Assembly: GCA_021904315.1 (NCBI GenBank) | Contig: CM038916.1 | Span: forward strand, 7,529,065 to 7,593,064 | DNA from: Sphagnum magellanicum | Lineage: Eukaryota > Streptophyta > Sphagnopsida > Sphagnales > Sphagnaceae | Length of the DNA stretch: 64,000 nucleotides | Direction: 5' to 3' | Shown: in pieces, positions 1 to 64,000 of the stretch | How the letters are laid out: every line of letters starts with the position of its first letter | Numbering within the stretch: position 1 is the first letter of the stretch | Notes under the pieces: generated by a model | The model's database searches: none | Told to the model about the DNA's origin: nothing | The model's input: the letters and a program-made list of their open reading frames with translations, nothing else | Position numbers and translations under genes: made by a program

Positions 1-3000
1 TATGCAAATTATGTATAACATATTTCATAAATCAGTTAATGGAATGTGATATTTAATGTTGGATACTAGTGGGATTATGAAGCTTGATTTAATTCTTGTG
101 TACTAAATTAGGTATTGGAAGTGAAATGATGTTCAAAGGCATCAATGTCAATGCTTAAATAAGACACTAAAGGTGTTTAGTCAATTTTTCATTGAGCTAA
201 TTATTAAATGAAGAAATTTAGTAGAGGTATGGATAACAATTACATTGAACTTGTCCTATTATTCTACATGTCTTTTTATTGTGCTAGATATTTTAAACCA
301 TGTAGTCAACCATTTGATTATAAATTTAATTTTATCACATGGGTATGCCACCATGTTTAACGTTGCAATAGTATGATCCCTACTTTTGTATAACTTAAAT
401 TGGATTCTTATTTATTTTTGTACATTTGGATTTCCTTTATCTTTACATTGACTATCTATACATTGATTAAAGACATGATAAACTAACATATCATTATGTA
501 GCAATCTCCATTAACCTCTTATAGGATGTTGCATCATCATGGTGTCATTATCTTTACATTTGAGGACACATGCTTAGTGTTTGTTCGTTTTATGTACCTT
601 TGTCGGATTATATTTCTTCTAGGTGGGAAATATCCAAGTCATCAAAGTCTATATCATTGTTTTCCAAATTTGTTCTAATGCCTTTTTGTGTAATTGGTTG
701 AGATTGTTGATCTTGCAAAAAATACAATGGAATGTTAGTTCAACAAAATTGATTTATAGTGTTAAATTTTTGTTTCATCTCTTCTAATATCATTTGCATT
801 TGTCCAAAGTTGTAATGATACCAAAGTTATGTTTCCATATTATACATGACATAATATTGATAAGTTTGCCAAGAACTTAAACATTCAAGAATAATGTTTC
901 AAACAAGATTCAAACTTGAGATTTCAAGAGTATGTTTTCTTGATTAGCAAACATGACATTAAGTTTTTCCAATATTATTTTGAAATGTTGAAAGCATGGG
1001 CATACTTTAATCTTTCAACAAGCTGTCTTTCTGTATTTTTTAGTTTTCCATGCATTGATAGAGGCATTTGTTTTCACAAATCAAACAAAATCCCAAAAGG
1101 GAAAAGAACTCCTTACAACCAAAATCGTCAAAAAAAATTATGTTTTGCTTTGGAAAATCAACTTCTATTTTGTGGTTTTATCATTTGATTTTAAATCATT
1201 TGAAATATGGATTTGTAATCTATTGTCTAAAATTTTATGGAATTGTCGAATGCCTTTGAACCTTTTTTACATGAATAATGTTTCGTAAGAAGTGTTTTCC
1301 TCTTTATACATTGATCCATTTATAAATTATCTAACTACCTAGATCTTAATTGCTTAAATGATAAAACATTTTGTCTTCATCAATGTTCATGAATCCAATT
1401 TGAAATTTGAAATTTTTTCTATATTTGTGTTAAACTTCTTACATGTAATACAAGTTAGCTACCATCTAGTGTTGTCAAATAGAATATCTATGAACCTTTT
1501 AATTCAAGTTTGGTTGTTCAAGGAATATGTATAATATGATGTGAACTATGCAATGTGTCAATGTTGTTTTGGACCAATTACTATCACTTAATATGGAATT
1601 AAAAAAAAATTATAATGATGTAATTTGTTTTAATCATTATGGAGATTCCTCATTAGTGTAAGGTGTTTAATTTTTTTCTTGAAGTTATCTTGAAGAATGT
1701 GTTTGCATTCTAGATGGCATATTTGAATGTATGCAATTAGAGATTGTTGTTATTCTACAAATATTCCCCACATCATTTGCATATTAGATTGCACAATTTT
1801 TCATATATTTAAAAAATTATTTTGAATATATTTAATTTAGAGGATGTTTCAACAAGAGGTTGTACACATTACATAATTGCTAACATTTTGATGGTTAACC
1901 ATACAACATCGGATACATCATGAAGATGGTTCCAAATGTTTATTTGCACAACATGCAAATAAAAAATTGAGCCAATTGCACATCAAGCCCTTTATGTTGT
2001 CTCACACATTAGAATACATAAGAGATTTGTTAGGGTACATTCACTTCAAGTACAACTTTGTCATTTTGGGACATATTTATATGTCTTGACAAACAAAAGT
2101 ATGGTTTTGTTTCAAGGTAAATAGTCAATTCAAGTTTGTTCGATAGCTTATCTTTTCAAATGACAAGTTTCTTTATGAATAAATATTTGTTGAAAACTTG
2201 ATGTATCACATATTCCTTCTATTAAAAAAATATACCAAAAAAATCATTGGTTCAAGTTATACAAAACAAATTTCAATAAGTAAGACAACGAAAGCACAAG
2301 TTTATGTGTTTATCAATTTAGATTGTTGAATCAAGTATAGTTAATCATGATATGGGACATTAAACTAGCAATCAAGATGAAAGGACAAACATTATATAAT
2401 GTTTTTCAATTCTGATGAACTTTAAACTCTTTGATCTAAAGAATAAAAATTATTTTTATGTAGAAAATTTGATCAATTAAATAAACAACAAATTAGAAAC
2501 TTTAAGTGTATGACACAACTTGTTACAATTGACCAAGTTTGATATCACCTTAGAGGTAACCTTATTCCCCTCCCTCTTTCCACATCCTAAAAGGCAACAT
2601 ATAATTTAGAAAAATATCAATACATCATATGTACCTTAGATATCAAATGTAATTTTTTTTATTACATTCACATTATTCAACTCCATGTATGATGTTTGCC
2701 AAGTAGTTCAATTTATGAAATGTACATCCCAAACATACTTTTAAAAAATATCTTATTCAAACAAAATAATTCATCAATATTAGATGAATATTCAATTCAA
2801 TATACCTAAAAGCTTACATAGTTCCCCAAATAGTTAGCATTATTCCCAACTATGTGACCTTATGGCCAAGGTTGACAACTCGGGGTAGCTTCATTTATTT
2901 CCAGCTTTGATTTCACATGAGTACTATGAACTCCAATAAAATGACATAAATGACATTGAATATGAACCATCATCATTAATCGAACAATTATCATGGAAAG

Positions 3001-3430
3001 ACCACCCCATTGAATGTGCATATTTGTTCCATAAAAGAATATGGGTGTTTTTGAACAAATACATATTTTGCCAAAACAATATTTTTGAATACATGTTGAA
3101 CACCATGTTTGTAGGTAGAAGGTCTAGAGTATATAAAATATGCATTGTCATATAATCATACAAATTGTAAAAATGATATTAATGTAGGGTAACAAATGAA
3201 ATCATGGCATATGTGATTACTAAATACAATGAATCAAAATACAAGTTCATTTAACCTTTAGGCTTTCATCAAAACAAATTAATCAAACTTGTGTTGAAAA
3301 AACAACCACACATGGATCAATCAAAAAGATGTTACAAAAAATCCAAGCATTGTAAATACAAATTTTCTTACAACATAAATGTTGATAATAATGTTAAAAT
3401 TAATAGATTCATTAATAGATGAGAGTATTT
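1..3430. other. AT-rich intergenic DNA, no gene seen
   Basis: This stretch is strongly AT-rich, with short accidental open frames only. None has a recognisable domain, CpG-rich start or convincing splice structure. I see no RNA gene and no clear transposon end. It looks like old decayed intergenic DNA. Confidence 0.6.
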
Positions 3431-3435
3431 TTGCC

Positions 3436-3740
3436 ACTAAGAGGAAAACCTTGCATTTACAACTACAATTTAAATTTGTCTTCAACTATAATTTGCAATT
3501 GGAAATGACAAAACTGATCACAAAATGTTTTTTGTAGTTGAAATATATTATTTACAATTGAAAACCATGATAATCAACAAGTACAAGTTGAAAATGACAT
3601 TTTAGTTGTAAACATCAATCACATGTCAACACCACGATTATAGCCACTTTAAGTCATTTTAGTTGCAAATTACATTTTTTATTTTAATTGAGGGTCATTT
3701 TCAGCTATAACCTTAAAGGTAGATGAATTTCATCCATTGA
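3436..3740. repeat. Dispersed ~300-bp repeat, copy A
   Basis: This block matches a second block at 5112-5420 along its length. Both start with a CACTAAGAGG/ACTAGTAGAA-like end and contain many CAACTA/TAGTTG motifs. They share a core reading ATCAACAAGTAYAAGT, then CACATGTCAACACCAC-like and TAGCCA-like segments, and finish near a GATGA..TCATCCA pair. A CACTA-like start followed by short motif repeats resembles the subterminal part of a non-autonomous CACTA element. No partner end or target duplication was found, so the class is tentative. Confidence 0.4.
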
Positions 3741-3840
3741 CATTATATGACACCATCAACTTTATAGTTGTAAGTTTAATTATGTTGCAATTAAATCAAA
3801 CATAGGGTCTAACTAGTAGTTTAATGACATGTGAGATCAT

Positions 3841-4100
3841 TAGACTAAGCCACATGGCACTTAAACATAGGCCATTTAGTTATCCTAGGTTAAGCCATGT
3901 GCCACTTAAGTTAAGTTAGGCCACATGGCACCTATGTTATGCTTAAACCTACGCCACAAAACAATTAGGCTAGGCCTAGGCCATGTGCCACCTAAGTTAA
4001 GCCTAGACCTAGGCTAGGCTTAGACTTAAACCACTTAACATTTAAATAAGCTTAAACCTAGGCCACATGGCACCTAGCTAGGAAAATCTTATTTCATTTT
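3841..4100. repeat. Cluster of short degenerate GGCCACATGGCACCTA repeats
   Basis: The motif AGGCCAYRTGGCACCTA and shortened variants recur about six times here (for example near 3850, 3894, 3919, 3978 and 4060), and again near 4398. They alternate with TTAAGCCTAGACCTAGGC-like linkers. Each core GCCACATGGC is nearly self-complementary. The pattern is a degenerate short-period array with no coding capacity. Confidence 0.6.
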
Positions 4101-4420
4101 GGGTTTAACCTTCAAGGTTGAACCTTTTTTATTAGTTCACCCTAAATGGCAATTCCAATACTTTCATGGTTTTTATGTTTTTCCAAATGTACATTTTTAA
4201 TGCACCTCCTTATATAGTTTAGAAATTTAAAATGGAAGACAAACAATATGGGATAAACATTTTTTTTATGACACGGTTACAACTTAGTTGCAACTTAATC
4301 ACAACTACTACCTACTATCTATGAACCTAACTTACTACCTATTAACTCACCTAACCTACTCATTAACATTTATCTAACACCTATACATAAACCACCTAGG
4401 CCATGTGGCACCTATGGCAC

Positions 4421-4854
4421 CACCTTGATCATTTATAGTCGTAATTGGTACATGTTTTTAAAAAATTCAATTTTTACGTGCACTAGGACGCCACACATGG
4501 AATTTCTTTAATTTAAGAAGGCGTTCAATGGCCTTCATTTCTTATTGCATTTATGGGGGGAAATTTAGGGTTGTAATGTGATAATTATTTGATAAGTAAG
4601 GATGCATGAACAATTGTTATAGTTGATATTATGTGAAATGATGTTTAACCCCATAAGGTGTTGCTTTAAGGTGGAAGTGTGTCTTTTGAATAAATGATTG
4701 TTTTAAGTCTTGCATTGTGTCATGTAATTTTGATGATTTCCACTATCATTGTGTATAACATGTAGGTATTCAAGGTTCTATAAAAGATTACCCAACCTTG
4801 ATTCAATTTACTCCTTTTAGTCTTTATAGTTCAACATGGTGAAATTTCATGATC

Positions 4855-4885
<31 letters not shown>

Positions 4886-5111
4886 TGATTTTGTGGCACA
4901 AGTCCCTAGTTTTGTAAGATCTAAAAAAACCTTGAAGGAGGGACTCTCTAAATTTTTTAATGTTCCAAATTTGTGAGTTTGCACCTTCAATTGCTTGAAT
5001 TTAAATTTAGCATGTACATTTTAAGCCATGTTAGGTGACACTTTGCCAAGAATAAAAAAATTGAAACACGTCCTCACATCATGCATTTCTTTGTACATTC
5101 AAATCAATAAC
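4421..5111. other. AT-rich intergenic DNA with an AT microsatellite
   Basis: No gene is visible. The only structured element is the (AT)n run listed separately at 4855-4886. Confidence 0.6.
4855..4886. repeat. (AT)n microsatellite
   Basis: An alternating AT run of about 25 bases is followed by a single C interruption and more AT. It is a simple sequence repeat. Confidence 0.9.
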
Positions 5112-5420
5112 TAGTAGAAAAATCCCCCTTTTTACAACTACGTTTCAACTAAAAAACATAGTTGAGAGGAACAAGTGTAGTTGCAAAGTAGTTTTTATAG
5201 CTGGAAAATGTTTCTTTCAACTACAAACCAAAAAAATCAACAAGTATAAGTCGAAAATGAAATTTTAGTTGAAAGTTCTACCATGTGTCAACACCACAAC
5301 AATAGCCATTGCTTATCAATTTGGTTACACATCGCATATCACTATAGTCAAGAATTTTTTTCAATTGCTCTCAATTGGTGGATGAGCCTCATCCACTAAT
5401 TGGGCATGACGTTAGCCAAA
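5112..5420. repeat. Dispersed ~300-bp repeat, copy B
   Basis: This is the second copy of the repeat at 3436-3740, in the same orientation. It starts ACTAGTAGAAAAATCC, a pattern common at plant CACTA ends, and carries CAACTA/TAGTTG motifs and the shared core at 5236-5260. The two copies differ by many substitutions and small indels, so the duplication is old. Confidence 0.4.
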
Positions 5421-8400
5421 AATCTAATAGCAATTTCAACTAGATTGCAACTATGTAATAGGAATTTTAAATGTTGTTAAAAAATATCTTCCAAACATTT
5501 TATATTGACATTTCCACCCTTGAAACTTATGTTTTTAATCTTTTTTTGCATACTCATTATCTTTATTTCCCCAAACTTGAAATTTTGGAACTAAAAATGA
5601 AGTGTCATCCTCATCTACACATTTAACCACAATTTCTACACAATCAAAAGACCCCCATGAACCAAACAAACAAACAAAAAAAAGTTTATACTTTCAAGTG
5701 GGTCATAAAATTTTGTAATTGTTGTTCCCTAAAATCCAATTAGGCTTGCAATTTCAAATGATTCTTCAATGCATAATGTGGGCAATTTAGTACAAGGTAT
5801 AATCACACACTTACTTCTCAAGCCTAAATTGAAAAGAAGAACACATGAAGCATTTCACATCTATCACTACACTTGACATATATGGTCTATGTCAAAGTGC
5901 AACCTTGTTATTCCAAAACTCATCAAACCCAAGTTGTTCACTAGGGCTTAGGTATCTAATTTCACCTTCATTCAAAGTAGTTATCACATTGTCCAATTTG
6001 GTTTATGATGCAATGGATGTATTAACTCAAATTAGGTTTACTTGACAATTATTTGCAATACAATTTATAGATAAATTGTTACCAACACCTTCTTGTTAGG
6101 AATGGATTGGGATAACTTGAATCCTTCTTGGCGAGAAAAGCCATATCACTAAAAAAATTGAATGGTGAACTTGTGCACTATGGCCACAAATGCAAAGTTG
6201 GAAACAATTACCAAAAAAAATTTGGAAACAATTTAGTGCAAATTTGGAAAATGAGAGGTCATTGAAATAACTTGAAATTTCAACCTTAAGTTTCATTTGC
6301 AAATTTGGGTGAACCCTTAAAAATTAACCCAATCATAGGTTTGAAGTTCCACAAAATAAACTTTTTTCAAGAAATTAAAAGTTGCACATTCAAACACCTA
6401 TCCATTAAATATGTCTATAAATTTAGTCCAAAGTGATAAACATTGCATCCAAAGGTGAAAATGGTTATTCAAAATTCCAATAACCTACTTGTCTTTAAAA
6501 TTTCAAGAAAAAATGTGACCAAACATGAATTTAAAATTGAACAAATGGGTCCAACCATTCTATTAAGAGTCACATGTGCCCTTTAAACCACTACTTTATT
6601 CTTTAAATCTTCTTGGAATTTTTTTAATATGTCTTTCAAAAAATATTAAAATTAATTTAAAAAAAATTATGTTAAGGTTTATATTTTTAAAAATCCAAAA
6701 ATATGTCTTTAAAAAATATTTTCGAATTCTGCTTTTAGTGTCAAAATTGTTTTAAACCGCTTTCATGCAACTTTTGAATAGTGGTTACAAAAGGTTAAAA
6801 GTCCTTATATGTATTTTTCACTCATTAGATTGATTCCAAATTTTTATGACATGTACATAATGTATTCACACTAAAATTTTATAAAACATTAATTAATTAA
6901 TTAAGTTTTTACCTTCCAAAATTCAAAAAATTAAAATTGTGGTTATGATAGCTTTTGGTACATATTAGTATGATTCCACCCAAATGTAATATTTTCTAAT
7001 CTACCATAATTTAATTTTTTCCCCTAAATAATGAATGCATCAAAAGAAAGTAAAACAAGAAGCATGAAAATGATGCTTAGTAAAATGTCACATGATCTAA
7101 ACCAACAAATAAGATTTATTCGATTTAATTATTGTTAATTTGAAAATCAGTAATTCAATGTAATTTTTTCCCACCAATACACCACCTCCAAAGTGTTTCA
7201 CCAATTTTCAAACATTCCCAACTACACAATTGGGCTGTCCACTCCATTTAGGGATTTTATCTTGTTATGGTAATGTATGTTAAAATGTTTTTTAGCTCTT
7301 ATAAAGGTGCATCTCCAGTTTTTTTCAATGTTTCATTTGGTATATTTGTAATTTATAATATTTTTTTTGAAAACTTCAATTTTAATAGGAATTTATATTA
7401 ATTATGTGGTTGACTACCAAAACATAATGGGAATTTTGATGATATTACAACCATTCTAAAATTTGGCAACTAAATCTTTGAAAAGATTGAAATTTTAACC
7501 ATTTTCTAAAACCATCATCATTTTAGATACACAAGGGAAAAAAAAGAAAAGAAATATATTTTCCAAGTTAGTGAGTTGTGGGTACAATGTAGTGATAGAT
7601 GAAAACTAAACAAAGTGCACAAGTCTTATACTATGTTAAAAACAATTTGTCAATAAAGTTACAACAATGACTATTTATTGACTGAAGACAAACAAATAAA
7701 GAAACAATTTCAAGCCACCAAATCCAACAACCCCATGGATTTGGAAAAAAAAATTTCCAAGCATGTTGAACAATGGAAAAAATGGTCCATTTCTAACAAT
7801 TCCATTGGTCTTTTTGAATTCACAAACCTATCAAGCCTTTTTACATCCAAATGATCATTGGCCATCAGATTTTTCCTGCACACCTGTAGCTTTGGGAGTT
7901 CAAAAACATAGCTAAGATTATTTAGCCAAATTTTACTAACTTTTGGGGAAATTTTGACAAATCTACTTTATCACCAAACTGAAAAAAATTGGAAAAACAT
8001 TTGGGCAAATTGCCATTATCTCATGGAGAAAAGTAGCCATATGACAAACTATCTATAGCTCCTCTTTTGCTTAAATGCTTGTTGATTATAACAACAACAT
8101 GCTCACACTTGAGTTTAAGTTCAAGTTGATTCTTTTGGGTGCATAAGTTGTTGCATCATTTGGAAGCAAATGCATTCACCGGGAAATTGAGGTCCACAAT
8201 ATCATGGAGGCATGGCTTTTTCATTGACCATTGTTGCAAAATTCACAAAAGAAGAATATGGAGCTCCAACATTGTCATGAGTTTCCCAATGTGTTTTCCT
8301 TTTGTCTTTAACAATAATGAAAGAGGAGGTGTTAATGGTTACTATAGTGTGTGGTGTTGAGAATTTGGGATTTAGATTTTGCCATCACCATGTTGTTTAA

Positions 8401-11400
8401 ATGGTTTTTTCACAAAACACATGGTAGGGTGGGTCGATGTTTTCCAATGCAATAAATGAGGCAATGTTAATTTTTTCAAATGTTACAAACATGACATGAA
8501 AAAATTATGCACAAAGTTGTCATTGCCACAAGACTCTTCACCTACTTGCATTTTAAAATTTTTAAAAATTGTTCCAAGTTTTTTTGCAACTACTTTAAGT
8601 TTTTTTGCTATAAATGTGTCAAATGCAATTTTTTAATGTTTTTTTAACCCACCACTTCTTAAGAAGGGAGTTGAACTTGTTGGAGAAGCTAACTACACAA
8701 CATTCATTTCTTCTTTTTATCCACCCAAGCTACCATATGATATACCTTTTAAACAATTTTTTTTTTTTTTGGATGTGGATTCTTTAGCCACAAAACACCC
8801 TTGGGTTTTTTCATTTTATGATGTTCTTCTTCATTAATTGGGAGTAACTTGATTCATAATCAAGCCACCTTGATTTTAAGTTTTTTGAAGTCAACATTCT
8901 AGTTCTTAAAGTAGTTTGGAGCACATCCCCTTTTGAAAATTAAAAATCATACATATTCTTGAAGTTTGGTTATAGTAGGAAGTAAAACATCAATTTGTGA
9001 GATTTATTTGTTTGGTTATATATGTATGATACATAGTAAAACTAAGGGTACTCACTTTTTGTGTCCACATTGTATTTTTTTTGGACTAGTGTTGGGTGCT
9101 TATTAAGAATCAGGTGAGAATCGCTTCAATTTTGAGGTCGGTTCTCACTTTAAATCTTATCACTTATCATTTTTTCTCACACATGGATTGAAAATTGAGT
9201 TTCATGGTTTTCACTAAGTTGAGAATTGGGCATCATGAGAGTCAATCAAGTTTTTTTTGTCAAAAAAAAAACTTGATATCCAGGTAAAATCTTGAGTTTA
9301 AACCCAATCTTGGTTCTCAAGCTTGTTGTTTACAAGGTTAGGATGTAAAGTAGGGTAGATATGCTTAGCATTGAACACTAACCTATTCTTATTGAACATT
9401 TTGACAAATTTTTTTCAATTCTTTTCCATTTTGGGTGATTACAATGTTATAGGAACGCCTTTTCAAGCTCTACAAGTCATCTTTGAAATGCAAAACCAAA
9501 GGAATAGCCAAAAACACGCAATAAAAAAAAAAAAGTTTTTTTGAATTGCAAAACATTTTTTTTTTTTTTTTTCATTTTGACCCCTCCTACTTCATCGGTG
9601 CATAATTTTCTTCTTTTTCGTTTAAATTGAATGATTTAAACTATTATGAAATTGCCATTTTAAGTTCTACAAATCATCTTGTAACTCTAAAAGCAAAAAA
9701 TAATATTTAAGGATTTTTTGAGGGGGTTCAAAAATAGGCAAAAAAAATAAATTTAAAGATTTTTTGAGTTTCAAAATAGGCTATGAGCTATATGATCAAG
9801 AATTGTTTGTAAAAACAACCTCCTTATTTTGGTGGGCCATAACCTTCTTGCCTCTACTCCATTTTGGCCAATTTTTAGTGCAACAAATGTGCTAAGAGGA
9901 AGGCTCCATCTATTCTTTAGACACCATAAACAATGGGGCCCTCTTCTAAAAATGATGAACAAACCTTACCTTAATTGTTGGGACATCAACTTGCCTACCC
10001 TAGTTTATAACTTCTTGTTTATAAACTAGCCACCTAGGTAACACTTATGTTGAAAATTTAAATATGTCAAATTTCATTCATTTTCTCTCCAAAATGATGA
10101 TTTTTTGGGTATTTTTTCAAAAAACTCTTTCATGGAAATCATAGAACTTTCTTTTGGCATTTTCATCAATTAAAAAAAAGGTTTAAAAATATCATTTGAT
10201 TTCGGATGAAAATTATAAAATAAAGAAAAAAAAATCAATATCCAATTTGTGAAAATCAAATGTGGAAACCAACTGTTATTACATTTGTGAAATGAACATG
10301 TTTTAGAATTGACTGATTTATAAATTAAAAAAATTAATACCCAACCACATTCTTAACATGTAAAAAATAAAAAATGAAAGAAAAACTAGACTAATTCTCA
10401 CAAACCTATGTGAAAACTAGAACTAGTTGATTCTCACAAAACTGTGAGAACCACCCAACATTGGTTTGCACCCTTTGACAATGCTTGACATACATCTATA
10501 ACAAAGTAGTAAACCTCATTTATGTCATTTCTTGCATTTGCTCTTATTCCTCACAAACACCCTTGGTCATGCACAAAAATGTATGCATTTAGCTCTAGAA
10601 AAATAATCCACCATTCATCATGTAACCTTTGTAAGTTCTTACATTCTTATTCTTGAACACCTTGTGCTCCACACCACAAGTTGTGAAGTTTAGCATCCTC
10701 ATCTTCACAACTAAACACATCTTCTTCATGCACCTAACTTGAATTAACACTAGTTTCTTCCAAACTTGTTCAAATACAAACAACAAAAAAACAACAATGC
10801 AACATTAAAAAAACTTTAATATCTTTTGAAATCTTTTTCCTTCAGAACTTGCCATGGCAATCAATGATTATCTTTAACATTTGGTTACAACCTTTCCTTT
10901 CGGTCAAATGCATTTAAGGCAAAAAATTAAAACTTTAGTTGGGTTGTTTTTCATCACAACTTTTCAAAAACCCTATTTCCACATCACATCCATTTGTAAG
11001 GTAGCCTTTTTCCTACACCCAGAGCATTGCAAGGTTTTTTCTTTCCATTTGAAAACACCTTTCTACCCCAAAGATTTTTTGTTTTTCAAAAACACTTTCC
11101 ACCATTTGCATGTAAACCTTATACCATTCAAGTAAAAGGAAATTATGGGAGACCAATGGTGACATACTTTAAAATAAAAATTTCTTTCACCAAGTAATTA
11201 GGTAGCTACCGATTTGGTCATTCTCCTTGTTATCGCACAATTATTCTAACGCATCCTTGAAGACCTTTTACACTAGGGAATGAGCCATTTATGGTGGATT
11301 TTGTCAAGTGCACCATCATTAAACTTAGACTCCTAGGTTTTTCCAATGAGAGTTTACGTAACCAAGTTCACCATCACTTGAGCTTGCATTCCAAAGCTCT

Positions 11401-11638
11401 CTTAACGATGATTTATGTAATAGAATGCACCACAAATGGCTAGTTCTTTGGAACATTAAGAAATCTTTTGTGACTCACATTGGGAAAGTGTGTTCCCATT
11501 GGCCTCCCATAATTTCAAGCCTATAAACCCTAAAGGTTACTACCCTCAAAATAAGGGAGATTGTATGAAGTAGTCTTTTTCTTGAAAGATTTTTAAAAAA
11601 AAATGACAATGTTCAATTGTGAAATTGAACCCTCAAAT
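5421..11638. other. AT-rich intergenic DNA, no gene seen
   Basis: About 6 kb of AT-rich DNA with A/T homopolymers and no frame with recognisable protein features. Short open frames near 8139-8360 and 10881-11135 are AT-rich in composition and lack introns, domains or a start context, so I read them as chance. Confidence 0.55.
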
Positions 11639-12425
11639 TTTGCAAAAAAATGTTCATTCATCAATTACACATTAACAACCACTAGTCAAAATTTTAAATT
11701 TTTTGCTATGCTTAAATCATAAACCTTCATCCTAATGTTTGCAATTATATATATATATCGAAACCCTAAACTCTTGTGGATGTTCATTGATTCATCCATC
11801 ACAAATGAACATCCACAATCAATGTTTTAAACCCTATTTTTTTTGCTATGTCTAAACCATAAACTCTCATCTTAATATTTGCAAAAAATCATTCATTCAT
11901 CAATTACATGTGAACAATGACATTCAATGGTGAAAACCCTAATTTTTGTACTTTATCTAAACCCTAAACCCTCATCCTGATATTTGCAAAAAATCATTCA
12001 TTCATTCATTACATTTGAACATCCATATTCAATGGCAAAACCCTAATGTTTCAACTCTCATTAAACCCTATACCTTCATCTGAATATTTTGCAAAAAATC
12101 ATTCATTCATCCACTACATTTGAACTTCCATATTCAATGGCAAAAACCTCAATGCTTCAGCTCTCTCTAAACCCTAAACACTCATCCAAATATCTTGCAA
12201 AAATCATTCATCCATCCGTCCAACCATCCATAACACACGAACAGCCACATTCAATGGCAGAAACCCTAATTTGTCTGTTCTCGCTAAACCCTAAAGTCAC
12301 GTCCTAATATTTGCAGAAAATCATTCATTCATTCATTCATTCATCCATTACACATGAACAGCCACATTCGATGGCAGAAACCCTAAATTTTCTGCCCCTG
12401 TCTATGCCCTAAACCCTAAACTCTC
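11639..12425 (+). repeat. Tandem array of ~105-bp units with telo-box motifs
   Basis: About seven degenerate units are arranged head to tail. Four unit starts, at TTTGCAAAAAATCATTC-like sites near 11880, 11983, 12088 and 12311, are clear, with spacing of about 103-117 bases. Each unit holds a TTTGCAAAAAATCATTCATTC segment, a TGAACAGCCACATTCAATGG segment and one or two AAACCCTA boxes. AAACCCTA telo-boxes are known promoter elements of plant translation and cell-growth genes, and they also resemble plant telomere repeats. The last units are GC-richer and still contain CpG, whereas the far units are T/A-drifted. The array leads directly into a CpG-rich segment, so it may be a promoter that expanded by tandem duplication. 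Confidence 0.75.
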
Positions 12426-13250
12426 GTCTCCTCTCCACTGGTTGTATTCCGCCGCACTGGACTCGGCGGCGGCTGCAAGGCCACTGGAGTTCTGCCCTGC
12501 AAGGAGTAACATGGGATCTGCTTGCCGTGGCGGTACTTCTTTTAGTAAAAAGCTTCTTGTGTTGCGCGAAGAACAAGGTTTCTTGAGATCTATAATTGCA
12601 CACAGCGATTCATCTCTCATCGACGGGGTTGTGCTCATGTGTCCAGCTTTAATAAGAAGTTCCCGCACCTTGGGAGTTAGTACAAGGAATACGACGTTTG
12701 GTGTTTGCTTTCACAACTTTTTCATACATCGGGATAATGGTGTTCTTTGATGGTCCGCTGAGAAGCACCAGAGAAACAGTGTTCTTGATGATTGTAGTGG
12801 TATGTATATGTGCAGTGAAGAGTTGTCGATGAGAGTTGAATTGCTTTGTGCGATTTTAGATCCCGGTGTGGGTAGAGTTTGTATAGAATACGAGAGCCGG
12901 GTAGCTTCTCAGGCAGCCTGCCGCACCCATTATGTGCAATCACGGCGTTCTGTTACCCGCATATCAGCATGTCTTGTGTTGCTTTTCGCCGACTTTCTCT
13001 ATTTCCTTGACCTCAGTCGCGCAACTCAAGACCACAGCAGCAGCTGTAACTCAAAAAATAGGTACATACTACAGAATGACGTCTTGCTCTTTTCTGACTC
13101 TCGATTCTGCATGAGAAGAGTCATGTAACTCAAGACTATAGCGTCGTGTCTTGCTTTTTTGCTGACTCTCGATTTTTCTATGAGACGAGTTACAGAATTC
13201 CAAGACTACAGAGTCGTAAGCCCTGGTGATCTCCCTAACCCTAGAATATC
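12426..13250 (+). other. CpG-rich segment, possible gene start or gene remnant
   Basis: Base composition changes sharply here: CpG and GC rise well above the flanks, as at the starts of the ribosomal protein L1 and NUMOD3 genes. Telo-boxes lie immediately upstream. Open frames exist in several phases. One plus-strand reading from 12442 gives a 102-residue protein, and another near 12690-12830 is hydrophobic, but none shows a known domain. Three related TGACTCTCGATTY segments near 13095-13190 suggest a local duplication. It could be the 5' exon of an unrecognised gene or a pseudogene. Confidence 0.35.
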
Positions 13251-13392
13251 TTCTGCGTCTTTCTAAGTCGGCAAAACAGTTTCTGCACTGGCCCTAGCAA
13301 AACCAGTTATCAACTGCAGAAGACTACTGCTCTTGTTGCTAAAAATGTGCTGTGTTTCCTGCAAAATAATCTTCAGCAAGTTGAGCCTTTTT

Positions 13393-13414
13393 GGGGGAGG
13401 GGGTGGGGGTGGGG
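13393..13414 (+). other. G-quadruplex-forming tract
   Basis: Four runs of four or five guanines are separated by single bases: G5-A-G5-T-G5-T-G4. Four G-runs with one-base loops is the configuration known to form the most stable parallel quadruplexes. It lies about 1 kb downstream of the CpG-rich segment. Confidence 0.85.
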
Positions 13415-14529
13415 AGCCCGGGTTCAGGATGAAGCCATAACTGGAAATGGCTAACACTAAACGATACATTTCTCTCACTGATTTGCCCAACATTCTGAGA
13501 ACCAGTTCGACCCATATCAAATCAAACTGTGAATGATTTGAAGAGTGCCATGTGACTAATATATATATCTGCAATTGTAGTTTGTGAAGAGGCCAACAAG
13601 TGTTCCTGATAGTTCAAATGATCTGCCATCTTCATGTCAAGTGTTCAAACTGAGCAAGCCCTTAAAGAGTTAGACACAGTAAGCTATAAAACACCCTTGA
13701 ACTTGGAGTTTTTTTCAGCTTTCTGTCCAGTCCGATAATATTTCAAGGGGAAGCATCAGTAGATAAAGAATGGTGATACTAACACAAGAAAAAAGCTTGA
13801 AGAAGAGGTGGAGAGTCATCTGGTGTATAGGTGGGTTTTCTTGGTTAAAATTCTCTTTGAACAAAGATGCTGAAGATATCTTGTTTTTTCACTTGAGTAT
13901 TGAGGTGCAATGTTGTGCTTAAGATCAACATTGCTGGGAACTGATGCATATTACTGTTGAAGGTCTCTGAGCATGTGGCTGACACTGGAGTTTGAACTGT
14001 GCAGCAATGTTGTGCAATGTGTTCTCTCTTCTCTAGGGTTGGCTTTTCTCTTCTTCATGCTTGCTAATTAGGTGATGTTATGTTGTCATATTGCTTTTGA
14101 AGGGTCTCTAAATATGTTGAAGATGCTGGAGTTTGAACTGCCCTGCAAATCAGGGTTTAACTTACTGTGTGTCTAACCAATTTTTCTTCAAGAAAATGTT
14201 GAAGAAACTTTCTTGAAAATATGAAGATATCATTTGCCTACAGTTGGACGACAATAATATCTGCCTTGATTTGCATGGAATTGTTCAAGATGATTTCCCC
14301 CAACTGAAGCTAAATTTTCCAACAGTGATGGTACTTCTTTGTTAAAGACTGAACCAGCATTTGAAATTCATAAATTTCTTGAAGTAGTTGTATCCATTGC
14401 TTGTTGTCTTTGTTTGAGATGAGGAAAAGGAGCCCCATGTAAATGGCATAAACCCTGAGTTATGGGAAAGAAAAGAAGTTCACCATCTCCAGTTAATGTG
14501 TAGGGTACCGCACAAGGAGCAGAGCATAA

Positions 14530-14565
14530 GAAATAAGAACCTGCCTAGGGCAGGTCACTTATTTC
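14530..14565. repeat. Short two-stem hairpin
   Basis: Outer arms GAAATAAG / CTTATTTC and inner arms CCTGCC / GGCAGG are perfectly complementary, with a three-base loop and 2-3 unpaired bases between stems. No U-run follows that would suggest a Pol III terminator. The role is unknown. Confidence 0.7.
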
Positions 14566-15580
14566 TGGAACTCCCTGACTCCGGCGAGGGTGTTACTCAG
14601 CATAAAACCTCATGGAGTTGATGAGATTACCGCCCTTTGGGGTTGGATGAGTAGTCATTACTTCGCCATGAATTAGAAGGATTAAAGATATAGACCCCCT
14701 TAAAGGCCAATGAGGCATCAATTCAAAGGAGATTTGATCATAAACTGGACTATCCCTCCTTTTTGCTCACATTGGTGCTCCATCTAAGTGAAGCTCTTCA
14801 AGCCTTGCTGCTGCACCATGTGAAAGAGATGTCTAAATCAGTTTGACTCTACATGTGTGAAATGGAAAGGAAAGGCTCTAAAACACTTTGGAAAAATCCC
14901 CACTGGATTTTGTTTTAAAAAATTGTCTTGATAATTTCAAATCTAACCCCAAGCCTCATCCTCTTACCAATTTCTGTGAAGAAAGAAAATCACCATGTCC
15001 ATCTTCAGCCCTCTATTTGTGATGGCATCTTGATGGACCCCAATCTCTTTAAATAGCCAACATAGTTTCTCCTAATCGTAAAGTATCTCACAACCTTAAT
15101 TCCAGAATGGAAACACTCTTTGCCAGAACCCAACATTTTCAACAGACACACTTCTTTGGCGGAACTCCAAAGGTCATCATCATCCATCATCATCACCAGC
15201 ATCCAAGGTTCTATCGAAGCATGAAAGAATTGTGAGGTACCTTGACAGTGTGGCAGCTGAAGGGAAAAAGGCCAGCTTTGAATTGAGAAAAGCATGAACC
15301 CATGACGAGTCACACACAGACTTCATGCAAATGAACATGTATATAGAGGTCAGAGGTTTCCAGACCTGTTTCTACTCACCTGGACATTTGTTTCCGACTC
15401 TTTTAAACAATCTCTTTCATACACCAAAATTCCATTTCTAGCTGCAACAATTCAAAACGTTGGGTTGGGAGGGACAGTGCCGGTTTGGTGTAGTATTAGT
15501 GTACTAATATACAGAGTGTATTGAATAGACTTGTGTGTCTGTACAGGTGCGCAGAAAAAAATGTTATGGGCAATGAAATT

Positions 15581-16045
15581 GCTGGATTTGGTGGTTTGAA
15601 TTTGTTTTCTTAGTTACCTTGAGTGAACTTACGATTCAAGGTGTAATAGGGTTACGAAGGTTTTTGACAGAATTTTAGAGGACCAATGGAAATGGTGGAA
15701 AGGGACCATGATTTTCAATGTTCAGCAAAGTAGAGTTGTGTGTAGGCATGAAGATTTTTGTTTCAAGCTGATGGGATTGTTGGATTTGGTGGTCTAAAGT
15801 TTTTTTCTTAGTTATCTTGAGTGAACTTATGATTCAAGGTGTAATAGGGTAATGTAGGTTTTTGACAGAATTTTAGAGGACCAATGGAAATGGTAAAAAG
15901 AGACCATGATTTTAAATGTTTAGCAAAGTAGAGTTGTGTGTAGGCATGAATATTTTTGTTTCAAGCTGATGGGATCGTTGGATTTGGTGGTCTAAATTTG
16001 TTTTCTTAGTTATCTTGAGTGAACTAATAGTTCAATGTGTAATAG
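15581..16045 (+). repeat. 198-bp tandem repeat, 2.3 copies
   Basis: Units start at 15581, 15779 and 15977 with the sequence GYTGGATTTGGTGGTYTRAA, exactly 198 bases apart each time. The two full copies are about 90 percent identical by eye. The third breaks off near 16045 after AATGTGTAATAG. No coding frame runs through the units. Confidence 0.9.
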
Positions 16046-18150
16046 CAAATTACATTCAAGGTTCTAGCACATTATTTGTGCACTTTGTTTTGTTTCATAC
16101 AAGGTGGGTACTAATATTGGATATTTTTTTCAAAACTTTTATGACATGTTTGGTCTTTGTATTGAGTTTTAAAGCCTGGATGCAAGGTTGAATGGTTCAT
16201 GTGGACTATAAAAATAGTTCATATGAAGTTTATGTTATAACTGTTAAATTTGTAATTAAATGTCATGTCATTAGTGGTGTGGGGATTTGTTTTGTTGTTG
16301 TTAATGAACCAATAAAATCCATATGAATGAGAGCTCAACTGAACATTTCAAAAACATGGGCCTCTAAAAGAAAAATATAAAAATAAAATTAGAATTCAAA
16401 TGAACTTATGAAAATAAGGTCTAATTTGGACCATTTAAAAATTCATAACTAAACTTTTACTCAAATTTTCAGATGAAAGCTTTTGGATATATGAGTTTTA
16501 AAATCCATAACATAAAACATATTTAATCATTCCAAATTGTTTGGAGTGACGTTTAATATCAATGCTTTTATTTAATAAAAGTATAATTGGAGAATTAATC
16601 CATATGTTGGAACTTCAAAAGTCCATTGTAGAAAATGAGTGTACTTTTACTTAAAAGTAATCACAAATCTATTTTCATAATCAAGTTATTAATTTAGAAC
16701 CAACTTCCAATTGGCAAATTTAAGACTAACTTCTTTGATGCACATGAAACATTTAAACAAGATGGGTACTGGAAAAGTGAAACTATGTCACAAAAAGTGA
16801 GTTGCTCAACCTTGCTTGCACCCAAGATTGACTAGTACAAGATAGATACATACTTGATATTGAGATTGGTATAGTAAGATTGGCACAAGGTTTATCTGTC
16901 ATCATTTGTAGAGTGCTTACCAAAAAGCCACTACACAATCTAACACTTCCTCTTGATTAGTCAAATATAATTGCTTGCTCTAGGCGGTTTGCTCTTAGAT
17001 GGCTATGACCTTTTTTACAATCCTAGTTTCATGTTTTTGATTGATCAGATATTTTGAAATTTGAGTGGTCTACGTGGTGTGCTATTAAATAAGTTAACCT
17101 TTACAACCCACTCCATCTTTTTTGTTTCCTCGTTTGGGTGGTGGAGCATTTGTGAGCATCATCCCAAAAAGGATTTAGCATTGCTGACGACAAGTTATTG
17201 AAAAAAGCTCTCAATACAGTTTAAAAATATAGGAAAAAAATTTAACACTAGGAACCTGTCTTACATCTGATGTGACAAAATCTGGGGAAATTTTAAAGAA
17301 TCTGTGAGAGAATATTCTGCTTTTAACGTTTTGGGGTGCAATGTTGTACCAGTTGGCATGAAAAAAAGGAAAAAGGCTGAGATTCACAATTTCATGTTTG
17401 TGGGTTAGGTGAGGCTTGGGAAGTAATCTTAGAAGTGAGAAATAGGTACTCTTGTGCAGGGCCAAATGCCAAGTATGGGTGGAGCTCCTTTTAGGGTATT
17501 ATAGCTCCAATGCAATGTAAGAGATTTCAATATTGATGCATAGAAATCAAACAGTTTGGTAAATCAATAGCACTCCGAGCTCAGAGCCACCGCCATCCAC
17601 GACAACCAACACAAAAAACCACAGAAAAGTAATGAAACCAAAAAAAAAAAAAACCACCCAATTTGAACACCAGGAAGCAAGGAACAACTATATATATATC
17701 TTGCCCAGCTTCTTCAGGAGGCACAAGAATCACCCACACAATCTCTATACCTCGTGAGGTTTGCAAACTGAGAAAGTTCCCATAAGATCCAGATTCCAAC
17801 AAGTCTCTAGCTACCATCACTGCAAATGAATTTTACTGTTGTTGTTCCTACAGTTCTGCTTCACAGCAGAGCAAAGCATTGCATTGCATTGCACTAGTGC
17901 CATGAGTAGCTTTACCAGGAGCAGCTCCTTCACCTGCACCTGCAGCTACACCATTGCACGTAACAAAAGAGCGAGTGAGTCGAGTCCATGATTCATTACA
18001 TAGTTAGGGTCAGTTTCCATGTCTGCCGCCCACCTACTATCCATCTGCAACTAATTTGTCCAAATTATGGGTGAGAGGGTTCTTATGATCAACATGGAAG
18101 AATTTTTTGATGAGGAGCAGCAGCAGAAGAGCCTAAACCTTTGAAATTGA
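16046..18150. other. Intergenic DNA, no confirmed gene
   Basis: The segment is AT-rich to about 17.2 kb. From 17.58 kb it is less AT-rich and probably includes the 3' flank or UTR of the lipid-transfer-like gene on the minus strand. A minus-strand frame at 17581-17820 opens well for its first 40 residues and then runs into low-complexity Phe-rich sequence. It could be a downstream exon but has no recognisable domain. Confidence 0.45.
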
Positions 18151-18154
18151 TCAT

Positions 18155-18499
18155 TCAGGCGCAGTTAAAGCCTCCGCGTCGCTGCGGATCGCAGTAAGTG
18201 GCAATCTGCTTCGCCCTCTGAACTCTCCCCTTATTCTGACTCTGACCTCCGCCATACTCGGCGTACAGAGAGCACAGACACTCAGTACTGAGAGCCCTGA
18301 CCTCATTGCAGCAGTATGTATCCGGATCCGCTCCCTCCAGGGCGTTCAGGCAATCTCTCAGCGACTGAGGCGTGCACGGCGGCTGCTGCTGCTGGGCATG
18401 AGCCACTTGCTGAGGAGATGCTGCCAAAATAGCCACCAACACCACCACAAGGCAAACTCCTAAGACATCAAGGAAGCTCTTCTTTCCAGCCATCTCCAA
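18155..18499 (-). CDS. Non-specific lipid-transfer-like protein (8-Cys motif)
   Basis: This single open frame encodes 114 residues. The first ~35 form a secretion signal: a short basic start, a Leu/Val/Ala-rich core (about 12-30) and an Ala-His-Ala cleavage-type site before a Gln run. The mature part has the eight-cysteine pattern C-x-C-x-CC-x-CxC-x-C-x-C (PPC, RDC, YCC, TECLC, TYC, NCA). This motif defines plant lipid-transfer / 2S albumin / protease-inhibitor family proteins, which form a four-disulfide helical fold around a lipid pocket and act in the apoplast. A C-terminal GPI-type tail is absent, so it should be a soluble secreted protein. A TATA box lies about 140 bases upstream. The eight-cysteine assignment is firm; the subfamily and ligand are not known. 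Confidence 0.85.
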   Translation of the reverse strand: MEMAGKKSFLDVLGVCLVVVLVAILAASPQQVAHAQQQQPPCTPQSLRDCLNALEGADPDTYCCNEVRALSTECLCSLYAEYGGGQSQNKGRVQRAKQIATYCDPQRRGGFNCA

Positions 18500-18640
18500 A
18501 ACTCAAGAAATTGACCACCCCAATTACTACAAAACTCCTCACAGAAGATCAGAGTTAAAGAACCAATGCAGGTCAGAAGTGAAAGGAAGCAGCAGCTGCT
18601 ACGTTGAGTGTGACTTCAACTATCAAAAGCTTGATATCTA

Positions 18641-18647
18641 TTATATA
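18641..18647 (-). promoter_or_regulatory. TATA box of the lipid-transfer-like gene
   Basis: On the minus strand this reads TATATAA. It lies about 140 bases upstream of the start codon at 18499, which allows a 5' UTR of roughly 110 bases. A second TATA-like site, TATAAATA on the opposite strand near 18939-18946, faces away from the gene; no product was identified there. Confidence 0.6.
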
Positions 18648-18659
18648 GAAGAAAAGGAA

Positions 18660-20062
18660 AGGCTTGGGTAGATATTAGATACAACCCAAGTCTTGTGTCT
18701 ATCTTCTGATGCTAAGAGGAAGCAGCAGCTGCCGCTGCAGAAGAAATGGAGACTCTCGCAGGGGTCCTGTTGTGCAGGAGGTAGGAATATTTTCTCCGAA
18801 AGTACCAGCTGCAGGCGGTGACTTGTGACTGGTACACTACAAACAAAAAGAATGCTGTCTGACAGAGAGTCTTTGAAATCCCTGGAAATATTGCAAACTT
18901 CATTAAAGGCACTTGGTACGTAGCATTTAAGAAACTGTATAAATAGGTAGAGCAGCACCCAGTAGTGTATGCTATCATCAAAGTGAAGCTCAAAACTCAC
19001 ACTGCTGGAGTCTAGTCTAGTCCAGTATGAGTGACCAGTTAGGGGGTTGCTGCTGCTTGCTTTTACAGCTCTAGAATAAAATTACTGTCATTTCATATAT
19101 GTACTTAACATAGTTGGTTGTTACTTGTCTTTCTCAACACCTAATCTCCTTGAATGCATTTAATTGTTGTTTGCAATGCAACTATGTTTTATCATGGTGT
19201 GCTCAGCAATTATGTATAATGGAATTAATGCATGAGGGGATGTGCTCTTACTGGAATAAGGGCACCTGCAAGATGGAGCCAAGGGTTTGGCCTGATTCCC
19301 ATAAAGCCACCCCCTCTGGACTTTACACAATGTAAAAATTGTTGTGATTTTTTTGAATGTTTTTTATTTCCAGTGATACTTTGCAGGTACCTGATGACTC
19401 ATGATAATTGGTGAGGTACCCACTCGGTATCAACCAATATAAAGTAAACAAGGGGTGTGTCACAATGTGGCCTTGCCATTTAGATTAAAACGTATCTTAA
19501 GGCGAAAGAAGAATTATGGAAACTCAAATATTTCACCATGCAAAAAAATATAATCTTTCAAAATTCCTCTTAAAGAAACCAAAACCCTTCAAACGATAGT
19601 TCTATAACTAATCTCCAGTTTCAACACAAGCCAAAATACCATCTTTCAAAAATAGACCTGCTACTTAGGGGCAAAAATCCCTTGAGCTACTATGCTCTAG
19701 AATGTATCTAAACACAATATCCTTGCCTTGCTAGCAACCTTTGTGTACTAGTCTTGGGTCATATTTTCAATTGTATTTCAGAGTTGCTAATTCAAGAGAT
19801 AGGTAATGGTGGACACTACCCATCATTAATTGCAGGAAACATGTTTTTAATCATGATTGATATTAGTCATAGTTTGCTAAATACAGGACCCATCCAGACT
19901 GAAGTACTGAATACTAGGTAGTCATCCACCCATTGAGGAAGTTTGTTTGTTTGTTTGTTTGTTTCTCATGTTGAGAACTCTCAAACCAAGGTGCCACCCA
20001 TGGCACTCTCTATATTGTAACAAAGCCCTGTTTGAGTAAAGGTGTACAGAGGCGGTCTTGTA
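18660..20062. other. Intergenic DNA upstream of the lipid-transfer-like gene
   Basis: No coding gene is recognised. A segment at about 18712-18735 repeats the GGAAGCAGCAGCTGC sequence found at 18587-18601 in the lipid-transfer 5' UTR, suggesting duplication of the promoter/UTR. The rest is ordinary AT-rich DNA with one GTTT microsatellite. Confidence 0.5.
19941..19964. repeat. (GTTT)6 microsatellite
   Basis: Six perfect tandem copies of GTTT. Confidence 0.95.
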
Positions 20063-21184
20063 GTGTTTAGACCTATAGTGCAAGAGTTATTGAATAATTT
20101 TCTCATTAAAATTTCAATCAAATCAAAACTAATTTTTTTAGGGCATGGGCTATTGGGTATTGTTGGAAATTGCTCAATTAGTAAGATCTTAGGGAGGTGG
20201 TTTCATTAATTCTAGACCTAAGGTGTGTAGAAGATATTGAATTTTGAATAATCTTCGTCATTGAAAATTCAATAAAAACTCAAAATTCAAATTCAATTAG
20301 TTGGGCAACAGGTTCACACTTGGGCCACCGATAGATACCACAATAAACATTTTACTTGCAGGAGCAACAATGTAGTGATCATCGTATGGTAAGGTTTAGG
20401 ATAAAACCCTTGAATTCAAAAAATTACATGCACACATAACAATGATATTAGGAAGATTTTGAGCTGTTCTTATAATCATAATCATTAACTTTTCTTGGCA
20501 CTAGTGGAAATTTAGTACGTGTTTTGGGCACTTCGTGTCCAACTAGTTGTTCACCGTTTTTAAGAGGACCATGTTCAATAAGAAAATTGAAATGTATCTT
20601 AGTTTTTCGCATTTGATTAGGTGCTCATCAATCTTGCCAACTACTTAATAAGATTTTTCACACATGGACCGATTACACTTACTGTAAGGACCATTAGTTA
20701 TTTGGATCATTAGGCTAATTTATATTTGTATGAATCAATCAACTAGGGTTTAAAAACACAAAAGGTTGTGAGCCATTTCAAGTTATTGATTTAACTTGTA
20801 TTGCCTTGTGAAGACTAGGTGCTATTGAAGAACATGTGTACAGATATAATTGGTTAAATTGAAAAATATTATATTTTTTCATTCAAAGATTAATGGTGTA
20901 GCATGTGCCATTGGGCCAAGTGTGAGCTTGTTACACAACTAATTTCACCTTCCAAAACTAATTTTTATTATTAAGTTGAATTTTCAATGGCAAAAACTAC
21001 TCAAATTTTGATAGTTCTCACACCTTAGGTCTAAAAGTTATGAAATCACAAATCACCTTAGGGCTTTTCAACAATTGCAAAATCATGTCCTAATTTTCCC
21101 CAGAAATTAGCTTTGATTTTGTTAAACTTTTAATGACAAAATTGTTCGATATTCAATAACCCTTTCTCCATAGATCTACACATT
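20063..21184. repeat. Long degenerate inverted repeat (foldback-like)
   Basis: A left arm of about 270 bases (20063-20330) is matched in reverse complement by a right arm at 20908-21184, with roughly 580 bases between. Shared landmarks run in opposite order: TTAGACCTAWRGTG, GGTTATTGAAT-like, CATTGAAAATTCAA, TTAGTTG..AACA and TCACACTTGGGCCA. The arms differ by many substitutions and indels. No coding frame lies between them. The structure fits an old foldback or MITE-type element, but no target duplication is clear. Confidence 0.6.
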
Positions 21185-22364
21185 ATGAAATGACCTTAAT
21201 AAGAGCATGTTGTGGTCATTGTGATTTGGGAAGTCTAAATGTGACAAACAAAAAAAAACTACCTTCTTTCATAGATAGATGTTCATTTTTACCAAGGACG
21301 TTATGCCAATGACCTTGATTCCACCTTGTGCATTAACACATGAATGGTAAGAGTAAAAATGGAATGCTATAAATCAATATAAAGAATTGGCTACAAAACA
21401 AGTTTTAAATCACATTTTTCCTAATAATGAATACATACACACACAATTAATAATTACAATGTGGAAGTTACATATGAACATATTAACACATATGTATGTG
21501 AAATTAGTATCATAAATTCAACCATAATTAGCTAACCATATACAATAAACCACCTTTATAATATGCCCATTTTAGTCACATTCTTATTTGAGTCACATTT
21601 TTTTGGTAACCATCCATTTTAGTAAGAAACACCATTTTTTAGAGTCTCTATCACATTTGTTAGTAGCACAAAATATTTATAATTTTAAAAAAAAATGTGA
21701 TCATAATGGGAGAAATCTAGAACAAATATTAGGGTTTTATAAATTGTAGTTCCTTTGACATTGTTAGTGTTGTTTTGTGATCAAGTCATGCAAACTAACA
21801 CCAATGAATCTAGTTGAAGAAAAAAGAAAAAGAAAATTTCAACGCAAACAAGCAAAAAATGTGCAAACTTGCCAAGAAAACAAAAAATCCTAATTAAAAC
21901 ATCTAGTTAGCAAAAAAAAAAAAGCTAATAATTAAGGAGCTCAAACTCAATGTAAATCATAACATTCAAATAGGCAAGAATCACAATCTTCTTCAAGTCT
22001 AATAATGCATAGTAGACTTTAGAATAACCCATATACAAAATTTAAACCATTGGCACCTTTATTCCAGCATAGAAAAACTGTTTTGTAAGATTTTTTTTGT
22101 TTATAGTCACAATCTTGTAAGGGTTTATATGGAATGTGATTATATATACATTTAAATCACAATTCATTAGTGTCACAAGAAAAAAAGTGGTCACCAAAGG
22201 TGTGATTATTAAAGGGGTTTATTGCAGTTAAATAGATTTGTCTAAACTTTATAGTTGTTATTTTGTCATGAATTAGGATTAAAAACAAAAATTCTTATCA
22301 CTATTTATGACCTCCAATGGTAGCCAATCATATAATATGCTTCATAATACTTGTTCCTAAAGTC
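21185..22364. other. AT-rich intergenic DNA, no gene seen
   Basis: No open frame with protein features and no RNA gene or clear repeat was seen here. Confidence 0.6.
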
Positions 22365-22459
22365 ATGTTTTTCTTTGGGTCAGGATAATTTCTGACCGAT
22401 ACCAAAATCTATACGATTTTGGTATCGGTCAGAAATTATCCTGACCCAAAGAAAAGCAT
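22365..22459. repeat. Near-perfect 45-bp hairpin with 5-base loop
   Basis: The arms 22365-22409 and 22415-22459 are complementary at 44 of 45 positions, around a TATAC loop. The stem core reads TTTGGGTCAGGATAATTTCT on the left. Such identity in an otherwise decayed region implies recent origin or selection. It could be a small foldback element or an inverted-repeat small-RNA source. It is much shorter and more perfect than most plant miRNA precursors. Confidence 0.9.
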
Positions 22460-25400
22460 ATTAGCAGCCTTTTTTTAAGGAATTTTCTTTCCGAGCCACA
22501 GTGCTGATTATTGAACATAGAAAGATGTAGAAAAATTGGTGATGGTTCTTGTGAAGATTTAGCCAAATCTGGCTATAAACCATATATGAAATATAAATCT
22601 TTAATCACCCTTTGATATATTTTGCTACACACTAGAAACCAAATATAGGGATATGGCAAAATTTTAAACTTTTTTCTCAGTTCTGATTATTGAAAACCTT
22701 CAAAAAAACACTTCATTTAAAAATTTAAAAATTTTTAATTTCGCTTTTTGGAGAAATTTCGGCAGTTAAAAAAAAAGGCTGCATCCCAGGCTTGTGAAAA
22801 GGTATTGGTTGTTTTGGATTTTTATGCTTTGTTAAGGCCTCTGCTTTTGGAGGGACACTAGGCCAGGATGAACCAGCTCTTACACTAGTACCTGGACTTT
22901 CTGGAATGAGCCTTCTTTAGTGGGTGCTAGAGGGTCCCTAAACCTCTTGTAAGGTTACCTATCCCAATATTGCCCTGGTGTAGGTGGCCTTAATTTTTGA
23001 GTTGTGATGTGAAATCCATAGTTAGGTCATGAAATGAAGAAGAAAAAGTTATGTGTCTATATGTCTTTTCATAATATCCTAAGATTTGTCACAATTGATT
23101 AAGAGATAAGAGAAGACTCTAAGGTTGCCCCATACACCATTATCCCAAATATATTAACTCTCTTGTAGGGTCACCCATCTCAATATTAGGTATTCTAGTG
23201 GAAGTGGGCTTCACTTCAAAGATCTTATGGAAAAATCATAACTAGGTCATGAAAGGAAGAAAAAAAGAGTTTTTCATCATAACATAAGAGGTGTCAAAAC
23301 CCATGAAGAGATTTTAAAAGATTATCAAACAAACCTTTTCAAAATTTCAAAAGATAAGAGTACTAATTTTAAATCCAATTTTGAAAAAACCAAAAAGAGA
23401 TGTCACACAACTTATGAAGAGATACAAGATAAAAAAAAGAGATTAGAAGACAAAGCTTTTAATTTTCAGACTAAAAGTCACTCTAAATTTGATAAGTTTT
23501 TGCTCCCTTGGTCCAGAAACTGCAAAGTAACAAACATGCAGACCTCTTGTTGAGAGCTTTGTGGTTAGTACCAAAAGAGGAGAGAGGGGGACCCCCACAA
23601 TTTGGTCAAACAAACAAAATTTTCATAATCTTGATATATGGATAAATTTAACCCTGGAAATGTTATATTTGGAGTCAGAAACCAAAAAGAACTACTACTG
23701 GTTTTGGTGCTTTCAAAAAACCTCATAAAGAACCGATGATTGTATACCAAAAAATTGAAAAAATCATGATTATATATCAAAATCTATTATTTGAAAATGT
23801 TGAGAAGCAATGGGCAAATGAATGAATATATTACCCAGATTGACAACTCAAAGATAGCTTAATTCTAGGGGCAGATTTAAGACTTGCAAGTGGGTCATTC
23901 AATTTCAGTTGTTACGCATCATCAAATGCATCATCAAATGACAACTGATTTGATTCGTAAAGTCTTTAAGCATTAAGTCATATCCACCACCACCACCATG
24001 TCTCTTGTGTCTTTACTACAACAACTTTCCCATGACATGCAGGGTTAGGTAGGCGTTGACACTGTCAATCAATGCTACTACCTATTTTGTCCCGAAGCTC
24101 GCACATGCATACATAACCTATTGTTCCTCCCTTTCACCTTCCAGATGGGTGCTTTTCCTTTTGTAAAGTTTGGCAGGGTTTCATCATCTCACACATACCT
24201 ACTTTCTTCTTATTAGTGCATGCTCGAGTCTAGTACAGTATTGCAATTTGCAAGTGCTACGTTCTGTCAAGGTGGTGGTGTTGGTTGTTGTTGTTGTGGT
24301 GGTGGTCATCGCCAAGCTTGTATTTTTCTTTGTTGTTCTCCACTTCTCTCCATGAAGTAGGTTTTTTTTTTGGGGCGAAATTTGGCTTCCTGGCTCTAAC
24401 CCCCTCCCAAACAACAACCCAAAAACAAAAAGCCAGTGCCATTCATAGATAGGATTTAAAAAAAAAAATTTAACTTTGAAAAAAAGGGCCCAAATTTGCC
24501 TTATTTTGAGGATTAAAAAAATAAAATCAGAATAGGTTTAAGCATGTCACCAAAATGTAACAAGATTCCTAAATTTTTCTAGGATAGGAGGATTCCTAAA
24601 TTTTTGCACATTATAGTAGTCAAAAAATGTTGTCACAAACATTTTTTTTTAAAACTATGTGATTTAAAACTTCCACCAAACCAATATTTTAAATTTTTTT
24701 TGTAGATTATACTCAAAATAAAATAGTTCAACTATCATATAATGTAATTGTAAAAATGTTACATTTTTTGATTGATATGATTAAATAATATGTTTGTGAA
24801 AAATTAATATCTATATCAATATATTAGAAAGTGAAAATATATTCTTTAAATGATTCAAATAATTACAACACTTGATGAAATATTTAATCATATATTGAAT
24901 ATGAGTTGATTGTACCAATTCAATTCCATATGAAAAGTTTCACTCATGTGACTTCACAAAAACACATTTGGATAAAGATTTTTATTCAAACAAACATAAT
25001 TATGTTGAAAATTATTTTTTGTTGAAAAATTATGTTATAAACCTTTGTATCAAAATTCATTTTATATATTTATCAAAATGCTAGATGAAATAAAAAAAAC
25101 ATTGCCCCCAAAATGACACAAAATGTATTAAAAACATATTGCATTTTCTTGGTTAAAGTGGCTTTTCCTAAGTGTGTTTCACCTTACTTTCGTTCTTGAT
25201 TAGTGTTGTTGTTGTTATTTCTTTTGTTTTGTTTATAAAAAAAATGAATTATGAAGTACATGGGTTGACTATATGCACAAGAAGGCTTAGTCAATTTTGA
25301 ATAGAAGTTAAAGGGAGAAATAGAAAAATTTAACATTACTCCTATAATTTGACGATTTGTTGGAACCTATTCTATAAATATGGCGAGTTTAGATTTTTTC

Positions 25401-26615
25401 ATCATATTATGGTGAATTGGGCCCATTTGCCCCTCAAAAAAACCTTTGTACCTTTTGCACCTTCCTTCTTTTTTTTGCCATGTTGCCAAATTTCGTCCCA
25501 AAAAAATTTATTTCCAAGCTATAGCCGAATTTGGCTAAGTCCTCACAAATTGAAAATAAGAAACCCGCCTAGCTTCCATAATCAAATTGACCAGATTTTT
25601 TTCTTGGCGAATTTTCACCACTTGGTGAGAAAGACGAAAGGAGGATTTGGATCCAACAAAAAAGATTTGGGGGAAATAATGGCTCAAAGTTGTCATATTT
25701 ATATCATAGTTTTTAGCATGTCACAAAAATATAACAAGCTTGAAAAAAATTCTACTTTCCTCTTTGACACGTAAACAAGTTTGGCAAGTCTTGTAGGGGA
25801 TGATTGTTAGTCCACCTAGCTCACAAAATTGCAAAAGAAAAGAAATCCTAGCTTTACCATATTGTTCATGGAATAGTTGTGACCTATGGTTCGTTTACTA
25901 GCAAAATTTTGCCAAAACCCAAAATGTAAAATAATAAAATCAAAAATTAAATTATTTTGGGAATTTTCAATGGCTAGAAGTGAGGGGGGGAAAAATTAAA
26001 ATGGCAAGATTTTTATCTATGGTTTTCAATATGTAGCAAAAAATGTAGAAAGATGGTTGAAATTTTCTACTCCATATATAAACCATAGCCATATTTGGCT
26101 AGATCTTTGTAGGGATGACTCCCCAATATTTCCCCATCTTCCTATGGATGATTGCCACTTTGGTTAAAAACAACAATTCCTAGAAGAAATATTAAACTTG
26201 TGACTAAACCACTGACAACTTCAAACTTAATTTCTATCTAACCCCAATGTTGACAATGGCAAGTCCAAACTCCTATGGCAAAGAACAACGGTAGAAATTC
26301 TTACAACCAATGAAGGGCCATGTTTTTTTTTTCTCTTGGGGGAGGTAGGGGTGTTGGAATTTTGTTGTTCCCATGAAGTTCTCACTATGTTCCCATCAAA
26401 TCCCAATGGGTTCGCAACATGTTCCTCAAGTTTTCAATGTGTTCCTCAACATGTTTCGCAACATATTTTTTTTAATAGTTTATACATTGTGTATTATGAT
26501 CCACTAAAGGACTTGGCCAAATTTGGCTATAATGGGAGCTATAGGATGTCCAAGTATGATAACTTCAATCATTTTCCACCAATTTCCTAAACCTGATGAT
26601 TTTCCTAAACTCATG
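22460..26615. other. Intergenic DNA, no confirmed gene
   Basis: No gene is recognised. Two short segments at 22943-22977 and 23159-23190 resemble each other and the antisense of the 5S rRNA 3' half. Triplet-rich simple sequence occurs near 23989-24000 and 24272-24308. A 141-codon plus-strand frame at 25349-25774 has skewed, Phe/Lys/Ser-rich composition and no domain, so I do not call it a gene. Confidence 0.5.
24272..24308 (+). repeat. GGT/TTG-type triplet-rich simple sequence
   Basis: Imperfect GGT and GTT triplets are repeated for about 37 bases. This gives poly-Val or, on the other strand, poly-Thr/His frames that are artefacts. Confidence 0.8.
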
Positions 26616-26727
26616 ACTTGCAAATTGTAATATGGTAACTTGCACATTCTACTTGCAAATTGTAATATGGTAACTTGCACATTCTACTTGCAAATTGTAA
26701 TATGGTAACTTGCACATTCTACTTGCA
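26616..26727 (+). repeat. 35-bp tandem repeat, 3.2 copies
   Basis: Units start at 26616, 26651 and 26686 with ACTTGCAAATTGTAATATGG and are exactly 35 bases apart. The copies are identical by eye, so the expansion is recent. Confidence 0.95.
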
Positions 26728-29354
26728 GACTTTGTAATTTTAGCTATTCCTATTTTTAAGTTACATGTTTAGACCTTTTGCCTTTTGCATGCCATTAAAA
26801 AAAATAAAAATCTTCATACATTATATCCTTATAATGTGGTGACATGGACCTCTCCCCTCTCCCAAATGATTAAATAAATTTATTTCTTTTCATTACATTC
26901 TATCTAGCCAAGTTGCAAAAATTAAACAAAAAAACAAATAGTGATATATTGTAACATGTGTTTATCTAAGAAATCAATCTTCCAAAGGGTACATTTCTTG
27001 AATATTGTGTTTGCAATTTAATGTTAAAATATTGCAAACATACTTTATGTTAGTGTTGATTCTTTATCAAATTTCATTTAATAGTCTTATGTGTATTCTA
27101 TTGTGGGGACAATTGATATGTACATTGTTATTTATAGTTGTTTCACCAAAGTTTGTGACAAATTTCTCCTCAACCCATTTAATTAGACCTCTTCAACTCT
27201 TGCTACATTTCAATAACCATGTTGCGTTCTTTCAAGTGGTACCTTCTTCTCATTTGTGTGTCCATATTTATTTAATTACAATTGCAATTCCCTAATAAAT
27301 TTTTAAGCAAATGCATTTGTGAATTCAATTTGCAATCTTCTCTATCTATATAGTTCAATTATGTTACCATTCTTGTTTTATATTATTTTTGCCACAAATT
27401 CACAAAAACTGTAATCAAAATAGACCTATGTCTTGTCTTCTCTAAACATGTATAGTTTAGAATCTTGGACTAGATACAACATGATCCATTGCACATGGTG
27501 TCAATAGTGAGATTCAAGGTTCCCAATTGCTAGGGCATGATTTTTTTCAAACAATAACTTTGCATATATAAAATATTTTTAGCAAAAACATTTCATGCCA
27601 ATGGGAAATTTGATTTTACTGTTTTGGTTGATATTTCGAGAGTTGTGCAAGTTATGGAAAAATGTTTGTATGTAATATTACAAACAATGTTTGGGTTTTT
27701 GTTACGTTCCATTCACATCTTTATGAATTTTGTTTGTGATGATAACAACAAAGTCACAAATGAGATTTACTAGGTTACCCTCTTTGGAAGCCAAGGATTA
27801 TGGCATTCATTGCAAATGAAACCCTTCTTATTGTTGATGTCAAAATAGAACCCAATGAAATTGTAGTTAATTTTCCATTGTTAAAATTGATAATCACTAA
27901 TTTGTGCAATTTGTTTAAAAAGGATGGGACATTTTCTCTTTCTTTGAAATCCATTATCTTGACTGTGATCTTCCATTCGCGTTTCGTGCTTCCATTTCCC
28001 AATGTGCATTGAACCCCAAAAGAACCATGGTTAATGTCATTGATTGTTTCAAAACAAGGTTTCTCACTTTGAATACATCGAACAAGTTGAAATTTTGAAC
28101 TATGACACCATCAACATACAAAATGATCCCTACCTTTTGATGAATTTCAATAGTGATGTTTTGTTTGAATTCCCATGCTTGCATCAACCAATAAGGTATT
28201 CTGGTCAAATGTAGGGAATGGATTGGAAGTAAGATATTGGCTATGCTTGGTGCAAGGTGAAGATGACCAACATTAGGAACGACTTTGGATTGTGTTTTTG
28301 AAGTAGCAAATGTTTGGGCCACCTCCATTGCCAAAATGACATTTGCAATGAATTTGTTTGGTCTCATGCTCACAATGAAGTCTCTTGAACAACAATTTCA
28401 CTCAAATTCCCATTGCAAACCACTACTTTCTTTTTGAGTCCTACCACTTACATAATAGTTTGCAAATTTTGTGGTGTTGTGCTCTTTTGCAAGTGGACTT
28501 ACAAAAGTTGCATTTGTTATGTTGTCCACAACTTGGATACCCTTTTGAAGGTAGTGATTGATTTCAACGCTCATGTTCATCTTGTTTAAGACAACATGTG
28601 TAGGGAGGCTTTAGAAGATATCAAGGTCTTCATTGAAGTGAAGGCTTTTCACACACATGGTGGAAAACAAATTGCACTTGTTTTGTCTATGAGTAAGTCC
28701 TTGTTACAACACCTTTTCAAGGAGGATGGTGACAACCTAGTAGAGCTTGTCAATGATGAACAACTTTATGAGGTGATGGACAAGTTCAAAACCTTGGGCT
28801 CTTGTAATATTAGCAACTTCATATCATCATTTAAGCTTCATCTTGCCAATAAAGGTTAAGTTGTCTGAAAATAAAGTTAGGGTTTGCAAGGTTGTTGCGG
28901 TTGGTCACAAAAATGAAACAAGCCCAACAAGTGCTTATCTTTCACAAAAGAAAGGGTAGCGTCATTTTTTCTGTTGGAAGGTGTACAATTTTTTCAATAG
29001 GGTTTTGTCAAGAGTGCTTGGCTACTAAGAAGAAAATGTTTTTATGGTTTGTGTGTATAGGTTGCACAGAAAGAGTATGTTCTATTTTTCCTGTCGCAAG
29101 ATTTGAAGTGTGTTATCATATTGTGCACTGCTGCCGGTGGAAACGCTCTAACATGGCAACCAAGGCAGTGCCACTGAGAACGAGTACGTCATTAATTAAC
29201 CCTGTCTGTACCGTCATACCTTGGCGAGTTTGGCCCAAATTATATTATCTTTAGAAATGTTGAAAATTTCAGAAATTATTTTTCTCAAGAAATTTTTTTT
29301 TGTTAAGGAAAAATTGAAGAAGCTGCAGTGTATTGTTACCGATTGTTACCAACA
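26728..29354. other. Intergenic DNA with unrecognised open frames
   Basis: Between about 27.77 and 28.86 kb several moderately long frames occur on both strands: minus 27954-28373 (139 codons) and 28398-28580, and plus 28596-28859 (87 codons, mixed composition). The plus frame at 28596 looks most protein-like, but I recognise no domain in any of them. They may be remnants of a decayed gene or transposon. The rest is AT-rich and empty. Confidence 0.4.
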
Positions 29355-31137
29355 ATGGACGCTGACGACACATCCTCCTCCTCTCCATCGATAAGCTTCT
29401 CATCAGAGCTCAAACAACTTGTAATATTGTTGCAAGGTATATCTCAATAAGAATTCACAGCTTGGAAGATTTTTGGATTTTGGATTGGGTTGTGAAGGTA
29501 ATTTTGCAGGTCAAGAGGTAACCATTTAAGCCTAGGTCCTGTACTTGTCTCTCCAACAGATTTGAAATCAGAATATATTTCCAGAGAGTACTATATTTTT
29601 GTATGAATTCGTGTGTTGTTGTCTTTGGAATTCGAAAGAGAGATCAGTATATTGGGGTGTTCAAAACAATTATATGTAGTTCGGCCGGCATGGTGCAAGG
29701 ACGAGGAATCGGAGTGAGCTGGATCTGAGAGGCTGGGCGGGGTTTTTGCATTGCAGGTCTATAAACTAGCAATGAAGAGGTGCTTCGGGAGTCACTCCAG
29801 TAATCAGGAGTTCATCATAAGGTGCCAAAGAGTTATGTATGAGCCTGGAGTAGACGTTGCTCAGCAGGCTAGTGGACGTCCCGGAAGTTCCAATACGGAT
29901 CACCCGCGTGGGGGTTTAGAAGGCCATGTTCGACAAAACACTAGCTTGGCAAGGTTCGAGCAGAAGTATTCTTCTGTTCTGCCTCCGCCTCGCAAGTGGC
30001 ACTTGCCCGCAAGACATGACGAAGACAACCTAGGCAAATGTCGGTCCGATTCTGACGAAGCAGCGAAAGTCTTGATTAATGGGTTGAAGGCAGATGGGTG
30101 GTTGTCTCTCGCCTCCGTTAGGCTAGTCATCGAGAGGATGATCGACGTGATTCGACACCCTGCGCAGATCATTGATGACTTCATGCGGAGTCCCTTCAAG
30201 TTCTCCAACGATGCAAAAGAGCTCGTTGCCATGGTTCTGGATAGCACACCTGAAGTCAACTCAGTTTTCGACCGTATGGACAAATTTGTACCCGAGGAAA
30301 CTACAAACCTAGACAACTTCCTAGAGGTAATAAACCACCTGCACTCAGCGCAAACATCACATCCATTCTCACTCACACAAAAGCGTCGAAAACGAGGCTT
30401 GTGGCGAATAATCAGGAAACGTGATTGGAACATGCAAACCTTATATGCAAACCAGTTCGTCTTTAGCAATGCGTCTCCCCATTGAATTTTAGTTGAGCTT
30501 GAATTTAGCAACCCACCTGAACCAATCAAACTATTTAGCCAATCAATAGCAGGTGTTAGGCTTTGATGTGCCTTTTACCAGCCTCTGCATCCTGTGCAAA
30601 AATGCTGGGCCAAAACCATTTTGCTGAGCCAAGCCGGCATGTTTTGACTTTTTTTTCTTCGAATTTTAATCGATAGGGTCACATATTGAGCACCGCTGAA
30701 GTCACATAACCTACATTAGCAAAGTGTACTACGCACATAGTCAATACAAATATCTAGAGGTCATGTGATGGGCCATTTATGTCAATTGAATTTAGCTTGC
30801 TTGATTCCTTGAGAATAATATGGTGCGCAACGGTCATTCAATTTCATTACTTCACAGCTTGCAGGCTATCCGTCAGTCTGGCGATCAACAGCGGGCAGTT
30901 AAAGAACTGGTGAGCTTCTCGGAGGAACGGGCTGATTTCATAACCAAAACTTTGGTGAACGAGGTGAGTACACTGATCCAAGTCTTCGAAAAACAAAAGC
31001 TCCTGTGCCTTGACTGGCTCCAGAAATTGCGAGACAACCTCAGAACCACCAAGATAGGCAGCAATATGCAGAGCGCTCTTCGTGTCTTTCAGCGTCGCCT
31101 CATTCATTGGCACGCTACTGGTGACTATATTGAGTAA
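29355..31137 (+). CDS. Unrecognised four-exon gene model with an 8-nt microexon
   Basis: The proposed exons are 29355-29436, 29510-29517, 29757-30326 and 30865-31137. They total 933 bases, or 310 residues plus stop. Every intron has GT..AG borders and the phases join without a stop: 1 into the microexon, then 0, then 0. The start ATGGACGCTGAC lies in a more GC-rich, CpG-containing stretch. The N-terminus is Ser-rich; residues about 30-120 are basic and polar; the second half is predicted helical with regularly spaced Leu, Ile and Val (KVLINGLKADGWLSLASVRL and on). I recognise no family. A good donor (GAG|GTGAGTA) at 30963/30964 could instead end exon 4 early and lead to further exons. The opposite strand at 30917-31188 reads as ankyrin-like, which competes with this model. 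Confidence 0.45.
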
Positions 31138-31188
31138 CCCTCCTATCGCCGGCTTGGTCTTGAGCATCGGTTTTGAGGCGGCTTGCAA
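30917..31188 (-). other. Ankyrin-repeat-like reading on the opposite strand
   Basis: A minus-strand frame starting at 31188 contains SALHIAAYLGGSEVVSQFL (31078-31022), a close fit to the ankyrin consensus (TPLHLAA.xG..EVVkLLL). It is followed by DLDQCTHLVHQSFGYEISPF, which fits the start of a second repeat (DxxGxTPLHxA). The frame continues open to 30847. No start exon, promoter or further repeats were found, so it could be an ankyrin gene fragment or pseudogene, or chance. It overlaps exon 4 of the plus-strand gene model, so at most one of the two is likely to be real. Confidence 0.35.
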
Positions 31189-31763
31189 AGCTGTACAAGG
31201 GCTGTTGTATATCGCTCAAAAGTACCGGAGCGGTCTGGAGCGAGAAAGCAGCCTCGCAAATCCAAATTTATGCAATCTGCAAAATTGCAACAATGGAGAG
31301 TAGAGGAATGAATGGTCACAAGTCACAACGTCACAAAAGCCAATCTTCATTCTTACTGGCGAGATTTCAAAACCATTATAACAGAAAATTTTCAAAAGCC
31401 CTTCTTCCCTCACCCACAAAGTAAATGAGAATATATAACACGACCCTTTTTGGCCGTCTGGCATTGTCAGAATTGATCTAACCACTTGTATTCAGGGCTT
31501 TTCTTTCTTGCTTTCTTTCAATTTTGTGTTATAAAACATTTGGAGAGTTCTTCCAAATAAATGTATTGAAATTAGTTGAATTTACACTGAAAAATAAACA
31601 TCTCCAAAATTTTCCTAAGTTTTTTGCCCAAAAAATGACCAAATTTGTTGGGGAAAAAACATTGCTTGCGTCTGTAGCAATCCCATTCTGAACCCACTCG
31701 TTTAACCTCTGAAGGATGTCTGGGCAGTGCAAAAAAACACTTCCTCAAAGGTCAGCTTGGAAA

Positions 31764-31826
31764 ACTTACAATCACCTGCACACAAAATCACCTTCAACTT
31801 GTCGCAGGTGATTGTAAGTTGAAGGT
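31764..31826. repeat. Two overlapping, mutually exclusive hairpins
   Basis: Stem A pairs 31764-31779 (ACTTACAATCACCTGC) with 31804-31819, 16 of 16 bases. Stem B pairs 31790-31800 (ACCTTCAACTT) with 31816-31826, 11 of 11. The 3' arms share 31816-31819, so a single strand cannot fully form both. No gene context explains them. Confidence 0.85.
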
Positions 31827-31996
31827 ATGTACAAATTCTCTGCCTGTGCTTTACATTGTCTCTTACTGTAGGTTGTTTGGGTCACCTTGGATCAAGGTTC
31901 AACTAGTGGGAGGAAACTTAATAAATATATTAACAAGTTTAATTCAAGTTAAATTTTGGATGTTTGATAACTCTTTTTTTTTCTGGTCTTGTGCAG

Positions 31997-32190
31997 CAAA
32001 ACCTCGACAACATCAGCCAAAAATGGGCTGCATTAAAGAAATTTCTGATGACAATAATGTCTATTCACTTGTCAAGACCGAATTTACCACCTTACGATCT
32101 GAGTTGGATAATCTAGGAAAAACTGCAGCTGCTTGTAAAACAAAAATAAATGATTGTGTATTAGAAATGGAATCTTCAACAGCCAAATGA
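31997..32190 (+). pseudogene. Possible coiled-coil exon with a frameshift
   Basis: After a pyrimidine-rich acceptor (CTTGTGCAG) one frame reads QQNLDNISQKWAALKK. A one-base shift near 32040 then continues in another frame as a charged helical segment (about 45 residues, TLRSELDNLGKTAAACKTKI) to a stop at 32190. The two halves look like one amphipathic coiled-coil exon broken by an indel. It might belong to the gene model upstream at 29.4-31.1 kb, but no link is shown. Confidence 0.3.
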
Positions 32191-33439
32191 TCATTCAGCT
32201 CAAGTTCTGGAGGCCAGGGTCATCCAACTCAACATCTAGAGCGGCTGAGGATGCTTAGAAAAGAACCAACAAGCATGACAATTTTCTGGTGTAATTTCAA
32301 GCCCATGATTTTACTTATTGTCACAATAATAATCCTTGAAGGGTACATAACTAGAGCTTGTCAAATCTAAAACTACTTCTTAATATGGTCCCCCCATTGG
32401 TGGGTTCTCATTGCTCTCTTTTGTGCCTCCCATTGGTCTGTTTACTAAGCTTTGGGTGCTATCTCTTGGTAGGATGTTGGTCCTCTCTTTTTGTACCTCC
32501 CCTTCCCTTTGAGATGGGTGTTTGTTCTTTTACTAAGTTTGGCAGGTTTCATCATCAACTTCTCAAGGTTTCAATTTTAGGTTGCATTAAGAGAGGAGTA
32601 ATGCACAATAAATTGTCTAATTTTTTGAGACATTTATACTTTTGTAAAATATATTTACTGTTGAATTTCATTAGATTGTAATATAAATCCCATTCTGGTA
32701 GTGATGTTGTAATCCCTTACTGAGATGTATGCCATAAGCTGTACATGAAGATAGATTTTTCTTGTTGAGGGAGGCCATTGTTGCACCATCTCAATACCTA
32801 ACGTAGATACAAACTAAAGCATGACTATAAGTTGAATCAAGAGTTTCCACCAATCATGCATATACGTCGAAAACCTTGATGGCTGCATAACACATGACTA
32901 TACAGAATTGCAAGAAAAAGAGATTGAAAACCTCTTCACTTCCAATCCTCATCACTAAACATACTTCCTCTTGAAGGTGAAATCAATGCATATTTGCATC
33001 ATTGTTACCTTGAAGGTCACTAATCCCAAGATTGTTTTTACCCTGAGATCCTAACTGTAAGGTTCAAACAAGATCCAATGCGTCCACCCTCACTAAGTCC
33101 TATTCTTGAACATAACATACCTCCCAAATCTACAACCAGTAAAGTATGAATGCATTACCTTTTGAACGCAACATTATGCATTCATACTTGCATTACTTTT
33201 AATGTGTACATTCCATTCACACCTAATTGATATGTTAGCTAATTGACAAGTGTAAAGTCACATTTGGGCATGACAATTGTTCAAAAAAATGGAAGACATT
33301 TCAAGATTTTTTACAATTCACTTCACAATTATAAATTAAGCACACAATCTCCCAGAGTTAGTACAATTCCCAACAAGCAAAGATCAATGTTAGGCAAGAC
33401 TTGACAACCGCTAGATTGGACAAGAGTGAAACTAGGCAG

Positions 33440-33703
33440 ATGACTTGAGTACAAGCTCAATCTTAAGAGAACCTGCTTTGATGCTTATCAAAGCCATGCT
33501 ACAAAATGATTTGAAAACAAGTTCAATCTTTAAGACAACTTGCTTCATTGCTTATCTAATCCATGTTATAAGATAACTTAAGGATAAGCTTGGTGTTACA
33601 AGAGCTTACTTTGGTGCTTATCAAATCCTCACTGCAAGATGACTTGAGCACAAGCTTGATCTTAGGAGAGCTTGCTTTGATGCTAATCAAATCCTCATCA
33701 TAA
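33440..33703. repeat. 66-67-bp tandem repeat, four copies
   Basis: Units start at 33440, 33506, 33573 and 33639 with ATGACTTGAGYACAAGCT-like sequence and share a GCTTGCTTTGATGCTTATCA segment. They are diverged from each other. The array lies 0.3 kb beyond the stop codon of the ribosomal protein L1 gene, in its 3' flank. Confidence 0.85.
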
Positions 33704-34021
33704 TCCTACCACTGGAAACAGTCATCAAACATATATTTTCTAGTCTTCTGTCCAGGGGGTGATCTGACCAACTCTGCATACCTGACAAAACTTCAGAACC
33801 CTTCTCCTAGCTCATCAGGATTGCATAGAATCCTGATGACCTGTTGAGATTCACTGTCAATCTTGGAGTGATAAAATCTTCAAGAGCATCTCCAAAGCCT
33901 GGGTGTACCAGTCCAAATTTCAAGTTGATATCTGCCAAGGGGGTATCATTCTGGCAAAGAATTGGTGGTATCTGCATCCTCATCTGGAAATCAGAGGGTG
34001 TGAAGAAAAGCTCTTTGAAGG

Positions 34022-37000
34022 CTAGTGAGTGTTGCCTGCTGACTTAGCATAACTATCTGCTGCCTGTGCCAGCGATTGGATTTTCACTGGCACTCCTTTC
34101 CCCATCTTCTCACAAACAACACCACTAACAATATCAGGCCATTACAATCCCTATTGCATAAAAATTGACATCACAGGATCAATACCTTGCCGCCCAACTA
34201 TGGGGCTATAAGTTAGACTCATGTGATTTGGCCATATTCAACTTCAAAACTACCAGAACCTGTAGATTGCCAGCAGCCAACACAGCTGGGGTAACATTCA
34301 CATTTTGTAGCAGTCTGTACTCAAATCTCAATATATTTGCATAAACCATCTAATGTGAGCATATTAGATCCTACAGACTGTTAACTTGAACAAAGTATGA
34401 TTACTCCCTCTAAACCCATTCCTCTCAAACTCCAACATCCTCCTCTAAGCTAGTTTCCATACAGTAATGCTAAAACCTACATATTTTTACCATTTCTGTT
34501 TCTCTCACCAGAAATTCTGCAGACAAGATGAATACTGGACTGCAATAAAGTGGCACTGACTCACCGTGGATGAAAGTGTAAAGCTGTTGAAGTATCCAGC
34601 ATATCTTGAGCCTACAATCATGCATTGAACCTCAAGTAAGACATCCATGCTAAATATCAATGGAAGACACCACAGATTATGGATATGAATCCAGCATCTA
34701 TTATCATGTTACTTTGGAGTTAACATGCACTAGAGTGGTCTGCAGAAGATCTGCCAATTAGTGACTAAGAAAATGGCCACTCAAAAGCTGATAGCAAAAA
34801 CTGTCAAATCATGACACAAACAGATGCTAGGCAGCTTACTTTTTTTCAAGCCCACAGGCTTAGCCCCAAGTACAGCTCCCACAAAAGCTGAAACATTTTC
34901 CTGCAATGCTGCTTCCGTAAAGCTAACCTGCCATTTGTGAAAACATATACAAGAAGGAAACAGCTAAGCTCTTCTGCAGACAATAAACCTCAAACAAACT
35001 GGGGAAGAGAAATGCCTGAACCCCAGGACTTTATAGCAATGGGATCTCACACAGACATTCAGATTCTGACAAGTAGGGTTTAACAATGAGTATGGCAATG
35101 GTTTCCCCCAGCTAAAGGCTAATCAATCCTTGCACATGAATGAATTCAAAACTAATCTCAAGAGCTCAAAGGTTGATGCCCTATCCTACCTCTTCTCAAA
35201 AGCTTTGTGCTCAACATCAAAAGGGTATTAAGCCATTCAAGGCAATCAAAAGTCTCAGTACTTAGAAAAAAGTAGAGAACATGAAGTTGATTTCAAGCCA
35301 ATCAGCATTCTTGTTCACCAAATCTATGCAAGTATGGAGTTAGCAAAGAGTTTGACATAGCTCACAACAGTTACAGGTCACTAACAAGGTACCTTGCCTA
35401 GACCCACATGAACAATGCCACCTTTGTCTGCACGAAAATCAACACGCCCTTGCTTTGCAGCTTTCACAGCCTCACCTACATTATTTGTAACAGTCCCTAC
35501 CTGCAAAAGATAAACAGAAGCACAGGATGTTTGTATTGAGATTTCCATCTCAAAAATATAGAATGAGTCGTGCTTGAGGTTCTAGCATATTCTAGAACAT
35601 ATTAATGTGATTGCAGAGAGAGAAACTCCACAAAAACTTATACAATAAGAAACTCCACAAAAACACGTATGATAACCAAGGAAATGCTGTGTCAGTTCCA
35701 ACCAAACCAAAACAAACACAAAAAGAATGTGTGCAGTCATAGACAGTTACAAAGTACCAGACCATCACCTTCATTAGAAATGACAGTGACTAGCTGCCAT
35801 TACTCCCCAGTAACTTCATCAACTCCCAACAGTGGGTACAGATATGTATACAATAATCTGCTCAGAATGAAATGCAAATAATTCAACCAAAATCTGCACC
35901 CTGAGTTTCTTTGCACTTCTGAAAGCAATGTGAACTCCATGATGATGTTGACTGGCACTTAAGAGACAACGCTCATAAAGAAGTCAATAGCTCCCTCATT
36001 CAAGCTGCAACATGGTGGTGGGAGTGCCTCCATGTCCTCATAGCTTGCACCTTCTCTAGATAATTTCTAGAACAGTCCAAAAATTCAACCCTACAATCTG
36101 AAGACTGAAGTTGGTCAAGGCTTACAAGTTTCAGATACTTATTGTCAGTTTCCTTCTCAGTGATTAAGATTCATAATCACTAGTGATGTTGATTGTGAGA
36201 AAACATACCCAAGAGATGGGCAAGGTCAGAGTAACATGGTTCCAGGTTTTGAGAATCAAAACCCCCTGATTGAAGATAAAGACATGCAAGCAAGGGAGAT
36301 AATACTCACTTTTGGGTTAGGCATGAGCCCTCGTGGCCCTAAGATACGTGCCACCTGCACACTCAAACAACAGCAACATGGATAATCACTGGGGCCTCCA
36401 TGATGAACAGTCACAGCAATTTACAAAAGAACTGAGTGGACATTTTTGTTTTCAAGCAATGTAACCTACATGTTTTGACATCTGGCACAGATATAATACA
36501 AGGAGCTCCACATAGAGACTCTCTCTTAACTATAGTGCAACAATACTTGGACAAGACAACACATGAAACAGGTGGAATTAACAACCTTGCCAAGACGAGG
36601 CATGAAAGATGGTGTTGCAATGCACTTGTCAAAATCCAACTTGCCCCCACCTACACATCATCAAGGGCCTAAGGTTTAGGGTTTCACATCAAATTCAGAA
36701 GATCAAAGAGTTGATGGTCAGTAATTGCAAATGACAGTCATCAAATCATCAATTAAGTCCACCCAGTTGGTAACTCCAATTTGATCTGCTTAATTGTCCA
36801 CCCCTCATGAAATACAATTGTATCCTCCAAATTTACTCCTTCAACCAAGAGCAATGATCTAAGAACATGTGCTGAGAGAAATGAGTGCATACTTTCTTTA
36901 ATACTGTCAATTAGGTCATCAGCACCCACCACATCTGCACCAGCTGCAATGGCCTCTTGGGCCTCTGCACCCTCGGCAAAGACTGCCACTCTCACCACCT

Positions 37001-38394
37001 AGAGCCATTTTACAATTGCCACCACCCAACTCTCATCCAGATTCAAATTCACAATATATCAAGACTGGAGTGGAATGTGAAGTTCTCGAATGAATCTGAA
37101 TAAACAAAGCAAACAATGGCAACAAAAAGAAAGGCTATGCCATACAAACCTTGCCACTTCCATGGGGAAGAGTTGCAGCACCCCGCACCATCTGCACCAT
37201 GCCACACACTTTGCATTAAGAGCTGTGCTACAAGACCAATTCAGCAAGAGCATCATGAGAAGCCTTAGCATATGGGGAAGCACATAAGCATCCTCACTAG
37301 AACCAAAGTGGACTTACGCCTGGATCCCAACAGTGATAGAGTGCACAAAATGACATCAAAATGAAGTCTAGTCAGCTAGACCTACACTGAGAGATGATAA
37401 ACAATCTCAACTAACTGATTACCTAAGTTGGGGAAAGGACAACCATTCACACTAGGATCTAAATCCTCTTACTGTGAGTGCCCAGATGATGCAGATTGGA
37501 GGAAAGAATCAGACCTCACGTTTAGGGTTAAGGGTTCACACTTATAATCAGGTGCAGGGCTGAAGAGACTACAAGGAATTGGGGTTTAAGGGTAAAAAGG
37601 GATTACATTTTAGGGTAAGCATACCATTCCTGCATTAGGGTTTAAGCACCAGGTCATACCTGGTCTCCTCGACGAGGATCGATCCCCAGTCGCACATGTG
37701 CTTCAACCGTCTCATCAAATTTTGCTTTTGCATTTTCCTGCATGTGCAGATGCGCAAACAAGAACCCCAAGCACCTCAAACACACGACAGCGCGCCGTAG
37801 TGATTTGGGTAGCTCGAAAATAGTAAAAAGCGGCAAAAAGAAACCAAAGCAATGCGTTTGCCAGAGAATTGTACGTACCTTCACTTGCCGAATGGCATCC
37901 GCAAGTAACAGGGGATCGCTTCGAGTGTTTCGTTGCTGGTTACGCCAGAAAGACGGAAGTGGAATTGACGGTTTAAGCTTCTCCTTCACAGCTTCTGCGA
38001 CGTGGCTCTGAGCTTCCAGCGCCTCCGGTGACAGATCCTCAGGAAGTGGAGCCACACGGGGTTTAGCAGGCGTGTCTAGGACCTCTTGGATTTCGAGCAC
38101 AGACTCATCAGGGCTCCCGACGTGGTCTGCAGCAGCGGAAGTCGCGACGGGAACCTCCACGACAGTCACATGGGCCAAAACATCGTCCAGGGTAGAGACA
38201 TCGGTATGGGAGATGCGGTGTAGTGGCTCAACAGATGTGGGTTCAGACTCGGAACCGGAGGAAAACAAACGAAAGCACTGCTGCACCTGGGAGTTTGGAT
38301 CACAAACAAAGCTCCACAGAGAAGAAGCTCTAAGAGAAGAAGATGCGGTGGAGGAATGCCGCAATCGCATGAATCCGGACATCATCGCCGCCAT
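34022..38394 (-). CDS. Ribosomal protein L1 (uL1), mitochondrial; ten exons
   Basis: This gene encodes the L1-stalk protein of the organellar large ribosomal subunit. Exons in transcript order are 38394-37879, 37737-37660, 37191-37150, 36998-36893, 36650-36586, 36354-36310, 35500-35393, 34927-34840, 34611-34565 and 34105-34022. They sum to 1179 bases (392 residues), all borders are GT..AG and all phases join. Residues 1 to about 60 are Ser/Arg-rich and end in FRLFSSG, a plant mitochondrial presequence type. A linker follows to about 170. The L1 domain then shows the family signatures in order: [43 protein letters not shown], the hallmark [17 protein letters not shown], and [17 protein letters not shown]. 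The plastid L1 would have a different transit peptide; mitochondrial targeting is inferred. The start ATGGCGGCG sits in good context. Confidence 0.95.
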
Positions 38395-38520
38395 TCCCGA
38401 GCGCTCTCTCTCTCTCTCGTTCGCGAGAGCAATCTACGCGACTCCCTCTCTTCGCCGTCTCCCATTCTATTTGCGTTTGCTCCTGGACGGATGGATGAAC
38501 TATTCATACATGGATGAAAC
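38395..38520 (-). promoter_or_regulatory. CpG-rich 5' region of the L1 gene with a GA tract
   Basis: On the coding strand the sequence before the start codon contains an uninterrupted GA run (38404-38418) and several CpG, ending GGGA just before ATG. GA/CT tracts near plant transcription starts (Y-patch or GAGA type) are common in housekeeping genes. No TATA box was seen. Confidence 0.5.
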
Positions 38521-41192
38521 TTATGGATGCGTTTGTGGACATTACTTTTTGATATATTATTAATGTCAAGGTAGGTATTTCAGTTTTGGCCAATTCGACA
38601 CGAATTATATTATTTTCAGAAATGTTGAAAAAAATATTTAATATTTTGTTTTCCAAATCAAAAAATAAAAATAGTGAATATTTGAGAATATTTCATTTGT
38701 TGAAATGAATGTTTCAAAATTCATTAATTAATTATTTGACGAACATGTGTTGAAATGGGCAAGGTACTACGGCATTTCAATTTGATTTACAACATATGCC
38801 TGTCAATCAACTTACAATGACACAAAGAGGTACGAATAATGGAAGCATATTAACCAAAGAAATGGGGTAAGTCATCTTGAATGTAAGAAACATTTTGGAA
38901 GGCCCAAAATATGGGGTATTATGGGTCGTAAGGTTTTTTTTTTTTTCAAATTCTTCGAGTCGAATCACTTGCAAAGGATCCCCAATATTAATTAACATTA
39001 AATGGTGAGTATTCTAGGTGGGGTGTATACCATTTTTAAAAAAGTGCTGCTACAAGTGACAACCCAAGAAATACCTAGTTTTAGATGAGTTTAATTAATT
39101 TTTTTAAATTTCAAAAATGGTGAGAAAATGTCTAAAAATCACCCAAAAAAATTTATTTTTCTCATTTATTGAAAAAAAATCGCCCCAAAAAAAACATTGA
39201 TAAGTATGAGGTAGGTATGTATTAGGGTTGTGTGGCTCTTGAACCCTTTTCAAAAGAACCTCTAGTCCCCAATTTTGACAATTCAAATTTTTTTGGAGGT
39301 TTTCCATGTGCAAGTTTGAGTCCAATTTTTTCAATTTTAAAACATTTTTAATTACAGGTCTAGCACATTTTTTCAATTTCAAGAACCTCCGAGCCAAATT
39401 CAATAATTGGGTCCAATTCCATGCACGATTTCATGCTTCCCAATGCTAGAAATTTTATAGGGACATAGTTTTACAACAAATTAAATACAATGATTTATAC
39501 AAATACAGAGTTTAATAAATAATTAAAATTAATACATGATTATAAAATTCATTACTTGTCAAATTTTTTTGAATAAGGTCAGGTTGCTTATAAGTTCAAG
39601 TTCCCATTTCAGTTGCAGATCTAGTAAAAAACCTAATTTCATGGTCCAACTCTTTGTGCTGGTTCCAGCAAAAGGAAGGCAACTTGAGTCCAAGTCACAT
39701 GAACCTGAACCCTCGGATATAACACTACAAACCAGATATTTACTTGGTATTGAGATTTATATGACCCTAACATTAAAGTATGATTTAAGAGCAATGAGAA
39801 GGGTTGAACTTGCCATAATAAAAGGGGCAGTAGACTTAAGGACCCTTCACACCTAATGTTAGGACCTCTAATGTTAAATGTCCTAACACCTAAATAATTG
39901 TTTCTAAAAACTGAAAAAACAGTTATTTATTTATTTATTTATGTTAGTGCTAGCTAGCATTTTGAGTGCATTCACATCACATGGTAGTGTTAAGGTTTCA
40001 AACCTAAAAGTTCTAAAAGTACCTATTACTAGTCATGAATGATTCACACATGGAATCATGTTAGTAGATGTTGGGCCGATGGTAACCAATTGTTCTTTTC
40101 TTGAATTTTTTTTTGTTTTTTTTAATTTTCTAATTTTTTTAATTTTTCTTTTTGGTCTTTTTTGTAATTTTTTTCTCGAGTTCAATCATGGTAAAGTAGA
40201 TCAAAAAATATAGTTGTATAAAATGTCATTTTAAAATATGATGATTTTACATAAAAATAAGAATATTTATTTATTTATTTATTTATTTCATTCATATTGA
40301 AAACATCTATGTTTTCATTGGGTTTATCATAAGTTGAGTATAAAATTTGAAATTTTTGAAAAAATTTAGTATAATAAAATAAATAACAAGTATGTTTGAA
40401 ATTGATTAGCAATTTTTTTAACCTATTTTTACTTACAAATTAAAAATATTTTGATTAAATAGTGAAAAAGATGAAGAATCACAAGTATGTTTTAGAACCT
40501 CATTAATCAAAAAAATTAAAAATATAATATTTCATCTATTTATAACCTACTTAAAGGTTATCAAGTAAATTGTGGGTTTTCCTTGAATTTCAATGGATAT
40601 ATTTAAACCTACTTTAAACATCTAGTCTATATATAAAATTTAACAAAAAATTTTAAAATGTTCATATTAATCACTGAATTAAATAATTTTTTCATTCAAT
40701 ATATCAAAGCCTACTCAATGATTATTTTTCATTTATGTTGCAAGGAACACGAACGATCTAATTTACTATGCTTGGACCCTTTGACATTCTTTTCACTACA
40801 CATTTGCTCCACACCACATTCTCAAGCTTTTCATTACACATTCATTTCTCATTGTGTTCTTGTTTTTCATTGTTTTTTCCTTGCTACACTCTCATTCATT
40901 GCACTAATTTTTCAAGGTGTGTTGGCATCTTCTATACCTTTGGTGTTTCTTGGTCACACTTGAATTAAGAGCACAAAGTTCAACTCCTTCATCAATGCCT
41001 TTGTCTAATTCATTTTCTTTTCTTTCTTGATCACTTATTTTTCATCATGATTGTTTCTTTGGAATTGCAAGAGTTATGATAAGTAATAGTTGACTGAGAG
41101 TTGCATCAACATCAAAAATTTCTTTTGGGTTGAATTTAAAGATAAGTTTTTTAGACCTTATTCTTTTATTTCACATTTCATTGTTACAAATC
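38521..41192. other. AT-rich intergenic DNA, no gene seen
   Basis: No coding gene is recognised. The segment contains ATTT-type microsatellites at about 39921-39943 and 40264-40288. The last few hundred bases may be the left part of the Harbinger element that follows, but no terminal inverted repeat was identified. Confidence 0.55.
40264..40288. repeat. (ATTT)6 microsatellite
   Basis: About six tandem copies of ATTT. A shorter similar run lies at 39921-39943. Confidence 0.9.
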
Positions 41193-42402
41193 ATGGATGA
41201 AGCTCAAGAACAAGTGGTGTTCACTATGGGTTTTATGATGTTGTTCCAACTCATGGACCACATATATAATTCCCCTATCCAAAATTTACATTCTATCATG
41301 AAACCATCCATTGCATTGGAAATTGTCAAGTTTCTTATCTCTATAATTGCACTTCATAAGAGTAATTTGACAACTACTTATGGAAATTTGTCTTAGGAAT
41401 TAGCGTAACAAGGGTGAAACACAAAGTACAACTTAATTTTTCATATTCTTGTTCATAGAATATGAAGATTACCAATGGATGGAAAACTTTAGGATGTCAA
41501 AGTTCCATGTGTCTTGTGTCATTTATAAACTTGCACACTGTTGTAATTTTCTCATATGTAGTGAATTGTTTATGATTAAGAAGTTCATTATATCCTTGGT
41601 TTTCCATGAATTTGTTGTTGCAGTGAATCTTGTTTTTAAGAGGTGGATTTTTTGCCTAGAAGGACTTGAAATGTAGAAAGTCATGGAAGATTTCAAATAG
41701 TGGTGCAATTCGCTTAACATGCAATGTGTTATTGATGGCACACAAATGTTGATTTCTAAACCTTTTATCTCATACTCAAAAGACTACTATTATCATAAGT
41801 TTGGGGGCTACTCCATGGTTACCTATTCGTGGTAAATTCCAATAAGAATTCATTAACATCTTCATTGGTTTGCTAAGAAGTGTTAAGAAGGTTTGGATTG
41901 TATTGGCAAGTTCAATATCATGTTTTGTTTGATCCAAATAAGGGATGTGGAAATGGAATTCCACCTTACTTGCTTGGGGACAAAGGGTATTCATTTATTA
42001 ACTAGATCATGACACCCTCAAAAAAAGATGGTCACCACATTATTTATAGTTACTTTACAACATAAAACACAAGTGAGGTTATTCCATTGTAAAAAATGTT
42101 TTTGGCATTTTGAGAAAAACTTTTTGAAAGTTGTTTCACAAATTATGATTGAATGTTGTTTTTTTACTTGATGTTTTTATTTATTGTTATTTGTTGCATA
42201 ATTGCTAAAAATTGGGGGCAAGGCAAGTGTAGAATGTCTCCTTTGCATCATTGAGTTAAAGGCAAACAATTGTCATGAAAATAAACCAACAATCAACAAC
42301 ATTATAAAAGATCAAATTCATCAACAACTTAAAAAAGAAAAGAGGTCAAGAACAAACTTATGGAGAAAATTAATGCATTATCTTAGTAGACAAAGGAACT
42401 GA
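41193..42402 (+). pseudogene. Decayed PIF/Harbinger DDE transposase
   Basis: The family signatures appear in order in one direction, across several frames. An N-terminal part starts MDEAQEQ (41193). FRMSKFHV (41470s) corresponds to the FRMSxxxF motif before the nuclease domain. CVIDGTQMLISKPF with DYYYHKFGGYSMV (41725-41815) is the first catalytic Asp block (GAT 41734-41736). HVLFDPNKGCGNGIPPYLLG plus DKGYSFIN (from about 41919) holds the second block, GDKGY at 41976-41990. IMTPSKKDGHHII follows a TAG at 42003-42005, where the family has Trp. A FxxxEKxFLKVV / CCFF segment near 42110-42190 matches the VENxFGxLKxxF and FLPDV..CCxLHN region. A C-terminal open piece ends at 42402. Several stops and frame changes show it is dead. 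This class cuts and pastes short DNA elements in the nucleus. Confidence 0.8.
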
Positions 42403-43104
42403 CCATGTAAAATCTTGACTTTCATCTTAATATCATTTATAATTTTTTTATAAATCATTATTTGTTCTTTTTGTTTTGGTGTTTCTAATCATTTGCAATA
42501 ACTTCTCAAAAAATGTTCATTAATGTTTGGCAAATAGAGGATCAACAAATGGGATTAAATAATATCTTAAATTATAATCATTGGTCCTTCAAAAAATCCT
42601 TGAAAATTTATAAGATATCATCTTTCCAAAAATCCATGCACATTATGATCTAACTTTTCAAATTTGTTATTCATCATTTAAGGTTTCCCCATTCCCTATT
42701 TTTTCATTGTGATCTTTAGCTATTCATCACATGTGTCATATTTGTAAGAGCTCGCACCATGTGTTTGATTTTAGTTGAAGATTTTATTTCATTTCTTGAA
42801 GTATTCCAATTATTTCTCTTCTACAACCAAAGTCTAAACATGTATGTGCTCCATGGCTTTTATGAGTTCTTTGTTTCTTCTTTTTGTAGCTTCAACCACG
42901 GTCTCGTGTGATGAAAAATATTTCCTTTTAACCTTTATGTTTCTTATATTTCTTACTAATCAAATTTGAATTGTTGGTATTTTCTTTTTGCAGCTTGTTT
43001 TGTTAACAAAAATTGGGGTTGAAAGATTAGTACATGGGACTTGCAAAGGGACATTATTTTTCAAGAAGACAATGTTCTCTTTCACATTCTCTAAGTAGTG
43101 GGGT
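42403..43104. other. AT-rich spacer inside the Harbinger remnant
   Basis: No gene is seen. The segment lies between the converging transposase and Myb/trihelix-like frames. Confidence 0.5.
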
Positions 43105-43650
43105 CTACAATGTCATAGGAACTTCTATGAAATTGACACGACAAGGTGTAATAAGCATGGACAAGGGTTGTTTATACAACCAAGTTTCATCAATATTGAC
43201 AACATACATTTTGTTTTTTGGTAGATTGTCACAATTGGTTCCAAATGTTAAAATTGTAAATTTTTCATTGATTTCAATGGGTGCATGTGTCGTGTGGCCA
43301 ACATGCTTGTAATTGTCATCTTTTGCATCCATCATGTCTCTCATGTGTGGTAATTGAAAGAGTAAACTTCTACCTTGAAATTCATGAATCATGTCATAGA
43401 ACCCTTGTCCAAAATTTTGAGGAAGATGGATAGGGATTCTTTCCTAAATGCCCATGGTTTAATAGTTTTGATTATTTCTTGTGCACGCCATGAAGTCATA
43501 TATCTTCTTGAAATCACTAACTATGTTACACCATTTGTCCTTGCATGCTAGATCATTTTTAAATTGTTCTGAACAGCCTATTTTCATGATAACTTTTGAA
43601 ATATTTTTCCACTTGTTCATTGCAATTTCAAATTGGTCTTAACCATCCAT
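43105..43650 (-). pseudogene. Decayed Myb/trihelix-like protein of the Harbinger element
   Basis: Reading the minus strand from about 43650, the sequence contains MNKWKNISKVIMKIG, then CKDKWCNIVSDFKKIYDFM, then RNNQNY followed by a stop where Trp is expected, then ERIPIHLPQNFGQGFYDMI and HEFQGRSL. The tail is an open frame to 43105. The Trp/Cys-spaced pattern (KW.NI, DKW..I..DFKKI, YW.M, ER) is that of Myb/SANT or trihelix DNA-binding domains. PIF/Harbinger elements are known to carry such a second protein that recruits the transposase to the ends. It converges on the transposase. Stops at two or more conserved positions mark it as a pseudogene. Confidence 0.6.
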
Positions 43651-45039
43651 TTGATTTATGCTTGTGAGGTGTTCCTCTCTCTTTGTTACAACCAACGCTA
43701 AAATATTGCTATGTTCTCGATTGAGTTGGTGGGGCTTCTTCACCTACACCTTTAAACTTGGTTTATAACTATGGATGGCAACCTATTTTTTACTTTTGTG
43801 TTTTTTTCTTGGTGGATCAAATACATCATCAACAGGTTGTCACATAATTGCAAAAAATAATCTAGGTATATGCACAACCTTAAAAACCTACTAATTTTTA
43901 TAGAAATTGTTAGAATATTGAATGAAACAAAAAATCTCATGACAATATTGTGGGACTTGCTTGTGTATAAAAACATTATAGGAGTTCAAGCTTACAATTA
44001 TCTTTTCATTGCATTTCTTGCTTGAACCCATTGTAGTTAAAGATGTCAAAAACTACATCCATGGTGTTGTAACTATGTTGAAAGTTGTGTGAAGCAAAAC
44101 AATTGTTTAATGTGAAAAGCTTGCCATTGTTGCAATGTGAAACAAAAAGGCATGTGACATTACAATGTGAAGAGCTTGTGAATTATTATTGCACAAAGCA
44201 TATATGTAACATGCATGGGTGCAACAATCACCATACAATCAACATGGGCCACGAACATGTGTAAGAAACAATAAAAACATAAAAAACATTCATAGGGAAC
44301 ACATAATCAAAAAGTTCAAATAACAAATGATGAAGGATTTCACAAACATTGAGTTAAAAGGACCCTTAAGGGAGGTGTTATGTAACTATTTTAACCCATA
44401 ATCTATCATTTTGGAAATTTTGTGATATCCAATTATCAACTTACAACTAAGTTAGCACTTAGTGCCAGATCCATTGACAACAAGGATTTACTATTATGTA
44501 ACATTACATGTATGAATTGGAGATTGAACGATTATTTGTGCACATGTTTATATAGCTCACCATCAACAAACTTCCTTGGTACACAAACTTCCTTGGTACC
44601 TTCGATGCTTATATCTCATTATAAGCAACAAGTGTCGATAGCCTTACAATGTGTGCAAGTCATCGTGATTTTTCAGCAGACTACCAAGCTTAATCACAAT
44701 TCTTCATCTCTTCCACACATACTAACTAGTGCACCTCCATCGCTAACTAATTTGTGACATAAGATGCATTTTTAACATTACATCTTCCACTTCATTACTA
44801 CTATTTTGATGGTCTTGGTTTTCTTTTCGTGTGTGTATATTTGCTTTGACATGCCTTGTACTTTTTGTGAATGGATTTCCATCCTTGTTTATATATATAT
44901 AAAGGGTTACTACTATTTTGAAAACACTAGCTTAACAGGCAGTTAACAATTAACACCATGTGTGAAGGGTGCTTTATCTCAAGATGTGAGAAAAAATTGA
45001 TTGGGGCACCACCAATTTACCTTGATGGATGACAACTTG
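43651..45039. other. AT-rich intergenic DNA, no gene seen
   Basis: This is the right flank of the Harbinger remnant and the upstream region of the NUMOD3 gene. A 111-codon plus-strand frame at 44422-44757 has no recognisable domain and no CpG-rich start, so I do not call it. A TATATATATATAAA run occurs near 44890-44903. Confidence 0.5.
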
Positions 45040-45300
45040 ATGAATGAAACTTGTGGATCCAAAGATTACGGTCCCGATCGTAGTGGAGGTGGACAGAGAT
45101 TCAGCGACGACGCGGGGGAAAGATAAGACGGAAAATGATTTCGGTCTCTCCTCCCGTCTGTTGCGAGCGCGCGGGGGATTGCGTTCAGGTTCTTCCGCGA
45201 TGGATGAGAATCCCCAGCGATTCTTCTGTTTCGCAAAGCTTTTCTAGGAACTGGAGCTGCTGGAAGGAGGGTTTCAATATTCTAAGTCGGTTGATAGATC
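45040..45300 (+). promoter_or_regulatory. CpG-rich promoter and 5' UTR of the NUMOD3 gene
   Basis: About twenty CpG fall within 200 bases, including a CGAGCGCGCGGG cluster, in otherwise CpG-depleted DNA. It is followed by a pyrimidine-rich stretch typical of a plant 5' UTR intron. The coding sequence begins 1.2-1.4 kb further on, at an exon with a clear acceptor (TTTTGCAG at 46460-46467). The first exon is therefore probably untranslated. Confidence 0.6.
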
Positions 45301-46474
45301 TTCTCTCTGCTTGCGTCCTTTTTTTTTCCTTTTTTTTTTGGGTTTCTGTTTTTTTGCCGCTGTGGGTGAGTTGGGCTCTGGTTTCTGAATTCTGGGGTTT
45401 AGAATTATGGTTTCTGAAATTCTGGGATTTAGAATCTCTAGAGTTTTGCAGTTTTCTTCCCACATTGTCTTTTTTTTTTCTTTCTCGCCTCCTGTAACAT
45501 CTCTGTATGCATCTCTGTGAGGGTTTTTCTCAGGTTGAACTCCTTGGAATTCAGTTCGAAGTACCATTAAAACCTGAGAGGCTTATGATCTCAGAAGTCT
45601 ACTATCTTCCATCTTCTTTACATGTCTTGTTCCTCTGTTAGATATGCAATTCCTGGGGAATGTGTGAAATTGGGTGTTGGATTTAGAGCACTGGAAGAAC
45701 AGCATGGGAGTCTGTTTTCTTGCACAGGAGGAGTGAGTTTCTTCTTTTTGTTTTCCAATTTTGTTTTCGGATGTCACAAGGAATCATCCACCATAGCCGG
45801 AGATCATCTCCATTCACAAGTTGCAAAAAAAACATCCTCTCAAGGGGCCTGCCCCTCATATTCTCAAGAGTGCCTCAAAATTTGACAACAATATGGACAT
45901 CAGGGCAGCTGTGCGGTGGCGGTCTCTTGCTTAAAGTTCAAGGACTTTGTTAATATTCCAAAATGTATCATTTGAGTCTGAAAGTGCCGCATCCCAAGAA
46001 GGTGCCAACTGCAAAATGGAAAGGAAGCCACAGGAACTTCTGCCAAGGACTGGTCAGGTAACACACCAAAGCTGACCATGTACCAAGATTGAATCTTCAA
46101 GCAATTCATCTGTTGCCCTAAGTTTTGATCAGATTCATAGTTACTTGTCTATGCACACTGCCAGGAAGCTGAAGAAGTCAGGGGAGAGTAACAGGTTCTA
46201 ATCAAGGTGGAGGTTCTGATACTTTGTTGGTGACACTAGCAATGTTATGACTGTGCGCTCATTCTTGTCGCATCTGTTTTGGTTTGGTGGGAACTTACTG
46301 ACAAAGTGGTTACCATCAAAATGTTCTTGTGGGAGTTTCCTCTGCAACCTCATTCACATCTTTCTAAATGTGTTTGGTCACAAGTGCATTAGAAGCTTAT
46401 AAGATCATAGTCGCCTCAGTATTGGGTTCTAAGAATCTGGCATTAAAATCCAGTATATGTTTTGCAGGCCTGGA

Positions 46475-49400
46475 ATGCAGCTGCCCTCTTCCAGAAGTCC
46501 AGCCATGAAGGTGGTGTCCTTTCCCTGCTATAAGCGTCAATGGTCTTCACATCATCAAGGAACTTCAAGTCTGTTTCTAAGATTTTTTCCCTGGGAAGTA
46601 AGCAAGGTCTCTAATACTTTCCGAGTATCACAGATGAAGAGACCTGAATTGCTCATGGGTGGTTACAGGGTAGTGCACTGCAAAAGGTTTAGGGCAATGG
46701 CAATTATTGTGCATGATAACAGCATGAAAATCTCATCCCAGGCAAGTCCTTTGGAGACACTTTTGTCAATAGGTCTCATGGAGCCATTGGATTCTCATGT
46801 CAGTGTTGGCCCAAGCAATGGAACAGGGGCTGCTGGATCAGGGAATACAGGCATAGTTTTTGCAGATGTTGAGACCATGGAGGTCAAACAGAATCACCTG
46901 AGTAATTCTTCACCACAGACAAAGAAAGTACGAGTGCCCTGGAATAAGGGCAAACGCCACTCTCCAGGTTTGTATTTTGTCCAGGTTCCTGATATGAGGC
47001 TCAAGAGAAAGTAATTTACAGTTACTTCTTTCATGGGTTTTGGTGATGTTGGGATCTAAAGTATTTGAATTGATGGGGAATTGGCAGAAACAATTGCAAA
47101 GATAAAAGAGAGAACAGCAATGGCCATGCAAACTCCGCAGGTGAGGGCTTTGATGAAAACATATGAGAGTGTGACCACTACCACAAGCTTCTATATTATT
47201 GCTCCTGGTGGTCAAAAGAATTCATTGCTGAAACTATCCAGATTGTCTGAATTCTGAGGTGTATTTCTATATGGGCTTGCCTCTACTGAATCTTGGGATG
47301 GGAGAACTATATGTATCCAGTAATGGACCGTAGTACATAAAGAGGTACTGGGTGAAGAGGCATAGATGTCCTTCCCTGAGATAGACTCAGTGAATCAACT
47401 TTCAAGGAATTTTATTGGTTGTGCAGGTTCGCCAGAAACTCAGACATCATGGCATAGATCAGAAGTATGGATCTGAGAGCTTCTCTCTCCCTCTTAAACC
47501 CCCTATGTTATCCTAGAGATCCTAAAAGTTGTACCATGGACACCTTCTGCTTGGGACCACATCTGCATCAGTAAACAGCATGTCCAATTATCTCTGGCTT
47601 TTGATTTGGGTATGCTTCTGTCAATCAATGGGTGTAGAAGCTTTGATTGAGACTTGACCTACTCAAAGATTCTGCAGGGCTGAGACAAAGGTTAAGATAA
47701 GTGAGAAGATGAAAGCACTGTGGGAGCTTAAAAATGTGGCACGACTGGTCCAAGAGTCTTTTATCAAGGATTGGAAGGAGGTCATTGCAGAGGCTGCACG
47801 GCTTGGTGGAGTCCAGGATGAGGAGCTGCAGTGGGGCTCATATAATGCTATAAAGCAGGCATTCCGAAAGGAGGAACTTGCACTCATCCGAGATGAGAAA
47901 ATGCGGAGAAAAATGGAGCAAAAGGCAGCAGCAAAGGCCCAGAGACATCTTACCTGTTCTGCTGAGCACAGACAAAAAATATCAGATGCTATTAGAGCAA
48001 AATGGCAGGATCCGGTGGGTTCTTCAACTAATTTGCCTATTTTTTATTGCAGTGTAGATGTCTAGTTTTCCTCATATGCGTAGGTGTAATTGTCCATGTG
48101 CAGGAATACCGAAGGAAGTTGACAAAGAGTACACGGAAATCTGACCACAAGAGTGTGCAGAAATCTGACCTCAAGAATACACAAACAGGTGACTACAATA
48201 ACATGGCGACACAAGTTGCTCTGAAATCAAGGACGTCTTCTATTTCCATCGATGAGAAATTTGTAGCAGAGGTTCTTGCAGAGGACCACATCCCAGAAAC
48301 ACGATGTTCACGCTCAACATCTGCTCGAATCAATGGACATCCTCGAGTCATTCTGCCCAGACCCACAATCAAAACTAGCGCATATACAACAGAGAAGTCT
48401 GCAACAGTAGAGAAAAGACAACCACCTGTCACTGAGGCCAAAAGAGTTTCATCTGAGCAAGGCATGCCCTGGCTGGACAACTCACAGGTTCAAGAGGATG
48501 CTAGGTCCAGAGATTCAAATGTTGCTCAAGAAGCTGATGTACTGTCGCAAAAGAGTTCACTTTCTGACCAAGAGAAGCTGAAACTCAAATGGCTAAAAGA
48601 GCGTTGGCTGCTGATGGAAATCTATCGTAGGGAGGCTACCAATAGAGCACGGTTGGTGTTTCTTCATAACCTGACCCATATGTAAATGACCTTCTGAATT
48701 CCTTATCTGTGCGCAAAATAGTTGAAGGTTACTTATCATGGGTGTGACTGCAGCAGGTGTCCACAGACCTCACTCTTCTTTCCAGGGTTGGGTTTATTCT
48801 TTTTCCTACTAATGGATATGTTGTTTCCGAAAATTCTATAACTGTGTTATTGGGTTATGTATCAATTCTATTCAAGTTGAATTTTGATCATAAGGATGGA
48901 GAAGTCTTTAATAATTATGAAGATATCCTTATCCTCTCATTTGATGTGGTCCTCAGTTCACAAAGCAACTGAGCTGGAAAATAAAAGTCTACTGAGTCGT
49001 GTCTTGAAGTTGTTTTGTTGATAGGATACTCATGGTGGAGGCAGAGAGAGCAGTCCAGGCTTTGGAGGCTGTGGCAGGAACAGACAAGGTTGCCCTAGCC
49101 TCTTTACATGAGGCTCGCCAGATTCTGGCAGAAGCTGCCCACTCAATCAAAAGAGCAGAATCCGTAAGCATTGACCATCCATCATTCATGGAGGCTGCAA
49201 ATAGCAGAGCCTCCTCATCCACAGCATATGATGCCAGTGAGTCAGGTAGCCCAATGGACAGTCAATTGCTAGCTGGGGGTGCTGAAGTTTTGGGCCATGG
49301 AAAATTCTGGACCCAACAAACAGGATCCATTAGATGTCCACACCCTATTCCACTGGGGGCTAAATCTTTGACACCAAAGACAAATGACAACAAGAATGGC

Positions 49401-49628
49401 AGTCAGAGCCTAGAAGGGTATGAGATTTCAGACTCTAGGATGGGAGAGAATGTTTCTATGTTATTGCTCAATAGGTCTAGTCAGCAAATGGAAAAAAGGG
49501 AAATGAGTATTCCTCAGAATTTTGAAGACAGAGTTCAGGTTCAAAGGCTCTTGAGGGGAGATAGGACAATTGCCAAAAAATGGTACAGAGGGAGGTTGGT
49601 TATTGCCGGGAGAGATGACAGGAGTTAA
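46475..49628 (+). CDS. NUMOD3-domain organellar protein, six coding exons
   Basis: Coding exons are 46475-46967, 47088-47140, 47427-47464, 47678-48014, 48104-48651 and 49025-49628. They total 2073 bases (690 residues plus stop), with canonical borders and joining phases. The first coding exon has an acceptor at 46467/46468, and ATG 46475 is the first in frame, giving a Ser/Arg/Lys-rich start that looks like an organelle transit peptide. Residues about 155-240 hold NUMOD3-type DNA-binding motifs: VRVPWNKGKRHSPETIAKIK, then KVKISEKMKALWE. A second set follows, SAEHRQKISDAIRAKWQDPE plus YRRKLTKSTRK. These were first described in homing endonucleases; plants keep them in nuclear genes without the nuclease. 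A charged Ser-rich region and an Ala/Glu-rich coiled coil (MVEAERAVQALEAVAGTDK on) follow. The exact role is unknown; binding to organellar DNA or RNA is inferred. Confidence 0.85.
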
Positions 49629-52553
49629 GCCTTCAGTGCTTGCAAAAGTTTTGTAACCCCATATTCTTTATGAAGTTGGATCTGTGAAATTCATGACCAG
49701 CAAGAAGAAGAGGTAATCCTCACATACCCTCTAGAGACTTCACATATAAAGTCTTTGACTGTCTACACAAACCCAAAGCACAGCTGACTAATATTTGAAC
49801 TGACATTGGTCTGGCCATTCCCTTCACTAGCTTGCTGCTGCTCAAAGGAAGCAATTGGTTACCACATCATCTAGCTTCTATTGCTTCTAATTCCAACCAT
49901 CTCTGGATCCATGAGTCTTTTGGGTTGCTGAACGGAGCACTAATTTCTCAGTTTCAATAGGCTTTTATTGTTGACATGCGAGACTACATGCTGTTGTAGT
50001 ACTCCTGGAAATATGTGGCCAACAGGTGTCATATAACACGAGGAACAAGTTTTGCTAGAATCCATGTTCAGAAAGATAATCCACAAGGTTGCTTTGAGCT
50101 TTTATGGGGTACCTTCTGGTGAGTGAGCCCTTTTTTCGCTACTTCTGCAGCAATTTGGATGGATATGTGGGACCATTGCAGTTTCCATTTGGTGCCATGC
50201 GGTTTGAGGAAAGTTCACCAGGTGTTACTCTGCACTCAGAGTTCATTTTTTGGGAACTTCATGGAACATTTCCTATTTCAACTGTTGCTGAGTTGAACTT
50301 GCCGTAAGGGGCAGAGCCTTTAGATGATGAGTTGATTGTTAATTTTTGAAAGGACTTTTGATTGGTACTGACAGACTCAGGTTTAGAACATGGAATGAAT
50401 GGAAGCATGAAACATAAGGAATAAGAGCAAAGCAAAAAACTAAAGCACAGGTAAATGATAAACATTTCCCATTTTCAAAGGGTAAGGTTAAATATTTCGT
50501 CATTTGTTTTATATTTGCCACGTTGGTATAGGTGGGTAAATGTAATGTAAGATGAACTATTTGTACAATTTGTGACACATTGCCAAGTGGAGAAAGACAA
50601 TTAATAGTGCAATTGGCATTACAAGACATGAAGACATGAAGTTTCTAACATCCTAAAAAAATCAACTAACAAAAGGTTAGAATCATAGTGAAGTAGACAC
50701 AAAAAGTGAGTGTCTCTAGCTTTACCATGTATCATGCATTTACAATAAAACAAGTAGCATAAAAATTAATGGAAATACAATTGAAAGCATTCTTGCACCT
50801 CTATTATTATTATAAAAATTTACCTCCAAAAAGCTAGGAGCAAACAAATTTTTTAAGTGAATAAAAAATTTCATTGTTTGCTAGGTGATAAATTCATAAA
50901 TGAAAATATTTTTGGTCTACTTTCAAAACTTATTTGCTTCTTTATTTTTGGGGATATGAATATTATTATATTCTTGAGGTGTGATTATAATAAAAAGTAG
51001 AAAATTTATTTGTGAAAACTCACTTATCACATATTTCACACAAGTCCTTCATTGCAAAAAATAAACTTCAAACCTACTTGCATTTCAAATGAGTATACCA
51101 AAAAAAATTGAAACAATTTAAAAGTTGAAAATTAATGCAAAATAATGAATAACTATGTTTTTTATCATGTAATTAAAAACATTCAATGTAAAATAGTTTT
51201 TTTGGGGGGTTTTATTGCTATTTTAAATCTATTTTCATTCAACATTGATAAGGTAACAAGTACAATTTACTATGCTTATGCTCAAAAATAAAATGAAACC
51301 AATCAAAAACTTTTTAAATGCATTCAAAACATTCATATAATGGCAAATGGGAGTAAAATCTGAAGGGGTTCCAAGAGCATGTGATAAGAATCTTATTCAA
51401 GATAATTGGTATAATGAGAAAAAATGAAATGCCAAAAGAAAACATATTGAATAATTAATCACCATAACTCTAACAAATGCATCATACCATGTGCATGGCA
51501 AAATATGAAAATATGTTATATAATGATTTTGTCATATACTTTTCTTCTTTTTTTCAAAACAATTACCCTCCTCCCATAAGGGCAAACCTCAAATATGTAC
51601 TAGATGGGTAGAATAAAGATGATATGTTCAAAATATTTACAAGCTAATTATTTATTAGGTTAGGTATTAAAAAAGGGTGGCAAAAAAACTTGCCAACCAA
51701 GAAAGGTATATATTCACCTTTCATATTGATACACACAAGTATGTAAAGATAAAAAATTTACTCACCCAACATTAGTTTAAACATTATATTCCATTCTCTT
51801 GAATAAATGGAAACTGATGTGATTTGTTAAAGTGTTTTTTATGTGATAAGTTTCATTTTACTTATATGTTAGTTGTGTGTGTGCATTGTTGTCTTAGAAA
51901 AGGGTAGTTATTTTTTATTGGGCTCCATTATGAAATTGCTAGGACATCAACTCCTCAAGGTTGTTTCAAATGGTGGAAAGATTACATTGTTATAGCTATT
52001 TAATGCACTAGTAAAGTGCTCCAAGAAATTTCCCTTTGTGTTTGGACGCACCTCCCCAAGCAAAAGATGTTTTTGTGACTCAAAAAATGTTGTTAATCAC
52101 ATGTATACCTTCCACCATTCAAAAAAATAATGATGTTGTGCTTCACATTAAGAATGCCTACTCGTGCAGGCCCTTTTTAATTTTTGGACCTACACCTTCA
52201 CTCTATGGCCCTTAAGGCTACTACCTTTAAATTAAAGAAGGCCTTAAGGAACAAGCCTTCCCTTATACAAATGCACCTAACACAAATGCAAGTCTAGAAT
52301 ATATGAAAAAGATCCATTTTCATTTTCTTAAATTGATTTCATATTCCATTCATCCATCATTGTGGGAACAATGTTTTATTAACTATCATATGAGTCTTAC
52401 AATTTGTGCATGTGGCAGATTTTATCAATAAAATTAGTTACCCTTCTATGGTGGTGGTTACAAAATTGACATTGTAAAAGCTAAACACACATCATACATT
52501 GTTTCCACTTGGCATGACGAACCTCAACTAGTTGAATTGGGGAATGATGTACA
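49629..52553. other. 3' flank of the NUMOD3 gene and AT-rich intergenic DNA
   Basis: The first ~700 bases resemble a 3' UTR in composition. A short frame at 50104-50307 (67 codons) is protein-like but has no recognised domain. From 50.6 kb on the DNA is AT-rich and empty up to the CACTA element. Confidence 0.5.
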
Positions 52554-52559
52554 CACTAC

Positions 52560-53110
52560 AACAACAGGGGGCTATTTTGCGATCCACATATCATCGCAAA
52601 CAACAAAGAAAGAAGTTTTCGAAAGCCCGCCTTTGCGAACCATAATTCCTCGCAAACTCTTAAGCTTTTGTGATACCATAACATTCGCATCCGTACAATC
52701 GCAAGTCCTTCACAACTCCCGAACTTGATACAATCGCAAAACTTTTCCAATTATAACTGTTTCTTTATACTATTTGCGATTAACATTACATCGGAAACTA
52801 TTTGCAATAAACCCATCACCGCAACGACCTAGCGAATTGACTCAAAAATCTATCGATTTCCGATATAAAATCTATCGCAAACCTTTAGCGGCATTTTGAG
52901 AATCCCAACAAGTTTGTGTTAGATCTTATATCGGAAACCGATAGGCTTTTAATATTTAACACAAACTTTTTGGGATTTTCAGAATGCCACTAAAAGTTTA
53001 CGAAATCATAGATTTCGCAAACCTGTTTTGGAATGATTTTACCTGTAAGAGTGTAACGATGTCTGTGACATGGTATTATTGGTTTTTTGGCTTTTGCATT
53101 GTTGCGAAGA
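52560..53110. repeat. Left subterminal repeat region of the CACTA element
   Basis: About nine TTGCGA/TCGCAA hexamers in both orientations, plus variants such as AGCGAA and CCGCAA, occur within 550 bases. In En/Spm, subterminal short repeats are the binding sites of TNPA. A matching set is at 60760-61240. Confidence 0.8.
52850..53016. repeat. Interleaved inverted repeats near the left end
   Basis: Pair A: 52850-52868 with 52926-52944 (18 of 19 bases). Pair B: 52890-52921 with 52957-52988 (29 of 32), extending with a small indel outward to 52867 and 53016. Each pair's arm lies inside the other's loop, so the two cannot fold independently. Confidence 0.85.
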
Positions 53111-53293
53111 ATTATGACTTGCAAATGGTTTTGAGATCCATTGTGTATCACAAGAGCATGGCACTGTATTCTTATTTTGGAAGCAGGGTTTATATTCATT
53201 TGGAGTCACTTTGGGCTGCAAAAAAAAATATCTATATCAAAATTTACAATGTAAAAGGGTTTGCAACCCTTGGGTATCTAACACACTAGCTGT

Positions 53294-55069
53294 CTATCTA
53301 GACTTCCTTCCCCTCTTGGATTTCTTCCTTGAATCTTTCTTCCTAGTGTTCTCTGGTGGAGGGGGAGGCTGCTCATCCTCCTCCCTCTCTTCATCGTCCC
53401 CCTGCCCCTCATCCTTGTCCTCGTCCTCCTCCCTATCCTCTTTATCTTTGCCCCCTGCAGAACCTTCATTTTGACTAACAAATGAACTGGGTCCACTGCT
53501 AGTGGTAGCACTGGGAGCAGTGCTACCTGCTCTCTCCTTCTCATCACTGCTGCCCTGGGAGCTCTCACTCTCACCCTCAGATGCCTACATTTCAACATGC
53601 AAAGCTTAGTCAACACCATAAATGAAAATCTTGATTCAAATGAAAACAATCTCAACACAAACATAAATTGAATCCCAACCAAACCCACTCACCAATAATG
53701 CATCAACATGTTCAAAAAGATGTTCCTTGCCATGCTCCTAGCCCATATTCATTTTTGCAGCTGTAATCTTCCTCTTGTACCTCTTGTACTGTCCCCATAA
53801 TACAACAGGTAAAAAAAACGCATAAAGAATCTATTCAAGTCTCCGACCACTTTTGCGAAACGCAGACCTTCGCATACTGAAACTTGCGAAGCAGTTTGCG
53901 AAACAAATCCCATCGTATCTACTATCGCAACCCAAAACGCCAAAATGCCATATACCTATCTTTGTGATGCAATTCGCATTGCAAAGGTATCGCAAATAGT
54001 CCTATTTGACTCAACAGAAACTCACAAGCATGTGAATCTTTGCAGGAAAGAAATGGAGGAGAGGGAGGGTACTTACAAATGCTGCTTTGAGGCCGGGAAT
54101 GCCACCTTGCCCTAGCCTATGGGTGGTGTTTGGAACCAGTTCCACTCGCTCTGCTGCCTTGAGGAACTTCAATGGTGGATCACCAACCTCGTCCACCACT
54201 GATTGGCATTCAGTAAGCTTCAGCTCCAGTGTCTTCAGGTCACGGTCAGACCTCCCAAACTCTCTTGCCTTCTTGGCCTTGGCTAACTGCTATGTGATCT
54301 CCTTCAGCTGCCTTGCTGCTTTCAGCTGCACCTCAGACTGGTAGAAGGCATTCCAGATGTCTTCTGAGAACTGAAGCGGCCTCTCCAAGTTCCTATACAC
54401 ATTCAGGTCTCTCAGGTGAGCACGAATCTTCATCCTGTCATGGTATCTTGCTTGAAACATTGAATTGGAGATCTTGTCTGCAATCCACTGTGAATCAAAC
54501 TCTCCTCCATTTCGAAATGTTCCCTTGACCTAATTTATCACTCTCTTCTGCTCTGCCTTTGAGAGAGTGCCCCACTCAACTCCTCGTGCAAAGTTGGTGG
54601 AGACAATGTGCTTAATGGTGCTCTTGGCCCCAGTGTATGCCAGCTCGGTTGGAATTCCCTCCTCTGCCAATGTTATCAGAGGGAGCTTCTTCCTCTCCTC
54701 CTCCTTCTTCTTCAGGTCGAGCTTCTCCTTTCTGATGGCATCCCTCTCATCCTTCCTCCTTTTCTTCTCGAGAGTTCTAGGTGAGAGAACTCATGTTGTT
54801 GCTCTCTCACCTCTCTTTCTCTTCTTCTCTGCTGCCTTGGTTTCTGCAGCCTTCCTTGCCTCCTCATCTCTTTGTGCTTCCCTAGCAGTCAACCCTGCTT
54901 GCAATGTTTGACCTAAGATGGCTGTCAAGGATGCCAACCCTTCAGGTGTCCTAGTATCGGTTATAGAGAGCTTTGAAGCTCTCAAGTGATCAGCAACCAT
55001 CTTCCTCAACCTTTCTTCATTGTTGTCACCTCCTCCAGACCCAGAACCCCCTCCACCAGTCCCAACCAT
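53294..55069 (-). pseudogene. TNPA-like CACTA protein, broken by four stops
   Basis: Exons in transcript order are 55069-54077, 53788-53693 and 53584-53294, with GT..AG borders and phase-0 joins (459 residues). An in-frame ATG at 55183 would add 38 basic residues. The N-terminus is Gly-rich. A Lys/Glu/Arg-rich coiled coil runs at about residues 70-125. A block with VEWGTLSKAEQKRVIN and FDSQWIADKISNSMFQARYH resembles TNPA / Transposase_24-type subterminal-repeat binding proteins. The C-terminus is Asp/Glu-rich and ends in a basic tail. Stops interrupt the frame at 54791-54793 (TGA), 54530-54532, 54290-54292 and 53738-53740 (TAG); there are no frameshifts. It is transcribed away from the SET and transposase genes, which is unlike En/Spm, where one transcript yields both products. 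The TNPA assignment is by position and general resemblance. Confidence 0.55.
53840..54000. repeat. Internal cluster of the TTGCGA motif in a TNPA-like intron
   Basis: Five or more TTGCGA/TCGCAA hexamers with CTTCGCATA-type variants lie between exons 1 and 2 of the TNPA-like gene. This is a third cluster of the motif that fills the ends. Confidence 0.7.
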
Positions 55070-55189
55070 TGCAATCCGCAACCTCCTCTCTGCCCAAGCT
55101 TTCCTTCGACAATTCTCGAGCAATGCCGAGAATGAATTCAAATTCCGACGTCGTTTCATTCTAGACCCCCAGAAAGATTTCATTACACC

Positions 55190-55721
55190 TTCAAGGAATT
55201 TCGTTCCTTAAGGACTTTCGGCAATTCAAGGCTTGCGATGTAACCCACATCAGAACTTGCGATAAGCTATTTATCGCAAAGGTCGTGCAATGTTGTTAGT
55301 TTCACAAAGTTAGAGGGTTGCGAAGTCGGGGGCTTCGCTAATGTAGGAGGAAGTTAAAGGGTTTAGGGCTTTGGTTTAAGTAACGTATGCAGGTGCGAAG
55401 AGGGATGTGATGGTGGGGGGTTCACAAGGGGTTCGCAAAGTTTTAATTTATTCTGGCTTTAACATTCTGTTTTTTTTTTTGCATATGCCAAAGGGTTTTT
55501 ACAGTATTTCCCCCTATTTCGAAATTGGTGTTGGCATTATTTGAGCAACCAGTCCTACAGGCATAGTTGAGCCCACATTGGATGCAGGTATGCATTTCTT
55601 TTTGGTTTAGGTTGTCTCAATTTATGAGTAGTCAAGGGTTTATATTGTTGTATCACATGATTTTTGAAAGTCTAATCTGGTCTTTGCCTTACACTTGTGC
55701 CGTATTAATGTGATAGATGAT
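55190..55721. promoter_or_regulatory. Divergent internal promoter of the CACTA element
   Basis: This segment separates the starts of the TNPA-like gene (minus) and the SET gene (plus). It contains the end-type motif several times (CTTGCGATG near 55234, CTTGCGATAAG, TATCGCAAAGG, GTTGCGAAG, GTTCGCAAAG near 55440). The shared motif suggests that the same protein binds the ends and this promoter, as En/Spm TNPA does at its promoter-proximal repeats. No TATA box is certain. Confidence 0.5.
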
Positions 55722-56870
55722 ATGTCTTCCTCCTCCGTTGTCTCCACTAGTGACTCATCCTCCTCAAATGAAGGCACATTAGTTCATACACAGGTAGAGG
55801 TGTCTCATTCTCCTCGTGGTCCACCTCGGCAGCTTTGCCAATGCACCAAGTGTGTTGGTCAAATTTCACAAAAGTCATATGTTTGTGCTCAACACATTCA
55901 ACGATTTGGGCGTCATCGTGGTCTTACCCAAGGAGCTTCTTCATCTCATGTGGTAAGTGTCATTTTACCATTGTCATTTTTTCCTTTTTGATACATGTTA
56001 TTTTTCATGAAATCCTCTTTGAAACTATTTTCACTTCCATGGTTTGTTGTGGTTTTTTGAATGTAATAGGGTTCCCGTATGAAACCACCACCCTATGTTC
56101 TATCACAAGGGGTTTTAGCTGCCATAGGAAATGCACTTTCGCAGGCATTTGCTGTAGGGATTGGTACCTCTCATGAGGCCAATAAGCCACATCATGAGGC
56201 AAGGCCACGTGTGCCTTCCATTAGACAGCGATCCAAAGCACAACGTCCAAGTGAGGGTCATGTTAGGACTATTGTTGAGGGCAGATGGGGTATGTGTGAG
56301 TTCATTGGCAAATGTGCTAATATTATCCAATCATGGAACCCTGCAGTTCTTGGGTTGCTTGATAGTTTGCCCTATGATGAGGAGGTTGTGGTTTGGGGTA
56401 GACGATGGATTGTTAAGACCTCTACACTTGGAGAGAGGCATGGCTATGGAGCATATGCTTGTGAGGACATCATTGTAGAGGATTCAACTAGTTGTCGTAA
56501 AGAGGGTCCTACTTTGTTCCCTTATGGTGGGCCTATCTATAAGAGAAGACATTGGAACAGGATCCTCACACAACATCTTGAGTGGAAGACCTTTGCTCTT
56601 GAGATGGACACCTTTGCCGGTAGCACTAGGAGGCATAGTGATAGGAAGGTGATAGATGGAGACCCCATACGTTCTGGAAACATTGTTGGTTTCATCAACA
56701 ATACGGTGGGGACTCATCCTAAGCGTAGGGCTAATTGTGAGTGGGTTTTTGTTGAGGGACCTCCTCCAGCACCATATGGCCAAACTTATCATGAAGACCA
56801 TTGCCTGGTTATAGCTACTAGGACCATCAGATCAGGAGATGAGTTGTTTACACACTATGAATGGAGTTAG
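55722..56870 (+). CDS. SET-domain protein carried by the CACTA element
   Basis: Two exons, 55722-55952 and 56070-56870, join in phase 0 at GT..AG borders to give 343 intact residues. Residues 1-35 are Ser-rich. Residues 39-65 hold a Cys/His cluster (CQCTKC, then C55, H58 and H65), a possible zinc knuckle of the kind seen at the start of some TNP2 proteins. Residues about 190-342 form a SET-type domain, the fold of protein lysine methyltransferases: GYGAYACEDI (202-211) is the GxG SAM motif, PYGGP follows, GNIVGFINN (280-288) and RANCEW (297-302) stand where the NHxxxPN-like core lies, and IATRTIRSGDELFTHYEW ends with the catalytic-type Tyr340. The usual His after Asn is Asn here (INN). I see no pre-SET or post-SET cysteines. 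It lies 0.17 kb before the transposase, same strand. Histone methylation is inferred; RNA or protein targets are unknown. Confidence 0.75.
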
Positions 56871-57037
56871 GATTCCACCATTTCTGAACTATGTACTTTG
56901 TTTAAGACATAACATACCATATCTATATACATGCATTTTGGCATTTTTTATTTATAATGTAATATGCAACTATGCTTGGTATATAGTTAAGATCTTCTGG
57001 ATTTGGTATTGCATAGAATATTCGGCCTTCTGAAGAC

Positions 57038-60000
57038 ATGCTGCCACGGAGGTTGAGAGCAACATATTGGGAAATGGGCATGCCACACAAATCAGACTCT
57101 TCATCAACTCATTCTTCATCAAATGACTTGTCTGCTCATGATGAAGGTGTCTCTCAACCAGTTCAGGAAGCACCGCTGCGTGCAAACCAAGAACAAGCGA
57201 TGGATGACTTCATGGTTGACTGGTTTGGACTTGACATAGTTGATGATATGTCTAGCAACCCACATGATGAAGGAACCAATGCAGATGTTCCACATCATCA
57301 ACATATTGCCCAGGGACAAAGGCAGTGGCAAGAGGCGAAGGCACATGCTCAAACACCTATTTTTCAAGGTGCAAGGTTAAGCCGTTTAACAACCATACTA
57401 GGGTTATTAAACATCCAAGCAAAACACAAGGCAAGCAATACTATGTTGTCAGACATTTTCCAGTATTGTCATAGCCTCTTGCTACACGAGGAAAATGTTT
57501 TGCCAGGATCTTGGAAGGAGGCTAAAAAGATCTTATCCTCCATAGGCATGGAGTATCAAATTGTCCATGCATGTGTTAATGACTAGATGCTATTTCATGG
57601 GAACAATGCCCATTTAATGAAGTGCAGTACATGTGAAGAGGCTCGATATGATCCTCACATGCTTACAGAGAAGGTGCCCAAGAAATCAATAAGGTGGTTT
57701 CCCATTATTCCTCGCTTGCTGCACATGTATCAATGTACAGACTTGGCCGAATTAATGGTTTGGCATAAGAAACATCAATCAGAACATGGTGTTATGAGGT
57801 TACTGGTTGACTCTCCTACTCACAAGCATGTGGAGTCAACATGGCAGAGTTTGAACATGACCCTAGGCATGTGAGGTTGGGGTTAGCATCAGATGGTGTT
57901 AGTCAACATTCACTTGGAGGAAAGGGACGACCTACCTCTGTTTGGCCAATTATTGTCATGAATTACAACCTTCCTCCGTGGTTGTCTATGAAAAAAGGAT
58001 TTTTGCTACTTTTTCTTATTATCCAGGGCCAAGTAAGGTGAAAAACCTAGACACCTACTTAGCACTAGTGGTCGATGAACTCAAAACGCTGTGGGATGGA
58101 GTATGGGCATATGATGGGAGGAAGACCACTAGAGGAATACCACGTGTATTCAAGTTGAGGGCAATTTGCATGTGGACAATGCATGATTATCCTGGTAAGA
58201 AATCATGCACATGCCTCTATATTTTTTTTATTATTATGTTTTGTGATTATTTGTTGTTCTAATATTCAGTTCTTCTACAATCAGGGTTTGGTTTTGTAAG
58301 TGGGCTGCAAACTCAAGGCTACAAGGCATGCTCTACATGTGGCCCAAGTTTGGAGGACATGGCTAAATACTCAAGCCATCTTCGCAAAATTGTTTACCTT
58401 GGCCATACAAAGTTTCTTCCACTGGGACATGATATGAAATTAGACCCACTTTTATTTTCATCTTTTGACATGCCTTATGGTGATGAGCGTGATATTCCAG
58501 AAGCTACCACTTTTGCATATTGGAGGGATGTGGCCAATAGAGTTATTGACCCAAATGATTCTATGGTGTTTGAGGGTAGTGGATTGACAAGGTGGGGTAT
58601 ACTCAACAACTTGCCCTACTGGGGTGAGCTGAAAATACGTCATCTCTTGGACCCCATGCACATTGAGGGAAATGTGGGAAAGGCTATCATAAAACAGCTC
58701 TATGGAGAGAAGGACAGTAACTTTAGGGAGGCCTGTGAGGATTTTGAGAGGCATCCCGATGTGTGGATTATTGTTGATCCTAACACAAGTATTGAGCAAC
58801 GACCATCAACTCCATGGACACTTACTACACAAGAAAGAAAAGACTTTTGAAATCGCATAGGAGAGATGCGATTCCCTACAGGTTTGAACTTTGATGGCAA
58901 GGGTTGAATTTAGAAGTACTCTGTTGCTTTTATTTATATTTAAATCTGTATGCCTTATACTGGAAAAAGAGTTTGAAGTATAGAATGTTATCTGTTGGAT
59001 GTTTAGAATACTTTTGTATAATTTTATGGATCCTTGTTGCATGTTATGGAGCTAATCTTCAAAAAGCTTTTGGTAGGGACGATGACCACAAGTGGCCAAG
59101 GTATCTAAAGACACATGACTATCATCGTTTACTGCAGCACATATTGCCTGTGGCAATAATAGGCTTAGCCAGTGCAGAAGTACAAGATGCTCTTTGGTCA
59201 TTGGGATATCTTTTGAGATGGGTATGCTCAAAGGAGTTATTTGTAGAGGAGATTCCAAGAATGAGGGTAATAGTAGCAAAGGTGGTATGCAAGTTGGAAA
59301 AGGCCTTCCCTCCATCATTTTTTGATTGTCAAGTGCATTTACTAGTTCACCTTGTGGATGAGATAGCCATTGTTGGTCCTGTGCATTGTCGGTGGATGTA
59401 TTGGCTTGAAAGATATATGGCAGTATTAAAAGGTTATGTCCGTAACCATGCACGAGTGGAGGGAAGCATGGCAACAGGACACTTGGCAGCAGAGAGCATG
59501 TTTTATTGCACCAACATCTTGGCCACTATAGATCCATCATGTCTGGATGGAGGAAAGAGAAGAGGAGGAAGACCGTTTGATTGGTGCCATCCAAACATGT
59601 ATGTTATTACCTATAGAGTTAATTCAACTGACCACATTCATGTTGAATAATAACAATGTCATGGAAGAGTGGAGGAACTTCTATGAGAATGCCAAAAGTA
59701 TGAGTGGGAGATCAAAGATTTTTCCTACGTTGCATAAGTACATGAAAGAGAAGTTGGCTAAAGTGGATCAATTGTTAGCACAAGGAGAAAGTATATCATG
59801 TTTTCCAGAGATCACACCTGATGTTCGCACCATTGTTCATGGACCACTGAGAGTTGCGACAACACGTTCAGCAATGTGGACACAAGGAAGACATTTCAAG
59901 TATTTATTTTTTCTATTTCATTAGGCATATTAACTCATCTTCACATTCCAGACAAGTTTTTTAGAATGTTCTAGGATGATTTTTATGGGCATGAAGTTTC

Positions 60001-60536
60001 TATTATCATATAAGTTGTTGACTCACAATGCCTAACACAATATTAATTTCAGGATTTCCACTTTGGATGAAAAGAGGGGCCGCACCTTTGACTGTGGAGT
60101 TCAAGGGCAATTCATTCAGGACTCTAGAAGCAGTCGGCATGACAGGAATATTGTTCGAGATATTGTGCCACATTATGGAAAGCTAGAAGAGATCTTGGTG
60201 GTATCTTATGATGCACATTCAAAGTTTGAAAAGTATGTGTTTAAGTGCAAGTGGTTTAAAGTGAACCTTGTTGGTGCAAATTGCACTATAGTTCAGGATG
60301 AGTGTGGACACACACGGTTAAAGACATCTGCCACCAGTTATCAGCCATCTCATTGGCAAACTTCAGAGCCATTTACTTTTCCCAGTCATGTAGAACAATG
60401 TTTTTATTTTCCTTATCCCCCAAACCCAGAGGAGTGGTCACTTGTTGTCACATATGTGCCACGGTCCCATTCTATTCTAGGTGAGAAACCAGAGGTTGTG
60501 CTTACAACCTCTGAGGTGGATGATGACCACGTATAA
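57038..60536 (+). pseudogene. TNP2-type CACTA transposase (TNPD-like), broken
   Basis: This is the catalytic protein of the element. After an acidic N-terminal part, signatures run in family order: SDIFQYCHSLLLHEENVLPG; VHACVND and GNNAHLMKC.TCEEARY (zinc-type); RLGLASDG; NLPPWLSMK; VDELKTLW; ICMWTMHDYPG; STCGPSLEDM; LGHTKFLP; LPYWGELKIRHLLDPMHIEG (TNP2 catalytic region). Then come HDYHRLLQHILPVAI, FPPSFFDCQVHLLVHLVDEI and RWMYWLERYM..KGYVRN (DUF4218) and VFKCKWFKVN..DECGHTRL (DUF4216-like), ending at 60536. Introns at 58195-58284 and 59899-60052 fit GT..AG; a third lies between about 58900 and 59060. Breaks: TAG 57584-57586, one-base losses near 57843 and 58023, TGA 58848-58850 and a frame change near 59600. 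Confidence 0.85.
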
Positions 60537-60759
60537 TGTACTACTCATTATTTTTATGCAAATTGCCATTGAGGCTTGTGGTTCTATATTATTGCACAAT
60601 GTTCATTGTGTTAAAGTTTTTAGTGAATTTCAGCCTTTATAGTTCTGCAAGTAGGCCCTCTGGGAACTTTGTACTACTCTCTTTTGCACTACTGCATGTA
60701 CTACCTCAATGTCACTGAGATTTTATGCAACTTAAAAAAGGCCGTGATAAATCAGATGA

Positions 60760-61240
60760 CATTACGAAACCTTTTGCGAAATTTCCTTCTCCGATAACCC
60801 TTTTACTACTTTGCGAGCTAATGCACATCGCGACTTGTGATACGTCCACCACCGGAAAGTTTTGTAAAAATTTGTGATGAGGTTTGCGATATGTATTCAA
60901 ACGCAAAATGCGATGCATTGAATAACACAAGCTTGCGATTTCTTGTGACTCTCAAAGTGTTTAGCGATACTTTGTGTATTGTAAAATGTGCGATGTTGTG
61001 AATATGATTAAACGTTGCGAAGTGTGGAATATCGCTAGGGTGGACGGAGACTGAGCAGGTCGCAAAGTTTTGTTTGTGGGATATGCCGCAAAAGTGTTGC
61101 GATGATTTAAGGTACATTATAAATTAGCGATGGTTGGTGAACCACAAGGTGCCATGCGTGTCGCATCGCAAATATGGCAGGTTGTTTTTGCTTCGCAAAC
61201 CCTTCCGGTTTTTTGTTTGGCCCTTCGCAAAAAGGCACAA
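60760..61240. repeat. Right subterminal repeat region of the CACTA element
   Basis: At least ten TTGCGA/TCGCAA hexamers and close variants (TAGCGAT, TGCGATG, GTCGCAT) crowd the last 500 bases in both orientations. It mirrors the left end. Confidence 0.8.
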
Positions 61241-61252
61241 TATGTAGTAGTG

Positions 61253-64000
61253 ACATAAGGCTCTTGTGCTAAATCATTTAAATCAAAGTGATAATCAAGA
61301 ATTTAAATTTTGTTTTTGAGGGAAGATTTGAATTTTTTTTCTTCCATGAGGAGTTTTTTGGAATATTGTAAAAAGGAAAGTAGAATGTAGAGAAGGAATT
61401 GAAGTTCTCATTCAACTCTTTGAGAAAAGCAAATTTCAATGCTTCCTAGGACATGTACAAATATATCAAATTAAGAAATGAAGGTTGGGAATAGAAATTG
61501 CAACTTTGAAAGCAACTAGATGTACATAAATTGATAAACGTTTGTAATCATCACATATGTAACACTACATGTTACAAAATATCAATGATGTTTCGACAAG
61601 GCTTTTGAAACTTGTTGAGAAAACATAGTTTAATAAAGATACCATTTAGGTGCAAGTACATAAATAGACGCCAATGAGATTACTTTACAAAAGGATTGTG
61701 AGTCATTTTTAGTCCTTTTTCACTTTTCATATGAAAGAATTTTTGAATGAAATCTTTTGCAACTTGTTATTAAAAATACATATAGTTGCCCCAATAGATC
61801 ACATCTTTTGTGTTAATCATTGTTGAATAAATATGAATCTTTCAAAGTGTGTAAATTCTGCCACATTCCGCATTTCATTTTGAAAATTTATCATAATTTT
61901 GAATCATACGAAAATATGCTAACTGCTTTAGGTTTTTTTCTTTTATATCATAAATTAAAACTTTTTTTTGTATGTCATGCATATTTCAGCCCATTTACAT
62001 GTGGTAAAGGACTCTTGAAAATTTGAAAAATACTTTGAATTTTTTTTAAACATAATTTTGTATCTTTTAAATTGTGAATGTTTTTTGAACTTGGGTAGTA
62101 GGTTACTATCATCTAAATTTTTTTACCATTAAAATTATGTTATTACAATAGTCCTTTACCTAGTCCTTTGTAAAATTAACCACATATGATGCAAGACCTA
62201 TTCAAGTTCAAGTGTCCTCTTTAAAAACCAAAACCCAAAATTTAATTTAATGAATTTTTAATTTGAATTCCTAAACTTTCATATTAGTCATTTAGCACAA
62301 TTTGAAATGATTAACGTGATTTTAAAATGTCAAAAAAAAAACACAATTTTCACCATTTTCAACATGGTTTTTGGCTCCTATCTCTATACTATCACCCATT
62401 TTGCTTCACATAATTAAAAGAATTACTATGGCATGTAGATGCGATCATGATTTAAAATTAATTGTTGCATCTAGTAAAGATGGAAAAAATTAATATATTA
62501 TATAACAAAAACAACCATATACACATTGGATATGTCTTCATTATTACATATTCCAATTTTAAAGTCAAATAACTTATGATATAATTATTTCCAAATATTC
62601 CATTTATAAAACCAACAATTTTTTATTTTTTATTTCAACACAATTGGATCAAAATAAGAAATATTTGTAACATGCGTGATTAATTACCTTTTTAGATACC
62701 CTAAGCACTTCACATCTTATTGATATGGTTACATCCCTTGGTGTAGTTTATCTTTTGGGATGATTGAACAATAAAATTTGTCAACATTGATTATGATAGA
62801 AGATCAAAATCAACAAATTAGTGGATTTGAAACATTCAATGTGCATGCAAAAAAAAACAATGAAAAAATTGTCTTGCATAATTTTAATGGATTACCAATT
62901 TCCTTCTCAAGAATTTGACAAGTTTTCACCTTATGAATTATCTAGAAAACTTTGCAAAAGATTTAACCCACTTTTTAGTAAATTGTTAATGGGCCATACA
63001 CAATTTAAAACATATATAGTGTCTTTATGTATATAAAACACCTAAAGTACATATCTTACAAAGATTTTAAATAACATTTGCAAAAAATGATTTAGAAGTT
63101 TGTTGCAAAATAATATGCATATTATTCACACCTCAGAGATCATACAATGATTTATAACCTAATGAACAAATTAGATGGGAAGCCACATACTTCACAAAAC
63201 TTCTTGACATTAAACTTTTCAACAAAAATATAATTCCAATGACAAGAATTTTCAAGGAATTGGTATATGGGAGATTTTTCATAATCTTTCATGTGGTTGT
63301 CCCTAGACAATTCTAGAGATGATTTCAATAGAAATTTAATTATCAAATCAGACTTTTTTTCAAAAAAAATTATATTGCATTCCCCCATATGGCTCCAAGG
63401 ATAGAGAGAGGCAAAAGATGACCAATGGAAGTGCACAAGTTGTTTTTAGCTCAACAAATGGAAGGGGGCAAAAGCTTGTGACAACAACCACTTTGTCACT
63501 ATTTTTTTCTCCTTTTTTCTATTTGTCATCATAATTAGATTGTTGATGTATGTTGTGCATAGAGTTTTCATTGAACTGGAAATGTGAAGTGCACACATGC
63601 ATATGGAATGTTTCATCAACCTCACTAACCTTTTTTTATAAAGGTACATCCTCTTCAACCAATATGATTTTTTTTCATTTATTCCATATGTGTTGGGTAA
63701 CTCACAAAACTTCATGACATTACATTTTTTGACAAAAACATAATTAATAATGTAAACGTGTTGCATGAATGTAAAGAAATGAGAAGTGTTAGACTATTGT
63801 ACTAAGGACTATAATCTTTGATGTCAATGATGTAGATGATTGGTCACACAAATTTACAAAATAAAAAGGTTATACATGTGTATGATGAAGATTACAAATA
63901 ACACTTTAGAAATATTGATGACATATGTAGTAATCACAATACAAATCATGCAAATGAAAACATTACAAATAAAAAATTATAACTTGAATATCAAATGTGT
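61253..64000. other. AT-rich intergenic DNA, no gene seen
   Basis: No frame with protein features, RNA gene or clear repeat is visible. The first three bases, ACA, are the right copy of the CACTA target duplication. Confidence 0.6.

Follow-up and report, generated by a model that had tools for sequence, protein, structure and literature searches.

A SET gene as a standing component of two CACTA transposon lineages in a Sphagnum genome

SET methyltransferase genes have been described in HarbingerS and MuDR elements of Phytophthora, and the same source, in the part of it available, reports that fungal transposons, EnSpm/CACTA among them, carry TET/JBP, which was passed between transposon lineages (PMC12730594). 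The Phytophthora elements, which can be likened to the element presented here by description only, are also DNA transposons with a SET gene, but they belong to other superfamilies and to an oomycete host. The fungal elements share with it the presence of an epigenetic enzyme on CACTA and other transposons, but that enzyme acts in DNA demethylation and is not a SET protein, and the hosts are fungi. SETMAR (Metnase), as far as the available description goes, has a SET domain adjoining a transposase, but it is a fusion gene of the anthropoid primate host with a mariner transposase and not a mobile family carrying SET. A further system for comparison is VANC, from the VANDAL elements (MuDR) of Arabidopsis, which according to the accessible part of the source attaches to noncoding regions in copies of its own element and causes silent marks to be lost (PMC10398659). 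VANDAL belongs to another superfamily than the family studied here, and silent-mark loss is demonstrated for VANC, whereas it is putative for the SET protein. VANC itself is presumably not a SET protein.

Plant CACTA elements of the En/Spm type are described as having two ORFs, a transposase and ORF2, in a paper whose available part contains the term 'SET domain' 0 times (PMC4158355), and the available part of a review on how plant transposons capture genes contains 'methyltransferase' 0 times (PMC13317346). The element described here is like these plant elements in its ends, its 3-bp duplication, its TNP2 transposase and its subterminal repeats, and unlike them, as they are described, in its SET gene. 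SET in DNA transposons is already in print for Harbinger and MuDR, while among the matches listed in the open-licence literature we found no description of a plant CACTA with SET, which agrees with what an earlier note on this DNA had claimed. The finding adds plant CACTA to the superfamilies reported with SET, so that DNA transposons may repeatedly carry epigenetic enzymes. It also bears on the open question of how many-copy transposons persist under plant silencing: the question becomes testable with a family of about 100 placed copies in which a putative histone writer is combined with repeat arrays of its own and with a motif that may serve in targeting.

Element structure and evidence for a SET domain

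The window, that is the whole stretch of 64,000 nucleotides analysed here, contains a CACTA element whose parts are collected in Table 1. Its ends read CACTACAACAACAGG... and CACTACTACATATTGTGCC, with ACA outside both, so that the position of the SET gene inside CACTA ends with a target duplication, as read in the earlier note, was confirmed. Three features of the CACTA (En/Spm) superfamily are present, namely CACTA...TAGTG ends with a 3-bp target duplication, a TNP2-type transposase and subterminal repeat arrays, with ten TTGCGA/TCGCAA motifs per end. This motif occurs 32 times within the element and 9 times across the remaining 55.3 kb of the window; besides the ten copies at each end, five lie at 53853-53995, five in the interval between the minus-strand gene and the SET gene, and two elsewhere.

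Table 1. Features of the CACTA element in the window (a slash within a splice site marks the junction)
Feature	Position	Strand	Evidence or remark
CACTA element, 8,699 bp	52554..61252	+	imperfect terminal repeats CACTACAACAACAGG / CACTACTACATATTG; fetched copies align along the element
Target duplication ACA	52551-52553 and 61253-61255
5' subterminal array, ten TTGCGA/TCGCAA motifs	52577..53107	.	motif count
Charged minus-strand gene in open pieces ('TNPA-like' of the earlier note)	53294..55207	-
Five TTGCGA/TCGCAA motifs among pieces of the minus-strand gene	53853..53995	.	motif count
Five TTGCGA/TCGCAA motifs, interval from minus-strand gene to SET gene	55233..55438	.	motif count
SET gene exon 1, 77 codons, phase 0	55722..55952	+	donor TG/GTAAGT; aligned in 20 fetched copies
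Transposase-associated (PF13963-like) motif CxCxxC-x12-QH, exon 1	55836..55916	+	HMM of five genome motifs
SET gene exon 2: linker and SET, with stop	56070..56870	+
SET domain, profile positions 24-104 of 105	56469..56858	+	PF00856 25.1 bits; hhalign 97.1%
Possible acceptor GCATAG/AA; in-frame splicing of exon 1 to TNP2 would leave out SET	57011..57018	+	predicted from sequence
TNP2 transposase gene, broken in the window copy	57038..60536	+	Pfam
3' subterminal array, ten TTGCGA/TCGCAA motifs	60774..61230	.	motif count

Of the two neighbours attributed to the SET gene in the earlier note, a TNP2 gene and a 'TNPA-like' gene, only the first is supported. TNP2 lies downstream of SET on the same strand and was recognised by the Pfam profiles Transposase_21 (39.8 bits, cut-off 28.6) and DUF4218 (112.6 bits, cut-off 27), DUF4216 remaining slightly below its cut-off (29.7 against 30.6 bits); in the window this gene reads as broken, with stops at 57584-57586 and 58848-58850 and changes of frame near 57845 and 58015. 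For the minus-strand gene the 'TNPA-like' label found no support, as 0 of its 5 pieces gave a Pfam match near the cut-off. Its comparison with the second lineage introduced below (lineage B) gave E-values of 0.67 or worse, that is no real match. This gene has an acidic part and points away from the SET gene across five TTGCGA motifs. To the left of the element, at 47709-49628, the window also holds open frames of host-like appearance, two pieces of which were without a Pfam match near the cut-off.

The two-exon frame of the SET gene proved real: its predicted product of 343 residues has no internal stop, with splicing inferred from the sequence across a 117-bp intron (55953-56069) that begins with GTAAGT and ends with TAG. 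Its assignment to the SET type was also upheld, because the Pfam SET profile PF00856 (cut-off 22.4 bits) matched the exon-2 frame with 25.1 bits (E 2.4e-5) and the whole product with 24.3 bits (E 4.3e-5), and the GxG, FINNT/RANCEW and GDELFTHYEW motifs are present as they had been read. When both lineages together were compared by hhalign with nine reference SET domains, two of the nine being confirmed by PDB matches, a probability of 97.1 was obtained (E 5.9e-11, score 68.3), the highest score among 20 column shuffles being 13.7. AlphaFold runs on single sequences gave pLDDT values of 31.4 and 29.2 (two runs), and the SET assignment therefore rests on profile comparison. A search of NCBIfam gave no match, the PDB sequence search gave a single match at chance level (E 0.7), and no relative was found in viral contigs.

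Concerning the SET subfamily, ATXR5/6 and EZH2 gave the top shuffled z-scores among the nine known domains (7.6 and 7.5, against 16-17 between lineages A, that of the window, and B), which is no evidence of a subfamily. A kinship with ATXR5/6, considered from the GINNHT motif, was given up, because FINST is the reading in most copies and the z-score is only 7.6.

Copies of the family and a second lineage

We searched the genome containing the window (438,994,042 bases in 31 contigs) with a method that scores the best candidates only, so that all copy counts are lower bounds. The exon-2 protein gave at least 127 matches, corresponding to at least 105 SET places after joining pieces, and the TNP2 piece of the element gave at least 109 family places at 74% identity or more. 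The SET gene was found upstream of TNP2, on the same strand and within 10 kb, at 101 of the 109 listed family TNP2 places, with a median gap of 2172 bp, and reciprocally a family TNP2 lies downstream of 102 of the 105 listed SET places. These counts of copies and of co-occurrence rule out a one-off capture of the SET gene. According to the earlier note, its reading would be refuted if the frame were always missing from related TNP2 elements; this does not apply to the window family nor to lineage B, where 4 of 5 listed copies have both genes, but it holds for more distant CACTA families. According to the part of the source available, CACTA takes first place, with 6.8%, among the classified repeats in the 439 Mb assembly of Sphagnum divinum (PMC9946827).

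Twenty copies, most of them ranking high in the SET list and therefore a non-random sample, were fetched with their flanks. Ten of them have both ends and a matched 3-bp duplication, with eight different triplets; for each of the remaining ten, one end or both could not be located in the sequence fetched, and several show large insertions or deletions. Over the first 2.7 kb of the element two fetched copies, L018 and L021, show no match exceeding 150 bp; both have the same in-frame deletion of 3 bp immediately upstream of TNP2, and they form a subfamily with a different left arm. Eight family TNP2 places are without a listed SET, for example C6:3622822, with a family 5' end at C6:3629993, and may be deletions or a branch without SET. 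By-eye comparison also revealed family 5' ends with no listed SET or TNP2 place nearby (C6:9925154, C9:15275234, C11:9513499 and C6:14776973), and these four could be non-autonomous derivatives.

We also fetched 20 other SET loci, and one of them, L089 (C1:24597575), matched the family HMM with E 8.5e-6 (186 sequences searched) and z 16. In its surroundings (L102) SET is followed by TNP2 pieces running from N- to C-terminus, in the same order and on the same strand as in the window family. This second CACTA lineage, lineage B, has at least five copies, and 4 of the 5 listed have their own TNP2 2.6-3.1 kb downstream; its SET domain matches PF00856 with 30.5 bits over profile positions 1-104 (cut-off 22.4). 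From this analysis it is evident that the SET gene is a standing component of the window family and of a second, deeply diverged CACTA lineage of the same genome.

Between lineage B and the family copies SET is 27-34% identical (about 31%) over 131 residues, with a Smith-Waterman z-score of 17, and TNP2 is 33-36% identical to that of the window family over about 132 residues (45% over the best 77). SET has therefore remained recognisable over about the same divergence as TNP2, from which we infer constraint. The TNP2 of lineage B is nearer to that of families without detected SET (up to about 50%) than to that of the window family, suggesting either that SET was lost in many lineages or that it was passed between lineages.

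Within the family, 71 near-full-length SET sequences including that of the window were collected, and the 69 of equal length were used. Thirty-two of them are stop-free, and the other 37 hold 60 stops. Singletons comprise 183 non-synonymous and 59 synonymous changes and 12 stops (ratio 0.99), doubletons have a ratio of 1.06, and changes in three or more copies comprise 106 non-synonymous and 39 synonymous changes and 8 stops (ratio 0.88, indistinguishable from neutral). Selection was sought among these 69 copies and was not found, the substitutions fitting neutral decay, so that the family seems to have expanded in a single burst and then decayed. Neutrality within the family speaks neither for nor against function in an active lineage, and the case for constraint consequently rests on the two lineages. 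In exon 2 of the same copies the largest class of changes is C to T, especially among shared changes and in CHH, CHG and CpG contexts, a pattern that cytosine methylation and recurrent decay would be expected to leave.

The N-terminal motif and the putative role of the SET protein

Exon 1 of the window copy contains the motif CQCTKC...QHIQRFG, with a spacing equal to that of lineage B. Pfam PF13963 gave no match in this exon; an HMM built on five motifs of the same genome, lineage B included, gave a score of 14.3, which was reached by 0 of 2000 shuffled sequences (best 10.1). In lineage B the motif before SET reads CPCNNC...QHLQKFG and matches Transpos_assoc PF13963 with E 1e-4 and 22.9 bits, below the cut-off of 27.7, the stop contained in this exon having been entered as X; in a genome scan PF13963 was found before 2 of the 5 listed lineage B SET copies, with 22.2 bits each, also below the cut-off. 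The linker that follows the motif does not align between the lineages (z 0.6). At C8:5413843 the motif lies in one 811-codon frame with a TNP2 match, that is, elsewhere the motif begins the transposase, and at four other CACTA loci (L107-L110), where a long gap separates motif and TNP2, the motif is present without SET. It follows that SET sits between the motif and TNP2.

Considering these data, the SET protein is most likely a transposon-borne lysine methyltransferase, which would be aimed at the chromatin of its own element. As a joint reading, to which we assign a probability of roughly 0.6, it is possible to hypothesize that this CACTA family encodes, beside TNP2, a protein made of motif, linker and SET domain that would mark the chromatin of the family's own repeats. 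The predicted protein has the transposase-associated zinc-type motif at its N-terminus, followed by the linker and by the C-terminal SET domain. The motif would bring the SET domain to the TTGCGA arrays, which lie at both ends of the element and next to the SET promoter; there SET would methylate a histone lysine and so change the chromatin of the element. An opening, anti-silencing mark is our first guess, direction and substrate being both guessed, and the analogy is with VANC, a factor that removes silent marks and whose binding sites are noncoding regions in copies of its own element (PMC10398659, in its available part).

Motif, SET and TNP2 may also belong to one transcription unit, in which alternative splicing would produce either motif plus SET or motif plus TNP2. 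Exon 1 ends in phase 0 and could be joined in frame to the acceptor GCATAG/AATATT just before TNP2, whose AG is kept in 19 of 20 fetched copies; since an in-frame join is expected by chance in about one case in three, this splice is to be taken as a lead only. A stronger version, which we consider conceivable but doubtful, is that the SET exon was put between the N-terminal motif and the body of a transposase gene, which would then be spliced to give either the transposase or a motif plus SET writer; if true, this writer would represent a separate enzymatic anti-silencing route, independent of VANC.

The same observations could be read differently, with SET as an exon of the transposase machinery that acts in transposition, by methylating or binding the transposase or its partners, and not on chromatin. 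The motif that begins TNP2 at C8:5413843 and the possible in-frame join of exon 1 to TNP2 are both in favour of this role. However, the SET exon has its own stop, 167 bp before the start of TNP2, and other CACTA lineages of the same genome manage without SET, and we therefore judge it unlikely.

Even less probable is that the SET fold was kept and catalysis was lost, the domain serving as a binding module. GxG, the Asn at the NHS position, NC and the final Tyr are common to both lineages; the full N-H-S motif is absent, His being replaced in both; at this position the window has NNT, most of the 28 stop-free copies have NST, and lineage B has NSS. The first active-site Tyr is kept in most SET enzymes, and the first Tyr of the window SET is replaced by Phe in lineage B. 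These changes would fit a loss of catalysis; however, the two lineages have retained Asn and the final Tyr although they are only about 31% identical overall, and some active SET enzymes likewise depart from NHS.

A passenger host gene, captured by a CACTA element and multiplied without having a function (Pack-CACTA), would agree with the neutral change within the family and with the lack of SET matches outside both lineages near other listed TNP2 places, but it is very improbable, as two lineages at about 31% SET identity have the same order, strand and N-terminal motif, 101 of the 109 listed TNP2 places keep SET, and 19 of the 20 other fetched SET loci score 4.3 z or less, the one at 16 being lineage B. 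A Pack-CACTA is a non-autonomous carrier with a host fragment, and not a constant part of a transposase family, as SET is both at these TNP2 places and in the second lineage.

Other SET and TNP2 loci

A host donor gene for the SET domain was also considered and, as far as the same 20 fetched loci are concerned, was rejected on their z-scores. Outside the two lineages 58 SET matches were compared, and none of them was nearer than 20 kb to any of 135 other listed TNP2 places; both lists comprise best candidates only, and nine additional SET pieces, each at most about 1 kb away from one of the 58, were not counted separately. A family SET is found within 10 kb at 2 of these 135 places, where it likely reflects neighbouring insertions. 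SET as a general feature of CACTA elements in the genome of the window was thus rejected as far as tested, no SET having been found near the 135 other listed TNP2 places apart from these two.

The loci L079-L081 were considered as further SET transposons and were rejected, since they form a separate degenerate SET family. Together with C12:19158796, C5:2323053, C18:10833352 and similar sequences, none of them within 20 kb of listed TNP2 places, they are multi-copy SET-like frames of about 117-133 residues, partly with stops and 67-87% alike at the DNA level, which look like degenerate SUVR-type genes.
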